A DNA stretch of 64,000 nt, taken from NCBI RefSeq assembly GCF_009832905.1, contig NZ_CP047135.1:2210001-2274000 (forward strand), in the 5' to 3' direction. The translations under genes were made by a program, and so were the position numbers. The DNA comes from Stenotrophomonas sp. 364 (GTDB lineage: Bacteria; Pseudomonadota; Gammaproteobacteria; Xanthomonadales; Xanthomonadaceae). The notes below the pieces were generated by a model. It saw nothing but the letters and a program-made list of their open reading frames with translations, made no database searches and was not told the origin of the DNA. Positions 1 through 64,000 of this stretch are shown here, piece by piece (within the stretch, counting starts at the first letter, position 1; the number at the start of each line of letters is the position of its first letter).

Positions 1-839
1 ATGTAGAACACCTCGGCCGGTTCGCGCGCGAAGGTATCCAGCCGCACCGCGAACACCGCCAGCTTGCCGGCCGAACCGGCCGCTTCGTAGTGGCGTGAGG
101 GATCGGCGTTATAGCGGGCCGGGGTGGACGCATCGACCTGGCGTACCTGCTCGGCATAGCGCGGATCGGAGGCGGCGCGGTCCGTGCGGTTGTCCACGTC
201 GGTGCGTGCGTAGTCGCCGCGCTGCAGCCGCTCCAGGATCTGCTCGGGGGTGTCGCCCAGCGCGATGCCGAGATGATTGACCAGCTGCAGTCGCCCGTCC
301 GCGTCGACCTGGGCGAACAGCGCCATCTCGGTATAGGCCGGGCCTCGCCGCACCAGCGCGCCGCCGGAATTGTTGCAGACCCCGCCCAGCACCGAGGCAC
401 CAATGCACGACGAGCCGATCACCGAGTGGGGTTCGCGGTCCAGCGGCGCCAGTACCTTCTCCAACCGGTCCAACGTCGCCCCGGGCAGGCAGACCACCTG
501 TCGGCCCTCGTTGATCAGCTGCACGCCAGTCAGGCGCAGCGTGTTGAGGATCACCACCGGCCGGTCGTAGTCCGCGCCGTCGGGCGTGGAGCCGCCAGTC
601 AGGCCGGTGTTGGCGGCCTGCATGATGACCACGGCATCGGCAGCCACCACCGCCTGCAGCACGCGCCACTGCTCCAGCAGCGTACCCGGGCGGACCACCG
701 CCAGCACCGGGCCGTTACCGAAGCGGTAGCCCTTGCGGAAGCGCCGGGTCGGCTTGTCGCCGCACAGCACGTGCGCATTGCCGACGATCGCACGCAGCTG
801 CGCCAACAGCGTGGCCGGGCCCTGGGATGCAGCGTTCAT
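1..839 (-). CDS. dld: Quinone-dependent D-lactate dehydrogenase, N-terminal part (cut by window edge)
   Basis: An open frame of 279 codons reads off the left window edge, so the C-terminus is missing. The product has an FAD-binding type-4 (PCMH) fold, seen as [15 protein letters not shown] and a following [20 protein letters not shown] stretch, close to membrane-associated Dld enzymes that oxidise D-lactate to pyruvate and pass electrons to quinone. The ATG overlaps the lldD stop by 4 nt (ATGA), so it is translationally coupled as the last visible gene of the lactate operon. Start and frame are secure. Assignment to Dld rather than another FAD-linked oxidase rests on sequence character plus the lld context. 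Confidence 0.88.
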
Positions 840-1996
840 GGCGCGGCCGCGAGGCGACGGGTGGCGTCCACCAGCGAATCGCGGCTGATGTCGGCGATGG
901 TCTTCGCCCCGGTGAGCGTCATCGCCACCCGCATTTCCTTGGCCATCAGGTCCAGCAGATGGGCCACGCCGGCCTCGCCCTGCGCGGCCAGTGCATAGAC
1001 GAACGCACGGCCCAGCAGCACGCTGTCGGCGCCCAGCGCGAGCATGCGCACCACGTCCAGGCCACTGCGGATGCCCGAGTCGGCCAGGATCTTCAGTTCG
1101 CCCTTCACCGCATCGGCAATGGCCGGCAGCGCACGCGCGGTGGACAGCACGCCATCCAGCTGGCGGCCGCCGTGGTTGGAGACCACGATGCCATCGGCGC
1201 CGAACCGCACCGCGTCGCGCGCGTCGTCCGGGTCGAGAATGCCCTTGATCACCATGGGTCCTGACCAGAATTCACGGATCCACTCCAGGTCTTTCCAGGA
1301 GATGGAGGGATCGAAGTTGGCACCCAGCCAGCCGATGTAGTCCGCCAGCCCGGTCGGACTGCCGCGATAGGTGGAAATGTTGCCCAGGTCATGCGGGCGG
1401 CCGCGCAGGCCCACGTCCCACGCCCAGCACGGATGGGTAGCGGCCTGCAGCATGCGCCGCAGCGGCGCGTTGGGGCCGCTCATGCCCGAGTGGGCGTCGC
1501 GGTAGCGCGCGCCGGGGGTGGGCATGTCCACGGTGAACACCAGCGTGGTGACCCCGGCGGCCTTGGCCCGCTCCAGCGCATTGCGCATGAAGCCGCGGTC
1601 CTTCAGCACATACAGTTGGAACCACATCGGCCGATCGATGGCCGGCGCCACTTCTTCGATCGGGCACACCGACACCGTCGACAGGGTGAAGGGGATGCCG
1701 CGGCTGGCCGCCGCGCGCGCCGCCTGCACCTCACCGCGTCGCGCATACATCCCGGTCAGCCCGACCGGCGCCAGCGCCACCGGCATCGCCAGGCGCTCGC
1801 CGAACAGGGTGGTTTCCAGACTCAGCTCGGCCATGTTGCGCAGCACGCGCTGACGCAGCGCGATGTCGGCCAGGTCGGACACGTTGCGCTTGAGCGTGTG
1901 TTCGGCATACGCGCCGCCATCGATGTAGTGGAACAGGAACGGCGGCAGCCTGCGCTGCGCAGCCGCGCGGTAATCGGTGGAGGCGGAGATGATCAT
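836..1996 (-). CDS. lldD: L-lactate dehydrogenase (FMN, respiratory)
   Basis: 386 aa, nearly collinear with E. coli LldD, an FMN alpha-hydroxy-acid oxidase that converts L-lactate to pyruvate and donates electrons to the respiratory quinone pool at the inner membrane. The N-terminus [20 protein letters not shown], the FMN/substrate segments [15 protein letters not shown] and [20 protein letters not shown], and the catalytic-His signature [10 protein letters not shown] are all present. I chose the ATG that gives MIISAS; an in-frame TTG three codons upstream is open but unnecessary. It starts 5 nt after the lldR stop and overlaps dld downstream, so it is a middle gene of lldPRD-dld. Confidence 0.97.
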
Positions 1997-2001
1997 GGGA
2001 A

Positions 2002-2766
2002 TCAACCGTGGGCGGAAGGAAGCCGCGAAGCGCGCGTGCGCCGGGCCTCGTTGTCGTCGAGCGTGCGCAGCGAGGTGTGCACGAATTCCAGATGGGCGTG
2101 TGCGGCGGCGCGCGCGCGTTCGGGATCGCCGGACAGCACCCCGTCCATCATTTCCCGGTGCTGCACCGACAACGGTTCGAACGTGCGTGGCGAGGTGTAG
2201 AGCTTTTCGCGGCTCTGCGAGATGTTGGTCTGCAACAGCTCGAACAGGCCGCGCATCACCTGCAGCAACACCAGGTTGTGCGAAGCCTCGGCGATGGCCA
2301 GGTGGAAGGCCGCATCGGCGCGCGCCTCACCGGCCGGATCGTCCTTGCCGTGTGCGGCCATCATGGTGTTGAAGGCGTCGCGGATCTTCGCCCGGTCCGC
2401 ATCGGTGGCGCGCAGCGCGGCGTGCCAGGCGGTGGCGCCTTCCAGCGCGTGGCGGATCTCCAGCACGTCGAAGCGGTACTCCGGGTCGCCCTGGAACAGC
2501 GGCAGGTACGGCATCAGCGGTTCGTCGATGGCCTGCCGGGCCCGCGCGGCGGGTTCGGCTACGTAGGTGCCACCGCCTACCCGCGCGGTCAGCAGGCCCT
2601 GGCTGGCCAGCTGCGCGATGGCCTCGCGCAGGGCGGTGCGTGACACCCCCAGCTGCACGGCCAGCGCCCGCTCGGCCGGCAACCGATCCCCCGGCTGCAG
2701 GTTCTGCGTGCTCACCAGGCCACGCAGCTGCGCGGCCACTTTGTCGGACAGGCGTTCGTTCTTCAT
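2002..2766 (-). CDS. lldR: GntR/FadR-family lactate-responsive regulator
   Basis: 254 aa. The N-terminal winged HTH includes [20 protein letters not shown] (about residues 26-45) and is followed by GGGTYV. The all-helical C-terminal FCD domain carries the metal/effector-type residues ([23 protein letters not shown]). In E. coli LldR controls lldPRD in response to L-lactate; the same gene order is seen here. The start [10 protein letters not shown] fits the family length; an ATG 12 codons upstream is also open. It lies 39 nt after lldP and 5 nt before lldD. Its likely binding sites are the two TTGGTATGACCA sequences upstream of lldP. Confidence 0.93.
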
Positions 2767-2805
2767 GCCGTCATTGTCGCCCGCGTGGCGTGATCCGCGC
2801 ATGGC

Positions 2806-4464
2806 TCAGGGAATCATCCAGGTGAGCCAGTACGCCTGCAGCGTGGTGATGATGCCCACCATCACCGTGAAGATCAGGCTGTGCTTGACCGTGAAGCGGA
2901 ACAGGTCGGACTCCTTGCCGGCCAGCCCCACCGCCGCGCAGGCGATGGCGATGGACTGCGGGGAAATCATCTTGCCGGTCACCCCGCCGGTGGTGTTGGC
3001 CGCCACCAGCAGCACCTCGGACACGCCGATCTGCTGGGCGGTGGTGGCCTGCAGCGCCGAGAACAGCGCGTTGGAGGAAGTGTCCGAGCCGGTCAGGAAC
3101 ACGCCCAGCCAGCCCAGGAACGGCGAGAAGAAGGTAAAGGCCTTGCCTGTATGGGCCAGGGCCAGCGCCAACGTGGCCGACAGCCCCGAGTAGTTGGCGA
3201 TGAAGGCAAAGGCCAGCACCATGCCGATCGAGTAGATGGGCACCTTCAGCTCGTTGGCGGTCTCACCGAAGGTGCGCAGCGCCGCGGCCGGGCGCATCTT
3301 CAGCAGCACGATGGCCAGCACCGCGCCAAGCATGATGGCGGTGCCGGTGGCTGATACCGCATCGAACTTGTACACCGCCTCGTAGGCGCTGGGCGATGGG
3401 ACGATGGGCGGCATCTTCTGCACCAGCTGGTCCAGCCCCGGCACCGGCAGCTTCAGCACCCAGTGCTCCAGCGGCCCGCCAGCGGCGAACAACGCCTTGA
3501 ACGGCTTGATGCTCCACACGGTGACCATCGCGGTGAGGATCAGGAACGGCGACCACGCCTTGATGATCTGCCCGGTGCTGTAACGCGGGGCGTCCACTGC
3601 CTGCGCTGCGGCCTCGGCACTGGTTTCGGTATCGAAGCGGAAGATCCGCACCGGCTTCCAGCGGCGCAGGAACAGGGTCAGGCACACCAGCGAGGCCAGC
3701 GAGGCGGTGATGTCGGGCAGTTCCGGCCCGATGAAGTTGGAGGTCAGGTACTGCGCGATGGCGAACGAGCCGCCGGCCACCAGCACTGCCGGCCAGGTTT
3801 CCTTGACGCCGCGCCAGCCGTCCATGATCGCCATGATCCAGAACAGCACGATGATGGTCAGGAACGGCAGCTGGCGGCCGGCCATCTGCCCGATCTCGAA
3901 CGGATCCAGGCCGGTGACCTGCCCCGCCACGATGATCGGAATGCCCATCGCGCCAAAGGCGACCGGTGCGGTGTTGACGATCAGGCACAGCCCGGCCGCA
4001 TACAGCGGCTTGAAGCCCAGCCCGACCAGCAGCGCGGCGGTGATCGCCACCGGCGCACCGAAACCGGCCGCCCCTTCCAGGAACGCACCGAAGGCGAAGC
4101 CGACCATCAGCATCTGCAGGCGCTGGTCTTCGGTGACCGACAGGATCGAGGCGCGGATGATGTCGAACTGACCGGTCTTGACCGAGACCTTGTACAGGAA
4201 CACCGCGCCCAGGATGATCCAGGCGATCGGCCACAGCCCGTAGATGAAGCCGTACGCGCCGGCCGCGAACGCCTGCTGCAGCGGCATGCGGTAGAACAGC
4301 AGCGCCACCGCCAGGGCGATGGCCACGGTGAGCGTTCCAGCCAGCCAGCCCTTCATGCGCAGCACGGCCAGGGCGACGAAGAAGAAGGCGATCGGCAACA
4401 GCGCGATCAGGCTGGACAGCCACAGGTTGCCAGCGGGGTCATACAGTTGTTGCCAGGGCTGCAT
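2806..4464 (-). CDS. lldP: L-lactate permease
   Basis: 552 aa, matching the usual about 550 aa of LctP/LldP proton-coupled lactate transporters. The chain is a run of hydrophobic helices with family signatures such as [19 protein letters not shown] and [14 protein letters not shown] in the first half and [16 protein letters not shown] near the C-terminus. It imports D- and L-lactate (and often glycolate) across the inner membrane, supplying lldD and dld downstream. It is the first gene of the operon, and the region upstream carries two LldR-type operators. Confidence 0.97.
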
Positions 4465-4536
4465 CGGCGGATCTCAACGGAACGGACGGAAGGCCGCGCA
4501 CGGGAGGTGCGGGCCGGCATGCATTCCTCCACCTCA

Positions 4537-4555
4537 CCATTGGTATGACCAATGG
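4537..4555. promoter_or_regulatory. lldR box: LldR-type operator, promoter-proximal copy
   Basis: CCATTGGTATGACCAATGG is a perfect inverted repeat with 8-bp arms and a 3-bp centre. It fits the TNGTNNNACNA-like core bound by FadR/PdhR/LldR-type GntR proteins. It lies 73 bp upstream of the lldP start, where a repressor could block transcription. Confidence 0.8.
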
Positions 4556-4637
4556 CTCAAGAAGGGTCAGGAAGTGTCCGCATTGAAACGCCAATTGCGT
4601 GACAGGCCTATTAGACCATAGCTCTATGCCTCGCGTT

Positions 4638-4650
4638 TTGGTATGACCAT
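4638..4650. promoter_or_regulatory. lldR box: LldR-type operator, distal copy
   Basis: TTGGTATGACCAT shares the 12-mer TTGGTATGACCA with the proximal site; the right arm has one mismatch. Centre-to-centre spacing is about 98 bp. It reaches the stop codon of the neighbouring VOC gene. The layout resembles the O1/O2 pair of E. coli lldPRD. Confidence 0.68.
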
Positions 4651-5087
4651 TAGCTGCAGCCGCAGTCGCTGGCCGGGCCCTTCAGCTCCACCCCGTTGCC
4701 GTCCGGGTCGTACAGGTACACCGACAGGCCATCGCCCTCGGCGCCGAAGTTGTTCGCCGGTTTGCCGCGCAGTTCCACCGCGTGCATCTGCAGGTGCGCC
4801 CTCAGCTGTTCAACATCGAACGGCTCCACCCGCAGGCACAGGTGCTCCAGGTTGCGTCCCTGCGTACCCGCCGCCGCGCCACCGGGGGTGCCGAGCTTTC
4901 CGTCCACGGCGACCAGATCGATCATCGACGTGCCGGCGTGCATGTGCACCATGCCCAGCGACGGTCGCTCGCGCGCCACCGTGCAGCCGAGTACATCGCG
5001 GTAGAACGCCACCGCACGCGGCAGGTCCTGCACGCGCAGCACGATGTGGTCGATATGCTGGATCTGGAAGGGACGGTCGCTGCTCAT
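4650..5087 (-). CDS. VOC-superfamily (glyoxalase/dioxygenase fold) protein
   Basis: 145 aa with two beta-alpha-beta-beta-beta modules typical of vicinal-oxygen-chelate proteins: IDHIVLRVQDLPRAVAFYRD at the N-terminus and LSVYLYDPDGNGVELKG at the C-terminus. The usual metal ligands are present: His in HIDHIV, His in LEHLCLRV and Glu in GVELKG. Substrate unknown. It ends in a Cys-rich tail (DCGCS). The start (MSSDRPFQ) is fixed by a 4-nt ATGA overlap with the upstream mgtC-like gene, so the two are co-transcribed. Confidence 0.85.
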   Translation of the reverse strand: MSSDRPFQIQHIDHIVLRVQDLPRAVAFYRDVLGCTVARERPSLGMVHMHAGTSMIDLVAVDGKLGTPGGAAAGTQGRNLEHLCLRVEPFDVEQLRAHLQMHAVELRGKPANNFGAEGDGLSVYLYDPDGNGVELKGPASDCGCS

Positions 5088-5542
5088 GATGCCTCCAGTT
5101 TCTTGGCGATCCGACTGAACACCGCCAGCACGATCAGACACAGGATGCTGACGCCGATGGCGATGACGTACTCGCCGATGCCGACCGCGATGCCGATCGA
5201 CGCCGACATGATCAGGGAGCTGGCCGTGGTCAGGCCGCTGACCTGGTCATCGCGCGTCCCGCGCAGGATGGTGCCGGCCGCTACGAAACCTACGCAGGCC
5301 ACTACCGCCTCGATGAGACGGACCGGATCGACCTGCAGCAGGTCGCGATAGCGCTCCTGCTGGAAGTGTTCGGCGATGCTGTCGCCGAGGCCCACAATCA
5401 AGGCGGCCGCGCCGGCAATGAGCATGTGGGTGCGCAGACCGGCCGCGTGTTTGCCCATCTCGCGTTCGATGCCGATCAAGCCACCAAACACCATGGCTGC
5501 GGCAATCCGCAGCAGTATCGATAGATCCTGTTCCAGTCCCAT
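5084..5542 (-). CDS. MgtC/SapB-family membrane protein
   Basis: 152 aa with about four transmembrane segments. The family signature is complete: GGLIGIEREMGKHAAGLRTH near residues 20-39, then GFVAAGTILRG and the GLTTASSLIMSASIGIAVG segment. MgtC proteins are linked to survival at low magnesium and acid pH; plain members like this lack the regulatory C-terminal domain of Salmonella MgtC. I chose the start MGLEQD because it aligns with the family; a further 14 codons are open upstream. It is coupled to the VOC gene downstream. Confidence 0.88.
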   Translation of the reverse strand: MGLEQDLSILLRIAAAMVFGGLIGIEREMGKHAAGLRTHMLIAGAAALIVGLGDSIAEHFQQERYRDLLQVDPVRLIEAVVACVGFVAAGTILRGTRDDQVSGLTTASSLIMSASIGIAVGIGEYVIAIGVSILCLIVLAVFSRIAKKLEAS

Positions 5543-5666
5543 CCGTACATCCTCGCCTGTTCGACCCAGCCTTGCGTGGGGCACGTGGCAGCGCCGTGAA
5601 GAGGCGCGTGAGGCGGATGTGCACGGTCATGCGGCAGTGGGTTGCCGCATGACCGCCAGGCACCGG

Positions 5667-6425
5667 TTACTGCGCCAGGTAGCCGCCATCGATGGCGTAA
5701 TACGTGCCGGTCGCGAACGAGGCATCGTCGCTGGCCAGCCAGGCCACCAGCGCGGCGACCTCATCGGGCTGGCCGAGACGGCCCAGCGCGTGCTTGCTTT
5801 CCAACGCCTGCCTGACCGTCGGGTCCATCTTGTCCAGCAGCGGGGTGGCGATGAAGCCGGGGCCGACCGCATTGACCCGGATCCTGTCGCCGGCGTGCTC
5901 CCACGCCGCGGTCTGGGTCAACCCGACCACCCCGTGCTTGGCGGCCACGTAGGCAGCGGAATTGTTGAACCCCACCTGCCCCAGGATGGAGGCCATGTTG
6001 ATGATGCTGCCGCCCTTGCCGCCGCCGCGCATGGCCTGGATCTGCGCTCGCTGGCACAGGAACACACTGGTGAGATTGACGTCGATGACGCGCTTCCAGC
6101 CGTCCACCGGGTAGTCGCCGCTGGTCGCCGACGGTCCGCCGATGCCGGCGTTGTTGACGGCGATGTGCAGGCCGCCCAGTTCCTGCACGGTGCGCTGTAC
6201 CGCCGCTTCAACGGCCTTTTCGTCGGTGACGTCGACCGCGATGCCGATCGCCTTGACACCCTTGCCGCGCAGCGCCTCGGCGGTCTCCTGCACCGCATCG
6301 TCCTTCAGATCCCACACCGCCACCGCTGCGCCGGATGCTGCGAGCAGTTCGGCCGCGGCCAGGCCGATGCCGGACACACCACCGGTCACGATCGCCACCT
6401 TGCCCTTAAGCTGATAATCAATCAT
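5667..6425 (-). CDS. Short-chain dehydrogenase/reductase (classical SDR)
   Basis: 252 aa. It has the NAD(P) glycine motif TGGVSGIG, an acidic WDLKDD after beta-2 that favours NAD(H), NNAG, the catalytic Ser in INMASILG, and YVAAK with the Tyr/Lys pair. The C-terminal PGFIATPLLD and YYAIDGGYLAQ close the Rossmann fold. Substrate cannot be read; FabG-like or alcohol/3-hydroxyacyl oxidoreductases look similar. It is divergent from the ene-reductase, and the shared intergenic region suggests a common regulator, though none is encoded nearby. Confidence 0.88.
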   Translation of the reverse strand: MIDYQLKGKVAIVTGGVSGIGLAAAELLAASGAAVAVWDLKDDAVQETAEALRGKGVKAIGIAVDVTDEKAVEAAVQRTVQELGGLHIAVNNAGIGGPSATSGDYPVDGWKRVIDVNLTSVFLCQRAQIQAMRGGGKGGSIINMASILGQVGFNNSAAYVAAKHGVVGLTQTAAWEHAGDRIRVNAVGPGFIATPLLDKMDPTVRQALESKHALGRLGQPDEVAALVAWLASDDASFATGTYYAIDGGYLAQ

Positions 6426-6634
6426 CGCGTTGTACCTCTGGTTGGAACATGTCGCAGGAAACACCTGCATCCGGCACTACGCTACGCCGGCCGTGCGTTA
6501 CGCAACGTGCACACAGACGCCCGCAACAATGCTTCCCATCGCTGCAACGCACCTGTGCCTATGCTGGCGGTCGTACGTCCACATTCTGTTTGTCCAGGCT
6601 GCATCGACGCAGCCCTCCCCCCAAAGGTATGCCC

Positions 6635-7732
6635 ATGACTTCCACCAGTGACGGCCCATTGTTCACCCCTACCCGGCTCGGCGCGATCGCGGTGGCCAAC
6701 CGCATCGCGATGGCCCCGCTCACCCGCAACCGCGCCATTGAAGGGCGCGTGCCCAATCCCCTGGCGATCCAGTACTACGAACAGCGCGCCAGCGCCGGCC
6801 TGATCATTGCCGAGGCTACCCAGATCAGCCCGCTCGGCCAGGGCTACCTGGACACCCCCGGGATCTACAGCCAGGACCAGATCGACGCCTGGAAGAAGGT
6901 CACCGACGCGGTGCATGCGCGCGCCGGCAAGATCGTGCTGCAGCTGTGGCACGTCGGCCGGATCTCGCACACCAGCCTGCTGCCCGACGGTGAGGTGCCG
7001 GTGGCGCCGAGTGCGCTGCCGGCCAAGGCCAAGACCTTTACCAGCAAAGGCTTCGAGGATGTCTCGGCACCCCGCGCACTGGAACTCTCCGAGATTCCCG
7101 GATTGATCCAGGACTACCGCCAGGCAGCGCGCAATGCGATCACCGCCGGCTTCGATGGCGTGGAAGTGCACGCGGCCAACGGCTACCTGATCGACCAGTT
7201 CCTGCGCGACGGCAGCAACCAGCGCACCGACGAATACGGTGGCAGCATCGAGAACCGCACGCGCCTGCTGGATGAGGTGGTCCGTGCCATCGCATCGGAG
7301 ATTGGCCCCGAGCGCACCGGCGTGCGCCTCTCCCCGGTGACCCCGGCCAACGACGCTGCCGACTCCAATCCCCAGCCACTGTTCGAACGCGCCGTGGAGC
7401 GCCTGGATGCGATTGGCCCGCTGGCCTTCATCCACGTCATCGAAGGCGCCACCGGCGGCCCGCGCGACAACATCGCGTTCGACTACGCCGCGCTGCGCGC
7501 GAAGTTCAAGGGGGCGTGGATCGCCAACAACGGCTACACCAAGGACACCGCCGAAGCCGCCATCGCCTCCGGCTACGCCGACGTGATCGCCTTCGGTCGT
7601 CCGTTCATTGCCAACCCCGATCTGGTTGAACGCCTGCGCCTGGGCGTTGCATTGTCCGACCTCGACCCGGACACCCTGTACGGCGGCGGCTCGCGCGGCT
7701 ACACCGATTACCCGAGCGTCTCGGGCGCATGA
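6635..7732 (+). CDS. Old Yellow Enzyme-family alkene reductase
   Basis: 365 aa FMN TIM-barrel flavoenzyme of the NemA/xenobiotic reductase group, reducing activated C=C bonds (enones, nitrate esters) with NAD(P)H. Signatures are MAPLTRNRA, QLWHVGRISH, the substrate-binding His/Asn pair in GVEVHAANGYLIDQFL, and GRPFIANPDL near the end. Two ATGs lie 6 nt apart; I chose the second because AAGG sits 7 nt upstream of it and is too close to the first. It ends at the first SMAG cluster. Confidence 0.93.
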   Translation: MTSTSDGPLFTPTRLGAIAVANRIAMAPLTRNRAIEGRVPNPLAIQYYEQRASAGLIIAEATQISPLGQGYLDTPGIYSQDQIDAWKKVTDAVHARAGKIVLQLWHVGRISHTSLLPDGEVPVAPSALPAKAKTFTSKGFEDVSAPRALELSEIPGLIQDYRQAARNAITAGFDGVEVHAANGYLIDQFLRDGSNQRTDEYGGSIENRTRLLDEVVRAIASEIGPERTGVRLSPVTPANDAADSNPQPLFERAVERLDAIGPLAFIHVIEGATGGPRDNIAFDYAALRAKFKGAWIANNGYTKDTAEAAIASGYADVIAFGRPFIANPDLVERLRLGVALSDLDPDTLYGGGSRGYTDYPSVSGA

Positions 7733-7748
7733 CACACGCACCGACCCG

Positions 7749-7835
7749 GTAGAGCCGACCGTTGGTCGGCGGTGCTTGGTAATACCGACCGTTGGTCGGC
7801 TGTCGTGGGTAATGCCGGTCGCTGGCCGGCATTAC
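7749..7835. repeat. SMAG (GTAG) repeat cluster, three elements
   Basis: Elements at 7749-7770, 7779-7800 and 7809-7835. The first two carry CCGACCGTTGGTCGG palindromes behind GTAG or GTAA heads. The third is a perfect hairpin with 10-bp arms GTAATGCCGG / CCGGCATTAC. It lies between two convergent genes and could act as a bidirectional terminator. The last hairpin contains the TAA stop (7832-7834) of the minus-strand gene. Confidence 0.9.
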
Positions 7836-9706
7836 CGCATCGCGGGCGTGACGTTGCCGCCCTGCAACACCGGCATCAACGCATCTGGCAACCGGCAGGG
7901 TTGCTGCGGCGTGCTGTCCTGCCGCCATCCCTTGCCCAGCATGACCCCTGCTCCCCGTGCGAGCACGTCATCACCAGGCGCCGGGCAGCTGACGTCACTG
8001 ACCAGCACCTGCCCGTCGCGATCCAGCCACTGCTGCACGAAATACGGGCCATCGGCCAGCTGCATCGTGCCCAGGTTGAGCCGGACCACTGCCTGCCCCT
8101 GCACGTTTCCCTGCCAGATCGTTTCCAGCGCCATGCCGGTGAAGGCCAGGCGTCGCCGCATCAAGACCCTGTAATCCGCACCCAGCAGGGTCAGTTCCTC
8201 ATCGCCGTCCTCCAGAGAACGCCGCGTCAGTGTGCGGTCTTCGCCCCACGGCAGGATCTCCAGGTACCGGGGAGGCAGCGGCTCGCTGCCATCGGCCAGC
8301 ATCAGACCCTGCTGCCCCTCGCGGCGGAACACCACACGCCGTGCATCCATGTGCTCGACCCCATCGACAGCGCTCCCGATCACCTTGCCAAGCGCGATGT
8401 TGTACGGCTGGTTCTGGCCGATGGCCTGGTTCCACAGCAGCAGCAACGGCGGCACCACGTGATCGTCATCGATCGCCAGACCTTCGGGCACCGTGTGTGC
8501 GGTGGTGCCATCCCACCACAACCGCGGCGAGGACTCGCCCACGAACGTGCCCAGCAGGCCCCCGGCCACCGCGTCCAGCCTGTCGACACTGGACGGGGCG
8601 AACATCACCTGGCCCTTGCAGTCGAATACGGCAGCAGTGCGACCGTCGGCAGCAGCCCGAACGCGCCACGCGGGTGCCTGCCGTTGCTCGGCATCGGGCG
8701 CGTCCAGCACCGCAACCAGCGCGGCCGACACCTCGGTGGGCGGCGAGGCATCGTCATCCTGCACCCCCCACCAGCGACCCCCGCAGTAGTCCATCCGAAC
8801 ACTGCCGCGGGGCGTGGGCAGTGGGGCGAAGCGACCGTCGGCCATCAGCCAGCCGGGTTCGGGGGTGTCGTGCTCGCTGCCGGTGGCGTAGCGGCTGACC
8901 TGCCCGGGCCAGTCGCGCCGGCCTGCGCTGCCGCCGTACTGGCGATAGCGTGGGTACAGGCCCTGTTGCCGGTAGCGGGCCGCATCTGTTGCCCTGCCCT
9001 GCGCATCTACCCGCCGCCACAGCTCGCCCTGACGCAACCACCAGCCGCCGTCGCTGAGCGGCAGCAGCGCGTCAATATCGTCGGCAAACAACGTGGCGCC
9101 GGCTTCGTTCTGCACGTTGCACTGCGTGGGCACCTCGACACTGCAGGACACATACACGTGGCGGCCGACGAAGGGCCCGGCCACCCACTGCGCCTTGCGT
9201 TCGTCCAGCAGCATGACCGGCTGCCCCTCCAGGTCATGGAAACGCAGCGGGCCGCTGCGGGCGTTCCACACCACGCGATCGGGCACCGCAAGCGGCAGCC
9301 ACTCGCCATCATTCAGGGCCGGTAGACGCACGTGGCCCAGTGCATCCACCACGCCCCAGCCACCCACCGGGTCGCCGTCGGCGCGGATGAACGCCTTCCA
9401 TAACGGGTCGCCGGGGGCGGCCTGCGGCAGCACGAAGGGCGTGTGGTACTCAGTGTAACCGTGGTCCTCGCGCAGCAGCCGTCCTGCATCGTCGTACCAC
9501 TGCTGGGGCGTGGCGTCGCCCTGTGCGCGCATCCAGCGATCGGCAGCCAGCCGCACCATGCGCTCGCCGTTGGGTGCCACCAGCAGGCGGCCATCGGCGG
9601 CTACCAGCGCATCGGCGCCGAAGCGGTGGCCCAGCACGGTGAACGACTGCGCCTGCACCGGCGTGGCCAGCGCGGCCAGCGCCGTCAGCACGAACATCCT
9701 TTTCAT
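7832..9706 (-). CDS. Secreted protein of unknown function, 624 aa
   Basis: A clear Sec signal peptide (MKRMFVLTALAALATPVQAQ, cleavage near residue 20) precedes about 600 residues with many short beta-type segments rich in Trp, Gly and Asp, such as GGWGVVDALGHVRLP, GGWWLRQGELWRRVD and GRWWGVQDDD. The spacing recalls WG-type or beta-propeller repeats, but I could not assign a family. A few Cys residues are scattered, consistent with a periplasmic or exported protein. It stands alone between two SMAG clusters, with its stop codon inside one hairpin. No function is proposed. Confidence 0.7.
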   Translation of the reverse strand: MKRMFVLTALAALATPVQAQSFTVLGHRFGADALVAADGRLLVAPNGERMVRLAADRWMRAQGDATPQQWYDDAGRLLREDHGYTEYHTPFVLPQAAPGDPLWKAFIRADGDPVGGWGVVDALGHVRLPALNDGEWLPLAVPDRVVWNARSGPLRFHDLEGQPVMLLDERKAQWVAGPFVGRHVYVSCSVEVPTQCNVQNEAGATLFADDIDALLPLSDGGWWLRQGELWRRVDAQGRATDAARYRQQGLYPRYRQYGGSAGRRDWPGQVSRYATGSEHDTPEPGWLMADGRFAPLPTPRGSVRMDYCGGRWWGVQDDDASPPTEVSAALVAVLDAPDAEQRQAPAWRVRAAADGRTAAVFDCKGQVMFAPSSVDRLDAVAGGLLGTFVGESSPRLWWDGTTAHTVPEGLAIDDDHVVPPLLLLWNQAIGQNQPYNIALGKVIGSAVDGVEHMDARRVVFRREGQQGLMLADGSEPLPPRYLEILPWGEDRTLTRRSLEDGDEELTLLGADYRVLMRRRLAFTGMALETIWQGNVQGQAVVRLNLGTMQLADGPYFVQQWLDRDGQVLVSDVSCPAPGDDVLARGAGVMLGKGWRQDSTPQQPCRLPDALMPVLQGGNVTPAMR

Positions 9707-9767
9707 CGGTCACATCAGGAGAAACGGAATCGCACGCTAACGCCTGTGCACGGGCGACGCAATGCGG

Positions 9768-9887
9768 GTAGAGCCGACCGTTGGTCGGCTGCCCATGCAG
9801 CCGGATCCGCGCGAAGGCAGCCGACCAACGGTCGGCTCTACCGGTGTGGGGACGATCTGCGTGCAGCCGACCAACGGTCGGCTCTAC
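9768..9887. repeat. SMAG repeat cluster, one forward and two inverted elements
   Basis: GTAGAGCCGACCGTTGGTCG begins the forward copy at 9768-9792. Reverse-complement copies with CCGACCAACGGTCGG and CTCTAC tails occupy 9817-9841 and 9863-9887. The head-to-head arrangement is typical of composite REP (BIME-like) units. Confidence 0.9.
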
Positions 9888-9919
9888 CCGGGCGTTGAAG
9901 GTTATCCGTGCGTCCGCGG

Positions 9920-11815
9920 TCAATACACCGGCAACGAAATGAAGCTCGCCTGCTGCGGTGCGTGCCACACCTGCTGCGTCGCCTTCTGGTAATCGCCCGG
10001 CTTGGCCAGGTAGATGTTCGGCACGAAGGTCTGCGGGTTGCGGTCGTACAGCGGGAACAGGCTGGACTGCACCTGCACCATCACCCGGTGGCCCGGCTGG
10101 AACACATGGTTGGCCGTGGGCAAGCCGAACCGGTAGTCCAGCACCTGGTTGGCCGCGATCGCCTTGGGCGCGCTGAAACTCTCGCGGTAGCGCCCGCGGA
10201 ATATCGCCATCGACACCGCCAGTTCATAGCCGCCCATCTCCGGCGTGGACGGGGTCTGGTCGGGGTACACGTCGATCAGCTTCACCACCCAGTCGGCATC
10301 GCTGCCGGTGGTCGCCGCGGCGAGGTTCACCTGCGGCGCGCCGCCGATGCGCAGCGGTTCGGTCAACGGTTCGCTGACGAAGGTGAGTACGTCGGGCCGC
10401 CCGTCCACGAAACGCTGGTCCTTCACCAGCCAGCTGGTCCACATGTCGCGGTCGGCGAAGCGCACCGGGCGCGGTACGAACGGCACCGGCTTGGCCGGGT
10501 CCGCCACGTATGCCTCGTAGGTGGCTTCGCCTGGCTGCGGCGCCTCGAACGACAGCTTGCCGCCCGCACGCAGATACAGCGGCTTGCTCTTTGCCACCGT
10601 CCGCGGCCACTGCTGCAGCTTGTCCCAGTGGTTCTCGCCGGTGTTGTAGATCAGCACCGGCGGCGTATCGGCCTTGGCCGCGCCGTCCACGAGGTACTGG
10701 TCGAAGAACGGCTTGAGCACGTCGCGGCGGAACTGCAATGCGGTGTCACCGTCGAACTTGAGCGCACCCAGGCTGCTGCCGTCGTAGTTCACCTGGCTGT
10801 GCCGCCACGGGCCCATCACCAGGTAATTGAGCGTGTTGCTGCTGTCGCGCGGCTCCATCGCCGCATAGCTGTGCACCGCACCCCACATGTCTTCCTGGTC
10901 CCACAGGCCTTGCAGCCACATGGTGGGCACCTTCAGCGGGGTCTTGGCCATCTGCGCGTCCAGCGCCTGTTCCTGCCAGAACGCATCGTAGGCCGGGTGC
11001 TCGATCAGCTTGTGCCACCACGGCAGCTGATCCAGCCCGTTGGCGCGCGCGTAGTCGCCGGCCGAGCCGGCACGCAGGAAGGTGGTGTAGTCGTCATAGC
11101 CAACGCTGGGAATCGACGGCCCCTTGCCGCGTTTGGCCAGCTGGCCGGTGAAGTAGCCGAAATTGACCTGGCGGAAGGCGCCGTAGTTGAGCCAGTCATC
11201 GCCCATCCAGCCGTCGATCATCGGACTCTGCGGCGCGGCAACCTTCAGTGCCGGGTGCGGGTTGGTCAGCGCCATCACCACGGTGAAGCCTTCATACGAA
11301 GAGCCGAGCATGCCGACCTTGCCGTTGCTTTCGGGCACGTGTTTGACCAGCCAGTCGATGGTGTCCCACGCATCGGTGGCATGGTCCACCTTGGTGCTGT
11401 TGAGTGGCCCGCGCAGCGGCCGGGTCATCACGTAATCGCCTTCGGAGCCGTACTTGCCGCGGATGTCCTGGAACACCCGGATGTAGCCGCCGTCAACGAA
11501 TACCTCGTCGCCCTGCGGGAGGATGTCGCGCATGTTCGGCGAATCGATGCGCTTGGCGCGGTTGGCCGCGTCATACGGGGTGCGGGTCAACAGGATCGGG
11601 GCATGCTTTGCGCCCTTGGGCACCACGATCACCGTGTAGAGCTTGGTGCCGTCGCGCATCGGCACCATCACCACGCGCTTGTCGTAGTTGTCGGCAGCGG
11701 TGGGGGTCACAAATCCCTTGGCCGGGATATCCGGGGTCATCGGCGCGGTCTGCGCCGACACGCTGGCGGCAATCATGAGGCTCAACAACACGACAGGCAC
11801 GACACGGACACGCAT
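9920..11815 (-). CDS. Alpha-amino acid ester hydrolase (CocE/NonD, alpha/beta-hydrolase)
   Basis: 631 aa, exported (signal peptide about residues 1-21, MRVRVVPVVLLSLMIAASVS). The active site corresponds residue by residue to characterised Xanthomonas-type enzymes: nucleophile Ser173 in GSSYEG, Asp306 in GLWDQEDMWG, His339 in GPWRHS, and the carboxylate cluster that binds the substrate amino group at Asp207, Glu308 and Asp309. Such enzymes hydrolyse or transfer alpha-amino acid esters and amides, including aminated beta-lactams. A jelly-roll domain follows (about residues 420-631). The start gives the signal peptide; the longer upstream frame is out of character. Confidence 0.92.
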   Translation of the reverse strand: MRVRVVPVVLLSLMIAASVSAQTAPMTPDIPAKGFVTPTAADNYDKRVVMVPMRDGTKLYTVIVVPKGAKHAPILLTRTPYDAANRAKRIDSPNMRDILPQGDEVFVDGGYIRVFQDIRGKYGSEGDYVMTRPLRGPLNSTKVDHATDAWDTIDWLVKHVPESNGKVGMLGSSYEGFTVVMALTNPHPALKVAAPQSPMIDGWMGDDWLNYGAFRQVNFGYFTGQLAKRGKGPSIPSVGYDDYTTFLRAGSAGDYARANGLDQLPWWHKLIEHPAYDAFWQEQALDAQMAKTPLKVPTMWLQGLWDQEDMWGAVHSYAAMEPRDSSNTLNYLVMGPWRHSQVNYDGSSLGALKFDGDTALQFRRDVLKPFFDQYLVDGAAKADTPPVLIYNTGENHWDKLQQWPRTVAKSKPLYLRAGGKLSFEAPQPGEATYEAYVADPAKPVPFVPRPVRFADRDMWTSWLVKDQRFVDGRPDVLTFVSEPLTEPLRIGGAPQVNLAAATTGSDADWVVKLIDVYPDQTPSTPEMGGYELAVSMAIFRGRYRESFSAPKAIAANQVLDYRFGLPTANHVFQPGHRVMVQVQSSLFPLYDRNPQTFVPNIYLAKPGDYQKATQQVWHAPQQASFISLPVY

Positions 11816-12005
11816 GGGCTCTCTCCCGGCAGGTGGCGGCGAACAACCCCTGAAGCCTAGCGCCGCCCGCGCCGCGCCAGTAGGTGCCGTTTGTCCCTGC
11901 CGCCCGCATTCAGCCATCAACCACCGGATCGTGCAAAGCCACGCGCGGCACCCCAGAATGGGCCCCGGGGTCCACAGGGGCACGCTCCACCGGACAAGGC
12001 GGCCG

Positions 12006-12392
12006 ATGATGAAGAACCCCTACACACTGCAGGCACTGGTGCGCGCCGAGCTGGCGTCGCGGGAGGAAGAGCAGCGCATCTATTTCCAGATGCGCGATGC
12101 CGTTGTTGCTGGCGCGCCATTCCAGCCCATCGCCGACCTGGAAGCGCTGGCTGACGTCCTGCAGGACGCCAGCTGCTACGTGGCGCATAACGTGGTGACC
12201 TGGAAGGGGCGCACCGCCCTGGTCGGCGGGCGCACCTTCCTTGCCACGGCGGCCAATGTGGTCGCCTTCCTGCGTGGCGCAATGCAGGCCGGCGATGTGC
12301 GGCCGCTGCTCATCGCGCCCTGCTTCAGCGCGCGACCCGACCGCGTGGTGTTGGTCGACGAAGACCAGCTCGGCCTTTACCACGTGCGCTGA
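12006..12392 (+). CDS. Hypothetical protein, 128 aa
   Basis: A soluble protein without signal peptide or membrane segment (MMKNPYTLQALVRAELASRE...). It is helical at the N-terminus with a mixed second half ending DRVVLVDEDQLGLYHVR. An AAGGCGG-like ribosome site precedes the paired ATGs; the second ATG, 3 nt on, is an alternative start. It is divergent from the ester hydrolase and convergent with the NTF2-like gene, with only 1 nt between stops. No family recognised. Confidence 0.65.
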   Translation: MMKNPYTLQALVRAELASREEEQRIYFQMRDAVVAGAPFQPIADLEALADVLQDASCYVAHNVVTWKGRTALVGGRTFLATAANVVAFLRGAMQAGDVRPLLIAPCFSARPDRVVLVDEDQLGLYHVR

Positions 12393-12393
12393 T

Positions 12394-12783
12394 TCAGGCG
12401 CTGGCTGTTTCATGCAGCGCCAACCAGCGCCATTGCCCGTGCTCCTGGCGAAGCACGGCCAGCGATTCCCGCCAACGCATCGCGCCCTCCTCCACGCCCT
12501 GGCCTTCGCGATAGCGCAGCAGGGCCAGCGGCGACGGCAGGGCCGTGGCCTGCACCGATTCGATGGCGATCACCAGCCCGCGGCGTGCGCCGTGGCTGCC
12601 GGCGAACAACACCTGCACGGCATCGCGATCCAGGCGCTGGCCGGCGACGCCTACCATGCTGAAGTCTTCGCTGAAACGCGCCATCAGCGTGTCCAGTGCG
12701 GACACCGGGATGCGCGCGTTGAACCAGTCTTCGATCAGCACATGCAGTGCGTGGATTTCATGCAGGGCGGAGGTGTCGGTCAT
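12394..12783 (-). CDS. NTF2-like (SnoaL/DUF4440-type) small protein
   Basis: 129 aa with the layout of an NTF2-like cone: N-terminal helices (HALHVLIEDWFNARI), a central MARFSEDFSMVGVAGQRLDR segment and C-terminal strands ending WRWLALHETASA. Many such proteins are small enzymes or binding domains, but no catalytic set is evident. Its ATG overlaps the stop of the MFS gene by 4 nt, so it is the second gene of a two-gene operon. Confidence 0.72.
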   Translation of the reverse strand: MTDTSALHEIHALHVLIEDWFNARIPVSALDTLMARFSEDFSMVGVAGQRLDRDAVQVLFAGSHGARRGLVIAIESVQATALPSPLALLRYREGQGVEEGAMRWRESLAVLRQEHGQWRWLALHETASA

Positions 12784-14135
12784 ACAGAGATCCTCAAGGT
12801 CAGGGTGGACGCCGGCAGGCGCCAGAGCAGAAGCAGCGGCAGCAGGGTCATGCCGGCGGCCAGCAGCAGGGTCAACGTAAAGGCGCGGTCAGGCGTCACC
12901 GACGACAGCGCCGCCAGCACGCAGGCCAGCACCGCGGCGGCCAGGCAGAAACTGAGTTGGCGGTTGAGATTCCAGAGCGCGCTGCCCGGCAGCAGTTCGT
13001 CGTCGGCCATGCCTTGGAATGCGAGCGTCTGCGCGCTGCTGCTGCACAGGCTGCCGCCCAGCCCCATCAGCGCGAATGCCAGCATGGGCATCCCCGGCTG
13101 GCCAGGATGGATGCCGATCAACAGCACGATGCCCACGGCCTGGCACAGCATGCCCGCGCTCAACAGCGGCCGCGCACCGATGCGCGGCAGCCAGTGCCGC
13201 GTAGTGGCGATCGCGCAGGCCGAGGCGAGCGCCCAGGGCAGCATGAAACCGCCGATGGCGGCCGGGGTGTAGCCCTGCCGGTGCAGGAGCAGCGTTGCCA
13301 CCAGCTGGGTCCCGATGAACGTGCCCGGCACCAGCAGGTACACCACCATGGCCAGGCGCAGCGTGGGGTGTCGCAGCAACGTCCAGTGCAGCACCGGCTG
13401 CGCGGTGCGTCGCGCGGTACGCGCATAGACCACGAGCACGGCCGTGGCGGCCATCAGCAACCCGATGCCCAGCGTGCGCTGCTGCGCCTCGGCGATCTGG
13501 CTCAGGGCCACCAGCAACAGGCTCAGGCCCAGCGAACCCAGCACCAGGCCGCGCCGGTCCAGCCGCGGCAGCGCCCGCGGCGCCTCGTAGCGGACCCACG
13601 CGGCGGCCAGTAGCAGGGTCAGCGCGGCCATTGGCACGCTGGCCAGCAGTACCCAGCGCCATGACCCCAGCCCGACCAGCCAGCCGCCCAGGGTCGGCGA
13701 CAGCGCCGGCACCAGCAGCGCCACGGCCATGATGCGCGCGGTGAGGCGGCCACGTTCGGCCGGTGGGCAATGCCGGTAGGCCATCGCCTGCCCGACCGGA
13801 ATCAGCAACCCGCCACCCAGCCCCTGCAGCAGCCGCCAGCCGATCAGCGCTTCGATGCTGGGCGCAGTGCCGGCCAGGATCGCGCCCAGCGCGAACACCG
13901 CCAGCGACAGGCACAGCAACCGGCGCTCGCCCAGCCGCGCAGCCAGCCAGCTGCCCAGCGGGATCACCAGGGTCAGGCCCAGCATGTAGGCGTTGCCGAT
14001 CCACGCCAGCTGCGGCACCGAGGCGTGCAGGTCGGTCGCCACGGCCGGATAGGCCACCGTGCCGATGAACATGTTGACCAGGTCCAGCGAGAACCCGAGC
14101 AGGTACAGCAGCTCCACTTTGGCGCGATAGGTCAT
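12780..14135 (-). CDS. MFS drug-efflux-type transporter (DHA2-like)
   Basis: 451 aa, dominated by hydrophobic helices and consistent with about 14 segments. Efflux-family motifs are visible: LGLTLVIPLGSWLAARLGER (motif A), GWRLLQGLGGGLLIPVGQAM (motif B-like) and PALSPTLGGWLVGLGSWRW (motif C), which marks drug/H+ antiporters. Substrate unknown. It is divergent from a LysR regulator across about 107 bp that hold a 19-bp palindrome, so regulation by that protein is likely. Confidence 0.9.
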   Translation of the reverse strand: MTYRAKVELLYLLGFSLDLVNMFIGTVAYPAVATDLHASVPQLAWIGNAYMLGLTLVIPLGSWLAARLGERRLLCLSLAVFALGAILAGTAPSIEALIGWRLLQGLGGGLLIPVGQAMAYRHCPPAERGRLTARIMAVALLVPALSPTLGGWLVGLGSWRWVLLASVPMAALTLLLAAAWVRYEAPRALPRLDRRGLVLGSLGLSLLLVALSQIAEAQQRTLGIGLLMAATAVLVVYARTARRTAQPVLHWTLLRHPTLRLAMVVYLLVPGTFIGTQLVATLLLHRQGYTPAAIGGFMLPWALASACAIATTRHWLPRIGARPLLSAGMLCQAVGIVLLIGIHPGQPGMPMLAFALMGLGGSLCSSSAQTLAFQGMADDELLPGSALWNLNRQLSFCLAAAVLACVLAALSSVTPDRAFTLTLLLAAGMTLLPLLLLWRLPASTLTLRISV

Positions 14136-14208
14136 GCGGCACTCCCGTTGCGAGGCGGCAGCATGCGCGCTGGGCGGCGCTGGATAAACCGAACATCCAA
14201 TGCAAGAC

Positions 14209-14227
14209 TGTCAAACAATTTTTGACA
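14209..14227. promoter_or_regulatory. LysR-type operator between MFS and lysR
   Basis: TGTCAAA-CAATT-TTTGACA is a perfect inverted repeat (7-bp arms) containing a T-N11-A LysR core. It lies 16 bp before the lysR ATG, so binding would allow autoregulation and control of the divergent exporter. Confidence 0.7.
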
Positions 14228-14242
14228 CAAGAGGCGTGCGCG

Positions 14243-15139
14243 ATGGTCAGCCTGGACCGCTTCGAGACCTTCAAGGCCGTGGTCGATGCCGGCAGCCTCA
14301 CCGCGGCCGCGCAGCGCCTGGGCCAGAGCAAGGCTGTGGTGAGCTTCAACCTGAAACGGCTGGAGCAGGAACTGGGCGTGACCCTGCTGGTGCGCAACAC
14401 CCGCAGCCTGGCACTGACCGAGGCCGGCGAGCGCTTCCACCAGCACTGCGTGGCGATGCTGGCCACGGCCGAACAGGCCATCGAAGAGGCGCGCAGCGAA
14501 CAACTGCAACTGCGCGGCACGCTGCGCCTGACCACCACGCCCGAATACGCGGCGGCCAAGCTGGTGCCGCTGCTGGAGGGGTTCCGCGCCCTGCACCCGC
14601 AGCTGCGGCTGCACCTGTCGACCACACCGGCGCATGCCGACCTGATTCCCGAGCGTTTCGACCTGGCCATCCGGTTGGGGCGCATGGCCGATTCCGAGCT
14701 GCGCGCCACCCTGCTTGATGAGCACGCGTTGTGCGCAGTGGCTGCGCCGTCGGTGTTGGCGGGGTTGCCCGATGAGGCCGCGCGTGACGACCCGGAGTGG
14801 GTGCGTACGCTGCCGCGGTTGGGTTATCCGCGTCTGGCGGACCTGCCGTTGATCGCCCCCGATGGCAGCGACCAGATGTTTGCCAGCAACCCCGCCGATG
14901 CGGTGGTCACAGTGGACAATGCGTCCACGCTGCGTGCATTCGCGCTGGCCGGGGCCGGGGCGACGGTGCTGCCGCAGTGGTTGATTGCCGAGGATCTGGC
15001 GTCAGGCCGGCTGGTGCTGATCCTGCGCGGGCACCGCTTTCCGCGCCAGGGGGTGTATGCGGTGTTTCCCAACACCGCACATCCATCGCGACGGGTGCAG
15101 TTGTTGCTGGCGCACCTGCGCCAGCATCTGCCCGGTTGA
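14243..15139 (+). CDS. LysR-family transcriptional regulator
   Basis: 298 aa. The N-terminal HTH is typical (FETFKAVVDAGSLTAAAQRL, then KAVVSFNLKRLEQELG), followed by a periplasmic-binding-like effector domain from about residue 90. ATG chosen; the frame is open 7 codons further to a TTG. It is divergent from the MFS exporter and probably controls it. The effector is unknown. Confidence 0.93.
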   Translation: MVSLDRFETFKAVVDAGSLTAAAQRLGQSKAVVSFNLKRLEQELGVTLLVRNTRSLALTEAGERFHQHCVAMLATAEQAIEEARSEQLQLRGTLRLTTTPEYAAAKLVPLLEGFRALHPQLRLHLSTTPAHADLIPERFDLAIRLGRMADSELRATLLDEHALCAVAAPSVLAGLPDEAARDDPEWVRTLPRLGYPRLADLPLIAPDGSDQMFASNPADAVVTVDNASTLRAFALAGAGATVLPQWLIAEDLASGRLVLILRGHRFPRQGVYAVFPNTAHPSRRVQLLLAHLRQHLPG

Positions 15140-15242
15140 GCTGCGGCAGGCACGACCAACGGTCGTGCCCTACCAGGTTGCGTACGGGGTTGGCCGTCAT
15201 GGCGGCAACCCCCTGCGGGTAGGTACCGACCGTTGGTCGGTA
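15119..15242. repeat. SMAG repeat; related elements begin at 15149
   Basis: The GTAG-headed copy GTAGGTACCGACCGTTGGTC lies at 15219-15242. A variant GGCACGACCAACGGTCGTGC with a CCTAC tail is at 15149-15173, and an imperfect GGGGTTG...CAACCCC hairpin sits between at 15186-15212. The region separates convergent lysR and GH3 genes. The listed start is approximate: 15119-15148 is the end of lysR, and the repeats proper begin at 15149. Confidence 0.8.
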
Positions 15243-15253
15243 GCCGCCGTCGC

Positions 15254-18073
15254 TTAACGCACCACGCCACCGCTGAGCACGACCGGACTGGTTTCCACCG
15301 GCTCGTTGGCCGAGCGCGACAGCTGCAGTTCGTAGCGGCCTTCGGCGATCTTCCACTGCTTGTCGGCGGTGTCGAAGCTGGCCAGCGTCTTCGGCTCGGC
15401 CTCGATGCGGATCCGGCGCGATTCGCCCGGCTGCAGCGTGACCTTCTGGAAGCCGATCAGGCGGATCGGCGTGGCGCTGCCTTCCGGCATCTTCAGGTAC
15501 AGCTGGGCCACGTCCGCACCGGCAACCTTGCCGGTGTTGCGGATGTCCACCGTGGCCACCAGGCGCTGGCCCATCGAGGTGGCGCTCAGGTTTTCATACG
15601 TGAAGGTGGTGTAGGACAGGCCGTGGCCGAACGCGAACTGCGGGGTCAGGCCCTTGGCCGCGAACCACTTGTAGCCAACGTTGGCGCCTTCGATGTCGTA
15701 ATCGATGGTGTCATCCGGCTTGTGCTTCGGGTTGAAGCCCAGCCCGTTCACTTCCGGGCGCGGCAGCTGGCTGGCATCCACCGGCCAGGTCACCGGCAGG
15801 CGGCCGGACGGGTTGACCTTGCCGGTCAGCAGCGCGGCGATGCCTTCGCCCCCTCGGATGCCCGGGTACCACGCCTGCAGTACCGCCGGCACCTGCTGCA
15901 GCCACGGCAGCTCGACCGGGCCGTTGGTTTCCAGCACCACCACGGTCTTCGGGTTGGCCTTGGCCACCCCGGCGATCAGCGCGTCCTGGTTGTCGGGCAG
16001 CTTCATGTGCGGCAGGTCGACCGATTCAGCCGACCATTGCGTGGCAAACACGATCGCCACATCGGCGCCGGCGGCAGCGCGAGCGGCGGCGGCCACATCG
16101 CGGCCGTCCACGTATTCGATGCTGGCGTCCGGGCGCTCGGCACGCAGGGCTTCCAGCGGCGAGGACGGATGGAAGATCACCGGGCCCGGCCAGGTGGTCG
16201 GCAGCACGCCCGGCACCGCGTTGGTGCCCTTGGCGGTCCAGCCCACCATCGACGAGCCACCGCCGCCGATCACACCCTTGTCGGCGTGGCCACCGATGAT
16301 CACGATGCGCTTGATCTCCGGGCCCAGCGGCAGCAGGTTGTTGGCGTTGCGCAGCAGCACGCTGCCCTCTTCGACGGTGCGCTGCGCGGCGGCGAAACCG
16401 GCGGCGTCGTCGATCGGCTGGTGCTGCGGCGGCAGGTCGAAATTGCCGTTGGCGAACATCGCACGCAGGATCCGCGACACCATGTCATCCAGACGCGCAC
16501 GCGGCACCACGCCGCCATTGACAGCCAGGCGCAGCGGTTCATCGAAGTACACGGCCTTGTCGAACACTTCGCCGGCCGACTGCTGGTCCAGACCGGCCAG
16601 CGCCGCCTTCGAGCCGCTGTGCACGCCACCCCAGTCGGACATCACGAAACCGGGGAACTTCCACTCCTGCTTGAGCACCTGGTTCATCAGGTAGTCGTGC
16701 TCGCAGCCGTAGATGCCGTTGATGCGGTTGTAGGAGCACATCACCGAACCGGGCTTGCCGATGTCCAGTGCGATTTCGAACGCCAGCAGGTCCGATTCGC
16801 GCATGGCCTGCTCGCCGATCTCGGCGCTGTGGAAATTGCGCGAGGTCTCCATGTCGTTGAGCGCGAAGTGCTTCATCGTCGACACCACGTGCTGGCTCTG
16901 CACGCCGCGGATCGACTCGCCGACCAGGCGACCGGCCAGCAGCGGATCTTCGCCGGCGTACTCGAAGTTGCGGCCGTTGCGCGGATCGCGCTGCAGGTTG
17001 ACGCTGCCGGCCAGCAGGATGTTGAAGCGCTGCTGCCAGGCCTCGCGGCCCATGGTGGCGCCACCGGCGAAGGCGACCTCCGGGTTCCAGCTGGACGCGG
17101 TGGACGGGCCGGACGGCATCGCCGTGGCGTGGTCGCCCTTGCGGATGCCGCCCGGGTTGGTCACGCCCACACCGGCATCGGCCGACTGCTGCGATGGAAT
17201 GCCCAGGCGTGCCACGCCCGGTACGAAACCGGCCGAACCGACCGCGCCTTCCGGCAGCGGGCCGCCATCCTTGCCCAGCCCGAAGTAGCTGTGCAGCATC
17301 TGGAACTTCTCGTCGTCGGTCATCTTCGCCACGATCAGCCGCGCGCGTGCGTCGGCGTTGAGCGAGGTGTCCATCCACGGCGTATCGCCGCCGACCGGCG
17401 CGGCGTAGCCCAGGGTCAGCAGCTTGCCGGCGATCGCCGGGCTGTCGGCATCGATGCGCAGCTTGACTGCGGTGCTGGAGGCCGACTGGAAACCGTTGGA
17501 GCGGGCCACGTCGCCGTTGGCGTCGAAGCCGGTCACGGCGGCATCGTTGGCACCCAGCAGCACGGCCGGCGCGCCCACGCGCGAGGCGTCGATGAGCTGT
17601 TTGAAGCGCGCGCCATCGGCGGCGGCGGTATGGGTGTACAGCGCCACCACGTGGCGGCCGTCATTCAGGCGCAGGTAGTTCATGCCCGGGGCTTCGATGC
17701 CCGACTCCGCTTCCACCGGCAGACGCGAGATCACGATGCTGCCACGGCGCTCGGCCGACGCCGGGTCGGCACTGACGAAGCGGTAGGTGTAACCCAGCTG
17801 GTCGGCCAGCGCTTCCAGCGGATCCGGGACGTGGCTGGTGCCGCTGGTGTCCGCTTCGCGGTGCACGTTGCCGATGGTCAGCGCGTCCACGTTCATGGCC
17901 TGCAGCTGGGCCGCAACGTCGGCCGCATTGAGCCATTTCGGCGCCTGTTCCAGGCTGAGCACGGTGAAGGCGTCGGCTCCGCCGGTGGCGGCGGTGGGCG
18001 CGGCCCAGGCCGAGGCGGCCAGCGAGAGCGTGATGGCGGCCGTCAGGGCCAGTGGCTTTGTAATCGTTTTCAT
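15254..18073 (-). CDS. GH3 family glycoside hydrolase (beta-glucosidase type) with extra N-terminal domain
   Basis: 939 aa, secreted (signal peptide to about residue 24, ASAWA). GH3 N-domain spans about 238-500 with the nucleophile Asp480 in GFVMSDWGGVHS. The GH3 C-domain (about 590-800) includes VIIGGHADKGVIGGGGSS, and a fibronectin-III-like domain follows (about 845-915). Length exceeds typical 720-770 aa because of residues 35-225, which resemble a degenerate endonuclease/exonuclease/phosphatase (EEP) fold. It probably acts on plant or microbial beta-glycosides in the periplasm. The start gives the signal peptide. Confidence 0.9.
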   Translation of the reverse strand: MKTITKPLALTAAITLSLAASAWAAPTAATGGADAFTVLSLEQAPKWLNAADVAAQLQAMNVDALTIGNVHREADTSGTSHVPDPLEALADQLGYTYRFVSADPASAERRGSIVISRLPVEAESGIEAPGMNYLRLNDGRHVVALYTHTAAADGARFKQLIDASRVGAPAVLLGANDAAVTGFDANGDVARSNGFQSASSTAVKLRIDADSPAIAGKLLTLGYAAPVGGDTPWMDTSLNADARARLIVAKMTDDEKFQMLHSYFGLGKDGGPLPEGAVGSAGFVPGVARLGIPSQQSADAGVGVTNPGGIRKGDHATAMPSGPSTASSWNPEVAFAGGATMGREAWQQRFNILLAGSVNLQRDPRNGRNFEYAGEDPLLAGRLVGESIRGVQSQHVVSTMKHFALNDMETSRNFHSAEIGEQAMRESDLLAFEIALDIGKPGSVMCSYNRINGIYGCEHDYLMNQVLKQEWKFPGFVMSDWGGVHSGSKAALAGLDQQSAGEVFDKAVYFDEPLRLAVNGGVVPRARLDDMVSRILRAMFANGNFDLPPQHQPIDDAAGFAAAQRTVEEGSVLLRNANNLLPLGPEIKRIVIIGGHADKGVIGGGGSSMVGWTAKGTNAVPGVLPTTWPGPVIFHPSSPLEALRAERPDASIEYVDGRDVAAAARAAAGADVAIVFATQWSAESVDLPHMKLPDNQDALIAGVAKANPKTVVVLETNGPVELPWLQQVPAVLQAWYPGIRGGEGIAALLTGKVNPSGRLPVTWPVDASQLPRPEVNGLGFNPKHKPDDTIDYDIEGANVGYKWFAAKGLTPQFAFGHGLSYTTFTYENLSATSMGQRLVATVDIRNTGKVAGADVAQLYLKMPEGSATPIRLIGFQKVTLQPGESRRIRIEAEPKTLASFDTADKQWKIAEGRYELQLSRSANEPVETSPVVLSGGVVR

Positions 18074-18242
18074 AAGCGGGCGAAACACCTTTGCTTGCGC
18101 AAAAAATCCAGGGAGTCGTGCCGCAGAAGGGTGCAGCGCCAAGATGGCGGATGCCGGCGCCTTGCAGGCCGGTATCGGGTATTACCAGTCAATGCAGCTA
18201 CGACCAGGCCCCTCCGCCCGTCGATACAGCCGCCCTGCCCGG

Positions 18243-18264
18243 TGGGTGCCGCAGGCGGCACCCA
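18243..18264. repeat. Perfect inverted repeat between GH3 and HxlR genes
   Basis: TGGGTGCCGC-AG-GCGGCACCCA, with 10-bp arms and a 2-nt centre. No T-tract follows on either strand, so a Rho-independent terminator is not supported. It lies between the 3' end of the HxlR gene and the promoter region of the GH3 gene and could be an operator or part of a hairpin. Confidence 0.5.
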
Positions 18265-18342
18265 TCCGGTGAAGAGTCGTCCACCCTGTTCATCCCTGTC
18301 AACAGCGTGTTCAGTTTCGACGGCGCAGGGCCGCCTGGTCGA

Positions 18343-18786
18343 TCACGACGCGGCGGGCTTGACCACGTGCGTTGCCTCGGGCGACAGCACGCGCCCTGCC
18401 CTGTCCTGCGGCAGCAGCGGCGCCAGCGGCTGGCCATCGGCCAGAGTGAGCAGCTGCGAACGTGGTTCATGTTCGGCGAACAGGAACGCTTCGCCCCACT
18501 GCCGCAGCGCCACTACCAGCGTGAACAGCGCCTGCCCTTTCGGTGTCAGGACGTAGTCGTGGTACCGGCTGCCATCGGCCGCCGGCTGCTGGGCGAGCAC
18601 GCCGGACTCCTGCAGCGCCTGCAGGCGCTGACTGAGCATGCTGCGCGACATGCCCAGGCTGCGTTGGAAATCACTGAACCGGTGCACCCCATCGAAGGCG
18701 TCGCGCACGATCAGCAGCGACCAGCGGTCGCCGATCAGGTCCAGCGCACGGGCCACCGGGCAGGTGGCGTTGGGATCGTCGTGCAT
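18343..18786 (-). CDS. HxlR-family transcriptional regulator
   Basis: 147 aa winged-helix protein: CPVARALDLIGDRWSLLIVR near the N-terminus with the conserved Cys9, then RFSDFQRSLGMSRSMLSQRL (recognition helix) and a DYVLTPKGQAL wing. HxlR proteins often sense electrophiles or redox state through that Cys. It is divergent from an MFS exporter across a 75-bp gap that holds two near-identical palindromes, a strong local regulator-target layout. Confidence 0.93.
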   Translation of the reverse strand: MHDDPNATCPVARALDLIGDRWSLLIVRDAFDGVHRFSDFQRSLGMSRSMLSQRLQALQESGVLAQQPAADGSRYHDYVLTPKGQALFTLVVALRQWGEAFLFAEHEPRSQLLTLADGQPLAPLLPQDRAGRVLSPEATHVVKPAAS

Positions 18787-18802
18787 GGGGCACCTCCATA
18801 AT

Positions 18803-18821
18803 TGGTTTTATTTTAGAACCA
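18803..18821. promoter_or_regulatory. HxlR operator copy 1
   Basis: TGGTTTTATTTTAGAACCA: TGGTT/AACCA arms, AT-rich centre. It is paired with a second copy 36 bp away. Confidence 0.72.
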
Positions 18822-18838
18822 GATCATCCAGAATCAAC

Positions 18839-18857
18839 TGGTTCTATTTTGAGACCA
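18839..18857. promoter_or_regulatory. HxlR operator copy 2
   Basis: TGGTTCTATTTTGAGACCA matches copy 1 at 15 of 19 positions and ends 4 bp before the MFS ATG. Binding here would block both translation start and promoter access. Confidence 0.72.
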
Positions 18858-18861
18858 TACG

Positions 18862-20049
18862 ATGTCCATCGCCGCACCCCTGCCCCGTACCACCACGCCC
18901 CTCCTGGTGTTGTTCGCCTGTGCCGCCGGGCTCAGCGTGGCCAACGTCTACTACGCCCAACCGCTGCTGGATGCACTGGCCGCCGACCTGCACATCGGCA
19001 CCGCCCGGATCGGCGCGGTCATCGCCGCCACCCAGCTGGGCTCGGTGATCGCGCTGCTGTGGCTGGTGCCGCTGGGCGACCGGTTGGAACGCAGGCGCCT
19101 GATGGCGGCGCAGAGCGTGGGGCTGGTCGTGGCCCTGTTGGGCGTTGCCCTGGCCGGCAACGCCACCGCGCTGCTGCTGGGCATGCTGGCGGTGGGCCTG
19201 CTCGGCACCGCGATGACCCAGGGGCTGATTGCCTATGCCGCCGCTGCGGCGGGCCCGCATGAGCGTGGCCGCGTGGTCGGTGCCGCGCAGGCCGGCGTGG
19301 TGATCGGCCTGCTGCTGGCCCGGGTGGTAGCCGGTGGCGTGGCCGACCTGGGGGGCTGGCGTGCGGTGTATGTGCTGTCGGCGGTGCTGATGGTGGTCAG
19401 CGGCGCGGTGCTGTGGCTGCGCCTGCCACGGCTGCCGGTGGCCGATGCCGCGCCCCGGATCGGGTTGATCACTCTGCTGCGCCAGCAATCGGTGCTGCGC
19501 CAACGCGGCGTGCTCGGACTGCTGCTGTTCACCGCGTTCGGGCTGTTCTGGAGCAGCATGGCGCTGCCATTGAGCGCGCCGCCGCATGCGCTCAGCCATA
19601 CCGCCATCGGTGCATTCGCACTGGTCGGCCTGCTCGGCGCGTTGGCCGCCGCGCGCAGCGGGCACTGGAGCGATCGCGGCCATGCCCACCGTGTTTCCTT
19701 TGCTGCGCTGCTGCTGTTGCTGTTGAGCTGGGCCCCGCTGGCGGCGTTGCCGCTGCACCTGGGCTGGCTGGTACTGGGCGTGCTGTTGCTGGATCTGGCG
19801 GTACAGGCACTGCACGTGACCAACCAGAGCCTGATCCTGGCCGCCGCGCCCAACGCGCAGGCGCAGGTGATCGCCGCCTACATGCTGTTCTATGCGGCCG
19901 GCAGCGGGATCGGCGCGCTGCTGGGCAGCAGCCTGTATGCCGCGTATGGCTGGAGCGGTGTCTGCACTGCCGGCGCCCTGGTTTCGTTGCTTGCGCTGGG
20001 CGCGTGGTGGACGGTTTCCGCCCGCGACCACCGGCGGGCCACTGACTGA
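18862..20049 (+). CDS. MFS transporter, 12-helix efflux type
   Basis: 395 aa, mostly hydrophobic, with LLWLVPLGDRLERRRLMAAQ (MFS motif A between helices 2 and 3) and NVYYAQPLLDALAADLHIG at the start, typical of the YbcL/YdeR-like efflux branch found beside HxlR or TetR regulators. Exported compound unknown. Expression is probably repressed by the divergent HxlR protein. Confidence 0.9.
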   Translation: MSIAAPLPRTTTPLLVLFACAAGLSVANVYYAQPLLDALAADLHIGTARIGAVIAATQLGSVIALLWLVPLGDRLERRRLMAAQSVGLVVALLGVALAGNATALLLGMLAVGLLGTAMTQGLIAYAAAAAGPHERGRVVGAAQAGVVIGLLLARVVAGGVADLGGWRAVYVLSAVLMVVSGAVLWLRLPRLPVADAAPRIGLITLLRQQSVLRQRGVLGLLLFTAFGLFWSSMALPLSAPPHALSHTAIGAFALVGLLGALAAARSGHWSDRGHAHRVSFAALLLLLLSWAPLAALPLHLGWLVLGVLLLDLAVQALHVTNQSLILAAAPNAQAQVIAAYMLFYAAGSGIGALLGSSLYAAYGWSGVCTAGALVSLLALGAWWTVSARDHRRATD

Positions 20050-20095
20050 AGCATTCATCACCCCGGCTGCGTTCAAACTGCCGGCGCGTCAATCG

Positions 20096-20111
20096 TTAGC
20101 ATTTTTACTAA
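20096..20111. promoter_or_regulatory. lexA box: LexA (SOS) box of the xanthomonad type
   Basis: TTAG-CATTTT-TACTA(A) is an exact match to the TTAG-N6-TACTA motif described for Xanthomonas and Xylella LexA. It lies 115 bp upstream of imuA and makes the mutagenesis cassette SOS-inducible. Confidence 0.88.
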
Positions 20112-20225
20112 TTGCCGGTAGGATTGGCGGTCTCAGCCCCTGACACCGACCCTGCCGATACTGCCCGCCATGCCCCGCCTTGCCGCCCCTGCCCACCTGC
20201 GCCAGCCCTCCCGGGAGGTGCGTTG

Positions 20226-20843
20226 ATGGGCGCGGTCGTCGCCCTGGACCAGTTGCTGGAAAGCCGGCAGGTCTGGCGCGGCAGGCCGCAGGCCACGCCG
20301 CCGGCCACCGCCCCGCACCCTACCGGCCACCCGGCGCTGGACGCCCGCCTGCCAGGGGGCGGCTGGCCGCCGGCGGCGCTGTCGGAGGTGCTGCTGGCTG
20401 GGCCTGGGCAAGGCGAGCTGGCGCTGGTCTGGCCCACCCTGGCGCGGCTGAGCCAGCAGCAGCAGACCATCGTGCTGATTGCCCCGCCCTACCTGCCGCA
20501 TGCGCCGGGCTGGGCCGGTGCCGGGCTGGCCTTGAACCAGGTGCAGGTGGTGCGGGCAACGCCGCGTGATGCCCTGTGGGCCGCCGAACAGTGCCTGCGT
20601 TCTGCTGCCTGTGCGGCCGTGCTGTGTTGGCCGCAGCAGGCCGACGACCGCGCCCTGCGCCGGCTGCAGGTGGCCGCCGAAACCGGCCAGTGCCTGGGGT
20701 TCGCCTTCCGCGACCTGCGCCAGGCACGCAACGCCTCGCCGGCGCCACTGCGGCTGCAGCTTGAGCATGGCCAGGTGCGCGTGCTCAAGTGCCGCGGCGG
20801 CATGGCCCCGGCGCAGCCGTTGCCGCTGGCCCTGGCGCATTGA
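20226..20843 (+). CDS. imuA: ImuA, SOS mutagenesis cassette protein
   Basis: 205 aa RecA/SulA-like protein. Visible features are the conserved start of the family (VVALDQLLESRQVWRGRP), ALDARLPGGGWPPAALSEVL, and a truncated ATPase core without a clear Walker A. In other bacteria ImuA works with ImuB and the error-prone polymerase DnaE2 in damage-induced mutagenesis. It is the first gene of imuA-imuB-dnaE2, preceded by a LexA box and by GGGAGG 8 nt before the ATG. The imuB start follows 9 nt after its stop. Confidence 0.9.
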   Translation: MGAVVALDQLLESRQVWRGRPQATPPATAPHPTGHPALDARLPGGGWPPAALSEVLLAGPGQGELALVWPTLARLSQQQQTIVLIAPPYLPHAPGWAGAGLALNQVQVVRATPRDALWAAEQCLRSAACAAVLCWPQQADDRALRRLQVAAETGQCLGFAFRDLRQARNASPAPLRLQLEHGQVRVLKCRGGMAPAQPLPLALAH

Positions 20844-20852
20844 GCGGCCGCC

Positions 20853-22268
20853 GTGCACTGGGCCTGCCTGTTGCTGCCACAGCTGGCGCTGGATGCCGCC
20901 CTGCGCCAGCAGCCCGATCCGTCGGTGCCGCTGGTGCTGCTCAGCGGTCCGGCGCAGCGTCGCGTACTGCATGCGGTGAGTCCGGCGGCGCGCCAGCTTG
21001 GGCTGCGCCGCGGCATGCTGCTGTCGGCTGCGCAGGTCCTCACCCGCGACATGCGCACCGTCGAGCACGACCCGCACGCCGAACAGGCCACCCGGCAGTT
21101 GCTGGCCAGTTGGCTGTATGGCATCAGCTCGCAGGTCAGCCTGGCCTTCCCGCATGCGCTGGCGCTGGAGATCGGCGCCAGCCGCGCGCTGTTCGGTGAC
21201 TGGCCCGCGATCGAAAAGCGCCTGTGCGAGGGCCTCAAGGACCTCGGCTTCCGCCATCGCCTGGTGGCCGCACCCAACCCGCATGCGGCCTGGGTGCTGA
21301 CCCGCGTGCATGCACGGCTGGGGGTGGAGGCCCAGCAGCTGGAGGCCACATTGGCACAGGTGCCGATTGAACACAGCGGGCTGCCGGCCGAGGCAGCCAC
21401 GGTGCTGGCACGCTCGGGCCTGCGCACGCTGGGAGCGGCCTTCCAGTTGCCGCGCGACAGCCTGGCGCGGCGTTTTCCGCCGACGGTCCTGGCCCATCTG
21501 GATGCACTGCGCGGGATCAGCATGCCGCCGCTGCGCTACTACCAGCCGCCGGACCGCTTCGACGCACGCATCGAGTTCGAGTACGAGATCGAGTCCACCC
21601 AGGCGCTGCTGTTCCCGCTGCGCCGGCTCACCGGCGACCTGGCGGCCTTCCTGTGTTCGCGCGATGGCGGCGTGCAGCGCTTCACGTTGTGGTTCGAACA
21701 CGACCAGCACCCGGACACCTGCCTGGCCATCGGCCTGCTCGCGCCCGAGCGCGATGCGGCCATGCTGTTCGAACTGGCGCGCAACCGGGTGGACCACCTG
21801 CAGCTGCCCGCCGGCAGCCGAGGCCTGCGCCTGCAGGCCGACCACCTGCCCCCGTTCGTGCCGGCCGCGCGCGACCTGTTCGACCCCCGCCCGCAACAGG
21901 CAATGCCCTGGGAACAGGTGCGCGAGCGGCTGCGTGCCCGGCTGGGCGATGACGCGGTACAGGGCCTGGGGCTGCGTGCCGAACATCGTCCCGAACGTGC
22001 CAGCGGCGATGCCCACGGTGCGCCCAAAGGCCCGCCGCCGGTCCTGCCCGTGCGCCCGGGCTGGTTGCTGCCACGCCCGCAGCCGCTGCTCGACCCGCAC
22101 CTGCGCATCGTGTCCGGGCCGGAACGGATCGAATCGGGCTGGTGGGATGAAGGCGATATCCGCCGCGATTACTACGTGATCGAAACCGGCCAGGGCCAGC
22201 GCGGCTGGGCCTATACCAGCGCCGATGGGCGCGGCGGGCCGTGGATGCTGCACGGCTGGTTTTCATGA
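20853..22268 (+). CDS. imuB: ImuB, Y-family-like polymerase subunit
   Basis: 471 aa starting at GTG. It is built on a Y-family polymerase scaffold ([39 protein letters not shown]) but lacks the acidic catalytic cluster, as is typical for ImuB, which acts as a bridge between the beta clamp and DnaE2. The C-terminus ends [20 protein letters not shown] and [12 protein letters not shown], a conserved feature of the family. The stop overlaps the dnaE2 ATG by 4 nt. Confidence 0.93.
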
Positions 22269-25200
22269 GCACCGCCCTGCCCGACTACGCCGAGCTGCAT
22301 TGCCTGTCGGCCTTCAGCTTCCAGCGCGGCGCGTCGATCGCCGAGGAACTGTTCGCACGCGCCAAGGGCCAGGGCTACCGCGCGCTGGCGATCACCGACG
22401 AATGCTCGCTGGCCGGCATCGTGCGGGCCTGGCAGGCAGCGAAGAAGCACGACCTGGCGCTGATCACCGGCGCGGAGTTCCAGCTCGACGACGGCCCCAA
22501 GCTGGTGCTGCTGTGCACCGACCTGGCCGCCTATGCCGGCCTGTGCCAGCTGATCACCACCTGCCGCCGGCGCGCGCCCAAGGGCGAGTACCGCTGCCTG
22601 CGCGAGGATCTGGATACGCTGCCCGACAGCCTGCTGTGCCTGTGGCTGGACCGCGTGCCCAACGCCGATGACGCCGCCTGGCTGCAGGCCCGCTTCGCAC
22701 AGCGGCTGTGGCTGGCGGTGGAGCTGCACCGGGAGGCCGATGACAGCCAGCGCCTGGCCGCGCTGCAACGCTTCGGTCGCGAGCATGCCATCCCGCTGGT
22801 GGCCAGCGGCGATGTGCACATGCACGTGCGCCGCCGCCGCGCCCTGCAGGACACCCTCACCGCGATCCGCCACCACTGCACCATCGCCGATGCCGGCTGG
22901 CGGCTGTTTGCCAACGGCGAACGGCATGTGCGCACCCGCCAGGCGCTGGCCGCGCTGTACCCGCCGGCCTTGCTGGCCGAAACCGTGCGTATCGCCGACC
23001 GCTGCCACTTCGACCTCAAGCAGCTGCAGTACACCTACCCGCGCGAACTGATCCCGGCCGGGCACGACCCGGCCAGCTGGCTGCGCACGCTGGTGGAGGA
23101 CGGCATGCAATGGCGGTGGAAAGAAGGCGCCACGGCAAAACAGCGCACGCAGATCGAACACGAACTCGACCTGATCCACACGAAACAGTACGAGTCCTAC
23201 TTCCTGACCGTGCACGACATCGTGCGCTTCGCGCGCAGCCAGAAGATCCTCTGCCAGGGCCGCGGCTCGGCCGCCAATTCCTCGGTGTGCTACGTCCTGG
23301 GTGTGACCGAAATCGACCCCAGCGAGATGGAACTGCTGTTCGAGCGCTTCATCTCCGCCGAACGCGACGAGCCGCCGGACATCGACATCGACTTCGAACA
23401 CGAGCGCCGCGAGGAAGTGCTGCAGTACGTGTTCAACCGCTACGGTCGCGAACGCGCTGCATTGACCGCGGTGGCGATCAGCTACCGTGGCCGCAGTGCG
23501 GTGCGCGACGTGGCCCGCGTGCTCGGCCTGCCGCCGGACCAGGTCAACGAACTGGCCGCCTGCCTGGACCGCTGGAGCAGCCATGAACCGCTGCCCGAGG
23601 CCCTGCGCGAGCGCGGCTTCGACCCGGACACGCCGCTGATGCGGCGGGTGGTGGCGTTGACCAGCGAACTGGTCGATTTCCCGCGCCACCTGTCCCAGCA
23701 CCCGGGCGGTTTCGTGATTTCCGAGCACCCGCTGTCCACCCTGGTGCCGGTCGAAAACGCGGCCATGGCCGACCGCACCGTGATCCAGTGGGACAAGGAC
23801 GACCTGGACGCCACCGGGCTGATGAAGGTGGACTGCCTGGCACTGGGCATGCTCACCGCCGTGCGCAAATGCCTGGCCATGCTGCACGCGCACGGCGCAC
23901 CTTTGATGGGCATGGCCGATATTCCTCCCGGCGACACGAAAACCTACGACATGATCTGCCGCGCCGACACCCTGGGGGTGTTTCAGATCGAATCGCGTGC
24001 GCAGATGGCCATGCTGCCGCGCATGCAGCCGCGCTGTTTCTACGACCTGGTGATCGAAGTGGCGATCGTGCGCCCCGGCCCGATCCAGGGCGACATGGTC
24101 CACCCCTATCTGAACCGGCGTAAAAAGCTCAAGGAAGAAGGCATCGAGGAAATCGACTACCCGCCCGCGCTGGAGAAGGTATTCAAGCGCACCTTGGGCG
24201 TGCCGCTGTTCCAGGAGCAGGTGATGCAGCTGGCGGTGGCCGCGGCCGGCTTTACCGCAGGCGAGGCCGACGCGCTGCGCCGTTCGATGGCGGCCTGGAA
24301 ACGCCATGGCGGGCTGGAGCCGCACCGCGACCGCCTGCTCACCGGCATGGCCGCCCGTGGCCACAGCCGCGAATACGGCGAACGCCTGTTCGAGCAGATC
24401 AAGGGCTTCGGCAGTTATGGCTTCCCGGAAAGCCACGCGGCCAGCTTCGCGCTGATCACCTATGTCAGTTGCTGGCTCAAGTGCCACCACCCGTCGGCGT
24501 TTGCCGCCAGCCTGATCAACAGCCAGCCGCTGGGGTTCTACACCCCCGACCAGATCCTGCAGGACGCGCGCCGCCACGGCGTACCGGTACTGCCGGTGGA
24601 TGTGCGCCGCAGCGACTGGGACTGCACGCTGCTGCCGCCCACGGCGCCCGACCGCCCGTTCGGCATCCGCCTGGGCCTGCGCCTGATCGATGGCTTCAGC
24701 GAAGATGTCGCCACCGCGCTGGTGCAGGCACGCGCGCGGCAGCCGTTCGACAGCGTGGCCGACCTCAGCCAACGCGCGCGGCTGGATCGCCGCCACCAGG
24801 GCCTGCTGGCCGATGCGGGGGCGTTGAAGGGGTTGAGCGGCCATCGCCATCGCGCGCGCTGGGAAGTGTCGGGCGTGGAAAAACCGTTGCCGCTGTTCGA
24901 CACCGCACGGGCCACCGTGGAAGCCAGCGTGCCGTTGCCGCCGCCCAGTGCGCTGGAGGACATGCAGGCCGACTACAACAGCACCGGCACCACCCTGGGC
25001 CGGCACATGGTGGCCTTCATCCGCGCGCAGCTGCGCCAGCGCCGCTGCCAGCGTTCGGACGAACTGGCCGCCCTGCCGCATGGGCGCGCCGTGCGGTTTG
25101 CCGGGCTGGTGCGCATGCGCCAACGCCCGCAGACCGCCAGCGGGGTCACCTTCCTGACCCTGGAAGACGAATGCGGCATGGTCAACGCCGTGGTCTGGCG

Positions 25201-25366
25201 CAAGACCGCCGACCGCCAGCACCGGGTGCTGGTGGAAGCGCGGATGATGCAGATCGACGGCCGCCTGGAACGCGTGGATGGCGTGCAGCACCTGATCGTG
25301 CGGCAGATGTACAACATCGACTCCCTGATCGAAGGCGTGCGCACGCACAGTCGGGATTTCCATTGA
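22265..25366 (+). CDS. dnaE2: Error-prone DNA polymerase III alpha-like subunit
   Basis: 1033 aa C-family polymerase (ImuC). A PHP domain occupies about residues 1-200 ([25 protein letters not shown]). The polymerase core includes [20 protein letters not shown] and the catalytic Asp motif [13 protein letters not shown] (about residues 370-382), and an OB-fold is near the end. The C-terminus SRDFH is characteristic of DnaE2. It performs damage-induced translesion synthesis with ImuB. It is translationally coupled to imuB and is last in the SOS operon. Confidence 0.97.
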
Positions 25367-25483
25367 TGCCGCGCAGCAACACGTGACCAACTTCACGATC
25401 ACTGCAAATACAGACTTTCCCGACTGGTGTCGCAATCAACCATTGCGGTATGGTCGCGAGCTTCCAAGGATCTGGAGCCGCCA

Positions 25484-25990
25484 ATGTCACGCGCACTCAC
25501 CCTCACCACGCTGGTTGTCTCCAGCCTTGCGCTTGTCGTTTCCGCCTGGACCGGCATCCGCCTGCACCAGAGCCAGGCCCACGACCGGGTGATCACCGCA
25601 CGCGGGCTGGTCATCCAGGACAGCACCGGCCAGGCCCGGGTGATTCTTGGCGCACCGGTGCCCGACCCGCTCAGCAAGGGCATCTCGCAGGGGCCGCGCG
25701 CATCGCCGTTGTCAGGGCTGATCCTGCTCGGCGCCGACGGTTCCGAACGCGGCGGCTACGGCACCGCCGATGTCGGGGATGAAGCCATGCTCACCCTGGA
25801 CGATGCCAGTGGCACCACCGAAGTATTCAAGGTCACCGCCAATCCGGATCGCGGCGCCACCCTGGTGATCAAGCACCAGAACAGCACCGGCGCCATGCTC
25901 ACTTCCTGGCAGGGCAAGCCGGAGTTGATCTTCGTCGGCGACAACGGCCAATCGCACTACGTGCGCCCGAGTACCCCCAGCGCGCCGTGA
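25484..25990 (+). CDS. Membrane-anchored protein of unknown function
   Basis: 168 aa with an N-terminal hydrophobic segment (TLTTLVVSSLALVVSAWTGI) that looks like an uncleaved anchor or signal, followed by a beta-rich domain with repeated short G/D turns: RGLVIQDSTGQARVILGAPV, LILLGADGSERGGYG and LTLDDASG. The repeat pattern suggests a small beta-structure. Family not recognised. The last 34 nt overlap the end of the convergent MocR gene. The ATG at 25484 was chosen because a GGAG-like site sits just before it. Confidence 0.68.
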   Translation: MSRALTLTTLVVSSLALVVSAWTGIRLHQSQAHDRVITARGLVIQDSTGQARVILGAPVPDPLSKGISQGPRASPLSGLILLGADGSERGGYGTADVGDEAMLTLDDASGTTEVFKVTANPDRGATLVIKHQNSTGAMLTSWQGKPELIFVGDNGQSHYVRPSTPSAP

Positions 25991-27279
25991 TCCTCCAGCG
26001 CCTGGCGTAGATCAAGCGCAACGCGGCGCGCGTCGCCGGCGGCCAGCATGGCGGTGGTGATGCGCAGGCCGTGCACGCCCGGCTGCACGGCAAACACTTC
26101 GCCGCCGCGCAGCTGCCACCCGCGCTGGGCCAGCGCCAGCACCAGCGCCTGGCTGTCGGCGGCAAGCGGCACCCACAGGTTCAGCCCGTCCATCACCGCA
26201 GGGGTCTGGATGCCCTGCTCGCCCAGTGCCTGCTGCAACACCTGGCAACGCTGCGCATAGTCGCGCCCGGCCTTGGCCACGCGCGCCATCACCCGCGCCG
26301 AGCCCAGCGCCGCGGCTGCCGCATCCTGCAGCAGGTGGCTGACCCAGCCGGTGCCGGGGGCCATGCGCAGGCGCAGGCGTGCGGCGGTGTCGGCATCGCA
26401 GCCCAGCACCGCCAGGCGCAGGTCAGGCCCGAGCGCCTTGGACAGCGAACGCACCAGCACCCAGCGCCGCGTGCGCGCGGCGATCACCGAGTGGTACGGC
26501 TGCTGCGACAACAATGCGAAATGATCGTCCACCAGCACCAGCACCTGCGGATGCCGTTCCAGCACCTGGCGCAGTTCGCGCGCGCGGCGTTGGCTGAGGC
26601 TGGCGCCGGTGGGGTTGTGCGCACGCGGGGTCAGCAGCACCGCACGCGCACCGGCATCCAGCGCCGCCGCCAGCGCCGCCGGCACCATGCCATGTTCATC
26701 GATGGCCACCGCCAGCGTGGCGTGCCCGCCCGCGCGCAGGGTGTTGAGGCTGCCGAGAAAGCATGGATTCTCCACCGCCACACGGTCGCCCGGCACCAGC
26801 CAGCTACCCAGCACCCGCTCGATCGCATCGACCGCGCCATGGCTGAGTTCCAGCGCATACCCGGGCGGGCAATCCGGGTCCAGCTGCGCGCGTGCCAACC
26901 GCTCCAGCTGCGGGTCGATGGTGGGGGTGCCGTACAGGCGCGGAGCCCGTTCCGGCAACAACCCCCGCAGGTCCGGCAGCCATTGCGGGTCGGGGTTGCC
27001 ACTGGACAGATCGTGCAACGCCGAACCGCCCGTACTGCCCTCCTGGGCACCGACCGCCGGCGGCGCGGTCACCACTGTGCCGCGCCGGCCCTGGGTCTGC
27101 GCCAGCCCGGCCGCGTCCAGCCGCTTGTAGGCGGCGGCCACCGTATTGCGGTTGATCTGCAGCTGCAGGGCCAGGTCGCGGACCGGCGGCAGCAGCTGGC
27201 CCGGTACCAGCGCCCCACTGAGGATCTGCTGGCGGATGCTGTCGAACACCGCGCTGGCGGTCTGGCCGGTGATTTTCAT
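25957..27279 (-). CDS. ptsJ: MocR-family (GntR HTH plus aminotransferase-like) regulator, PtsJ-like
   Basis: 440 aa: winged HTH at residues 1-70 (QQILSGALVPGQLLPPVRDL, QINRNTVAAAYKRLDAAGLA) fused to a fold-type I PLP domain (about 90-440) with VLVDDHFALLSQ and the PLP-lysine segment RSLSKALGPDLRLAVLG. The organisation and length fit the PtsJ branch, which in Salmonella controls a pyridoxal kinase gene. It is divergent from yggS, so control of vitamin B6 homeostasis genes is plausible. The gene symbol is tentative. Confidence 0.82.
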   Translation of the reverse strand: MKITGQTASAVFDSIRQQILSGALVPGQLLPPVRDLALQLQINRNTVAAAYKRLDAAGLAQTQGRRGTVVTAPPAVGAQEGSTGGSALHDLSSGNPDPQWLPDLRGLLPERAPRLYGTPTIDPQLERLARAQLDPDCPPGYALELSHGAVDAIERVLGSWLVPGDRVAVENPCFLGSLNTLRAGGHATLAVAIDEHGMVPAALAAALDAGARAVLLTPRAHNPTGASLSQRRARELRQVLERHPQVLVLVDDHFALLSQQPYHSVIAARTRRWVLVRSLSKALGPDLRLAVLGCDADTAARLRLRMAPGTGWVSHLLQDAAAAALGSARVMARVAKAGRDYAQRCQVLQQALGEQGIQTPAVMDGLNLWVPLAADSQALVLALAQRGWQLRGGEVFAVQPGVHGLRITTAMLAAGDARRVALDLRQALEDHGALGVLGRT

Positions 27280-27368
27280 TTTGTCCTATGCCAATATACG
27301 GATCGTCCCGGGACAGTGTTGCACGTGCCGGACCGCCCGTGCAGCCGCCCTCGCTTCAGGAGTTCCCC

Positions 27369-28148
27369 ATGCCCATCGCACGCCCCGACTGGCCGCAGGC
27401 CACCACCGTCGACACCATCGCCCACAACCTGGCGGCCGTGCGCCAGCGCATCGCGCGTGCGTGCGAACGTGCCGGCCGCGATCCGGCCGGCGTGCGCCTG
27501 CTGCCGGTCAGCAAGACTGTCGACCAGGCACGGCTGCGCCTGGCCTGGGAAGCCGGCTGCCGCGAACTGGGCGAGAACAAGGTGCAGGAGGCCCAGGCCA
27601 AGGCCGACGGCATGGCCGACCTGCCGATCCGCTGGTCGGTGATCGGCCACCTGCAGACCAACAAGGCCCGCGACGTGGCGCGCTTCGCCAGTGAATTCCA
27701 GGCACTGGACAGCCTCCGCGTGGCCGAGGCACTGGACCGCCGGCTGGCGCTGGAGCAGCGCACGCTGGACGTGTTCGTGCAGGTAAACACCTCCGGCGAG
27801 GCCAGCAAGTACGGCCTGGATCCGATCGCGGTGGCGGACTTCATGCAGCAGTTGCCGGCCTTTCCCCGGCTGCGCGTGCGCGGACTGATGACGCTGGCGG
27901 TGTTCTCGTCCGACCCGGCGCAGGTACGCCCGTGCTTCGTACGCCTGCGTGACCTGCGCGACCGCCTGCGGCCCACCCTGCCGGACGGGATCCTGCTGGA
28001 CGAGTTGTCGATGGGCATGTCCGGCGACTTCGACCTGGCCATCGAAGAAGGTGCCACCGTGGTGCGGGTCGGCCAGGCCATCTTCGGCGCGCGCGCCACC
28101 CCGGACAGCTTCTACTGGCCCACCAGCGCCGCCGAGGGCACCCCATGA
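27369..28148 (+). CDS. yggS: YggS/PROSC-family PLP homeostasis protein
   Basis: 259 aa alanine-racemase-like TIM barrel that binds PLP. The PLP Lys is Lys49 in LLPVSKTVDQ. Family segments ELGENKVQEAQAKAD, WSVIGHLQTNKARDVARFAS, VFVQVNTSGEASKYGLD and ELSMGMSGDFDLAIEEGATVVR are all present. It is thought to buffer or carry PLP; loss causes B6-related imbalance in many bacteria. The first of three genes with overlapping stop and start codons, divergent from the MocR gene. Confidence 0.94.
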   Translation: MPIARPDWPQATTVDTIAHNLAAVRQRIARACERAGRDPAGVRLLPVSKTVDQARLRLAWEAGCRELGENKVQEAQAKADGMADLPIRWSVIGHLQTNKARDVARFASEFQALDSLRVAEALDRRLALEQRTLDVFVQVNTSGEASKYGLDPIAVADFMQQLPAFPRLRVRGLMTLAVFSSDPAQVRPCFVRLRDLRDRLRPTLPDGILLDELSMGMSGDFDLAIEEGATVVRVGQAIFGARATPDSFYWPTSAAEGTP

Positions 28149-28879
28149 AGGCGGTGGCGATCCAGCACGTCGCATTTGAAGACACGGGAATACTCGCTCC
28201 GTTGTTGGCCGCACGCGGTTGGCAGCTGCAGACACTGCAGGCCGGCATCGACCGCCTGGACGACGCCGAGACCGCCGATCTGCTGATCGTGCTGGGCGGG
28301 CCGATCAGCGCCAATGACGTGCAGGCCTACCCGCATCTGCAGGTGCTGCATGCCCTGCTGCGCTCACGCCTGGCCGCGGACCGCCCGACGCTGGGCATCT
28401 GCCTGGGCGCGCAGCTGGTGGCCCGCGCACTGGGCGCCAGCGTGACGCCGATGGGCGCGAAGGAAATCGGCTTCGCGCCGTTGTCGCTGACCGATGCCGG
28501 CCTCGCCTCGCCCCTGCGCGCCCTGGTGGGCATCCCGGTGCTGCACTGGCATAGCGAATCCTTCACCCTGCCCGACGGTGCACAACGCCTGGCGGCCACG
28601 CCCGCCTGTGCGCAGCAGGCGTTCGCCATCGGCCACCACCTGCTGGCCCTGCAGTGCCATCCCGAGGTCGACGCCACCCGCATCGACACCTGGCTGATCG
28701 GCCATGCCGACGAACTGCAGCGCGCGGGTATTGATCCCCGCACCCTGCGCGAACAGGCTGCCCGTTACGCCGCGCCACTGGCGGCCGCCGCACGCGACCT
28801 GTTCGCCGCGTGGCTGGATGCACTGCCGACGCCGGCGCCTGTTACCGATGCGCCCCTTGCCGGGACGGTGTCCGCATGA
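28145..28879 (+). CDS. Class I glutamine amidotransferase
   Basis: 244 aa GATase1 domain of the GMP-synthase-like stand-alone type. The catalytic triad is visible: Cys86 in LGICLGAQ, and His172 and Glu174 in LQCHPEVD. LLIVLGGPISANDVQAYPHL precedes the nucleophile elbow. The acceptor is unknown. The ATG overlaps the yggS stop by 4 nt, so the two are coupled. Confidence 0.88.
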   Translation: MKAVAIQHVAFEDTGILAPLLAARGWQLQTLQAGIDRLDDAETADLLIVLGGPISANDVQAYPHLQVLHALLRSRLAADRPTLGICLGAQLVARALGASVTPMGAKEIGFAPLSLTDAGLASPLRALVGIPVLHWHSESFTLPDGAQRLAATPACAQQAFAIGHHLLALQCHPEVDATRIDTWLIGHADELQRAGIDPRTLREQAARYAAPLAAAARDLFAAWLDALPTPAPVTDAPLAGTVSA

Positions 28880-29124
28880 GCAGCCATCGCCTGATCGTGC
28901 ACCAGCACGGCGTGCTGCTGGGCCACTTCGATAGCGCCGGTCCGCAGGCCCGCCATCACCTGCATACCCTGGCCACGCAGTTGCCGGCCGCCGCCGGGTT
29001 CCAGCTGCAATGGCAGCAGGCCATCGGCGAACAGCGGCTGTTGAGCAGCGGCCCGGCGGGCCTGAAGGTGCTGGGCAGCGAAGTGGTCTATCAGGACATC
29101 GCCACGCCTGTGGACAGCGGCTGA
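28876..29124 (+). CDS. Small hypothetical protein, 82 aa
   Basis: The ATG overlaps the amidotransferase stop (ATGA), giving a third coupled gene. The product (MSSHRLIVHQHGVLLGHFDS...) is His-rich at the N-terminus, soluble, and has no recognised family. Coupling is the main support that it is real. Confidence 0.7.
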   Translation: MSSHRLIVHQHGVLLGHFDSAGPQARHHLHTLATQLPAAAGFQLQWQQAIGEQRLLSSGPAGLKVLGSEVVYQDIATPVDSG

Positions 29125-29170
29125 CCCACCAGCGATAGAATCAGCAACGACACACCACTGCTTCGGGGGG

Positions 29171-29614
29171 ATGATGAAGAAGATTTTCCTTGCGGTCGGC
29201 ATCACCATCGCCGTTTCTGCGTGCGCCACCACGCCCATCAACACCAGCACGGCACGTTCGACGCCACCGGAGCGGATCTTCGCACCCGAGCTCATGCAGC
29301 CAGGCCAGGACAAGGTGGTACTGATCGTCGCGCGAGACGCAGGCTTCATGGGAAGCGGCTGCATGACGGCGGTATACCTGGACGGCCGCAAGGTTTCCAC
29401 CATCGACAACGCCGAGAAGGTCACCTTCCATGTGGCGCCGGGCAGGTACATTCTCGGCACCGGCCCCAATCCGGAAGGCAAGGCGCTGTGCCGGTTCGGC
29501 GCGGAAAGTGCACGGCGAGAGACCGAGATCATCGCCGAGCTCGGCAAGCCGTTGAAGTACCGCCTGGCGCTCAGCGCCAACGGTGAAATCTCGGTCGCGC
29601 CCACCGCGTTCTGA
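29171..29614 (+). CDS. Small lipoprotein, 147 aa
   Basis: The N-terminal sequence MMKKIFLAVGITIAVSACAT contains a lipobox (VSAC, lipidated Cys18 or Cys19 depending on start). The mature part holds GSGCMTAVYLDGRKVSTIDN and VAPGRYILGTGPNPEGKALC, a beta-sandwich pattern with two or three Cys, similar to DUF2846-like small lipoproteins. It is preceded by CGGGGGG directly before the ATG pair. It stands alone between the yggS operon and a LysR gene. Confidence 0.82.
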   Translation: MMKKIFLAVGITIAVSACATTPINTSTARSTPPERIFAPELMQPGQDKVVLIVARDAGFMGSGCMTAVYLDGRKVSTIDNAEKVTFHVAPGRYILGTGPNPEGKALCRFGAESARRETEIIAELGKPLKYRLALSANGEISVAPTAF

Positions 29615-29631
29615 GCTACGTCATCCGCCGG

Positions 29632-30528
29632 TCATCCGGGCTGGCGCATGTGCTCTGCATGTTCCTGCGCCTGCGCATGCAGCCATTGGCGGAAGTCCAG
29701 AAAGCCCTGGTGGCGGGCCGAGCGCGGCGGATACACCAGCCAATGCGACCAGCGCGTCTTCAAGCGGTGCGGTGACAAGGCCACCAACTGGCCCGAATCG
29801 AGCAGCAGCCGCGCCCGCGTCACCCGCCCCAGCGCTACCCCGAAGCCGTCCAGCGCCGCGCGATGGTGTGACTCCGAATCGTTGAGCATGGCCACGTAGC
29901 GGCGCGGCGGGTCCTGGCCGATCTGTGCGAACCAGCGCTGCCATTCGCCATCGGGATCCCCCAACAGCGGCCATTCCGAGAGCGGGCGCGCATCCACGCC
30001 GCCCATGCGCTCCACCAGCGCGGGGCTGGCCATCGGCATCAACCACTCATCGAACAACGGCTCGGCGTGCACACCCACCCACTGCCCGGCACCCACGCGA
30101 AGCGCGGCATCGCACTGCACGTTGCGGTCGAAATCGGTCAGGCGTTCGCTGGACTCCAGGTTGAACTCGACCTCCGGATGCGCGGCCACGAACGAGCCCA
30201 GCCGCGGCACCAGCCAGTTGGAGGCCATCGAGGGCAGCGCGCTGACCGTGAGCACGCGGTCGTGGCGTGCGCCGAACGGCTGGAAGACCTGCTGGATCGC
30301 ATCCAGATGCGGCCCCACCTGCTCGAGCAGGCGCTGGCCTTCAGGCGTGACGCCCACCCCGCGCGGTTGCCGCAGCAGCAGCGGGTAACCCAGCCGCTGT
30401 TCCAGCTGGCGCATCTGGTGGCTGAGTGCGCTGACCGTCAGGTTCAACGACTCCGCCGCCCGGGTGAGGTTGCCCAGGCGCGCGGCGGTCACGAAATTCT
30501 GCAGGGGCTGCAGGGGCATGCGGGACAT
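29632..30528 (-). CDS. LysR-family regulator (GcvA-like)
   Basis: 298 aa, starting MSRMPLQPLQNFVTAARLGN. The HTH is NLTRAAESLNLTVSALSHQM (about residues 22-41), a GcvA/AmpR-like form, followed by a type-2 periplasmic binding domain. It is divergent from a 66-aa ORF with a 100-bp gap. The target is not evident. The frame is open 25 codons upstream of the chosen ATG. Confidence 0.9.
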   Translation of the reverse strand: MSRMPLQPLQNFVTAARLGNLTRAAESLNLTVSALSHQMRQLEQRLGYPLLLRQPRGVGVTPEGQRLLEQVGPHLDAIQQVFQPFGARHDRVLTVSALPSMASNWLVPRLGSFVAAHPEVEFNLESSERLTDFDRNVQCDAALRVGAGQWVGVHAEPLFDEWLMPMASPALVERMGGVDARPLSEWPLLGDPDGEWQRWFAQIGQDPPRRYVAMLNDSESHHRAALDGFGVALGRVTRARLLLDSGQLVALSPHRLKTRWSHWLVYPPRSARHQGFLDFRQWLHAQAQEHAEHMRQPG

Positions 30529-30627
30529 GTCGACTTGAATCCTGTTCAAGACCAGGTTGCGGAAATGTCGCTTTTTCGCCCCGCATCCTGCACCTATCGT
30601 CAACGCTCCTCAAGTGGAGCGTGGACC

Positions 30628-30828
30628 ATGAACATCTACAGCGGCCTGTTGTTCCTGCAGGGGCACATCACCCATGTCGACCTGGCGCGCCAGCTGGCGG
30701 GTGGGGAAACGGCACCCGCGGCGCCCTCCCCAACGGGTAAGCGGGAGGCGGCATGTGGCGCAGCCAGCACTGGCGAGGAGGGGTGTGCGGGTGCGCCACT
30801 GCAACCGGACCCGTGCGCCAATGCCTGA
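30628..30828 (+). CDS. Small ORF, 66 aa
   Basis: MNIYSGLLFLQGHITHVDLA starts this reading frame, with GGAG 8 nt before the ATG. The second half is low-complexity (Ala, Gly, Pro, Cys). The N-terminus looks like a conserved short motif; the tail looks variable. It is divergent from a LysR gene and ends 38 nt before the convergent AsmA-like gene. Function unknown; coding status is likely but not certain. Confidence 0.55.
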   Translation: MNIYSGLLFLQGHITHVDLARQLAGGETAPAAPSPTGKREAACGAASTGEEGCAGAPLQPDPCANA

Positions 30829-30866
30829 GGGTGCGGGCGCGTCTTGCAGCCACACATGGCGTGGCT

Positions 30867-33053
30867 CTACCGGGGAGCGGCCTTGGGGGCCGGCAGCACG
30901 CGGGGTTGCTGGTCGTACCAGTCGCGTGCGCCCGCCAGGTGCCACTTGCGCTGCTCGCCGTCCAGTTCGATGCCCGCGCCCAGAACGCCCCAGCGCAGGT
31001 ACAGGTTGCCGCGGCGCCTGGCCTGGGCCAGGTCCAGCCGCGCGCGCAGCGACAGCCGCTCGTTTTCGGCTTGCAGGTCATCCACCCACATTTCGCCACT
31101 GCGCCAGCGCAGCTTCCCGCTGGCCTGCACCTCGCCGGAATCGAGCATGCCCAGCACCCAGCGCGGGTACGCGCTGCGCTCGGCGAACACCCCCAGCAAC
31201 GGCCCCGCATCGCGCAGGCGCAGATCGGCCTGGGCGGTGACTTCAAACGGTGCGGCTGCATCGACGTGGCCCTGGCGCAGCGCCACCGTGCCCCACCAGT
31301 TGTTCTGTCCGGCGCCGTCGCCGACCTGGATGTTGCGCAGCGCCACCGTTGTGCCGCCCAGGTCAAACTGCTTGGCATCGAAGTCGGCACGCTTTACCCG
31401 TGCCTGCAGCTGCGCATCGCCGCGCAGCGCGATGCCGGCCACCTGCAGTTGTGCGCCGCGCCCGCGCAGGTCGGCCCGGCCGGTGCCCACGCGACCGGCC
31501 GAGTCCATTTCGACATCGCCACTGAGCAGGCCGGTACCGCCCAGCAGGCGCACATTGCCGGTGCCGCCGCCCAGGTAGCGGTTGTACGCGGTGAGGTCGG
31601 GCACGCGCGCGTCGTTGAAGCGCAGGTGCGCGCGCATGCCGTCACGCAACTGCTGCAGGCGGGCGTCGCCACGCAAGGTCAGGGCCATGGCGTGGCCGTC
31701 GAACAGCAGCGCCTTGGGCGCGTCGGTCGGTGCGGCGCGGAACGCGGGGATCTTGACGTCCAGCTGCGCCTGCGCCGGCTCGCCGGCCACGATGCTGCCG
31801 TGCGCATTGGCCTGCCCGAGCAGCCGCACCCCGGCCACCTCGGCCACGGCCGCCACCTGCGGGATGTCCAGCGTACTGCCCGCAGCCAGCTGGCCATCGG
31901 CGATCTTCAGGTCGCCTTCCAGCAGGCCGCCGCCATCGAGGTGGAACCACGGCTTGCGCACGAACAGATCGGCGATCCAGTTCAAGGACTCGAACTTCCA
32001 TGCGCCCTGCACCTGCCCTGTCAGCCGCGGCAGCAGTTCGGCCGGGGCGCGGAACGGGATCTTACGGCCGGTTATACGCAGGTCGGCATGCAGTTCGCTG
32101 CCGGTTTCCGGGTCGCGGGGCAACCGCGCCTGCACGCGCATGTCCTGTGCCACATCCAGCTGCAGCGCCAGCAGCCCGCGATCGTCGGCGTTCACCCCGG
32201 CATGCACCGGCACCCTCCATACCATCCGGCTGCCGGGTTGCAGCGCGCCCCGGTCCAGCACCACGTCGCCGATAAGACGGGCGTTCGACGGCGCGCTGCC
32301 GACGCTGACGTGCGGTCCGCCGGTGTCGATTTCCACGGCGCGGCTGCGCGCATCCACCTGCAGTTGTGCCCAGGTGATGTCCAGCTTGCGCAGGCCCGGC
32401 GCTTCGTCGCGGTAGTGGCGCGGGAAATGGAACCGCGCCGCAAGGTGGGCCTCATCGAGCACCCGTACCCCGCCCACGGTCACCTCGGCCTTCTCGAAGC
32501 CGGCCGTGGAGTCGAACAATTCAGACGGCCCGCCCTTCAACTGCTTGAGGAAGCCGACCGTGCCGTGCCCCTGCCCGGCAATGAAGAGCGTGCCGAAACG
32601 GCCGCTGCGGATACTGTCGCTGTGGATCGCATCGAAGCGCAGCGTCCAGCCACGGTCACTGCGCGGCGGTGGCGGAATGCCCTTGTCCACGCGCTCGACC
32701 TCGGCCTCCACGCCCGTGGCATCAATCCGCGGTATGCGCACCTCACGGCGGAACAGCGCCGGCAGGTCGATCCAGGCGCCTGCGCGGTCGGCACGGAAAA
32801 TATAGACGGTGTGTCCGGCCTGGCCGCGCATGCGCAGGTTCCAGACCACGGCATGGCCGGGCAGCAGGGTCAGCGCGGGCCCGGTCTGCATGCTGAATTT
32901 CTCAGGCTTGCGGTTGGTGACCGCATCAAACAGCGGCGTATTGAGGAACACGTTGCCGGCGATCAGGTACAGCGCATACAGCGCCAGCAGCGAGAGCAAC
33001 GCCACGCGCCATGACCGGGGCCAGCGACGGACGCGCTCGGGAATCAGGGGCAT
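30867..33053 (-). CDS. AsmA/YdbH-like envelope protein
   Basis: 728 aa with an N-terminal inner-membrane anchor (RVALLSLLALYALYLIAGNV) and a long periplasmic region of repeated beta strands (for example GRKIPFRAPAELLPRLTGQV, VRLLGGTGLLSGDVEMDS, ALRGDAQLQARVKRADFDAK) typical of AsmA-like bridge proteins that span the periplasm and are linked to lipid transport. The exact subfamily is not clear. It stands alone and is divergent from the tandem membrane protein pair. Confidence 0.78.
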   Translation of the reverse strand: MPLIPERVRRWPRSWRVALLSLLALYALYLIAGNVFLNTPLFDAVTNRKPEKFSMQTGPALTLLPGHAVVWNLRMRGQAGHTVYIFRADRAGAWIDLPALFRREVRIPRIDATGVEAEVERVDKGIPPPPRSDRGWTLRFDAIHSDSIRSGRFGTLFIAGQGHGTVGFLKQLKGGPSELFDSTAGFEKAEVTVGGVRVLDEAHLAARFHFPRHYRDEAPGLRKLDITWAQLQVDARSRAVEIDTGGPHVSVGSAPSNARLIGDVVLDRGALQPGSRMVWRVPVHAGVNADDRGLLALQLDVAQDMRVQARLPRDPETGSELHADLRITGRKIPFRAPAELLPRLTGQVQGAWKFESLNWIADLFVRKPWFHLDGGGLLEGDLKIADGQLAAGSTLDIPQVAAVAEVAGVRLLGQANAHGSIVAGEPAQAQLDVKIPAFRAAPTDAPKALLFDGHAMALTLRGDARLQQLRDGMRAHLRFNDARVPDLTAYNRYLGGGTGNVRLLGGTGLLSGDVEMDSAGRVGTGRADLRGRGAQLQVAGIALRGDAQLQARVKRADFDAKQFDLGGTTVALRNIQVGDGAGQNNWWGTVALRQGHVDAAAPFEVTAQADLRLRDAGPLLGVFAERSAYPRWVLGMLDSGEVQASGKLRWRSGEMWVDDLQAENERLSLRARLDLAQARRRGNLYLRWGVLGAGIELDGEQRKWHLAGARDWYDQQPRVLPAPKAAPR

Positions 33054-33258
33054 GTAGATACGCGCGCGGAAGCAGAATGACCCTCACACTATCGGCAGAC
33101 GGCTGGCGCAGCCGCGTGAAGACAATGCGCGACAGCGAGCGACAGGTCACTCCGCGCGGGTTGCGGGCACCGTTGCGGCGACGCTCTGCTTGCCGCTACT
33201 GTTCCATCGCGCCGGCATCGATCGCTGCCGGACCGAAGACAGCAAGGAGCGTGCCGGC

Positions 33259-33669
33259 ATGATGCAGGTCGTGGAGACCTTCGGCCTTGAACTGATGGCC
33301 TGGATGGGGGGCGTGGCGGCGGGGTACCTGGCGTGGGCGTCCGCCCCGTTCTGGTGGCCCGCGATGCGGGCGTTCGGCGGCCGTCGCCGGCTTCCGCGCC
33401 CGATGCTGTTCAGTGCCTGCGCCGGGTGCCTGGCCTATGCGGCGTACCTGGCGTGCCTGGTCGCCCTGCGCCTTCTGATCCTCGCGGCACCGCCGGTTTC
33501 CGCCGCGCTGGATCAGCTGGCATCACACCCCGGCATGGCCGCGACGCTGCTTCCCGCACTCGTGTACGGCATGCCACTGCTGGTGTTTACCGGATGGGCT
33601 GCGCGCTTTCTCGGCACACGCTGGGCGCGGCTCCTGCCGATGCCCCTTGATGCGCGGCCCACACCATGA
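33259..33669 (+). CDS. Membrane protein of unknown function, paralogue A
   Basis: 136 aa with about three hydrophobic segments. Features are GVAAGYLAWASAPFWWPAMR, then RRRLPRPMLFSACAGCLAYA and a Leu/Ala-rich stretch, ending with GTRWARLLPMP. AAGGAG lies 10 nt before the ATG. The stop overlaps the next ATG by 4 nt. The following gene has the same plan and looks like a diverged duplicate. Confidence 0.68.
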   Translation: MMQVVETFGLELMAWMGGVAAGYLAWASAPFWWPAMRAFGGRRRLPRPMLFSACAGCLAYAAYLACLVALRLLILAAPPVSAALDQLASHPGMAATLLPALVYGMPLLVFTGWAARFLGTRWARLLPMPLDARPTP

Positions 33670-34097
33670 TCCCTGACGACGCGATCTTCCATGGTCTGGA
33701 GCTGCTCTGGGTGTCAGTACCCTTGTGGGCGCCTGCCCTGCGCGCCTTCCTGCCCTGGCGTCGCCTTCCCTGCGCCGGCAGGTTCACCCTGAGCGTCGCG
33801 GCGCTGGTCTACGGCGCCTTCGCCGCCTGCGTGGCGCTGGTGATGCTGCCGGCAGAGGTGCTGGCCACGTTCATCGGCCCACAACTGCTCGAGCTGGGCG
33901 CACCCGGCGGTCGCTGGGTGAGCGCGCTGCATGCCGATGTCGTGATGCCGGTGTTTTGGGCCTTCATCCCGGCGCTGCCCGGCGTGACCTGGGTGGTCAT
34001 GCTGTTGCTGGCTAGGCGCTGGCCGGTCATCTGCGCCCGACTGGGCCTGCACGTCCTGCCTGTCCCTCAGCCCTCCCCGGACAGCACAGGCGCCTAG
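33666..34097 (+). CDS. Membrane protein of unknown function, paralogue B
   Basis: 143 aa with the same order as the preceding product: an N-terminal helix with WAPALRAF, a WRRLPCAGRFTLSVAALVYG block aligned to RRRLPRPMLFSACAGCLAYA of paralogue A, and a C-terminal helix followed by RRWPVICARLGLHVLPVP. Translationally coupled to paralogue A. Its TAG stop shares the palindrome CTAG with the stop of the convergent Rid gene. Confidence 0.7.
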   Translation: MIPDDAIFHGLELLWVSVPLWAPALRAFLPWRRLPCAGRFTLSVAALVYGAFAACVALVMLPAEVLATFIGPQLLELGAPGGRWVSALHADVVMPVFWAFIPALPGVTWVVMLLLARRWPVICARLGLHVLPVPQPSPDSTGA

Positions 34098-34516
34098 CGG
34101 GCGACTGCCGTTCCGTGCGCCGCCGCGTCCGGCAGCTTGGCGATCACTTTGATTTCCACGTCGAACCCATACAACCAGGTCACCCCGATGCCGGTCAGGG
34201 TCGGATACGGCGCCTGGCCCCAGTACTCGGGCACGATCGCCCAGACCCGGTCGAAGATCGCCTCGGGATCGACCAGGAACACGGTCACGTCGACCACATC
34301 GTCGAACGTGCAGCCGGCCGCGCCCAGCACCGCGTTGAGGTTCTCGAACGCGCGTCGCACCTGGTCCTCGAGCACCGGTTCGGGCGAGCCGTCCTCGCGG
34401 CTGCCGACCTGTCCTGACACGAACAGGAAGCCATTGGCGCGTACCGCCGGCGAATAGCGGTTGCGTTCGTACAGGGCCTGCCGGCCCGGCGGGAATACTA
34501 CGTCACGGGTTGCCAT
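34094..34516 (-). CDS. Rid-family (YjgF/YER057c) protein lacking the RidA arginine
   Basis: 140 aa. GFLFVSGQVG, QVRRAFENLNAVLGAAGCTF and VVDVTVFLVDPE are Rid signatures. The deaminase arginine found in the conserved R-S/T-x-V strand of RidA is replaced: the region reads YPTLTGIGVTWLYGFDVEIK. So it belongs to a non-archetypal subgroup and enamine/imine deaminase activity cannot be assumed. It is divergent from a LysR gene with a palindromic operator between them. Confidence 0.85.
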   Translation of the reverse strand: MATRDVVFPPGRQALYERNRYSPAVRANGFLFVSGQVGSREDGSPEPVLEDQVRRAFENLNAVLGAAGCTFDDVVDVTVFLVDPEAIFDRVWAIVPEYWGQAPYPTLTGIGVTWLYGFDVEIKVIAKLPDAAAHGTAVAR

Positions 34517-34609
34517 CGTCTTCTCCAACGGCCATGCGGCCGATTCATTGCACTGCCGCCACGGTAGGCCGACGCGGCCCGGTGATAAACGCTCCACACC
34601 AGCCATCAC

Positions 34610-34628
34610 TGTTTGTAGAATCCAAACA
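34610..34628. promoter_or_regulatory. LysR-type operator between Rid and lysR genes
   Basis: TGTTTG-TAGAATC-CAAACA, 6-bp arms around 7 bp. It contains a T-N11-A core and lies 20 bp upstream of the lysR ATG. Confidence 0.65.
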
Positions 34629-34648
34629 ATTCCTCCCGGATGCCCCGC

Positions 34649-35575
34649 ATGGACCGGTTCGACGCAATGCAGGCCTTCGCCCGGGTGGTGGAAACCGGCA
34701 GCTTCACCAAGGCCGCGCAGAGCCTGCACATGAGCAGGACCACGGTCACCCAGCTGGTACAACAGCTGGAGGCGCGGCTGCGTGTGCGCCTGCTCAATCG
34801 CACGACCCGGCAGGTCAACCTCAGCGCCGACGGCGCGGCCTACTACGAGCGCGTTGTCCGCCTGCTGGCTGACATCGACGATGCCGAAACCAGCCTGTCC
34901 GGTGCGGCCGCCACGCCGCGCGGGCGCCTGCGCGTGGATGTGCCTGCGCCTTTGGCGCGCCTGGTCCTGGTGCCGGCGTTGCCCAGCTTCCATGCGCGTT
35001 ACCCGGAGATCCAGCTGCACCTGGGCGTCAGCGACCGCCACGTCGACCTGATCGACGAGCGCGTGGACGCGGTGATCCGCGGCGGCGAGATCACCACGCC
35101 GTCGCTGGTGGCCCGTCGCATCGGGGACCTGCAGGCCGGCCTGTACGCCGCGCCAGCCTACCTGGCGCAGGCCGGCACGCCGATGGACCCGCACGACCTG
35201 GAAAGCAGCCCCCACCACATCGTCGGCTACCTGCGCGCGCGCAGCGGCACGGTGTTGCCCTATGCCCTGCGCCGCGACGACCAGCAGCGCCAGGTGCACG
35301 GGCGGTATCTACTGGCGGTGGATGATGGCAACGCCTATCTGGCTGCGGGGCTGTCCGGGTTGGGCGTGCTGTGGCTGCCCGACTACATGGCCGCCGCGCA
35401 CGTGGCCAACGGTGAACTGGTGCGCGTGCTGCCGGACTGGCAACTGGCGCCCATGCCGCTGTATGTTGCGTTTCCGCCGAACCGCCACGTCAGTGCCAAG
35501 CTGCGCGTGTTCATCGACTGGGTGGCGGCGCTGCTGGACACGGTCGCCCCGGTCCAGACGCTGGCCCTGCGCTGA
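34649..35575 (+). CDS. LysR-family transcriptional regulator
   Basis: 308 aa. HTH MDRFDAMQAFARVVETGSFT with KAAQSLHMSRTTVTQLVQQL, then LNRTTRQVNLSADG and an effector domain. It resembles the CrgA/DsdC-like group that controls nearby oxidoreductases or detoxification genes. The ATG at 34649 aligns with the family; another lies 9 nt upstream. It is divergent from the Rid gene. Confidence 0.9.
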   Translation: MDRFDAMQAFARVVETGSFTKAAQSLHMSRTTVTQLVQQLEARLRVRLLNRTTRQVNLSADGAAYYERVVRLLADIDDAETSLSGAAATPRGRLRVDVPAPLARLVLVPALPSFHARYPEIQLHLGVSDRHVDLIDERVDAVIRGGEITTPSLVARRIGDLQAGLYAAPAYLAQAGTPMDPHDLESSPHHIVGYLRARSGTVLPYALRRDDQQRQVHGRYLLAVDDGNAYLAAGLSGLGVLWLPDYMAAAHVANGELVRVLPDWQLAPMPLYVAFPPNRHVSAKLRVFIDWVAALLDTVAPVQTLALR

Positions 35576-35610
35576 CCGTGCCGTCACTGAACGACCCCAC
35601 CGAGATCGCC

Positions 35611-35985
35611 ATGCCCCGTCGCTTCCGTGCCGCCCTGCTCGTCACCCTGGCCCTGGGTGCGCCGGCCGTGGCACAGACCAGCGCGCCCCCGACAACGCAG
35701 GACCCGGCGCTGACCGCCTTGTTGGACTGTCACTTCGGCTACGCCCAGCAGCACTTCCGCAGCAGCGCCAGCGCCACCGAAATCGCCACGGCGGCCGCCT
35801 CCTACTGCGAGCCGGCCTTGCAGGCGGCTGGCCTGGGCACCTACCTGCGCGCGCTGGATGCCGGGCTGCCGGCAGACAGCGCGGAGGCCTCACGCATCGG
35901 CATGCTCGACGAACTGCGCGGCATGCTGCCCGGCTTCACCATCGACAAGGTCCTGCAGTTCCGCGCCGCCAACGACGCGCCCTGA
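35611..35985 (+). CDS. Small exported protein, 124 aa
   Basis: Signal peptide MPRRFRAALLVTLALGAPAV (cleavage near AVAQ). The mature part is helical with two Cys (LLDCHFGYAQQHF, AASYCEPALQ) that could form one disulfide. No family recognised. The 3' 96 nt overlap the end of the convergent HxlR gene, a long overlap for a real pair; both frames still look genuine. A GTG 11 codons upstream is an alternative start. Confidence 0.65.
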   Translation: MPRRFRAALLVTLALGAPAVAQTSAPPTTQDPALTALLDCHFGYAQQHFRSSASATEIATAAASYCEPALQAAGLGTYLRALDAGLPADSAEASRIGMLDELRGMLPGFTIDKVLQFRAANDAP

Positions 35986-36303
35986 GCCGGCGCGCGCCTT
36001 CACCCACAACCCGAACTCCTTCATCACCTCGACCACCGGCTGCAGCCGACGGCCGTCGTCGGTGAGGGCGTATTCCACCTTGACCGGCACGGTGGCATAC
36101 ACGGTGCGGCGGATCAGCCCAGCCTCTTCCAGCGCACGCAGGTCCAGGGTGAGCATGCGCTGGGAGATCGCCGGCATGTCGCGGCGCAGGTCGTTGAAGC
36201 GCTTGGCACCGTCGAGCAGATAGGACGCAATGAGCAGGCGCCAGCGTCCGCCCAGCAGGCGCATCGCCTCTTCCACCGAGCAGCCCGATACGTTGTCTTT
36301 CAT
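35890..36303 (-). CDS. HxlR-family transcriptional regulator
   Basis: 137 aa: conserved N-terminal Cys in VSGCSVEEAMRLLGGRW, then RFNDLRRDMPAISQRMLTLD (recognition region) and the wing VKVEYALTDDGRRLQPVV. The HxlR fold ends near residue 110; the last 27 residues are an extension lying over the 3' end of the convergent gene. It is divergent from a GST gene, with a 19-bp palindrome between, so it probably controls that gene. Confidence 0.9.
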   Translation of the reverse strand: MKDNVSGCSVEEAMRLLGGRWRLLIASYLLDGAKRFNDLRRDMPAISQRMLTLDLRALEEAGLIRRTVYATVPVKVEYALTDDGRRLQPVVEVMKEFGLWVKARAGSGRVVGGAELQDLVDGEAGQHAAQFVEHADA

Positions 36304-36326
36304 GGTGGGGCTCCGCGTGTGCCAAC

Positions 36327-36345
36327 AGGTATACATTATGTACCT
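36327..36345. promoter_or_regulatory. HxlR operator between hxlR-type gene and gst
   Basis: AGGTATACATTATGTACCT: arms AGGTA/TACCT around an AT-rich centre. The length and style match the HxlR sites elsewhere in the window, but the sequence is different, as expected for another regulator. Confidence 0.68.
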
Positions 36346-36444
36346 ACACCACGAAATAGTGCCTTCTTCCGTTTTTATACCGGGCCCCTAGAATGCGCCG
36401 GGACGCCTCCCATCGAGGCCCCCGCCCTGCACCTGGATCCCGCG

Positions 36445-37074
36445 ATGAAGCTCTACTACCTGCCTGCCGCCTGCTCGCTCGCCCCGCATATCGTGCTCAA
36501 TGAACTGGGCCTGGATGCCACCCTGGTCAAGGTCGACCACCGTAACCATCGCACCGAACACGGCGAGGACTACCTGCAGGTCAACCCGCTGGGCTATGTG
36601 CCGGCGCTGGCCCTGGACGACGGCAGCGTGCTGCGCGAAGGCGCTGCGATCCTGCAGTACCTGGCCGACCAGAAACCCGAACGCGGCCTGGCCCCGGCCA
36701 TCGGCAGCCTTGATCGCTACCGGCTGCAGGAATGGCTCGGCTTCCTTGGCACCGAGATCCACAAGGGCTTCATCCCGCTGCTGTACCCGGTGGCCGCCGG
36801 CAAGTACGTGGACACCGCACGCCCGAAACTCGAACAGCGCGTCGCTTGGATCGACCAGCAGCTGGCGGACCGCGACTACCTCATGGGGGATCGCTTCAGC
36901 GTGGCCGATGCCTATCTGTTCGCCTTGATCGGCTGGGGACAGGCGGCGTGGCTCACCTCGTACTACAAGGCGGACATCCATTTCGACCGGTTTCTGCATC
37001 TGCAGCGCTGGTATGCCCGCGTGCGGGCGCGCCCGGCCGTGCAGCAGGCCTTGGCCGCCGAAGGACTGCAGTAA
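36445..37074 (+). CDS. Glutathione S-transferase (beta-class, GstA-like)
   Basis: 209 aa. The N-terminal thioredoxin fold starts MKLYYLPAACSLAPHIVLNE with Cys10 and Ser11 of the beta class, then VNPLGYVPAL (cis-Pro) and DGSVLREGAAILQYLAD. The helical C-domain contains DRFSVADAYLFALIGW. It conjugates glutathione to electrophiles in the cytoplasm. The divergent HxlR protein may sense such compounds. Confidence 0.95.
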   Translation: MKLYYLPAACSLAPHIVLNELGLDATLVKVDHRNHRTEHGEDYLQVNPLGYVPALALDDGSVLREGAAILQYLADQKPERGLAPAIGSLDRYRLQEWLGFLGTEIHKGFIPLLYPVAAGKYVDTARPKLEQRVAWIDQQLADRDYLMGDRFSVADAYLFALIGWGQAAWLTSYYKADIHFDRFLHLQRWYARVRARPAVQQALAAEGLQ

Positions 37075-37111
37075 CGGCCTGCGTGGCCGCATGCCAGGTC
37101 GATTCGTGGCG

Positions 37112-37432
37112 CTACGGACGCCACATCAGGATCAACACCAGCATCAGCAGCATGGCACCCGCGCCGATGCCCAGCAGGCCAAGCTGGATATCGGCCATCC
37201 GCGAGATGCGCGCATCGCCCAGCTGCCGGTGGCGGCGCAGGAACAGGAAGCGTGCGTAGTCCGCATTGCCGTGATGGTGCCGGCCCAGCCCGAAGGTGTG
37301 CGGTTGCCCGAGCGCGGTGAAGACCTCGGGATGATCCCGGCGCAGCCACAGCAGCATCACCACATTGAACGGCAGGCTGGCGATGATCAGCAGAAATGCG
37401 ATCAGCAGCAGCCGCCCCAGAACCTCTTCCAT
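37112..37432 (-). CDS. Small membrane protein, 106 aa
   Basis: Two hydrophobic segments: LLLIAFLLIIASLPFNVVML near residues 8-27 and LLGIGAGAMLLMLVLIL near the C-terminus, with a basic, His-rich loop between (GLGRHHHGNADYARFLFLRR). Start MEEVLG chosen over an ATG 11 codons upstream. Family unknown. Confidence 0.62.
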   Translation of the reverse strand: MEEVLGRLLLIAFLLIIASLPFNVVMLLWLRRDHPEVFTALGQPHTFGLGRHHHGNADYARFLFLRRHRQLGDARISRMADIQLGLLGIGAGAMLLMLVLILMWRP

Positions 37433-37519
37433 GCCTGCTCCCCCGAGCGTAGTGCGCCTGGCCATCCCCGATGGCGCTGGCGCGATGATAGCCCCGGGGT
37501 GAGGCAGGTCGAACCGCTA

Positions 37520-37888
37520 TCAGCGGCCGGCCACCGTGGCCGGGGTGCGCGACCGCGGCAACGGCTGGATCGCCAGCGTATCGCCACGGCAGACATCCAC
37601 CGCGTGATACACCGCGCGGCGGCCGTTGCCGAAGGTCATGCGCAGGTCGAAGCGGCAGCCCTGGTCGCCCAGGCGCACCACGCCGCTGCCGCCACCGCCG
37701 GGCAGCACCTCGATCGGGCGCACGACGAACGCATCGCTGCCGGCCGGCGCCACTTCCAGTGCCACTACGCTGTCATGGGCGCGGTTGAGCAGGCCCAGGT
37801 ATCGCGCGTCCCCGGCGTGGGCGTCGGACGCGGCGAGGAGTGAAACGTGCAGCAGCGTGCAGATCAGGACGAGGCGGATCAGATTCAT
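37520..37888 (-). CDS. Small exported protein, 122 aa
   Basis: Signal peptide MNLIRLVLICTLLHVSLLAA (cleavage near DAHA). The mature part has strands with one Cys pair (GDQGCRFDLRMTF, AVDVCRGDTLAI). No family recognised. It is divergent from the histidine kinase gene. The start is set by the signal peptide; the frame is open upstream. Confidence 0.65.
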   Translation of the reverse strand: MNLIRLVLICTLLHVSLLAASDAHAGDARYLGLLNRAHDSVVALEVAPAGSDAFVVRPIEVLPGGGGSGVVRLGDQGCRFDLRMTFGNGRRAVYHAVDVCRGDTLAIQPLPRSRTPATVAGR

Positions 37889-38071
37889 GGCGGCATCTCC
37901 GGGGTGGTGAAGGACACCCGCATCAGGCGCCTCCCGCCCACTGCCGCCAACCGATCCGGGACCAATCGTCGCCACGCGCGGGTCAATCGTAATGGGCCGT
38001 CATGGCGCTTTCCGGCCCCTCCCCCCACGCCTAAGATGGCCCTGCCGCACACGCGCGGCGCAGGACCGACC

Positions 38072-39196
38072 ATGCTCATCCGCCTTGGCAGCACCCAGAT
38101 CCGCCTGTCCCGCTACATCGCCCTGTGGACGATGGTGGCCCTGGTGTTCGCCATGCAGAACGCCATCAACGTGGGCATGCCCCGCACCGACTGGCCCTTC
38201 TGGGACCTGGCGCGCTGGTCGCTGATCCAGTGGTACACGTGGGCGGCGCTGGCCCCGACGGTGTTCCGCCTCGCCGAACGTTTCCCGATGCGCGGCACCG
38301 GGCGTTTCCACGGGCTGGGCGCGCAGGTACTGGCCAGCCTGTGCGTCACCTTCGCCGCGATGATGCTGGGCGCACTGGTTTCCACCCTGTTCGAGCCCAG
38401 CGGGTTTGCCGAGCAGCTCGGGTATTTCCTGGAGCAGCACTTCGCCATCGGCCTGTTGACCTACTGGACGTTGTTCGCGATCCAGCAGGCCCTGCATTTC
38501 CACGCTGAAAAGGCCCGGCGCGAACTGGAGGCCAGCCAGCTGGCCACCGAACTGGCGCAGTCGCGCCTGCTGTCGCTGAAGGCACAGCTGCAGCCGCACT
38601 TCCTGTTCAACACGCTGCACGCGATCATCACCCTGCTGGACGAAGACACGCTGTCGGCCGAAGACATGCTGCTGCGCCTGAGCGAACTGCTGCGTGCCTT
38701 CCTGGAAGACTATGACGGCCAGGAAATCACCCTGCGCCAGGAACTGGACCTGATCGAGCTGTACCTGGGCATCCAGCGCATCCGCTTCAAGGACCGCCTG
38801 ACCACCCGCACCTATATCGCCCCGGACACGCTGGACTGCGCCGTGCCCAGCCTCATCCTGCAGCCGCTGGTGGAGAACGCGTTGCGCCACGGCATCGGCC
38901 AGCGCGTGGGCAGTGACACCATCGAAATCGACGCGCGGCGCGACGGCGACGCGCTGTGTATCGAGGTGCGCAACCGCAACAGCACGCTGTCGACCGAGCC
39001 GCCGGTGTCGGCCGGGCATGGCATCGGCATGTCCAACACCCGGCTGCGCCTGAAAGAGCTGTATGGCGATGCCGCCGAGGTCCGGCTGGACATGCTCTGG
39101 CCCGAAGGCGTGGCCTGCCGCATCCGGGTGCCGTTCCGGGTACTGGAGAGCGCCGACGATGCACCCGAGTTCACCCCCGGGGTGGCGCCGGCATGA
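38072..39196 (+). CDS. LytS/AlgZ-type sensor histidine kinase
   Basis: 374 aa. Four N-terminal helices (for example YIALWTMVALVFAMQNAINV) form a membrane sensor. The cytoplasmic domain has the phospho-His segment LKAQLQPHFLFNTLHAIITL and a HATPase with VENALRHGIGQRVG and GHGIGMSNTRLRLKELYG. It is coupled (ATGA) to the LytTR regulator, so they form a two-component pair. An ATG 12 codons upstream is also open. Stimulus unknown; it is not beside hemC, unlike canonical algZ/algR. Confidence 0.92.
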   Translation: MLIRLGSTQIRLSRYIALWTMVALVFAMQNAINVGMPRTDWPFWDLARWSLIQWYTWAALAPTVFRLAERFPMRGTGRFHGLGAQVLASLCVTFAAMMLGALVSTLFEPSGFAEQLGYFLEQHFAIGLLTYWTLFAIQQALHFHAEKARRELEASQLATELAQSRLLSLKAQLQPHFLFNTLHAIITLLDEDTLSAEDMLLRLSELLRAFLEDYDGQEITLRQELDLIELYLGIQRIRFKDRLTTRTYIAPDTLDCAVPSLILQPLVENALRHGIGQRVGSDTIEIDARRDGDALCIEVRNRNSTLSTEPPVSAGHGIGMSNTRLRLKELYGDAAEVRLDMLWPEGVACRIRVPFRVLESADDAPEFTPGVAPA

Positions 39197-39969
39197 CCCT
39201 GACCGTACTGGTGGTCGACGACGAACCGATCGCCCGGCATGCCATCGTGCGCCTGCTGCGCGACGATGCCGACATCGAGATCGTCGGCGAGTGCGGCGAC
39301 GGCGTGTCCGCGGTGTCGGCCATCCGCAACCAGTCGCCGGACCTGGTGTTCCTGGACATCCAGATGCCCGCCATCAACGGCATGGACGTGGTGGCCACGG
39401 TCGGTGCCGAGCGTATGCCGGCCACGGTCTTCGTGACCGCCTACGAGCAGTACGCGGTGAAGGCGTTCGAAGCCAATGCGGTGGATTACCTGGTCAAGCC
39501 GTTCAGCCGCGAGCGGTTCGCCGCCGCGCTGCAGCGGGCCAAGGCCCGGTTGTCGGCCGGGGCCGGGGTGGGCGCGCAGGCATCGGCGCAGATCCTGCAG
39601 GCGCTGGATGCACTGCGCCAGCGCGACGACTACCTGCAGCGGCTGCCGGTGCGCGTGGACGAGCACGTGGTACTGGTGGCGGTGGATGACATTGTCTGGA
39701 TCAAGGCGGCCGGCAACAACGTGGAAATCCACCTGGCCGACCGCGTGCACGCGCTGCGCGACACCATGGCCAGCCTCGCCGCGCGCCTGGATCCGCGCCA
39801 CTTCGCGCGCGTGCACCGCTCGGCCATAGTCAACGTGCGCCGGGTCAAGGCGATCCATCCGTGGTTCAACGGCCACCATGTGGTGACCCTGGATACCGGC
39901 CAGCAGCTGCGCATGAGCCGCTACCAGAACGAGGCGTTCCTCAAGCTCGTCTCCACACGCACCCCGTAG
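39193..39969 (+). CDS. LytTR-family response regulator
   Basis: 258 aa. Receiver domain with Asp9/Asp10, phospho-acceptor Asp55 in VFLDIQMP and Lys102 in YLVKPFSRERF. A LytTR DNA-binding domain follows from about residue 155 (VRVDEHVVLVAVDDIVWIKA, ARVHRSAIVNVRRV). The partner of the preceding kinase. The TAG stop is the GTAG head of a SMAG repeat. Confidence 0.93.
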   Translation: MTLTVLVVDDEPIARHAIVRLLRDDADIEIVGECGDGVSAVSAIRNQSPDLVFLDIQMPAINGMDVVATVGAERMPATVFVTAYEQYAVKAFEANAVDYLVKPFSRERFAAALQRAKARLSAGAGVGAQASAQILQALDALRQRDDYLQRLPVRVDEHVVLVAVDDIVWIKAAGNNVEIHLADRVHALRDTMASLAARLDPRHFARVHRSAIVNVRRVKAIHPWFNGHHVVTLDTGQQLRMSRYQNEAFLKLVSTRTP

Positions 39970-40031
39970 AGCCGGGCTCTGCCCGGCTGCGAGACACCCG
40001 CGCCCCGTAGAGCCGGGCTCTGCCCGGCTGC
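39966..40031. repeat. SMAG-type repeats, direct pair
   Basis: GTAGAGCCGGGCTCTGCCCG begins both copies (39966-39990 and 40007-40031), which are identical. The core palindrome GCCGGG-CTCTG-CCCGGC differs from the CCGACC class elsewhere, so it is a separate SMAG subtype. The first copy supplies the stop codon of the LytTR gene. Confidence 0.88.
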
Positions 40032-40068
40032 GGAACCACGGCACCCGTCCGGCCACGCACACCATCCA

Positions 40069-40839
40069 TCACGCAACCAGCCCATGCTCCTCGGCGCGCA
40101 GGGTCAACACCTCCACCCCGTCGGCGGTCACCAGCACCGTATGCTCGGCCTGCGCCGACAGCTTCCCGTCGCGGGTGGTCACGGTCCAGCCATCCTCGCT
40201 CATGTCGATCGCCGCGCGGCCCTGGTTGATCATCGGCTCGATGGTGAAGGTCATGCCCTGCTCCAGCACCAGCCCGTCACCGCGCCGGCCGTAATGCAGC
40301 ACCTGCGGCTCTTCGTGCATTTCCTGGCCGATGCCGTGGCCGCAGAATTCCTTGACCACGCTGTAGCCGTGCGCCTTGGCGTGCTGCTGGATCGCAAAGC
40401 CGATGTCGCCCAGCGTGGCGCCGGGCCGCACCACGCCAATGCCTTTCCACATCGCCTCGCGGGTCACCCGTACCAGCCGCTTGGCCGCATAGTCGACCTC
40501 GCCGATCAGGTAGGTCTTGCTGGAATCGGCAATGTAACCGCCCTTCTCCAGGGTGATGTCCAGGTTGACGATGCTGCCGTTGCGCAGCACGGCATCGGCC
40601 GAGGGCACACCGTGGCAGACCACGCTGTCGATCGAGCTGTTGAGTCCGTAGGCAAAGCCGTACTGCCCCTTGCTGGCCGGCCGCGCGTGCAGTTCGTCCA
40701 CGATGAATCGCTCCACCCAGTCGTTGACCTGCAGCGTGCTCATCCCTTCCAGCGGCAGCCGGTCCAGTGCCTCGAACAGCTGCGCCAGCAGACGGCCGGA
40801 GGCGCGCATCAGGGCCTGTTCTTCCAGCGTCTTGATCAT
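40069..40839 (-). CDS. map: Type I methionine aminopeptidase
   Basis: 256 aa pita-bread fold M24A peptidase that removes N-terminal Met. The residues around the metal site are visible: VCHGVPSADAV, LDITLEKGGYIADSS, CGHGIGQEMHEEPQ, TFTIEPMI and AEHTVLV. It is coupled by a 4-nt overlap to a ParD-like gene upstream, a pairing also seen in other proteobacteria, and is likely a second, non-housekeeping copy. The start MIKTLEEQALM is fixed by this overlap. Confidence 0.94.
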   Translation of the reverse strand: MIKTLEEQALMRASGRLLAQLFEALDRLPLEGMSTLQVNDWVERFIVDELHARPASKGQYGFAYGLNSSIDSVVCHGVPSADAVLRNGSIVNLDITLEKGGYIADSSKTYLIGEVDYAAKRLVRVTREAMWKGIGVVRPGATLGDIGFAIQQHAKAHGYSVVKEFCGHGIGQEMHEEPQVLHYGRRGDGLVLEQGMTFTIEPMINQGRAAIDMSEDGWTVTTRDGKLSAQAEHTVLVTADGVEVLTLRAEEHGLVA

Positions 40840-41048
40840 GCCTCTGCCACCCGCAACGCCCCGGGCGCGACCCCGGCCGCACGCAGTTCGCGGCTGACGA
40901 TCTCTTGATAGCTCATGCCGGGGTTCATCTCGCACAGCATGCCGATCTTGATCCAGAAGCCGGCCTGGGCGTTGATCGAGCGGCCGGAGACGCCGCTGGC
41001 GCGGCGCAGGTTGTCGTGCAGTTCGTCGTCGATATTGACGATGCCCAT
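40836..41048 (-). CDS. ParD-like small protein
   Basis: 70 aa: MGIVNIDDELHDNLRRASGV followed by SGRSINAQAGFWIKIGMLCE. This is a ribbon-helix-helix-type ParD-like protein; no ParE/RelE toxin is next to it. Its stop overlaps the map start (ATGA). An AT-rich palindrome about 33 bp upstream suggests autoregulation. The role may be to control map expression or protein. Confidence 0.82.
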   Translation of the reverse strand: MGIVNIDDELHDNLRRASGVSGRSINAQAGFWIKIGMLCEMNPGMSYQEIVSRELRAAGVAPGALRVAEA

Positions 41049-41080
41049 GGGCTGACGTCCGAGTAGGTGATATACATAGC

Positions 41081-41097
41081 ATATATGATTCATATAT
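41081..41097. promoter_or_regulatory. AT-rich palindrome upstream of parD-like/map
   Basis: ATATATGA-T-TCATATAT has perfect 8-bp arms in a GC-rich genome. It lies 33 bp upstream of the ATG, overlapping the likely promoter. It is a good candidate for a site bound by the ParD-like protein. Confidence 0.65.
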
Positions 41098-41185
41098 CCG
41101 CGCCAACCGCGACCCTGTCCATCGACTGCGGCAGGCGTGAGAAGATCCACGGTCTTGACCCACGATGCCAACAAGGACGCCGGAG

Positions 41186-41566
41186 ATGGGAAGGATCGCC
41201 ATAAGCACGTCGGTCGTGATTGCCGTGATCACCGGCGTGGCGTTGTTGGGCTTCTCCCCTGCGGGCTGCAGCTGTATCAGCCCGGTCGACATGCTGTCGT
41301 TCCAGGCCGGCTACAGTGCGCCCGGCACCTTGCTGAGCCCGGCGGCGCTGGAAGCCGGTCTCGACAAAACCCTGCACGGCAGGCCGCTCGCGCCGCACGT
41401 CCTTGGAGACGATCACTGCCGGCAGACAACCCCCGAGCGGGTGGTCTGCCGCATCCCGGTGCACACCTCGCCCTTGCTGGCGCGTGGGCTGGATGTCACC
41501 TACCAGGCCAGCGGAGGGCACATCACCCACGTGTCGGTCGCGCGCGCCGTCTGGCTGAACTACTGA
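41186..41566 (+). CDS. Exported protein of unknown function, 126 aa
   Basis: MGRIAISTSVVIAVITGVAL begins a hydrophobic N-terminus (uncleaved anchor or signal), followed by GFSPAGCSCISPVD and a mature part with two further Cys (DDHCRQTTPERVVCRIPVHT). It might be a lipoprotein through GCSC, but a clean lipobox is not evident. AAGGA lies 8 nt before the chosen ATG; another ATG lies 7 codons upstream. No family recognised. It is convergent with a Rid gene (adjacent stops). Confidence 0.65.
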   Translation: MGRIAISTSVVIAVITGVALLGFSPAGCSCISPVDMLSFQAGYSAPGTLLSPAALEAGLDKTLHGRPLAPHVLGDDHCRQTTPERVVCRIPVHTSPLLARGLDVTYQASGGHITHVSVARAVWLNY

Positions 41567-42010
41567 TCAGCAGTACGCCGTCGCCTCGATCTCGAACAGC
41601 ATGCCGTCCAGCGCCAGCCGCGGCACGGGAATCAACGTGCAGGTCGGTGCCCGGCCCAGCGGCCAGCGTTGGCCGATCTGCGCGGACAGGACGCCCAACC
41701 GGTCCTTGTCATGGTCCACCACCAGCACCGTCAGCTTGGCCACGTCGGCCAGGCCCGCACCCGCCGAGGCCAAGGCGAGAGCCAGGTTGTCCAAGGCCTG
41801 CGCCACCTGCACCTCGAAGCGCGGCGAGAGCGTACCGTCGGCGGTTTCCCCGCCCTGCCCGGCCACGTGGATCACCCGCGCCGGCAAGCGCACCACCGCC
41901 ACGTGCGAGTAGCCGTTTGCACTGGGGTCATACAGACCGGCGGGATTGATGAAGCCGAACAGGCCGGCCGGTGCAACGGGGGTGTCACTGAACACGGGGC
42001 ATGCATCCAT
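41567..42010 (-). CDS. Rid-family protein, second copy
   Basis: 147 aa. ARVIHVAGQGGETADG, QVAQALDNLALALASAGAGL and VAKLTVLVVDHDKDR are Rid features. The catalytic-Arg strand reads APTCTLIPVPRLALDG, without the RidA arginine. It therefore is a non-deaminase subgroup by known criteria. A SoxR/MerR-like palindrome with 9-bp arms lies just upstream. Confidence 0.83.
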   Translation of the reverse strand: MDACPVFSDTPVAPAGLFGFINPAGLYDPSANGYSHVAVVRLPARVIHVAGQGGETADGTLSPRFEVQVAQALDNLALALASAGAGLADVAKLTVLVVDHDKDRLGVLSAQIGQRWPLGRAPTCTLIPVPRLALDGMLFEIEATAYC

Positions 42011-42030
42011 GGAGGGAGCACGCAGTGTCC

Positions 42031-42052
42031 GACCTCAACTGACGTTGAGGTC
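42031..42052. promoter_or_regulatory. MerR/SoxR-type palindrome upstream of Rid gene
   Basis: GACCTCAAC-TGAC-GTTGAGGTC: 9-bp perfect arms. It is similar to the SoxR box CCTCAAGTTAACTTGAGG. On the minus strand TTGACC is followed, after 19 bp, by GACACT, the long spacer typical for MerR-class promoters. A second palindrome TCAACGA-CAA-TCGTTGA abuts it at 42051-42067. Confidence 0.6.
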
Positions 42053-42106
42053 AACGACAATCGTTGAAATGCTGCGGTCCACGCCGAGCGGGTAGTTCGA
42101 TGCCGT

Positions 42107-43033
42107 CTAGGTCCAGGCCGGATCGGCGGTGAAATCGATGGTCAGCCAGAACTCGCTGCCGCGTGCGTCCAACCGTTCAGCGATCTCGTCACGCAATGCA
42201 TCCACGTTGTCGATGGTGCCGATCACGGTGTCCGGGCGGGTCAGGATGTGGATCTCGACGAACCGCATGCGCCCCATCTTGGCCACATGGCTGGTGAAGT
42301 CCAGATAGCCGTGCTCGGCCACAAAAGCACTCATCACCGCCTGCACGCGTGCGTCCAGCGTGTCGGGTGCCACCTGCAGCACCTCGCGCATGGCCTTCCA
42401 GGCACTGCGCAGCGGGACCGGCAGCACCGCAGCGCTGATGGCCGCCAGCACCAGCGGGTCCAGGTAGGGAATCCAGTACGCATGCGCACCACCGCGCAGC
42501 ACCAGCGCGATGCCGAAGGCCAGCACCACCGCCAGGCTCATCAAGCCACTCAACAGCCAGGCCCGCACGTCCAGCCACAGCAAGGAGGATTGCAGGCGCA
42601 GCGCACGGGTCCGCACGAAGGCTGCCATGGCCAGGTTGCTCACACACAGTACCGCCGCCCACGCCAGCGCCGGACCGGCCTTGACCTCATGGCCGCCGGT
42701 GGTCAGCCCGATGATCGAATTGGCCAGCGCGTAGATGCAGGCCAGCGACAGGATCGCCCCGCCCAGTGCCTCCACCATCGGCTCCAGGTGCCAATAGCCG
42801 TACTGGAAGCGCGGGCTTTCTTCCCGCGCTACCAGCCGCAGCACCGACAGCGCCACCAGGGTCAGGGCCACGTCGACCAGGCTGTACACGCCGTCGAACA
42901 GGATGGCCTGCGACCCCACCAGCAGGCCACCGGCAAAGCCGGTGGCACTGACGGCCAGGGTCACCGCGATCGAGAATGTCAGAACCCGCTGCTCGCGTGC
43001 TGTATCCATCGCTTGCCGAGGGCCTGACCGCAC
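42107..43033 (-). CDS. Cation diffusion facilitator (CDF) family transporter
   Basis: 308 aa with about five to six membrane helices and a cytoplasmic C-terminal domain. The metal-site motif of helix 2 is ILFDGVYSLVDVALTLVALS (Asp27-type positions), and a second pair lies in SSLLWLDVRAWLLSG. It exports divalent cations using the proton gradient. Start GTG chosen because AAGG lies 5 nt upstream and the codon directly follows the decarboxylase stop; an ATG 24 nt further is the alternative. It is last in the decarboxylase operon. Confidence 0.85.
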   Translation of the reverse strand: MRSGPRQAMDTAREQRVLTFSIAVTLAVSATGFAGGLLVGSQAILFDGVYSLVDVALTLVALSVLRLVAREESPRFQYGYWHLEPMVEALGGAILSLACIYALANSIIGLTTGGHEVKAGPALAWAAVLCVSNLAMAAFVRTRALRLQSSLLWLDVRAWLLSGLMSLAVVLAFGIALVLRGGAHAYWIPYLDPLVLAAISAAVLPVPLRSAWKAMREVLQVAPDTLDARVQAVMSAFVAEHGYLDFTSHVAKMGRMRFVEIHILTRPDTVIGTIDNVDALRDEIAERLDARGSEFWLTIDFTADPAWT

Positions 43034-45328
43034 TCAGACCTTCAGCACCTCCACCTTGTAGGTTGGCGTAGCGCCATCGCGGTCGATGATAAGCCCATGC
43101 ACATCCGACTCGAAGCCCGGGAAGCGGGCGTTCTGCTCGCGGGCGATCCGCAGCGACTGGATGATCGGCTCGTCGCTGGCCCCGAAGCGCTCGCCCGGCA
43201 TGATGGTCGGAATGCCCGGCGGGTACGGCACCAGCATGGTGCCGGCGATGCGGCCGCTGATCGCCTCGATGTCGACCCGTTCGATCTGCCCGCGCACCAG
43301 GTGGTCGTAGGCCTCGGCCGGGGTCATCACCGGCTCGGGCAGGTCCACGTACATCTCGCGCATCACCTTGGGCACGGCGAACTCACGGTTGAATTCATGC
43401 AGCGCCTGGCACAGGTCGCGCAGGCCCCAGCCGGCATAGGCCACCGGGTAGTCGGCGGCCAACCCCGGCAACGCCCGGCTCAGCGGCGCATTGGCGTCGT
43501 AGAGCTCCTTGAACGCCATCAGCTCGGTGACCAGCGTGCTCCACTTGCCCTTGGTGATGCCCATCGAGAACAGGAACAGCACCGAGTACAGGTTGGTCTT
43601 TTCCACGGTGATGCCGCGCGTCCACAGGAACTTGCTCAGCACCGCGGCAGGAATGCCGCGCTGGCCGATTTCGCCGTCGATCGACAGCCCCGGGGTCAGC
43701 AGGGTCACCTTGATCGGGTCGATCAGCACGTAGTCTTCGACCAGCCCGTCAAACCCATGCCAATGTGCGTCCGGCTGCAGGTACCACTCGCTGCGCTTGG
43801 CCACCATCGGCGCCGGCGCATCGCCCTTGGCCAGCGAGCGCTCCAGCTTGTCCGGCTGCCAGACGCTGAACCACCAGTCATCGCGGCCCAAGTCCTCGCG
43901 TACATGCAGCATCGCGCGACGGAAGGCGATTGCCTCGTCGTGCATTTCCTGCACCAGCGATTCGCCGGCCGCGCCCTCCATCATCTTGGAGGCCACGTCG
44001 CAGGCCGCGATCACCCCGTAATGCGGGCTGGTGGTGGTGTGCATCATGAAGGCTTCGTTGAACCGCTCCGCATCCAGCTCGCGGGTGGCCGCGTTGCGTA
44101 CGTGGATCATCGAGGCCTGCGAGAACGCGGCCAGCAGCTTGTGCGTGGAATGGGTGGTGAAGATGATCGCGTCCTGCTCGCGCGGCTTGCCCTTGGCCAT
44201 GCCGTAGTGATTTTCGTAGAACGGATGGAACGCCGCGTAGGCATACCAGGCCTCGTCGAAGTGCAGGAAATCGACCGCGCTGCCGATCTCCTCGGCGATC
44301 TTCTCGGCGTTGTAGCACAGCCCGTCATAGGTGGAATTGGTGACCACCGCGATGCGCGGCTTGGAGCCGGCCTTGAACGCCTTGCTGGCCAGCGGGTTGG
44401 CGGCGATGGCCTGGTGCAGCGACTCGGGCGTGAACTGGTCCAGGCTGATCGGGCCGATGATGCCGTGCGCGTTGCGGCTGGGGGTGAAGTACACCGGGAT
44501 GCCGCCGGTCATGATCAGCGAATGCAGCAGCGACTTGTGGCAGTTGCGATCCACGAACACTACATCGCCGCGGCCCACGGTGCCGTGCCAGACGATCTTG
44601 TTGGCCGTGGAGGTGCCGTTGGTGACGAAGAAGGTGTGGTCGGCGCCGAAGTTGCGCGCCGCCTCGTTCTCGGCCTCCTTGATCGGGCCTGTGTGGTCGA
44701 GCAGCGAACCCAGCTCCGGCACCGAGATCGACAGGTCGCTGCGCAGCGTGTTCTCGCCGTAGAACTGGTGGAACGCACGGCCCACCGGCGACTTGGTGAA
44801 CGCCACACCGCCGGCATGGCCGGGCGTATGCCAGGAGTAGTTGGATTCGGCCGTGTGGTGGATCAGCGCCTTGAAGAACGGCGGAAGCAGGTTGGCCATG
44901 TAGTCCTCGGCCGCCCGCATCACCTGGCGCGAGATGAAGCTCTTGGTGTCTTCGAACAGGAAGATGTAGCCGTGCACGAACTTGAGCAGCTTGCTCGGCA
45001 CCTTCTCGATCGTGCGCCGTTCGCCGTACAGGAACACCGGCAGGTTGGCGCGCCGGGCCGTCTGCTCGCGCAGGAAGCCCAGCAGGCGCTGGAACTGCTC
45101 CGGGTTCTCCTCGGTGCCATCGATGGAGATCAGCACCGCCGAGGCCGCCACATAGGTGCGCGCGCCGGCCTGGGCGTCGGCCAGGGTCAGGCCGCACAGA
45201 ACGCGCTGGTCGTTCTTGCGCAGCTCCTCGACCAGCGCACGAATCAGGATGCCCCCGATGCGCGGCGACTCGTAATCGTCATCGATGACGATGATGGGGT
45301 AATCAAGCGACTTGAAGTACACAGGCAT
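43034..45328 (-). CDS. Arginine/lysine/ornithine decarboxylase
   Basis: 764 aa fold-type I PLP decarboxylase of the acid-stress group. An N-terminal wing (about 1-130) precedes the core; the PLP lysine is Lys397 in THSTHKLLAAFSQ, with SWHTPGHAGGVAF and HFDEAWYAYAAFHP also visible. It produces agmatine or cadaverine while consuming a proton. Arginine is favoured because the preceding antiporter resembles AdiC, but lysine is possible, as for P. aeruginosa LdcA. AGGAG lies directly before the ATG. Confidence 0.93.
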   Translation of the reverse strand: MPVYFKSLDYPIIVIDDDYESPRIGGILIRALVEELRKNDQRVLCGLTLADAQAGARTYVAASAVLISIDGTEENPEQFQRLLGFLREQTARRANLPVFLYGERRTIEKVPSKLLKFVHGYIFLFEDTKSFISRQVMRAAEDYMANLLPPFFKALIHHTAESNYSWHTPGHAGGVAFTKSPVGRAFHQFYGENTLRSDLSISVPELGSLLDHTGPIKEAENEAARNFGADHTFFVTNGTSTANKIVWHGTVGRGDVVFVDRNCHKSLLHSLIMTGGIPVYFTPSRNAHGIIGPISLDQFTPESLHQAIAANPLASKAFKAGSKPRIAVVTNSTYDGLCYNAEKIAEEIGSAVDFLHFDEAWYAYAAFHPFYENHYGMAKGKPREQDAIIFTTHSTHKLLAAFSQASMIHVRNAATRELDAERFNEAFMMHTTTSPHYGVIAACDVASKMMEGAAGESLVQEMHDEAIAFRRAMLHVREDLGRDDWWFSVWQPDKLERSLAKGDAPAPMVAKRSEWYLQPDAHWHGFDGLVEDYVLIDPIKVTLLTPGLSIDGEIGQRGIPAAVLSKFLWTRGITVEKTNLYSVLFLFSMGITKGKWSTLVTELMAFKELYDANAPLSRALPGLAADYPVAYAGWGLRDLCQALHEFNREFAVPKVMREMYVDLPEPVMTPAEAYDHLVRGQIERVDIEAISGRIAGTMLVPYPPGIPTIMPGERFGASDEPIIQSLRIAREQNARFPGFESDVHGLIIDRDGATPTYKVEVLKV

Positions 45329-45343
45329 TCTCCTGGGGGAAGA

Positions 45344-46693
45344 TCACGAAAGCGTCGTGCGGACGGCGGCGTCCAGCGCGGGCAGCTGGCCACGCTGGCG
45401 GCGGCGCTCCTCGCTGAAGAACGGGTAGAACACCGTGATGAACAGCACGAACAGGAAGGCGTACTGGACGATGCTGCCCGACGACCCGAAGATCGCCCAC
45501 AGGCAGTACACCACCGTGACACTGGTGAGCAGCCAGAACGCGCCGGTATGCACCAGCGCGTGCGAGCGCTCGACCACGAAATAGCAGGCCACGCACGAAT
45601 AGATGTAGGGCAGCAGGGTGAGCACCACCGCAGCGGAGGTGATCACGTCGAACTGTGCCGACGCGGTTTCCGACGTCGAGGTGACCAGCACCGCCAGGGT
45701 CATCAGCACTGCCACGATCAGCACGCCCTTGACCGGCACGTCATCCTTGTTGGTCTTGCTGAAGATGCTCGGGAACAGGCCGTCATCGGACGCGGCCTTG
45801 GCGCTTTGCGCGGTCAGCAGGATCCAGCCACCCAGCGAACCGGCCGCGCCGACGAAGGCGCACAGGCTGACCAGCGCCCCACCCCACCCGCCCACCGCAT
45901 TGGCGGCGGCCAGTGCGAACGGCGCATCGGACACCTGCAGGTCGCCATTGGGCACCATCCCCATGATCACCGAGGAGCTGGCGATGTAGGCAATGGCCGC
46001 CAGGAATACGCCGGCCAGAGTGGCACGGGCCACGTTCTTTTCCGGGTTTTCCACCACGCCGGCGGTGACCGAGGCCGACTCCACGCCGATGAACGCCCAC
46101 AAAGTGAGCGCGGCGGCGCTGGAGATCGCGCCGAAGTTGGATTCGCCGGAGACGTTGTAGGCACCCTTGAAGATCGTCGGGTCGAAGAAGAACCAGCCGA
46201 AAATGGCGATGCCCAGGATCGGCACCAGCGCGAAGCTGGTAGTTACGGTCTGCAGCTTGCTCACGAACGACGGGCCGATCACGTTGGCGAAACTCAGTGC
46301 CCAGACCAGCGCCAGCACCGCCAGGCAGCGCGGCAATGGCTCGGACAGAATCGGAAAGAAGTAGCTGAAGTAACCCACCGCCGCGATCGGAATGGCCACG
46401 TTGCCGATCCAGTTGGCGAACCAGTAGATGGTGTTGGTCTGGAAGCCCATGTACGGGCCGAACCAGTCGCGCGCATAGGCGTAAGGGCCACCGGCCTTGG
46501 GCGCCAGCTTGCCCAGCTTGGCGAACACGAAGGCCAGCAGCAGCGCGCCGGCGGTGGTGATCAGCCACCCCCAGATCGACGCCGTGCCGATCTTCGCCAG
46601 GCTGGAGGGCAGCAGGAACACCCCCGAACCCATCATGTTGCCGGCCACCAGGAAGGTGGCACCGACCACCCCGATTTTCTTTGCTTCTGCCAT
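45344..46693 (-). CDS. adiC: AdiC-like basic amino acid/polyamine antiporter (APC family)
   Basis: 449 aa, 12 helices. Strong similarity to E. coli AdiC throughout: GNMMGSGVFLLPSSLA, GPYAYARDWFGPYMGFQTN, LWAFIGVESASVTAGVVENP (with the gate Trp) and GSLGGWILLTAQSAKAASDD. It exchanges external arginine for internal agmatine in acid resistance. It is 15 nt from the decarboxylase and in the same operon. The start MAEAKKIG has AGGAGA 6 nt upstream. The gene symbol is by homology; the substrate depends on the decarboxylase. Confidence 0.9.
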   Translation of the reverse strand: MAEAKKIGVVGATFLVAGNMMGSGVFLLPSSLAKIGTASIWGWLITTAGALLLAFVFAKLGKLAPKAGGPYAYARDWFGPYMGFQTNTIYWFANWIGNVAIPIAAVGYFSYFFPILSEPLPRCLAVLALVWALSFANVIGPSFVSKLQTVTTSFALVPILGIAIFGWFFFDPTIFKGAYNVSGESNFGAISSAAALTLWAFIGVESASVTAGVVENPEKNVARATLAGVFLAAIAYIASSSVIMGMVPNGDLQVSDAPFALAAANAVGGWGGALVSLCAFVGAAGSLGGWILLTAQSAKAASDDGLFPSIFSKTNKDDVPVKGVLIVAVLMTLAVLVTSTSETASAQFDVITSAAVVLTLLPYIYSCVACYFVVERSHALVHTGAFWLLTSVTVVYCLWAIFGSSGSIVQYAFLFVLFITVFYPFFSEERRRQRGQLPALDAAVRTTLS

Positions 46694-46744
46694 GACGGTT
46701 TCTCCTTTGCCAGGCATGGGCCCGGTCGCGCCGGGCGGTAGGGT

Positions 46745-48157
46745 CTACTTGATGAAGTTGTATTGCAGGCTGCCCTGCAGCCGCACCGTGTCGCTGCGTT
46801 GCCCGCGTTGTTGTTCCAGTTGGCCGTACAGCAGTTCCATGCCCATGGTCCAGGACGGCGCCGGGCTCCACAGCAGGTTGAACACGCCGTAGCGGCTGCG
46901 GCGGAAGGCGTCGTCGGCCAGCGCCGCGTTGTGCTCGCCACTGAGCTGGCCGTAGATCAGGTTGGAGCGCCACATCGGCGTCCAGTAGTGCGTGTAGCCG
47001 ACGAAACCGCCGCGCAGCCGCAGCAGCGCCAGGCGCCCATCGCCGGCCACCACCGCATCCATGCCCGAACCGGTCAGGTCGGCGGTATAGCGGGCAATGC
47101 CCTTGCCACCCAGCGCGCCGAACAGCAGCAGGTCCTGCTCGCCCACCGCGGCCGAGCCACTGAGCTGCAGGCCACCGCCGATGCGGCGATCATCACCGGC
47201 GTCGCCGTCGTAGGCCAGGCTGCGCGCCACCAGGCCGACCTGCAGGTGTCCCCAGTCGCGCTCCATGCGCGCGGTGAGGGTGACGTCCGGGGCCTGGTCC
47301 ACCGCGCGGACGCCCTCCGCCGGCGCGCTCAGCTGCGTGTCGGGATCTTCGGCGGCCAGGGTCAGGGTGTTGCCCTTGCCAAGCGGAAAGCTGTGGTGGA
47401 TGCCGGCCACCAGCAGGTAGCCAGCCGCGCCGGGGCCGGCGAAATCCAGCGTGTCGGGCAGGCTGTCGGCGTCCATGAAACTGGAATAGCCGTAACCGGC
47501 GTAGGTATTGCCCAGCTGCCCGTAGGCGTGGCGCAGGCGGAACTGATAGCTGTCGCTGCTGCCGAAGAAATCGTTTTCCAGGTAGAAGCGCAGGTTGCCG
47601 TGGGTAGTGGGGCGACGCGCCTCGAAGCTGAAACGGGTCTGCTTGGCATGCATGTTGAAGTTGGACACATCGCGGTGCGCGCTGCCCACGGGGATCGACG
47701 ACGGGATGAACTGGTCCTCGTCACCGGCCGCGCGTGCATCGGCGATGGCATCCAGCTTGGCGTACCCGCCGATGCGGATCAGCGTGTCGGTGCCTGGAAT
47801 GGCGAAGAACCCCTTCAGCTCGGGATCGGTCGGGCCGGCGGCACTGTCCGGACGCGACGCCGCCGAGGACGGGTCGGATACCGAATCACGTGGCGGCAGG
47901 ATGGCCTGCCCCCCGCCCGGCACCTGCACTGCCGCGGGCGATGGCAACGCGGCCGGGGTGGCCTGTGCTATCGCGGCAGGCGCGGGCGTCGGCGCTCCCG
48001 GGGCGGATTCCAGCGCATCCAGGCGCTTTTCCATCTTTTCCAGTGTCTGCCGCAGGGTGCGGATCTCCTGCCGCAACGCGTCGGCCGAATCCTGTGCACG
48101 GGCAGGCGCAGCCACCACCACCGCGGCACACGCAAACGTCAGTACAGCCAGGCGCAT
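46745..48157 (-). CDS. DcaP-like outer membrane porin
   Basis: 470 aa with a signal peptide (MRLAVLTFACAAVVVAAPAR), a coiled-coil (DALRQEIRTLRQTLEKMEKR, about 25-50), a Pro/Ala-rich linker and a beta-barrel (from about residue 110, FFAIPGTDTLIRIGGYAKLD) ending LQYNFIK with the usual C-terminal aromatic. The coiled-coil-plus-barrel plan is that of trimeric DcaP-type channels. It is first in the decarboxylase operon, so may let the amino acid or its product pass the outer membrane. GGAGA lies 5 nt before the chosen ATG; an ATG 12 nt upstream is the alternative. Confidence 0.85.
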   Translation of the reverse strand: MRLAVLTFACAAVVVAAPARAQDSADALRQEIRTLRQTLEKMEKRLDALESAPGAPTPAPAAIAQATPAALPSPAAVQVPGGGQAILPPRDSVSDPSSAASRPDSAAGPTDPELKGFFAIPGTDTLIRIGGYAKLDAIADARAAGDEDQFIPSSIPVGSAHRDVSNFNMHAKQTRFSFEARRPTTHGNLRFYLENDFFGSSDSYQFRLRHAYGQLGNTYAGYGYSSFMDADSLPDTLDFAGPGAAGYLLVAGIHHSFPLGKGNTLTLAAEDPDTQLSAPAEGVRAVDQAPDVTLTARMERDWGHLQVGLVARSLAYDGDAGDDRRIGGGLQLSGSAAVGEQDLLLFGALGGKGIARYTADLTGSGMDAVVAGDGRLALLRLRGGFVGYTHYWTPMWRSNLIYGQLSGEHNAALADDAFRRSRYGVFNLLWSPAPSWTMGMELLYGQLEQQRGQRSDTVRLQGSLQYNFIK

Positions 48158-48311
48158 CACGTTCTCCATGAACCGCGAACAGCCTTGCCAACCGGCTCCG
48201 CTGCGCCTGCGCGCGCGGACCTGCTCGGCAACCCGGTGCTGCAACGCAGGCGCATCACATATGCGGCGTGCGCCGGCGAACCGATCGCATGCACAGCATC
48301 GTGGACACACC

Positions 48312-48340
48312 CGCCCGGGATGCCCTCCTCATCCCGGGCG
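48312..48340. repeat. Leader hairpin with ribosome-site-like loop
   Basis: CGCCCGGGATG / CATCCCGGGCG form perfect 11-bp arms around a 7-nt loop. Read on the minus strand, which is the leader mRNA, the loop is AGGAGGG, identical to an ideal Shine-Dalgarno sequence. No T-tract follows. Confidence 0.65.
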
Positions 48341-48513
48341 ACAGGACGGAAACAGCCCGTCTGCCAGCGCCCTGAGTAACAATGGTCAGGTGAGCACGTC
48401 GTGAAGTCTGCCGGTCGTTGTGATGACAACGACGCAGGCACGCGCATGCCGCAGCGAGGAGTGAAGACAGAGGAATACATGCGCACAGGCTAGTCCGCCT
48501 GTCGTTTTCGACC

Positions 48514-48527
48514 TTGATTCAGATCAA
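48514..48527. promoter_or_regulatory. FNR/Anr-type box upstream of the porin operon
   Basis: TTGAT-TCAG-ATCAA is a perfect match to the FNR/Anr consensus TTGAT-N4-ATCAA. If it drives the minus strand as a class II site, the start point would be near 48479 with a weak -10 TAGCCT, about 320 nt before the porin ATG. This agrees with oxygen-limited induction known for E. coli arginine decarboxylase. Confidence 0.65.
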
Positions 48528-48660
48528 GTGCACCGCATCGCCCCTGCGCATCCCCCTGCAACACTCGCCGGGCGTGCGTACATCCTCCCTACATGGGCAG
48601 GCCTAGCGGCGCGCGCGCCGGCGTTGCACCGGCGCGCGTTTCAGTCGATCGGGCAGCGGC

Positions 48661-49491
48661 TCAGCGCTTGCCCATCACCAGGTCCATGTCCTGGCCCTGC
48701 GGCATGCCGGAGCGGCGCTGCAGCATGCCCTTGTCGTCCTTGAACAGGATGCCCGGGGTGCCCTGGAACCCCATCTCGATCATCAGCTCCTGGTTGGCAT
48801 CAAGCTTGTTCGCTACGTCCGGGCTCAGCTTCGCCACCGGCTTGATCCCGCCCTTGTCGAAGGTGTGCTCGTTTTCCAGCAGGGCCGCGCTCGGGTTCGG
48901 TGCGGTCAGGATGGCAGCGGCCTTGGCCGGGCTGTCTTCACGGATCACGCCGACCATGATGTGTCGCAGCTGCACCTTGCCGCTGTCCACCCACGGTCGC
49001 GCGGCGTCCCAGAAGCGATGGCAGTACGGGCAGTTGGCGTCGCTGAAGGTGTACACCACCCGCGGCGCATCGGCACGGCCGTCGCGCACCCAGGCGCTGG
49101 CAGCGAGCTTGTTCCACATTTTCTCCGACATCGGCTTGGCCGCCAGCTTTTCCAGTGGCGCCGCGCTGACATCCTCGCCAGTGGCATCGAACAGGCTGCC
49201 GACCAGAACGTGCTTGCCATCGGGAGTCACGTAGGCCGCGGCGGGCTGCTGGCCGCCCACCACGCCGGCGAAGCCGCGCAGGCCGCCCGGCGCATCGAAT
49301 TCACCCACCACCTCGAAGCCGTGTTTCTGAATGCCCTTGAGCACGTCCGGGTATTCACCAGCCTTGGCGGCGGCAGCCGGTTTGGCCGCGCCGGAGGCCT
49401 TGGGCGACTGGGCCTGGCTGCACCCGGCCAGGCCCATCAGCAGCGCGGCGGCAAGCAGCGAGCCCGGTGCGGGCAGCGATTTCAACAGCAT
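48661..49491 (-). CDS. dsbG: DsbG/DsbC-like thiol:disulfide interchange lipoprotein
   Basis: 276 aa. The lipobox LAGC (Cys24) marks a lipoprotein, unlike soluble E. coli DsbG. The thioredoxin domain has FSDANCPYCHRF (Cys154, Cys157) and the cis-Pro loop GFQGTPGILF. DsbG keeps single Cys residues reduced or isomerises disulfides in the periplasm. It is 40 nt downstream of a TlpA-like gene and in the same operon, which may be its reductant partner. Confidence 0.88.
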   Translation of the reverse strand: MLLKSLPAPGSLLAAALLMGLAGCSQAQSPKASGAAKPAAAAKAGEYPDVLKGIQKHGFEVVGEFDAPGGLRGFAGVVGGQQPAAAYVTPDGKHVLVGSLFDATGEDVSAAPLEKLAAKPMSEKMWNKLAASAWVRDGRADAPRVVYTFSDANCPYCHRFWDAARPWVDSGKVQLRHIMVGVIREDSPAKAAAILTAPNPSAALLENEHTFDKGGIKPVAKLSPDVANKLDANQELMIEMGFQGTPGILFKDDKGMLQRRSGMPQGQDMDLVMGKR

Positions 49492-49531
49492 GGCAACTCC
49501 TGGTAGCAACAGAATGGAAGGCACCGCGCGT

Positions 49532-50335
49532 TCAGCGCAGCGCATCGAGCCGGGCCTGCAGGCCGGCTGCACTGAGTTCCCCCATGTGCAGCCCCTGCAA
49601 CCGGCCACGTGAATCGAAGAACAGGGTAGTCGGATATGCGTGCACCTGCAGCCGTTCGGCGGTGAGGCTGTCCGGGTCAAGCAGCACATGCTGCAGCGCC
49701 AGCTTCTGGCTGGACAGGAACTGCTGCACGTCTTCCGCGCTTTCGCCTTGGTTGACGAACACGAAACGCACGTTGGCTTCGCGCTGCTGTGCCGCAGAGA
49801 AGATCGGCATCTCGCGCCGGCAGGGTGCGCACCAGGTGGCCCACAGGTTGACGACCACCGGCTTGCCTGCGGTCGCGGCCAGTGCGACCGGCTGCCCCTG
49901 CAGCGATTGCAGGGTCACGGCAGGCAAGGCGATGCGCGACTGCTGCAGGTGGGCCATGCCAAGCGACAACCCCACCCAGCACAGGATGCCCGCCACTGCC
50001 CCGGCCCATACCGGCCTGCGCAGTGCCGGCCAGCGGCGCAGCCGCCATGCCGCCCAGCCCATGCCGACCAGCACCGCCACCACCGGCAGGAAACCGCCAT
50101 CGCCCAGGCGCACCAGCGCCCACGGGTCGTCCGCGTATGCGCGCCAATGCAGCACTACGAACCCCAGCCGCCCGCCTAACAGCCCCAGGAACACCATGTC
50201 CAGCAGCATCGCCGCCGGTTTTGGTTGCCCCTCCTGCGGCGGCGGCTGCCACCACCGCGCCACGCCGATGGCCAGCAGCCATCCCAGCAACACCCACACC
50301 ACGCCCAGCGGTACCGGGCCAACACTGCTCATCAT
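49532..50335 (-). CDS. Membrane TlpA-like thioredoxin with Lgt-like N-terminus
   Basis: 267 aa. The N-terminal half has four membrane helices and contains LGGRLGFVVLHWRAY (residues 53-67), closely like the GGRLGYVLFY box of prolipoprotein diacylglyceryl transferase; the rest of Lgt, including its catalytic residues, is absent. The C-terminal half is a TlpA/ResA-type thioredoxin with NLWATWCAPCRREMPIF (Cys169, Cys172) and YPTTLFFD. It probably supplies reducing power to the DsbG-like lipoprotein downstream. GGAG lies 8 nt before the first of two ATGs. Confidence 0.85.
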   Translation of the reverse strand: MMSSVGPVPLGVVWVLLGWLLAIGVARWWQPPPQEGQPKPAAMLLDMVFLGLLGGRLGFVVLHWRAYADDPWALVRLGDGGFLPVVAVLVGMGWAAWRLRRWPALRRPVWAGAVAGILCWVGLSLGMAHLQQSRIALPAVTLQSLQGQPVALAATAGKPVVVNLWATWCAPCRREMPIFSAAQQREANVRFVFVNQGESAEDVQQFLSSQKLALQHVLLDPDSLTAERLQVHAYPTTLFFDSRGRLQGLHMGELSAAGLQARLDALR

Positions 50336-50511
50336 CCAGCCGTCTCCACCGCACCTGCGTACAACGCATGCGCGGTCATGTTGCTGCAACCCCGGCGGCA
50401 TGGTCACAGCCCATCGCGCATCCGGCAAGCCGCAACCGCACATGCGCCAACGGCAGGCCGCGTGCGCGTGTGGGCCGTTGCTTCCATTCGACAGGGCCGC
50501 GCGCGGTCCGG

Positions 50512-51579
50512 CTACGCGGCCGAGCGCATTGGCTCGGCTGCCGCAGCGTCGGTCGCGGGGAGGTCTGTGCGTTGGCGTCGCTGCGTAGCCAGCTGCCGCC
50601 GGTAGCGCGACGGCGTGAGCCCGACAATGCGCAGGAACAGGCGGCGGAACGCGCTCTGATCGGAGTAGCCGACCGCCCAGGACACTTCATCGATTTCGCC
50701 ACCGGCCTGCAGCAACAGCTGCGCCTTGGCGATGCGCAGCCGCTGGCAGTACTCGATCGGGCGCAGGCCGGTGGCTTTCAGGAAGCGGCGCTGCAACGTG
50801 CGCGGCTCCAATCCGGCCGAGTTGCAGATGTCCTGCAGGGACACCCCGCGCGCGGCAATGGTATGCAGCCAGCGTTGTGCCTTGAGAATGCCGCGATCGC
50901 CATGGGCGAAGTTGGGGCTGAAGCGCTCCAGGTCGTCCTGCACCGCGCGCGGGATCGTCAACTGCAACTGCTGGATGGTGGCGGCCATCACGGTCTGGCC
51001 GTACACGCGCGCCAGCAAGCGCAGGCTGAGATACTTCCACGCGTCGGGCCCGGAGGCCGTGAGCAGGTCGCCGTCGTCCACCAGTGAACGCTCGCCCAGG
51101 TTCCAGCTGGGTACCACGGTGGCCAGCGACGGGCAGCGCGCCAGGTCGGGCAAGCTCACCGTGCGCCCGGCCAACACGCCACTGCCGGCCAGCACCAAGC
51201 CGCCTTCGTCGCAACCGGCCAGCACGCTGCCGCCTTCATGGCTGTCACGCAGCCAGGCAAGCAGGCGCTCGTCGGGCGGCGGCAGCGGCCAGCTGGGTTC
51301 ATTGCCGGGCACGACGATCAGGGCCGGCAGCGCTTCGCCGAACAACTCCGCACCCGCCACCCGCTGCACGCCGCGCGGGGACAAGGTCCAGCGCGTTACC
51401 AGCATCCGCGCGCCCTGTCGCTTGCCCGCCGCCGCGGTGCGGTTGCAGCGCTGGGCCAGTTCGGACAGCACCGGCGCTGCGGCCCGAAGGCTGCCCGGGT
51501 ATTCCAGTACGGCAACTTCCATCAGCGCCGACGACGCCGGACGCGGCACGGGGGACAACGGGGTGAACGGTGCATCCAT
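50512..51579 (-). CDS. GlxA-family AraC-type regulator
   Basis: 355 aa. The N-terminal DJ-1/PfpI-like domain (about 15-190; ALIVVPGNEPSWPLP, VLAGCDEGGLVLAGSGVLAG with an elbow Cys) is fused to a C-terminal AraC HTH pair (GVSLQDICNSAGLEPRTLQR, EVSWAVGYSDQSAFRRLFLR). Such regulators often control amino acid or amine catabolism; the target here is unknown. Confidence 0.9.
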   Translation of the reverse strand: MDAPFTPLSPVPRPASSALMEVAVLEYPGSLRAAAPVLSELAQRCNRTAAAGKRQGARMLVTRWTLSPRGVQRVAGAELFGEALPALIVVPGNEPSWPLPPPDERLLAWLRDSHEGGSVLAGCDEGGLVLAGSGVLAGRTVSLPDLARCPSLATVVPSWNLGERSLVDDGDLLTASGPDAWKYLSLRLLARVYGQTVMAATIQQLQLTIPRAVQDDLERFSPNFAHGDRGILKAQRWLHTIAARGVSLQDICNSAGLEPRTLQRRFLKATGLRPIEYCQRLRIAKAQLLLQAGGEIDEVSWAVGYSDQSAFRRLFLRIVGLTPSRYRRQLATQRRQRTDLPATDAAAAEPMRSAA

Positions 51580-51740
51580 GGAAAAGCTCCTCAAGCGACG
51601 TCTGGGACCAGCAAACCCAGGCGGCGCAAGGGCTTGCAGCGAACCCGTCCGAGCCTACGGAGGCAAAAGCGCGGTAGCTATGAAACTAGTTGTATCTTTC
51701 GGCCCGACAACGACATCCGTCGACGCGCCTTCAGCAGCCC

Positions 51741-51771
51741 TTGACTCTCGACCAGACTCCAGGGTTTACCC
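51741..51771 (+). promoter_or_regulatory. MerR-class promoter with 19-bp spacer
   Basis: -35 TTGACT, 19-bp spacer with an imperfect ACTCT...AGGGT repeat, -10 TTACCC. The long spacer and repeat are hallmarks of promoters remodelled by metal-responsive MerR proteins. It lies 29 bp before the merR-type ATG. Confidence 0.65.
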
Positions 51772-51799
51772 TCGCCACCGGGTCTTCATCGAGGTGGGC

Positions 51800-52198
51800 A
51801 TGAACATCGGACAGCTCGCACGCCAGGCTGGCGTGCCGATCGACACCGTGCGCTATTACGAACGCCAGCAGTTGCTGCCCACCGCACGCCGCAGTGCTGG
51901 CGGCTATCGCGTGTTCGGCGATACCGACCTGACCCGGCTGCAGTTCATCCGCCGCGCCAAGGCACTCGGCTTCACCCTGGACGAGATCGCCGACCTGCTC
52001 AGCCTCAGCGACCAGCGCGGCGATGACATGGCACGGGTACGCCACACTGCCGTAGACAAGCTGACCGACATCGAACAGCGCATCGCCGAACTGCAAAGCA
52101 TGCATGCCGCACTGAAGGTGTTGGTGGATGCCTGCCCCGGCCACGGCGACGTGGTGCACTGCCCGATCCTGACCGCGCTGACCAGAGCGCGGCAGTAA
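51800..52198 (+). CDS. MerR-family metal-responsive regulator
   Basis: 132 aa. HTH NIGQLARQAGVPIDTVRYYE, then RRSAGGYRVFGDTDLTRLQF, a dimer helix (LTDIEQRIAELQSMHAALKV) and the metal loop ACPGHGDVVHCP with Cys112 and Cys121. The Cys at position 77-79 found in Zn, Hg, Pb and Cd sensors is absent, which favours a CueR-like monovalent metal or another inducer. No metal exporter is adjacent, so the target is elsewhere or itself. Confidence 0.88.
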   Translation: MNIGQLARQAGVPIDTVRYYERQQLLPTARRSAGGYRVFGDTDLTRLQFIRRAKALGFTLDEIADLLSLSDQRGDDMARVRHTAVDKLTDIEQRIAELQSMHAALKVLVDACPGHGDVVHCPILTALTRARQ

Positions 52199-52311
52199 GC
52201 ACACCGTGTGTGCGGATGCCGATTTGGCCGCGTCCACACCCCATGCGACGTGCAACGCGCCTGCGCCACCAACGCACGATCATCAAATGACGTATTTCGT
52301 GCATTTTTCGC

Positions 52312-52340
52312 TTGCCAATCGAAAACGTCGTCGCTATGAT
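52312..52340 (+). promoter_or_regulatory. Promoter of first tRNA pair
   Basis: -35 TTGCCA, 17-bp spacer, -10 TATGAT, then 17 bp to the first tRNA-Ala. A strong sigma-70-type match. Confidence 0.78.
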
Positions 52341-52357
52341 TTCGCTCCTCACGACGT

Positions 52358-52433
52358 GGGGCCATAGCTCAGCTGGGAGAGCGCCTGCATGGCATGCAGG
52401 AGGTCGGCGGTTCGATCCCGCCTGGCTCCACCA
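52358..52433 (+). tRNA. tRNA-Ala(GGC), copy 1
   Basis: 76 nt with encoded CCA. Acceptor GGGGCCA, anticodon loop ATGGCAT (anticodon GGC), T-loop TTCGATC. Identical to the other three copies. Confidence 0.97.
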
Positions 52434-52486
52434 CTTCAATCATTAGGCCGATTGGAAGTGCAGTGACAAAATTTGAAGTTTCGTGC

Positions 52487-52562
52487 GTCCCCATCGTCTA
52501 GAGGCCTAGGACATCACCCTTTCACGGTGGCGACCGGGGTTCGAATCCCCGTGGGGACGCCA
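52487..52562 (+). tRNA. tRNA-Glu(TTC), copy 1
   Basis: 76 nt with encoded CCA. Acceptor GTCCCCA, anticodon loop CTTTCAC (anticodon TTC), T-loop TTCGAATC. Confidence 0.97.
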
Positions 52563-52575
52563 ATCAAGAAGCAGA

Positions 52576-52608
52576 ACGCCCTGACCTCGGTCGGGGCGTT
52601 TTGTTTTT
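52576..52608 (+). terminator. Terminator after tRNA pair 1
   Basis: Hairpin CGCCCTGACC...GGTCGGGGCG followed by TTTTGTTTTT. Confidence 0.85.
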
Positions 52609-52671
52609 GCGGCGTGGCATTCGACCTTCGTTCGCAGCGAAAGATATTCATCGCGATGTCACACAAAACAC

Positions 52672-52700
52672 TTGGCGAATCCTTCACATCCGCGTAGAAT
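52672..52700 (+). promoter_or_regulatory. Promoter of second tRNA pair
   Basis: -35 TTGGCG, 17-bp spacer, -10 TAGAAT, 17 bp before the tRNA. Confidence 0.72.
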
Positions 52701-52717
52701 TGCGCCTCCAGCATCGT

Positions 52718-52793
52718 GGGGCCATAGCTCAGCTGGGAGAGCGCCTGCATGGCATGCAGGAGGTCGGCGGTTCGATCCCGCCTGGCTCCACCA
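52718..52793 (+). tRNA. tRNA-Ala(GGC), copy 2
   Basis: Sequence identical to copy 1, with encoded CCA. Confidence 0.97.
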
Positions 52794-52845
52794 CTCCGGA
52801 CCTTAGGCCGTTCGGAGGTGCTGAAAACATTGATGAGTTTTATGC

Positions 52846-52921
52846 GTCCCCATCGTCTAGAGGCCTAGGACATCACCCTTTCACGGTGGCGACCGGGGTT
52901 CGAATCCCCGTGGGGACGCCA
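52846..52921 (+). tRNA. tRNA-Glu(TTC), copy 2
   Basis: Identical to copy 1; the 52-nt spacer from tRNA-Ala differs from the other pairs. Confidence 0.97.
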
Positions 52922-52939
52922 CTCATCAACGACATCAGG

Positions 52940-52960
52940 CCCGGTCCGCCGGGTTTTTTT
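52940..52960 (+). terminator. Terminator after tRNA pair 2
   Basis: Stem CCCGG / CCGGG around TCCG, then seven T. Confidence 0.85.
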
Positions 52961-52991
52961 GTCACCGCTGCCCGCCGTTTTCGTCGTGGTC

Positions 52992-53020
52992 TTCCACAAA
53001 CGTGAACAGGCAGGTATACT
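52992..53020 (+). promoter_or_regulatory. Promoter of third tRNA pair
   Basis: -35 TTCCAC, 17-bp spacer, -10 TATACT. Confidence 0.65.
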
Positions 53021-53041
53021 AGGCGGCTTGCGGTACAACGT

Positions 53042-53117
53042 GGGGCCATAGCTCAGCTGGGAGAGCGCCTGCATGGCATGCAGGAGGTCGGCGGTTCGAT
53101 CCCGCCTGGCTCCACCA
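53042..53117 (+). tRNA. tRNA-Ala(GGC), copy 3
   Basis: Identical to copy 1, with encoded CCA. Confidence 0.97.
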
Positions 53118-53165
53118 CTTCTCCGGACACAGGCCGTCCGATAGAAGAAAAATTCGGTTTAACGC

Positions 53166-53241
53166 GTCCCCATCGTCTAGAGGCCTAGGACATCACCCTT
53201 TCACGGTGGCGACCGGGGTTCGAATCCCCGTGGGGACGCCA
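53166..53241 (+). tRNA. tRNA-Glu(TTC), copy 3
   Basis: Identical to copy 1. The 48-nt spacer from its tRNA-Ala is identical to that of pair 4. Confidence 0.97.
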
Positions 53242-53255
53242 GCTACAAACAACAG

Positions 53256-53279
53256 CCCCCGGCATTGCCGGGGGTTTTT
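53256..53279 (+). terminator. Terminator after tRNA pair 3
   Basis: Stem CCCCCGGC / GCCGGGGG around ATT, then TTTTT. Confidence 0.9.
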
Positions 53280-53293
53280 GTTTATGTGCCCCG

Positions 53294-53354
53294 GTAAATG
53301 TCGGCCATTGGCCGAAACGGCACATACCGGTAGATGCCGACCGTTGGTCGGCAT
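53294..53354. repeat. SMAG repeats between tRNA pairs 3 and 4
   Basis: Elements GTAAATGTCGGCCATTGGCC (from 53294) and GTAGATGCCGACCGTTGGTC (from 53330). Nothing else gene-like is seen up to the next promoter. Confidence 0.85.
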
Positions 53355-53420
53355 GGCGCATGCAGGACACCCTCGGCGCGCCGTCCAACAATCGGCATGC
53401 ACCGGAACGAAATAAAAAGC

Positions 53421-53449
53421 TTCCCATCCAGCAAAACCATCGCTATGAT
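53421..53449 (+). promoter_or_regulatory. Promoter of fourth tRNA pair
   Basis: -35 TTCCCA, 17-bp spacer, -10 TATGAT. Confidence 0.68.
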
Positions 53450-53471
53450 AGGCGGCTCGCAGCATCAACGT

Positions 53472-53547
53472 GGGGCCATAGCTCAGCTGGGAGAGCGCCT
53501 GCATGGCATGCAGGAGGTCGGCGGTTCGATCCCGCCTGGCTCCACCA
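53472..53547 (+). tRNA. tRNA-Ala(GGC), copy 4
   Basis: Identical to copy 1, with encoded CCA. Confidence 0.97.
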
Positions 53548-53595
53548 CTTCTCCGGACACAGGCCGTCCGATAGAAGAAAAATTCGGTTTAACGC

Positions 53596-53671
53596 GTCCC
53601 CATCGTCTAGAGGCCTAGGACATCACCCTTTCACGGTGGCGACCGGGGTTCGAATCCCCGTGGGGACGCCA
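53596..53671 (+). tRNA. tRNA-Glu(TTC), copy 4
   Basis: Identical to copy 1. Confidence 0.97.
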
Positions 53672-53685
53672 GCTACAAACAACAG

Positions 53686-53709
53686 CCCCCGGCAATGCCG
53701 GGGGTTTTT
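53686..53709 (+). terminator. Terminator after tRNA pair 4
   Basis: Stem CCCCCGGC / GCCGGGGG around AAT, then TTTTT; differs from the pair 3 terminator at one loop base. Confidence 0.9.
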
Positions 53710-53723
53710 GTTTGTGCGCCCCG

Positions 53724-53822
53724 GTAGGTGCCGACCGTTGGTCGACACGGCGATTCGCCAACGCGTACCGACCAATGGTCGGCATTCACGGCCTTTCGTA
53801 CCGACCAACGGTCGGTACCTAC
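53724..53822. repeat. SMAG repeat cluster, three elements
   Basis: Forward copy GTAGGTGCCGACCGTTGGTC from 53724, inverted copies at 53765-53789 and 53798-53822. The last one, ending CCTAC, contains the TAG stop (53819-53821) of the minus-strand GNAT gene. Confidence 0.9.
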
Positions 53823-54235
53823 CGCACCACCTTGGCCATGCCCACCGATCGCGGCGCGGTCAACGCAAAGCCGAACTGCGCATACAGGCGGTGCGCGTCG
53901 CCATCGGCGATCAGGCTCACGTAGGCCCCCACCGCATTGGCCTGCAGCCACGCATCCAGTTCGCCCATGACCGCCTTGCCCAGGCCCTGGCCCTGCCGTT
54001 CGGGCACCACCGCAATGTCCACCACCTGCAGGAAGCAGCCGCGGCCGCCCACCAGCCGGCCCATCGCCAGCAGCTGTTCGCCCTCACGGATACTGACCCC
54101 GAACACCGTATGAGGCAGGCCCAGCGTGGCCGCCTCCAGTGTCTTGGGGCTCAGCCCGGCGCGCACCCGCAGTTCGCGGTATTCGGCCACGCTGGGCGGA
54201 TGGGGAATGCACGTCAGACCCGCCGGCAGAATCAT
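53819..54235 (-). CDS. GNAT-family N-acetyltransferase
   Basis: 138 aa acetyltransferase fold. The acetyl-CoA motif is VVDIAVVPERQGQGLGKAVM (Q/RxxGxG/A type), with YVSLIADGDAHRLYAQFGFA following. Acceptor unknown. The start MILPAG was preferred to ATGs 13 and 22 codons upstream because the domain begins there. The stop lies in a SMAG element. Confidence 0.88.
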   Translation of the reverse strand: MILPAGLTCIPHPPSVAEYRELRVRAGLSPKTLEAATLGLPHTVFGVSIREGEQLLAMGRLVGGRGCFLQVVDIAVVPERQGQGLGKAVMGELDAWLQANAVGAYVSLIADGDAHRLYAQFGFALTAPRSVGMAKVVR

Positions 54236-54345
54236 GGACCACCTCGTACACGTGAACAGGTGGCCAGCATGCCGCATCGTTTTCTCATGCGGTGATACCA
54301 ACCGGCCTATGCTGTTCCCCTGCCCCTTTTGTCCGCCCCTGCCCC

Positions 54346-55302
54346 ATGTGTTACTCCGCCCAGATCCGCGCCGATTACACCAAGCTGGTGCGCGAGTACG
54401 GCGCCATGATGTCGCTGGACGAGTTCGCCCGGTTGTACGCCCATGATGCCGGCAAGCAGCGCCCGAAAACGCCCAAGGCGATGGATGACGGCTTTGCCGG
54501 CGCGCGCACCGCGCAGGGCCAGGACATCGTCGCGAAGATCCAGCAGTGGCATGCCGAGGAAATGCAGGCGCTGGACGCGGAGATCCGCGTGCAGGGCGAA
54601 CGCCGCGATGCCGCCCACGCCAGCCTGGCCAGGCGCCCTACGCAGAAGGCACGCAACGATGCGCGCATCGCCAGCAACCGCGTCGAACGCGCGCAGGCAC
54701 GGCTGGACGACCTGCGTCGCACCGGGCTGCTGCCGCGCGACAGCCGCATCTTTCCGGGCGTCTATGCACCGGTGATCGTGTCCGAGCGCGGCCAGCGCGT
54801 GATCAAGCCGATGCGTTATCAATGCCGCCTCCCGGACACGCCGGCCCGCAATGACACGCTGTACCCCGGCACCTACAACGCGCGCCGCGACAGCCTGGGC
54901 GGGTACTGGAAGCCCGCGTTCGGACATTGCCATGGCGTGGTGGTGGTCCAGTCGTTCTACGAACACGTGCCCCGGCATGCGCTTGAGCAACGCGCCCTGT
55001 CCCCCGGCGAGAAGGCCAGCAACGTAGTGCTGGAGTTCCGCCCACAGCCGCCACGCGACCTGCTCATCGCCTGCCTGTGGTCGGAATGGGAAGGACCGGA
55101 GGGCCGGTTGCTGTCGTTTGCGGCCATCACCGACGAACCGCCGCGCGATGTCGCCGCGGCCGGCCATGACCGCTGCATCATTCCGATCCGGCCGGACAAC
55201 CTGGATGCCTGGCTGAATCCGGACCCGAACGATCTGGAGGCGCTGTATCGCATCCTGGACGACCGCGAGCCGGTCAGTTTCGCCCACACCGAAGCGGCGT
55301 GA
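54346..55302 (+). CDS. SRAP/HMCES-type abasic-site protein with helical insert
   Basis: 318 aa. The catalytic Cys2 (MCYSAQ) follows Met1 directly. The partner residues Asn178 in YNARRD, Glu206 in QSFYEHV and His274 in HDRCIIPI are in the order known from YedK/HMCES, which cross-link to abasic sites in ssDNA. Between residues 55 and 130 lies a basic, helical, coiled-coil-like insert (for example KARNDARIASNRVERAQARL) not present in YedK (about 220 aa). A related but distinct SRAP branch. Confidence 0.88.
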   Translation: MCYSAQIRADYTKLVREYGAMMSLDEFARLYAHDAGKQRPKTPKAMDDGFAGARTAQGQDIVAKIQQWHAEEMQALDAEIRVQGERRDAAHASLARRPTQKARNDARIASNRVERAQARLDDLRRTGLLPRDSRIFPGVYAPVIVSERGQRVIKPMRYQCRLPDTPARNDTLYPGTYNARRDSLGGYWKPAFGHCHGVVVVQSFYEHVPRHALEQRALSPGEKASNVVLEFRPQPPRDLLIACLWSEWEGPEGRLLSFAAITDEPPRDVAAAGHDRCIIPIRPDNLDAWLNPDPNDLEALYRILDDREPVSFAHTEAA

Positions 55303-55311
55303 GCGCAGGGG

Positions 55312-55692
55312 TCAGCTGGCGACCGATGCGATCTGCAGCGCGCGTTCCAATGCCGCGTTCAGTTCCGCGGTGAGGTACGGCTTGGTCAGCATCACGCCGG
55401 TGCGGAAGACCGCCGGCAGGTGGTCCGGCGCCATGCCGGTGGCCAGCACGAATGGAATGCCACGGGCGCTCAAGGCGGCCGCGACCGGTTCACTGGTTTC
55501 GTTATTGGCCAGCCGGTAATCCAGCAGGGCCACCTGGGGCTCGGAGTCACCGAGCAGGCGCAGCGAGTCGGCAACCGACGCAGCGGGGCCGACGACGACC
55601 GCGCCGGACTGGCCCAGCTGCATCTGCAGCAGGGCCGCGCTCATTTCGTCGTTCTCGACCACCAGTACCCGAAGATCCTGCAATGCACTCAT
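55312..55692 (-). CDS. Stand-alone response regulator receiver
   Basis: 126 aa with only a receiver domain: acidic pair Glu13/Asp15, phospho-Asp58 in ALLDYRLAN, and Lys104 in LTKPYLTAEL. No output domain. Cognate kinase unknown; it may be a phosphate sink or a diffusible messenger, for example for a hybrid kinase. It is 19 nt (convergent) from the SRAP gene. Confidence 0.9.
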   Translation of the reverse strand: MSALQDLRVLVVENDEMSAALLQMQLGQSGAVVVGPAASVADSLRLLGDSEPQVALLDYRLANNETSEPVAAALSARGIPFVLATGMAPDHLPAVFRTGVMLTKPYLTAELNAALERALQIASVAS

Positions 55693-55816
55693 CCCGGCTC
55701 TCTGTATGGTTCAGCCCGGTGAGTATAACGTCCTGCCCGGATGAAGGCCGAACATCACATGAAGCATTCAGGGCTGCACAGATCTCCACAAGTTGTATAC
55801 ACTACGCGGCCAGCCA

Positions 55817-55903
55817 GCCGAAGTGGCGGAATCGGTAGACGCAGCGGACTCAAAATCCGCCGCCCTTAAAAGCGTGTGGGTTCGAGTCCCACCTTCGGCA
55901 CCA
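55817..55903 (+). tRNA. tRNA-Leu(CAA)
   Basis: 87 nt with a long variable arm and encoded CCA. Acceptor GCCGAAG / CTTCGGC, anticodon loop CTCAAAA (anticodon CAA). A TATACA -10-like hexamer lies about 15 bp upstream. No integrase gene or repeat of the 3' end nearby. Confidence 0.97.
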
Positions 55904-55977
55904 ATGGTTTGCGGGGTTTCTGGAAGGTCAGAGCCGCTCCGCAAAAAACGATACGCTCCGCACTCCCGGAGATGAGA

Positions 55978-55998
55978 CCCCGCTTCGGCGGGGTTTTT
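55978..55998 (+). terminator. Terminator after tRNA-Leu
   Basis: CCCCGC-TTCG-GCGGGG, a stable UUCG tetraloop hairpin, followed by TTTTT. Confidence 0.92.
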
Positions 55999-56200
55999 CG
56001 TTTCAGGGCTGGGGCGGCTTCAAGGCGTCGCGCAGCCGATGCAACTGCTGCGCCTCGCGCCGCAGCCGCTCCTGGTGCCGCTCGACCCACATCTCCGCCC
56101 CTCTCCCAGACCGCTCGCGCCTGCGCACGCCGATGCCATGCGCGTCGGTCAACGCGTGCTGTGAGGCATCGCCGGTGTGACCGCGGCGCCGGGCCGAGTT

Positions 56201-56214
56201 TCGAATTAGTTCGA
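56201..56214. promoter_or_regulatory. NNGAA-N4-TTCNN palindrome upstream of LuxR-type regulator
   Basis: TCGAA-TTAG-TTCGA, perfect 5-bp arms, 62 bp before the ATG. Its form matches the palindrome between the hybrid kinase and the autotransporter. Confidence 0.5.
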
Positions 56215-56276
56215 CGGGCGCGCTGCAAGCAAGCACCTACAGTAGATCGGCCGGCAGAGCTGCCCGAGGAGCGAAA

Positions 56277-56906
56277 ATGAGGTCGAATGCGCGCATTGTC
56301 GTCATGGACCGCCACGACCTGGTGCGGGTGGGCCTGCGTCGCTACCTTGCGCCGCTGGCCGGCGTGAGCGTGGTGGCCGATTTCGATGCGCCTGCCCCGC
56401 TGCTGCCCTACCTTCGCGCACATGCGGTGGACGTGCTGGTGCTCGATTGCTTCCAGCGCGAACACGACGGGCAGGCCGAACGCCTGTTGGCACAGCTCCA
56501 GCGCCTGACCGCAGCCAGGGTGGTGGTGTTCACCGCCGAATGCAGCGCCAGCGCCCATGCCATGTGCAAACGGGCCAGCGCCTACGCCTTTATCGACAAG
56601 CGCACGGCGCTGGATGAGGTCGTTGACACGCTGCGCAACGCCGCCCTGTCACGACCGGGTCCACCACGCGATGACGATGCAGCCTTCCTGCAGGCCGGGC
56701 TGCGCCGGCTGAGCGTGCAGGAGTTCCGCGTGCTCGGCCTGGTGGCCAGGGGCATGGGAACGGCGCAGATTTCTGACCGCCTGGCGCGCTCGCGCAGCAC
56801 CATCAGCACCCACAAGTGGAATGCGCTGGGCAAACTCCAGGTAGGCAGCGAACTGGAGTTCCTGCGGTTGCTGCCGCCGGATTTCCAGTGGCCGGAAACG
56901 CCCTGA
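56277..56906 (+). CDS. LuxR-type response regulator, first
   Basis: 209 aa. Receiver with Asp11/Asp14 and phospho-Asp57 in VLVLDCFQRE, Lys in YAFIDKRTAL, then a LuxR HTH (about 140-200; LSVQEFRVLGLVARGMGTAQ, SRSTISTHKWNALGKL). The HTH resembles RcsB/BvgA. GAGGAG lies 5 nt before the ATG. It is convergent with the second regulator; cognate kinase possibly the hybrid kinase downstream of that gene. Confidence 0.9.
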   Translation: MRSNARIVVMDRHDLVRVGLRRYLAPLAGVSVVADFDAPAPLLPYLRAHAVDVLVLDCFQREHDGQAERLLAQLQRLTAARVVVFTAECSASAHAMCKRASAYAFIDKRTALDEVVDTLRNAALSRPGPPRDDDAAFLQAGLRRLSVQEFRVLGLVARGMGTAQISDRLARSRSTISTHKWNALGKLQVGSELEFLRLLPPDFQWPETP

Positions 56907-56930
56907 CGAGGCCGCCGGCTCGCCGCATGC

Positions 56931-57599
56931 CTAACCCTTCTCGATCAGGCTGCGGACCTTGAACAGCTCGGCGTCGGTGCGGATGCCCAGCTTCTGGAAC
57001 CCGGACTTCTTCTGCGTGCTGATGGTGCTCATCGCACGCGAGAACTTGGCCGATATCTCGCTCGTGGACATGCCCTCCAGCGTGCACCGCAGCACCTCGT
57101 ACTCGCGCGGGGTCAGCGTCTCCTGGACCTGGCCGGGGACACTGCCGCGCGCCGGGGCACGGTCGCTCAGCTCGGCCAACTGCTGGCGCATGTCCGCCGG
57201 GAGGTAGGTCTTGCCGCGGGCGACCTGGCGGATCGCATCGATCAGTTCGTCCGCTCCCTGGCTCTTGGACAGGAAACCGCTCACCCCGGCCTGCAGGGCA
57301 AGGGAGACCGTGGCGGGATTGAAATGCGAGGACAGGACCAGCACGGCCGTGCGCGGATACCGCAGCCGAAGGGCCCGCAACAGGTTGATGCCATCCACAT
57401 CGTGGGGGCCCAGCGAGAAATCGACGATGGCCAGATGCACCGTTTGAGTGGTCGTGGCCAGTGCGTGGATCAGCTCACGCGCGGTGCTGTAGCTGCCGGC
57501 GATCTGAAACGCGGGCACACCTTGCAGGCGCCTTTGAATGCCCTCCAGCACGATCGGATGATCGTCCAGTAGCAGGATGCGGATAATGTCGTCGGGCAT
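56931..57599 (-). CDS. LuxR-type response regulator, RcsB/EvgA-like
   Basis: 222 aa. Receiver Asp12/Asp13, phospho-Asp60 in AIVDFSLGPHD, Lys112 in GFLSKSQGA. HTH TPREYEVLRCTLEGMSTSEI with SRAMSTISTQKKSGFQKLGI, where TISTQKKS is close to RcsB (TISSQKKS). It lies 142 nt downstream of the hybrid kinase on the same strand, so it is the natural response partner. A 12-bp palindrome TGATGTACATCA precedes it. Confidence 0.92.
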   Translation of the reverse strand: MPDDIIRILLLDDHPIVLEGIQRRLQGVPAFQIAGSYSTARELIHALATTTQTVHLAIVDFSLGPHDVDGINLLRALRLRYPRTAVLVLSSHFNPATVSLALQAGVSGFLSKSQGADELIDAIRQVARGKTYLPADMRQQLAELSDRAPARGSVPGQVQETLTPREYEVLRCTLEGMSTSEISAKFSRAMSTISTQKKSGFQKLGIRTDAELFKVRSLIEKG

Positions 57600-57650
57600 G
57601 ACGGCGCGCCTTGGGCAGGAGGGCTGATGCGGGGAACCTACACCAATTTG

Positions 57651-57662
57651 TGATGTACATCA
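57651..57662. promoter_or_regulatory. Palindrome upstream of RcsB-like regulator
   Basis: TGATGTACATCA is a perfect 12-bp palindrome 52 bp before the ATG. The bound protein is unknown. Confidence 0.45.
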
Positions 57663-57741
57663 TGCAATGCGGAAGACAGCCCTCACCTGACGCGGGGTCA
57701 CAGGGGGCACGGGCACAAGAATCTTGCCAGATGCGACATCC

Positions 57742-60132
57742 CTACCGCTTGACCAGGCGTTCACCGACCGCACCCAGGGTCTGCGCCAGCGCCTGCACCT
57801 GTTCCGCGTCCGGCCGTGCACCGGCCTTCCAGCACGACTCGATGCCCAAGGCCTGGGCGGCAAGCGCATCGCAGCCGAGCATCAGTGCCGCACCGCCGAG
57901 CCGATGGGCGTGGTGCTGGCCGGCCGCTGCGTCGTCGGCGTGCAGGGCGCGCTCGATGCCCGCCAGGTCTTCGCGCAGCAGTGCCACGTGATCGATAACA
58001 GCATCGGCTGCCGGCGCCGAATGCACACCGACCGGCGCATTGGGCGTGACCGGCCACAGCGCCAGGGTGCTGTTGAGTTCCTCCAGGCGCAGCGGTTTGC
58101 GCAGCACCCCGTCCATGCCGCTGGCCAGGCACGCCTGTAGATGCTCGGCACCGGTCGAGGCGGAAATGGCAATGATCGGCAGGTGGCTGCCGTGGGACGG
58201 CCGGGCGCGGATCCGGCGGGTGGTCTCGTAGCCGTCCATGCCCGGCATGTGGCAATCCATCAGGACCATGTCGAAGTCGGCGCTGTCCAGCGCCCGCAAC
58301 GCGGCCTCGCCACTGTCCACCAAGGTCGGACGCACGCCCAGTTCCAGCAACTGCTCGCGCACCAGGGCGCGGTTGCCGGGGTGGTCCTCCACCACCAGCA
58401 CACGCGCGCTGGCCGGCGCGACATCCGTACCTGGCCCGGATGCCGCACCGCCCCCGTCGCCGCCGTCCTGCAACTCCGGTGATCTGGCCATCAGCCCCAC
58501 TGGCACCGTGAAGGCGACCGTGGTGCCGGTGCCGGGAATGCTCTGCAGGGTGATCGTGCCCCCCATCAGCTCCACCAGCTCCCGGCAGATGGTCAGGCCC
58601 AGTCCGGTGCCGCCAAACTCGCGCGTGGTGGATTCATCGGCCTGCGAATAGGCATTGAACAGCCGCGCCTGCTGTTCCGGTGCGATCCCCACGCCCGTGT
58701 CGCTGACCTGCACGTGGAGCACGGCACCGTCTTTGCCGCGATCCAGGCGCGCATCGACATTGATGCAGCCGCGGCGGGTGAACTTGACAGCGTTGCCAAG
58801 CAGGTTGTTGAGCACCTGCCGCACCCGAGTCGGGTCCAGCACCACCAGTTGGTCGGTGTCCAGCGCCATCGCGAGTTTGATCGACAAGCCCTTGCTTTCC
58901 GCCCCGGGGCGCGCCAGGGCCACGGCCAGCGCCAGCAGCCGGGGCAGATCGGTCGGCAATCGCTCCAGGGTGAGCTTGCCGGCATCGAGTTTGGACAGGT
59001 CCAGCACGTTGTCGAGCAGATCGACCAGGGCCTCGGCGGCGAACGCAGCGCCCTCGGTGAACCCGCGCTGCCGGGCATCCAGCTGCGTCCGCGCGAGCAT
59101 CTCGATCGAGCCCACCATCGCATTGATCGGGGTGCGGATTTCATGGCTCATCGTGGCCAGGAAGCGAGCCGTCGCGCGCTCGCTGCGCACCGCGCGGCGG
59201 CGTGCCATGCGCGCGTGCCAGGCAAAAATGGACAGCAGGATCATGCCGAGGGTGGCCAGCAGCAGCTCGGTCCGGCGGTAATGGAGGATGGACCAGATCG
59301 AGGGCGCGCCGTAGTCGGCCTGCGACAGGTGGCGCTCGTACAGCACATCGCTTTCATGGGCGCTGATCGAATCGAGCGCCTTTTCCAGGATCGAATGCAG
59401 GAGCGGCTCGCTGGCGCGCACCCCCATCTGGGCCCGGTAGGGCGGCAGGTTGAGCATGCTGGCCACGCCCAGGCTGCGGCTGTATTTGCGCTGTAGCAGC
59501 GGCAACAGCGTGGACTCGGTCCCCACCGAGGCGTCGGCACGGCCGCCCAGCACCGCCTGCAGGCTCTCCTCCGGGCTGCCCACCTCGATCGGGATGACCC
59601 CCGGACGCAGATCGGTCAGGGTCTTCTGCACGTCCGGGCCACCACGGATGGCAATGCGCTTGCCACGCAGTGATTCTGCGCCGAACGTGGAATTGGCCTC
59701 GCCCTTGGTGACGAAAATCAGCGGACTGGCAAAGTACGCCTGGGTGTAGTGCAGCTGGTGGTTCACCTCGCTGCGCACGGTGGTGGGGCTGGCGTTGGGA
59801 AAGAAATCGACCTTGCCGGCAGCGAAGAGATCCTGCGACTGCTGCCAGGTCTCGGTGGGGATCAACTGGAAGCGCAGCCCGGTACGCTTGGAAACAGCAT
59901 CCAGATAGGCCGCGATCAGGCCGCGATATTCACCATCGACAATATCCTCCAACGGGCTGATATCCGGCGCGCCGGCGTAATAGACCACCGGATGCCGTGC
60001 CATCCAGGCCCGCTCTTCGGCGCTGAACTGCGGCACCCCCGCGCGCGCGGGAACCGCTGACGAAAGCGCGCCCAGCACTGCCAGAACGGTGGCCAGGCGC
60101 ACTCGCCGGGCGTTCTGCGTGGATGGCTGCAT
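57742..60132 (-). CDS. BvgS/EvgS-like hybrid sensor kinase
   Basis: 796 aa: signal peptide (about 1-31), one Venus-flytrap SBP-type sensor (about 40-275; KVDFFPNASPTTVRSEVNHQ), one transmembrane helix (288-306), His-kinase A with His330 in ATMSHEIRTPINAMVG, HATPase (LLGNAVKFTRRG, DTGVGIAPEQ, FGGTGLGLTI), receiver (Asp626 in VLMDCHMPGMDG, Lys679 in LRKPLR) and a C-terminal Hpt (His743 in HAHRLGGAALML). All four phosphorelay residues are intact. It lacks the second flytrap and the PAS domain of BvgS. It is divergent from the autotransporter gene. Confidence 0.94.
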   Translation of the reverse strand: MQPSTQNARRVRLATVLAVLGALSSAVPARAGVPQFSAEERAWMARHPVVYYAGAPDISPLEDIVDGEYRGLIAAYLDAVSKRTGLRFQLIPTETWQQSQDLFAAGKVDFFPNASPTTVRSEVNHQLHYTQAYFASPLIFVTKGEANSTFGAESLRGKRIAIRGGPDVQKTLTDLRPGVIPIEVGSPEESLQAVLGGRADASVGTESTLLPLLQRKYSRSLGVASMLNLPPYRAQMGVRASEPLLHSILEKALDSISAHESDVLYERHLSQADYGAPSIWSILHYRRTELLLATLGMILLSIFAWHARMARRRAVRSERATARFLATMSHEIRTPINAMVGSIEMLARTQLDARQRGFTEGAAFAAEALVDLLDNVLDLSKLDAGKLTLERLPTDLPRLLALAVALARPGAESKGLSIKLAMALDTDQLVVLDPTRVRQVLNNLLGNAVKFTRRGCINVDARLDRGKDGAVLHVQVSDTGVGIAPEQQARLFNAYSQADESTTREFGGTGLGLTICRELVELMGGTITLQSIPGTGTTVAFTVPVGLMARSPELQDGGDGGGAASGPGTDVAPASARVLVVEDHPGNRALVREQLLELGVRPTLVDSGEAALRALDSADFDMVLMDCHMPGMDGYETTRRIRARPSHGSHLPIIAISASTGAEHLQACLASGMDGVLRKPLRLEELNSTLALWPVTPNAPVGVHSAPAADAVIDHVALLREDLAGIERALHADDAAAGQHHAHRLGGAALMLGCDALAAQALGIESCWKAGARPDAEQVQALAQTLGAVGERLVKR

Positions 60133-60236
60133 GCGTATTACTCCGGCGGGGATCCCAACGTTACTGCCCGGCCCGGCCAGCTGCAATCGATGCGCATTTA
60201 TCCGCTCGCATACCTGCCCCGCGCCCGTGCGCAGTT

Positions 60237-60250
60237 TAGAAGTATTTCTA
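60237..60250. promoter_or_regulatory. RcsB-box-like palindrome between kinase and autotransporter
   Basis: TAGAA-GTAT-TTCTA has perfect 5-bp arms and resembles the RcsB/RcsAB box TAAGAATATTCCTA. It lies 97 bp upstream of the autotransporter ATG and about 105 bp from the kinase start, placed to act on both promoters. The RcsB-like HTH of the regulator nearby fits. Confidence 0.58.
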
Positions 60251-60346
60251 GATCCTTTGCTTCGGGCACCTCCTAGCATTCTCGCCATCGATACCGGCGC
60301 TGCTTTCCACCGCGCCAGCCGACTTTCCCAAACGAGGATGATCAAC

Positions 60347-62671
60347 ATGAATACCCCTCTCAAGGTTGCACTGATCGCCGCCGCGGTGTCGCTGGCAATG
60401 GCCGGCGCAGTCCAGGCCGCCAACGTCGGCCCCGGCCAGACCAAGGTAATCGCCGCCGGCGATGCCACCAACTGGTGGCACGTAAACAATGGCGTGCTGA
60501 TGGTGGGACCCGGTGCGAAGACCCGCAACGTCTCAACCAGCGACGGTGCGACGATCCGGTTTGACCATGCCGACGCCGAGCTGGACGGTTACTTCGGGAT
60601 CAGTATTTCCGACGCGAGCACGCTGGAGATGGTGGGGTCGACGGCCTACAACGGCGTCGAGCGCGCGCTGACCCTCGGTGTTGGCTACAGCCCCATCCAC
60701 GGCTACCGGGGGGGTACCGCCAGCATTATCTCCAGTACGCTCAGCGGCCTGGGCCTGGGCGCAAGCGTCAACAACGGCACGCTGCGCCTTGCCGACACCA
60801 CCCTGGAAGGCCGGGCCGATCCCACCACCACCGACATGTTCTCCGGCAACGGCCTTTGGCTGGTCTCGGGCGGCAAGGTGGATATCACCGAGGGCAGCCA
60901 GGTGGTCGGCGACAATCACGGCATCTGGTCCGAGTTCAACCTGGCCGGCGGCGTGAATCCCACCGGGATGGAGGTGGTGATCGATGCCTCCACCGTGGAA
61001 GGCCGTACTGGCGCAGCGATCTTCGTGCCGGACGATGTCAACCACCAGTCCGACCCGAGCGAGGTCAATTTCACCGTGCGCAACGGCGGGCAGCTCAAGG
61101 CCGGCAATGGCAACCTGCTCCAGGTGGACGCGACCGACGCCACCGTGGGCCTGCGCCTGGAAAACACCGCCCTTGTGGGCAACATCGTGAGCGCGGCAGG
61201 CAGCATCGTGGACGTCGCGCTGGCCGACGGTGCACGCCTGCAGGGCCGCATCCAGGGCGCCACCTCGCTGGCGCTGGCCGATTCGGTGTGGGCGCTCACC
61301 GGTGACAGCACGATAGGCGCACTTGCCAATGGCAGCGGCGGCCACATCGTGCTGGGCGATGGCAGTGCGCTGCACACCCTCACGGTGGCAGGCGATTACC
61401 ACGGCGACGGCGGCGCCATCACCTTCAACACCGTGTTGGCCGGCGACGATGCCGCGTCCGATCGCCTGGTGGTCGGCGGCGACACCAGCGGCCAGACCCA
61501 GGTCGTGGTCAACAACCTTGGCGGCCAGGGCGCCCAGACCGTGCAGGGCATCGCCCTGGTCGACGTGGGCGGCGCGTCCAACGGCACGTTCGACCTGGCC
61601 GGGCGTGCGGTCGGTGGGCAGTACGAGTACTTCCTGCGCAAGGATGCCGGCAATGGCAACTGGTACCTGCGCTCGGAACTGCCGACCCCGCCCAATCCGT
61701 GTGACGCCGATCCGAGCCTGCCCGACTGCACCACGGTCGTGCCCGTGCCGGTGCTCCGTCCCGAAGCAGGTGCCTACCTGGCCAACCTGCAGGCGGGCGG
61801 CAGCATGTTCGGTATTGGCTTCCAGGCGCGCAACGCCGGCCGCAGCACCGGCCGCGCCTGGGCGCGGGTGGACGGTGCACGCACCGGCTTCGATGCGGTG
61901 GAGCGCCAGCTGGATGTGCATGGCAACCGCCAGTCGCTCAACGTGGGCGTGGATCTGCTGAGGGGCCAGAACGGCAGCGCCGCCGGCGTCATGTTCGCCA
62001 CCGGCAATGCCAGCAGCACCGCCACCAACGCACTGACCGGTTACTACGCCCGCGGCAAGGTCCGCGGCAACGCGGCCGGTATCTATGCGACTTGGCGTGC
62101 CGGCAACGCAGAGGATGCCAATGCCGGCTTCCACCTGGACGGTTCGCTGCAGCGTGCCCGGTTCCGCAACAGCGTGGACGGCCTGGCACTTGCCAGCGAA
62201 CGCTACGATAGCGGCGCGTGGCAGGGTGCGATCGAGGCCGGTCAGGCCTTCGGCATCCATCGCTCGGCCACCGCGCGCCTCTACCTGGAACCGTACCTGC
62301 AGGTCGGCCGTACCCGCTGGGACGATGTGCGCCATACCGAGGCCAACGGCACGGTGGTCACCGCCGGCGACGCAGACGGCACCTTCGGTCGGGTCGGGCT
62401 TCGACTGTCGGGCGTGTCCCAGTGGGGCGAGGGCGCGGTCCAGGTGCAGCCCTATGTCAGCGCCAACTGGCTGCACGATGGCACCAACCGCACCGTGCAT
62501 ATGGATGGTCAGGCCATCCAGGCCCGCATTCCGCAGGGTCGCGCGGAATTCAGCGGCGGCGCATCCCTGCGCTTTGGCAACGGCTGGAGCGCGTCGGCCG
62601 GCCTCACCCTGCAGCACGCGGCGGGCTACCACCAGACCAGCGCTCAGCTGGGCATGAGCTACACCTGGTAA
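60347..62671 (+). CDS. Autotransporter (type Va) with pertactin-like passenger
   Basis: 774 aa. Signal peptide MNTPLKVALIAAAVSLAMAG (cleavage near VQAA). The passenger (about 25-480) is a beta-helix type with repeated Asn/Gly/Ser/Thr-rich turns such as NNGTLRLADTTLEGR and SGGKVDITEGSQVVGDNHG. The junction PNPCDADPSLPDCTT has the common paired Cys. A C-terminal beta-barrel (about 500-774) ends in LGMSYTW with a terminal Trp. No protease triad or RGD is evident; an adhesin role is likely. GAGG lies 9 nt before the ATG. Confidence 0.93.
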   Translation: MNTPLKVALIAAAVSLAMAGAVQAANVGPGQTKVIAAGDATNWWHVNNGVLMVGPGAKTRNVSTSDGATIRFDHADAELDGYFGISISDASTLEMVGSTAYNGVERALTLGVGYSPIHGYRGGTASIISSTLSGLGLGASVNNGTLRLADTTLEGRADPTTTDMFSGNGLWLVSGGKVDITEGSQVVGDNHGIWSEFNLAGGVNPTGMEVVIDASTVEGRTGAAIFVPDDVNHQSDPSEVNFTVRNGGQLKAGNGNLLQVDATDATVGLRLENTALVGNIVSAAGSIVDVALADGARLQGRIQGATSLALADSVWALTGDSTIGALANGSGGHIVLGDGSALHTLTVAGDYHGDGGAITFNTVLAGDDAASDRLVVGGDTSGQTQVVVNNLGGQGAQTVQGIALVDVGGASNGTFDLAGRAVGGQYEYFLRKDAGNGNWYLRSELPTPPNPCDADPSLPDCTTVVPVPVLRPEAGAYLANLQAGGSMFGIGFQARNAGRSTGRAWARVDGARTGFDAVERQLDVHGNRQSLNVGVDLLRGQNGSAAGVMFATGNASSTATNALTGYYARGKVRGNAAGIYATWRAGNAEDANAGFHLDGSLQRARFRNSVDGLALASERYDSGAWQGAIEAGQAFGIHRSATARLYLEPYLQVGRTRWDDVRHTEANGTVVTAGDADGTFGRVGLRLSGVSQWGEGAVQVQPYVSANWLHDGTNRTVHMDGQAIQARIPQGRAEFSGGASLRFGNGWSASAGLTLQHAAGYHQTSAQLGMSYTW

Positions 62672-62755
62672 TCCGCGAACCGTCCGCATGCGTTCGACAT
62701 GCGGTCGTCGGCGGGCCTTCGCCGAGGGACAAGGGTGTCCCACGCTGATTGAAGC

Positions 62756-62786
62756 AAAACGGCCGGATCGTCGACCCGGCCGTTTT
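62756..62786. terminator. Bidirectional terminator between autotransporter and MCP genes
   Basis: AAAACGGCCGG / CCGGCCGTTTT hairpin, with A- and T-tracts that serve both convergent genes. Confidence 0.88.
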
Positions 62787-62813
62787 GTGTTCATGAGCCC
62801 GGCGCCGCCCAGC

Positions 62814-64000
62814 TCACACTACCCGCAACGTGGGCTGCCCGGGGCTGGGGCGGGCCGCCCCCCTGGTCGCCTCCACCCGGAACGCCGCCACTGTGTGCAG
62901 CAACTGGGTGGCCTGCTCTTCCATGCTGCGCGCGGCGGCGGATGCCTCTTCCACCAGCGCGGCATTCTGCTGCGTGCCTTCGTCGATGTGGTCGACCGCC
63001 TGGTGAATCTGCCCGATGCTCTCGCTCTGCTGCTGGGCCACCGCACTGATCTCGCTGATCAACGCACTGACCCGCTTCACGTTGACCACGATCTCGTCCA
63101 TGGTGCGCCCGGCGCTCTCGACCTGGCCGGTGCCGGCGCCGACCTTCTCCACCGAATCGGCGATCAACTGCTTGATCTCCTTGGCCGCGCCCGCCGAACG
63201 CTGCGACAGCGACCGGATCTCCGAGGCAACCACCGCAAAGCCACGGCCATGCTCACCGGCCCGCGCCGCTTCCACCGCCGCGTTGAGCGCCAGGATGTTG
63301 GTCTGGAAGGCGATGCCGTCGATGACCGCGATGATGTCCACGATCCGACGCGACGACTCGTTGATCAGCGCCATCGTACACACCACTTCGTGCACGACAT
63401 GGCCGCCCTGCGCGGCCACGTCCACCGCGCCGCTGGCCAGTTCGCTGGCCTGACGGGCGTTGGTCGCGGTCTGCTGCACGGTGGCGGTCAGACCCTTCAT
63501 CGAGACCGCGGTTTCTTCCAGCGATGCGGCCTGCTGTTCGGTGCGCACCGACAGGTCGCTGTTGCCTTCGGCAATCTCGCTGGCGCCCACCGCGATGGTG
63601 TCGGCAGCGAACTTGATCTGCGCGATGATCGCCGCCATCGCCTCCACCAGTGCATTGATGCCCTCGCACAGCTCGGCGATCGGGCCGTTCTTGTCCTCAG
63701 TGGCGATATGCCCGGTGAGGTCGCCACCCTTGGCTGCGGCCACCACCTCGCGGGTCTGGGCCACGGCCTGCTGCATGGCCAGGCTGTCACGCACCTGGGC
63801 GGTGATGTCGGTGGCGTACTTGACCACTTTGAACGGGCGGCCGCTCATGTCCAGGATCGGGTTGTACGACGCCTGGATCCACACCTCGCGGCTGCCCTTG
63901 CCGAAGCGGCGATACTGGCCTGCGTCATACTCGCCACGGCCCAGCTTTTCCCAGAACTGGCGGTACTCCGCGCTCTGTCGGTAGTCGGGTTCAACGAACA
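62814..64000 (-). CDS. Methyl-accepting chemotaxis protein with PAS domain, C-terminal part
   Basis: The frame continues past the right window edge; 394 codons are visible. A PAS domain is at the visible N-terminus ([32 protein letters not shown]), then a HAMP-like stretch ([20 protein letters not shown]) and the MCP signalling domain with the conserved hairpin tip [33 protein letters not shown]. No transmembrane helix is visible in this part, so it might be a cytoplasmic, Aer-like or BdlA-like receptor. The start lies outside the window. Confidence 0.92.

Follow-up and report, generated by a model that had tools for sequence, protein, structure and literature searches.

A tRNA-Leu-associated autotransporter island in Stenotrophomonas sp. 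364 with a probable control circuit of its own

In the genome of Stenotrophomonas sp. 364, a hybrid sensor kinase, two LuxR-type regulators and an autotransporter stand together between a tRNA-Leu gene and a chemotaxis gene, which raises the question of whether they are mere neighbors or an autotransporter cassette with its own regulation. The window analyzed here is a stretch of 64,000 nucleotides, and its positions 55904 to ~62867 form a small accessory island made up of the autotransporter and what appears to be its own control circuit. A first-pass annotation of the window had the gene layout right: all four genes are found where it placed them, with the kinase HK and the autotransporter AT divergent.

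55817..55903, plus strand: tRNA-Leu (CAA), detected with ARAGORN, left border of the insert
56277..56906, plus strand: RR2, LuxR/NarL-type atypical response regulator (pseudo-receiver) with Pfam Response_reg and GerE; receiver residues D11, R12, D57, T86, K108
56931..57599, minus strand: RR1, RcsB-like LuxR-type response regulator; receiver residues complete (D12, D13, D60, S90, K112)
57742..60132, minus strand: HK, hybrid sensor kinase of 796 aa with SBP_bac_3 (VFT), TM, HisKA, HATPase_c, REC and Hpt (Pfam)
60347..62671, plus strand: AT, type Va autotransporter of 774 aa with signal peptide (by eye), short passenger, AC_1 autochaperone and beta-barrel
62814..63998, continuing beyond the window end, minus strand: methyl-accepting chemotaxis protein (MCP; Pfam and NCBIfam matches), right border of the insert

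HK, RR1, RR2 and the divergent AT fill an insert of ~7 kb. In the genome G029, DNA similarity to the window ends at the end of the tRNA gene and resumes 124 bp later inside the MCP gene. tRNA-Leu adjoins MCP there, and both marks of a tRNA-associated genomic island, insertion at the tRNA 3' end and an empty site in relatives, are present. The integrase of a genomic island is missing, the gaps between the four genes measuring at most 373 bp, and positions 55851-56010 and 62641-62900 share no word of 9 to 20 bases that could represent att direct repeats. HK is missing (E 1e-150) from 89 of the 91 genus genomes, which marks the block as an accessory cassette. Conservation of the whole block in relatives, on which the first-pass annotation had staked its proposal, is found in part: the set stands together in G069, the sole relative having HK, but the kinase occurs in just 2 of the 91 genomes.

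HK shows the BvgS-type architecture of a periplasmic SBP_bac_3 VFT domain, a TM segment (~289-307, by hydropathy), HisKA, HATPase_c, REC and Hpt. The relay residues H330 (SHEIRTP), D626 (VLMDCHMPG) and H743 (HAHRLGG) lie within the Pfam array of HisKA, HATPase_c, Response_reg and Hpt, in the domains expected of the intact relay reported earlier. The sensor part is a single SBP_bac_3 stretch (residues 57-269, Pfam), unlike the two VFT domains in tandem of the BvgS-type set described in PMC5829827, and Pfam matches no PAS domain between TM and HisKA. According to the same account, PAS is missing from about 30% of BvgS homologues (PMC5829827). One VFT and the missing PAS exclude HK as BvgS proper, and the NCBIfam equivalog excludes it as EvgS (246.5 bits versus a cut-off of 1995). 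The earlier label "BvgS/EvgS-like" thus fits the VFT and phosphorelay architecture but goes too far in the single VFT, the lack of PAS and an EvgS score far below cut-off.

RR1 starts 142 nt beyond the end of HK on the same strand. RcsB is its best NCBIfam model (109 bits) and the closest among solved structures, in agreement with the RcsB-like regulator described at this spacing; RcsB proper is excluded by the equivalog cut-off of 235 bits. The places aligned with K180 and S184, which make base contacts in RcsB (PMC5829831), are S and T in RR1, with the RcsB numbering placed on the alignment by the present authors. The second regulator, RR2, is of LuxR type as announced, but its receiver is atypical. 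The second metal-binding acid is replaced by R or Q in all five aligned sequences, with D, T/S and K retained; this loss makes RR2 a pseudo-receiver regulator, a term that PMC12632262 applies where one or more of the five conserved residues of the receiver are lost. RR1 and RR2 share the recognition-helix residues S, T, S and K in 7/7 sequences (two RR1, five RR2), with the core S-T-[IV]-S-[TA]-x-K. RR2 is rare: it occurs in 2 of 398 order genomes and, among 369 class genomes, in its own genome only, and a search of plasmids gave no match. Three further RR2 proteins (P0002 to P0004) are 51 to 54% identical. In viral contigs, eight loci hold regulators with 24 to 31% identity.

AT matches the Pfam families AC_1 (96 bits versus a cut-off of 27) and Pertactin, and its barrel matches TIGR01414 (265 bits versus a cut-off of 16). 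Pertactin is an autotransporter. Relatives with solved structures are 4mee, a diffuse adherence adhesin, and IcsA. The signal peptide (by eye), passenger, autochaperone and C-terminal barrel place AT in type Va, and AC_1 and the barrel are shared with the AIDA-I/IcsA-type autotransporters, from which AT differs in its short passenger of ~300 aa with no enzymatic domain recognized by Pfam. The protein may serve adhesion.

Evidence that these genes form a circuit comes from short sites in front of them. Both palindromes of the first-pass annotation (56201 and 60237) exist as described, and each is preceded by a T and followed by a -10-like hexamer.

56200..56214, plus strand: operator-like palindrome T-TCGAA-TTAG-TTCGA before RR2, one of two genomic matches to TTMGAAN4TTCKA
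56238..56243, plus strand: -10-like hexamer TACAGT of a putative promoter, 37 nt from the palindrome start
60236..60250, plus strand: operator-like palindrome T-TAGAA-GTAT-TTCTA between HK and AT, its extra T and -10-like hexamer facing AT
60274..60279, plus strand: -10-like hexamer TAGCAT of a putative promoter, 37 nt from the palindrome start

The window contains 131 perfect 5-N4-5 palindromes, which rules out that the two are notable merely as palindromes; inner arms GAA...TTC are found in these two alone. Genome-wide, TMGAAN4TTCKA shows no enrichment, occurring at 6 places versus 8 for a reversed-pattern control. Once the T common to both sites is added in front, TTMGAAN4TTCKA has exactly two matches in the 4.84-Mb genome, both inside the block, which excludes a large regulon of the 15-nt motif in its own genome. 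A TANNNT hexamer at 37 nt would centre the palindromes near -42.5, adjoining RNA polymerase. No TANNNT stands at this offset in any of the eight orientations at the four other TMGAAN4TTCKA places of the genome, nor on the HK side of the HK-AT intergenic region in the window. In the AT and RR2 promoters no TTGACA-like -35 stands at the normal distance, and a consensus scan of 55300-62900 yields 0 promoter-like sites. The claimed resemblance to the RcsB box did not hold up well: the likeness is weak, the sites differing from the flhDC RcsAB/RcsB-box half-sites TTAGGAA and TCTAAGA given in PMC5829831.

The second block lies at a different genomic place in G069, the one other genome among 91 of the genus with HK at E 1e-150. 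It comprises HK, RR1, RR2 and two ATs, with identities to the window of 64 to 65% (HK), 69% (RR1) and 45% (RR2). The site is present at all four promoters of this block, in one case (RR2) imperfectly.

TAGAAGTTCTTCGA: G069 AT-a site, 74 bp before ATG
TCGAAGGAATTCGA: G069 AT-b site, 73 bp upstream
TCGAATAATTTCGA: G069 HK site, before HK
TCGAAATCGTTCGG: G069 RR2 site, imperfect, 70 bp upstream

The six sites of the two blocks read TTMGAA-N4-TTCKR, and in 6/6 the preceding T stands on the core side away from the target gene. Counted from the start of the site, TANNNT follows at exactly 37 nt in four of the six promoters, two of the four in G069 (the HK and RR2 sites there have none at this offset). 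The probability of at least two of four G069 sites at the offset fixed in the window is ~0.0013 (1.5% per position), a partly post hoc value like the others given here, since these very sites served to refine the motif. In 300 runs per block, first-order Markov copies never came up to the observed site counts. Apart from the sites, the six promoters have little in common (17 to 47% over 60 bp downstream), which rules out recent copying of a single promoter as the origin of the sites. The sites number only six because the set is carried by two genomes only, and since AT-b is broken by in-frame stops, one target may be dead. A fourth 15-nt match in G069 lies within an ORF at 2327881.

The site is absent (0/29; Fisher P = 0.0002) from the AT relatives outside the two blocks for which loci were returned, none of whose genomes has an HK match. 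In 25 of these 29 controls the alignment begins no later than residue 12, which makes certain that the promoter was included; five of the 29 show a GAA-N4-TTC core with imperfect arms. Outside these controls, G037, without an HK or RR2 match, has one site 72 bp before a decaying AT; this AT contains an in-frame stop, and TANNNT is missing at +37. With G037 counted, P is 0.0007. No site lies near four further AT genes, located in stretches L132, L133 and L135, or near the other AT that Stenotrophomonas sp. 364 itself possesses (L130). Across the remaining 89 genomes of the genus, the motif occurs at 89 places in total, with no pair within 20 kb and the nearest pair 51 kb apart.

The same short site before AT and RR2 suggests that the cassette controls itself, and the island is probably an autotransporter cassette under its own HK-RR1-RR2 circuit acting via TTMGAA-N4-TTCKA. 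Here, a ligand or envelope state sensed by the VFT domain would set HK to kinase or phosphatase mode, and phosphate would pass from H330 to D626, H743 and D60 of RR1. Dimers of RR1~P would bind the site, with its centre around -42.5, and bring RNA polymerase to the AT and RR2 promoters, switching both on. RR2, produced under RR1 control, may then act back on these sites, either by forming a heterodimer with RR1 or by competing with it. The self-contained switch originally proposed, with regulators at these palindromes and RR2 as a target, thereby gains strong comparative support from the G069 sites, the 37-nt spacing, the 29 controls and the two genomic matches, but not from the weak likeness to the RcsB box.

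An unlikely alternative is that RR2, not RR1, reads the palindromes and controls itself and AT while RR1 works elsewhere. RR2 has the recognition-helix core of RR1, the site precedes it in both blocks, and its occurrence matches that of the sites no less closely than the occurrence of HK (2/398 order genomes for RR2, 2/91 genus genomes for HK); however, a pseudo-receiver would not relay the signal of the kinase by the normal route, the HK-RR1 pair would be left without a visible target in the block, and the site at the G069 HK promoter fits RR1 autoregulation. Less probable still is RR1 as a repressor, or as both repressor and activator, with RR2 as anti-repressor or off-switch. The site position relative to the putative -10 suits covering of the -35 region, and the empty consensus scan agrees with this, but the missing -35 is left unexplained, and the sites of BvgA and RcsB homodimers adjoin or precede -35 at the activated promoters treated in PMC7250471 and PMC5651002. 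That the palindromes are chance or unrelated, for example sites of a housekeeping regulator, and the genes neighbors without a circuit is very improbable: the abundance of 5-N4-5 palindromes and the unenriched shorter motif speak for it, whereas the matching sites at all four G069 promoters (two of them with the 37-nt spacing), the site-free AT relatives and the Markov copies speak against it.

Under the preferred HK-RR1-RR2 circuit, the island varies the BvgAS/Rcs theme in mobile form and does not constitute a new class. With BvgAS of Bordetella it shares the VFT kinase, the HisKA/REC/Hpt phosphorelay and the LuxR-type response regulator, and BvgAS controls surface adhesins including pertactin from sites beside the core promoter (PMC7250471, PMC5829827). 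In contrast to BvgAS, the island kinase has a single VFT where BvgS has two and lacks PAS, the gene order is HK then RR1, a pseudo-receiver regulator is added, and the target gene lies within the island. The BvgA site is an inverted heptad. The Rcs phosphorelay is similar in that RR1 is nearest to RcsB and that a LuxR-type auxiliary regulator stands beside the main one; the RcsA gene is autoregulated by the RcsA-RcsB heterodimer, as PMC5651002 reports. Unlike Rcs, the island has no separate RcsD, RR1 stays below the RcsB cut-off (109 versus 235 bits), K180/S184 are exchanged for S/T, and the site differs from the RcsB half-sites. A further analogy is offered by two atypical response regulators of Streptomyces: BldM binds a palindrome as a homodimer, and WhiI, in which a lysine and one aspartate of the adjacent metal-binding pair are missing, forms a heterodimer with BldM (PMC4125116). 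RR2 likewise loses one adjacent acid, and its heterodimer would be hypothetical; in contrast to WhiI, it retains the lysine. BldM and WhiI are developmental orphans, whiI is activated by the sigma factor WhiG and not by BldM, and the joint BldM-WhiI site is non-palindromic, according to PMC4125116.

A wider reading is conceivable, if doubtful: a portable self-governing adhesin module in which RR1, from one operator type at -42.5, would activate AT and the pseudo-receiver RR2, which would pair with RR1 there as an RcsA/WhiI-like feed-forward or feedback partner. A new host would receive target, sensor and memory in a single step, and gain of the operator would allow AT genes to be swapped in and out. 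If the circuit holds, it shows how an autotransporter can bring along a phosphorelay of its own rather than join a host regulon, and it provides a specific operator for an RcsB-like regulator outside the enterobacteria. With two regulators and three or four promoters, the island would be a compact natural case for the role of a pseudo-receiver sharing its recognition helix with a phosphorylated neighbor. Literature searches gave no match for a Stenotrophomonas autotransporter with a hybrid histidine kinase two-component system or BvgA, from which no claim of being unpublished is drawn, and none for a palindromic consensus joining RcsB and BvgA.

Among more distant relatives, a kinase of G023 (40% identity) was rejected as a second case, with no RR1 or RR2 match in the 19 kb read and no TMGAA site; its neighbor reads like a TonB-type receptor. 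Six scanned RR-HK relatives (L005, L006, L126-L129) contain no TMGAA-N4-TTCKA; they do contain three perfect N4 palindromes with GAA...TTC and different end bases, of which one falls within the RR gene of Dyella. HK relatives also occur in five plasmid records. Among the three plasmid neighborhoods, out of four retrieved, that are annotated, those of Janthinobacterium and B. ambifaria show no fimbrial genes, and in Pantoea fimbrial genes lie a few kb from the kinase.

The four genes for a second LuxR-type regulator (RR2), an RcsB-like LuxR-type regulator (RR1), a hybrid sensor kinase (HK), and an autotransporter (AT) fill the interval between a tRNA-Leu(CAA) gene and a chemotaxis receptor gene:

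55817-55903, tRNA-Leu(CAA), left border
56277-56906, + strand, RR2
56931-57599, - strand, RR1
57742-60132, - strand, HK
60347-62671, + strand, AT
ending at 62814, chemotaxis receptor gene, right border

RR2 and RR1 lie tail to tail with 24 bp between their ends. As judged from DNA comparison, this block is an insert, since similarity to the genome G029 breaks off at 55903, the end of the tRNA, and returns at 62868, with 124 bp between these points in G029, where the receptor gene ends ∼50 bp from the tRNA. Among the five stretches fetched from relatives, those of G071 and G021 match the tRNA without an adjoining receptor gene. The largest gap between the four genes is 373 bp and therefore leaves no room for an integrase, no border repeat of 9 to 20 bases was found at the block ends, and the G+C content of the block (67.3%) equals that of the window (67.8%). 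In two other species (G024 and G045), ∼1.7 kb of other DNA occupies the tRNA-Leu/receptor site; judged by eye from its translation, it reads like a gene for a membrane GGDEF protein (L092 2059-3493; L093 2248-3687), split over two open reading frames in G024 (L092). A receiver-only protein below the Pfam cutoff is encoded beside the tRNA-Leu at 55312-55692, and likewise in G029, G024, and G045. Four consecutive tRNA-Ala(GGC)/tRNA-Glu(TTC) pairs lie at 52358-53671.

The block is rare. HK is found in 3 of 395 family genomes at E 1e-130, the third of which (G023) shows no RR1 or RR2 match in the 19 kb read. RR2 occurs in 2 of 398 order genomes, in 1 of 369 class genomes (Stenotrophomonas sp. 364 itself), and as four proteins in a large protein database, one being a 99% identical form of the same RR2. 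Relatives of AT are common (57/91 genus genomes at 1e-60). Conservation of the whole block, for which the first-pass annotation had proposed a search, holds in part: the set is kept together in G069, but HK reaches E 1e-150 in only 2 of 91 genus genomes. The G069 proteins are 64 to 65% (HK), 69% (RR1), and 45% (RR2) identical to those of the window, and their genes keep the tail-to-tail arrangement at another genomic place, with neighbors that read by eye like minor type IV pilin genes and no tRNA in the 19 kb read. Two autotransporter genes, the intact AT-a and AT-b, which is broken by in-frame stops, lie upstream of HK in its direction. Between the two blocks, the regulators are constant, and the autotransporter genes and their orientation vary.

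HK consists of one solute-binding-type sensor domain, a transmembrane segment near residues 289 to 307, HisKA, HATPase_c, a receiver, and Hpt, and the intact relay claimed for it is confirmed, with H330, D626, and H743 all present. RR1 retains the five receiver residues D12, D13, D60, S90, and K112, as counted on the sequence. Its description as RcsB-like stands insofar as RcsB is both its best family model and its best solved relative, but the model scores 109 bits, far under the cutoff of 235. AT comprises an autochaperone and an autotransporter barrel and, from its class, would be an adhesin.

The two blocks share a palindromic site of the type TMGAA-N4-TTCKA, imperfect before RR2 of G069 and preceded by T in all six cases:

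TCGAATTAGTTCGA, window, before RR2
TAGAAGTATTTCTA, window, between HK and AT
TAGAAGTTCTTCGA, G069, 74 bp upstream of the ATG of AT-a
TCGAAGGAATTCGA, G069, 73 bp before AT-b
TCGAATAATTTCGA, G069, before HK, part of an inverted repeat spanning 22 bp (arms of 9 bases)
TCGAAATCGTTCGG, G069, 70 bp before RR2

At four of the six (both window sites, AT-a, and AT-b), a hexamer TANNNT starts at a distance of exactly 37 nt, counted from the first core base, namely, TACAGT and TAGCAT in the window and TATCGT at both AT-a and AT-b. The G069 HK and RR2 sites do not show this spacing, HK having TACGGT at 28. If the hexamer is a -10 element with its first base at -12, the palindrome would be centered at -42.5. 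Neither window hexamer is preceded, at 17 nt, by a sequence like TTGACA (the bases there are CGGGCG and GATCCT), and the six promoters differ from one another beyond the core (17 to 47% over 60 bp).

The suggested genome search for the palindrome, run in the form TTMGAAN4TTCKA, returns two places in Stenotrophomonas sp. 364, both inside the block. G069 has four, three in the block and one within an open reading frame. The other 89 genus genomes hold 89 places in 59 genomes, no two within 20 kb (closest pair, 51 kb, in G064), many of these assemblies being in pieces. TANNNT at +37 is absent from eight further motif places, hand-chosen from G069 and seven other genomes. Loci were collected for 30 AT matches, one being AT itself and 29 coming from genomes without an HK match; none of these 29 controls carries the site between -400 and +60 of the match start, and in five the arms around a GAA-N4-TTC core are imperfect. 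The match begins at residue 12 or earlier in 25 controls; the other four (L115 to L118) may miss the promoter. The site is present at 3/3 autotransporters in blocks versus 0/29 controls (Fisher P = 0.0002; 0.0003 with 25 controls). No such site lies near four more autotransporter genes (L132, L133, and L135) or near the second autotransporter of Stenotrophomonas sp. 364 (41%; 380167-382521). L132 (G073) and L133 (G037) carry two and three autotransporters in tandem; these share 49 to 52% identity with AT, and the stretches read contain no HK or regulator match.

Against exclusivity of the sites to blocks counts one of the eight hand-chosen motif places, in G037, a genome without an HK match: TTCGAATTCGTTCTA (L146 7261-7275) is found there 72 bp upstream of an autotransporter gene that contains an in-frame stop. 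The 19.5 kb read has no match to RR1 or RR2; the only match to HK is a kinase core ∼7 kb away (37% identity over 241 amino acids), and two open reading frames look by eye like a regulator-kinase pair that is unrelated. This site may be an orphaned, decaying target, or it may have arisen by chance; if it is included as a hit, the Fisher P becomes 0.0007.

RR2 keeps D11, D57, T86, and K108 of the receiver, with R at the second metal-binding position, which is R or Q in the five RR2 sequences aligned. Because this residue is lost, RR2 classifies by sequence as a pseudo-receiver under the definition given in PMC12632262. Recognition-helix residues S, T, S, and K are common to RR1 and RR2 in 7/7 aligned sequences, so that the two regulators may well recognize one and the same half-site; K180 and S184, the base contacts of RcsB (PMC5829831), are S and T at the aligned places of RR1. 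RcsB-RcsA is a precedent for such a pair (PMC5651002). Another is BldM-WhiI: WhiI, which has lost one of its metal-binding aspartates, acts as a heterodimer with BldM, although its gene is turned on by a sigma factor rather than by BldM (PMC4125116).

We infer the steps from sensor signal to transcription as follows. HK would phosphorylate RR1 via its relay, and phosphorylated RR1 would bind the sites and activate AT and RR2, as well as HK in G069; RR2 would then modify the output at the RR1 sites. The outline resembles BvgAS, with its solute-binding-type (VFT) phosphorelay, LuxR-type regulator, and adhesin promoters with few sites beside the core promoter (PMC7250471; PMC5829827). In contrast to BvgAS, HK has neither a second VFT nor a PAS domain, and the target of the island is local.

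In Variovorax boronicumulans, a palindrome GTTCGAAAATTCGAAC (L005 5206-5221) with the half-site of the block, its arms 2 rather than 4 bases apart, lies upstream of an RR1-HK pair (49% identity). Dyella nitratireducens has an RR1 relative between two HK relatives on opposite strands (L006 2925-8349; 45% and 38%). A Pantoea plasmid (L127 5522-18202) carries two tandem HK-type genes, annotated as ATP-binding protein, and a regulator, followed a few kilobases later by fimbrial subunit, chaperone, and usher genes.
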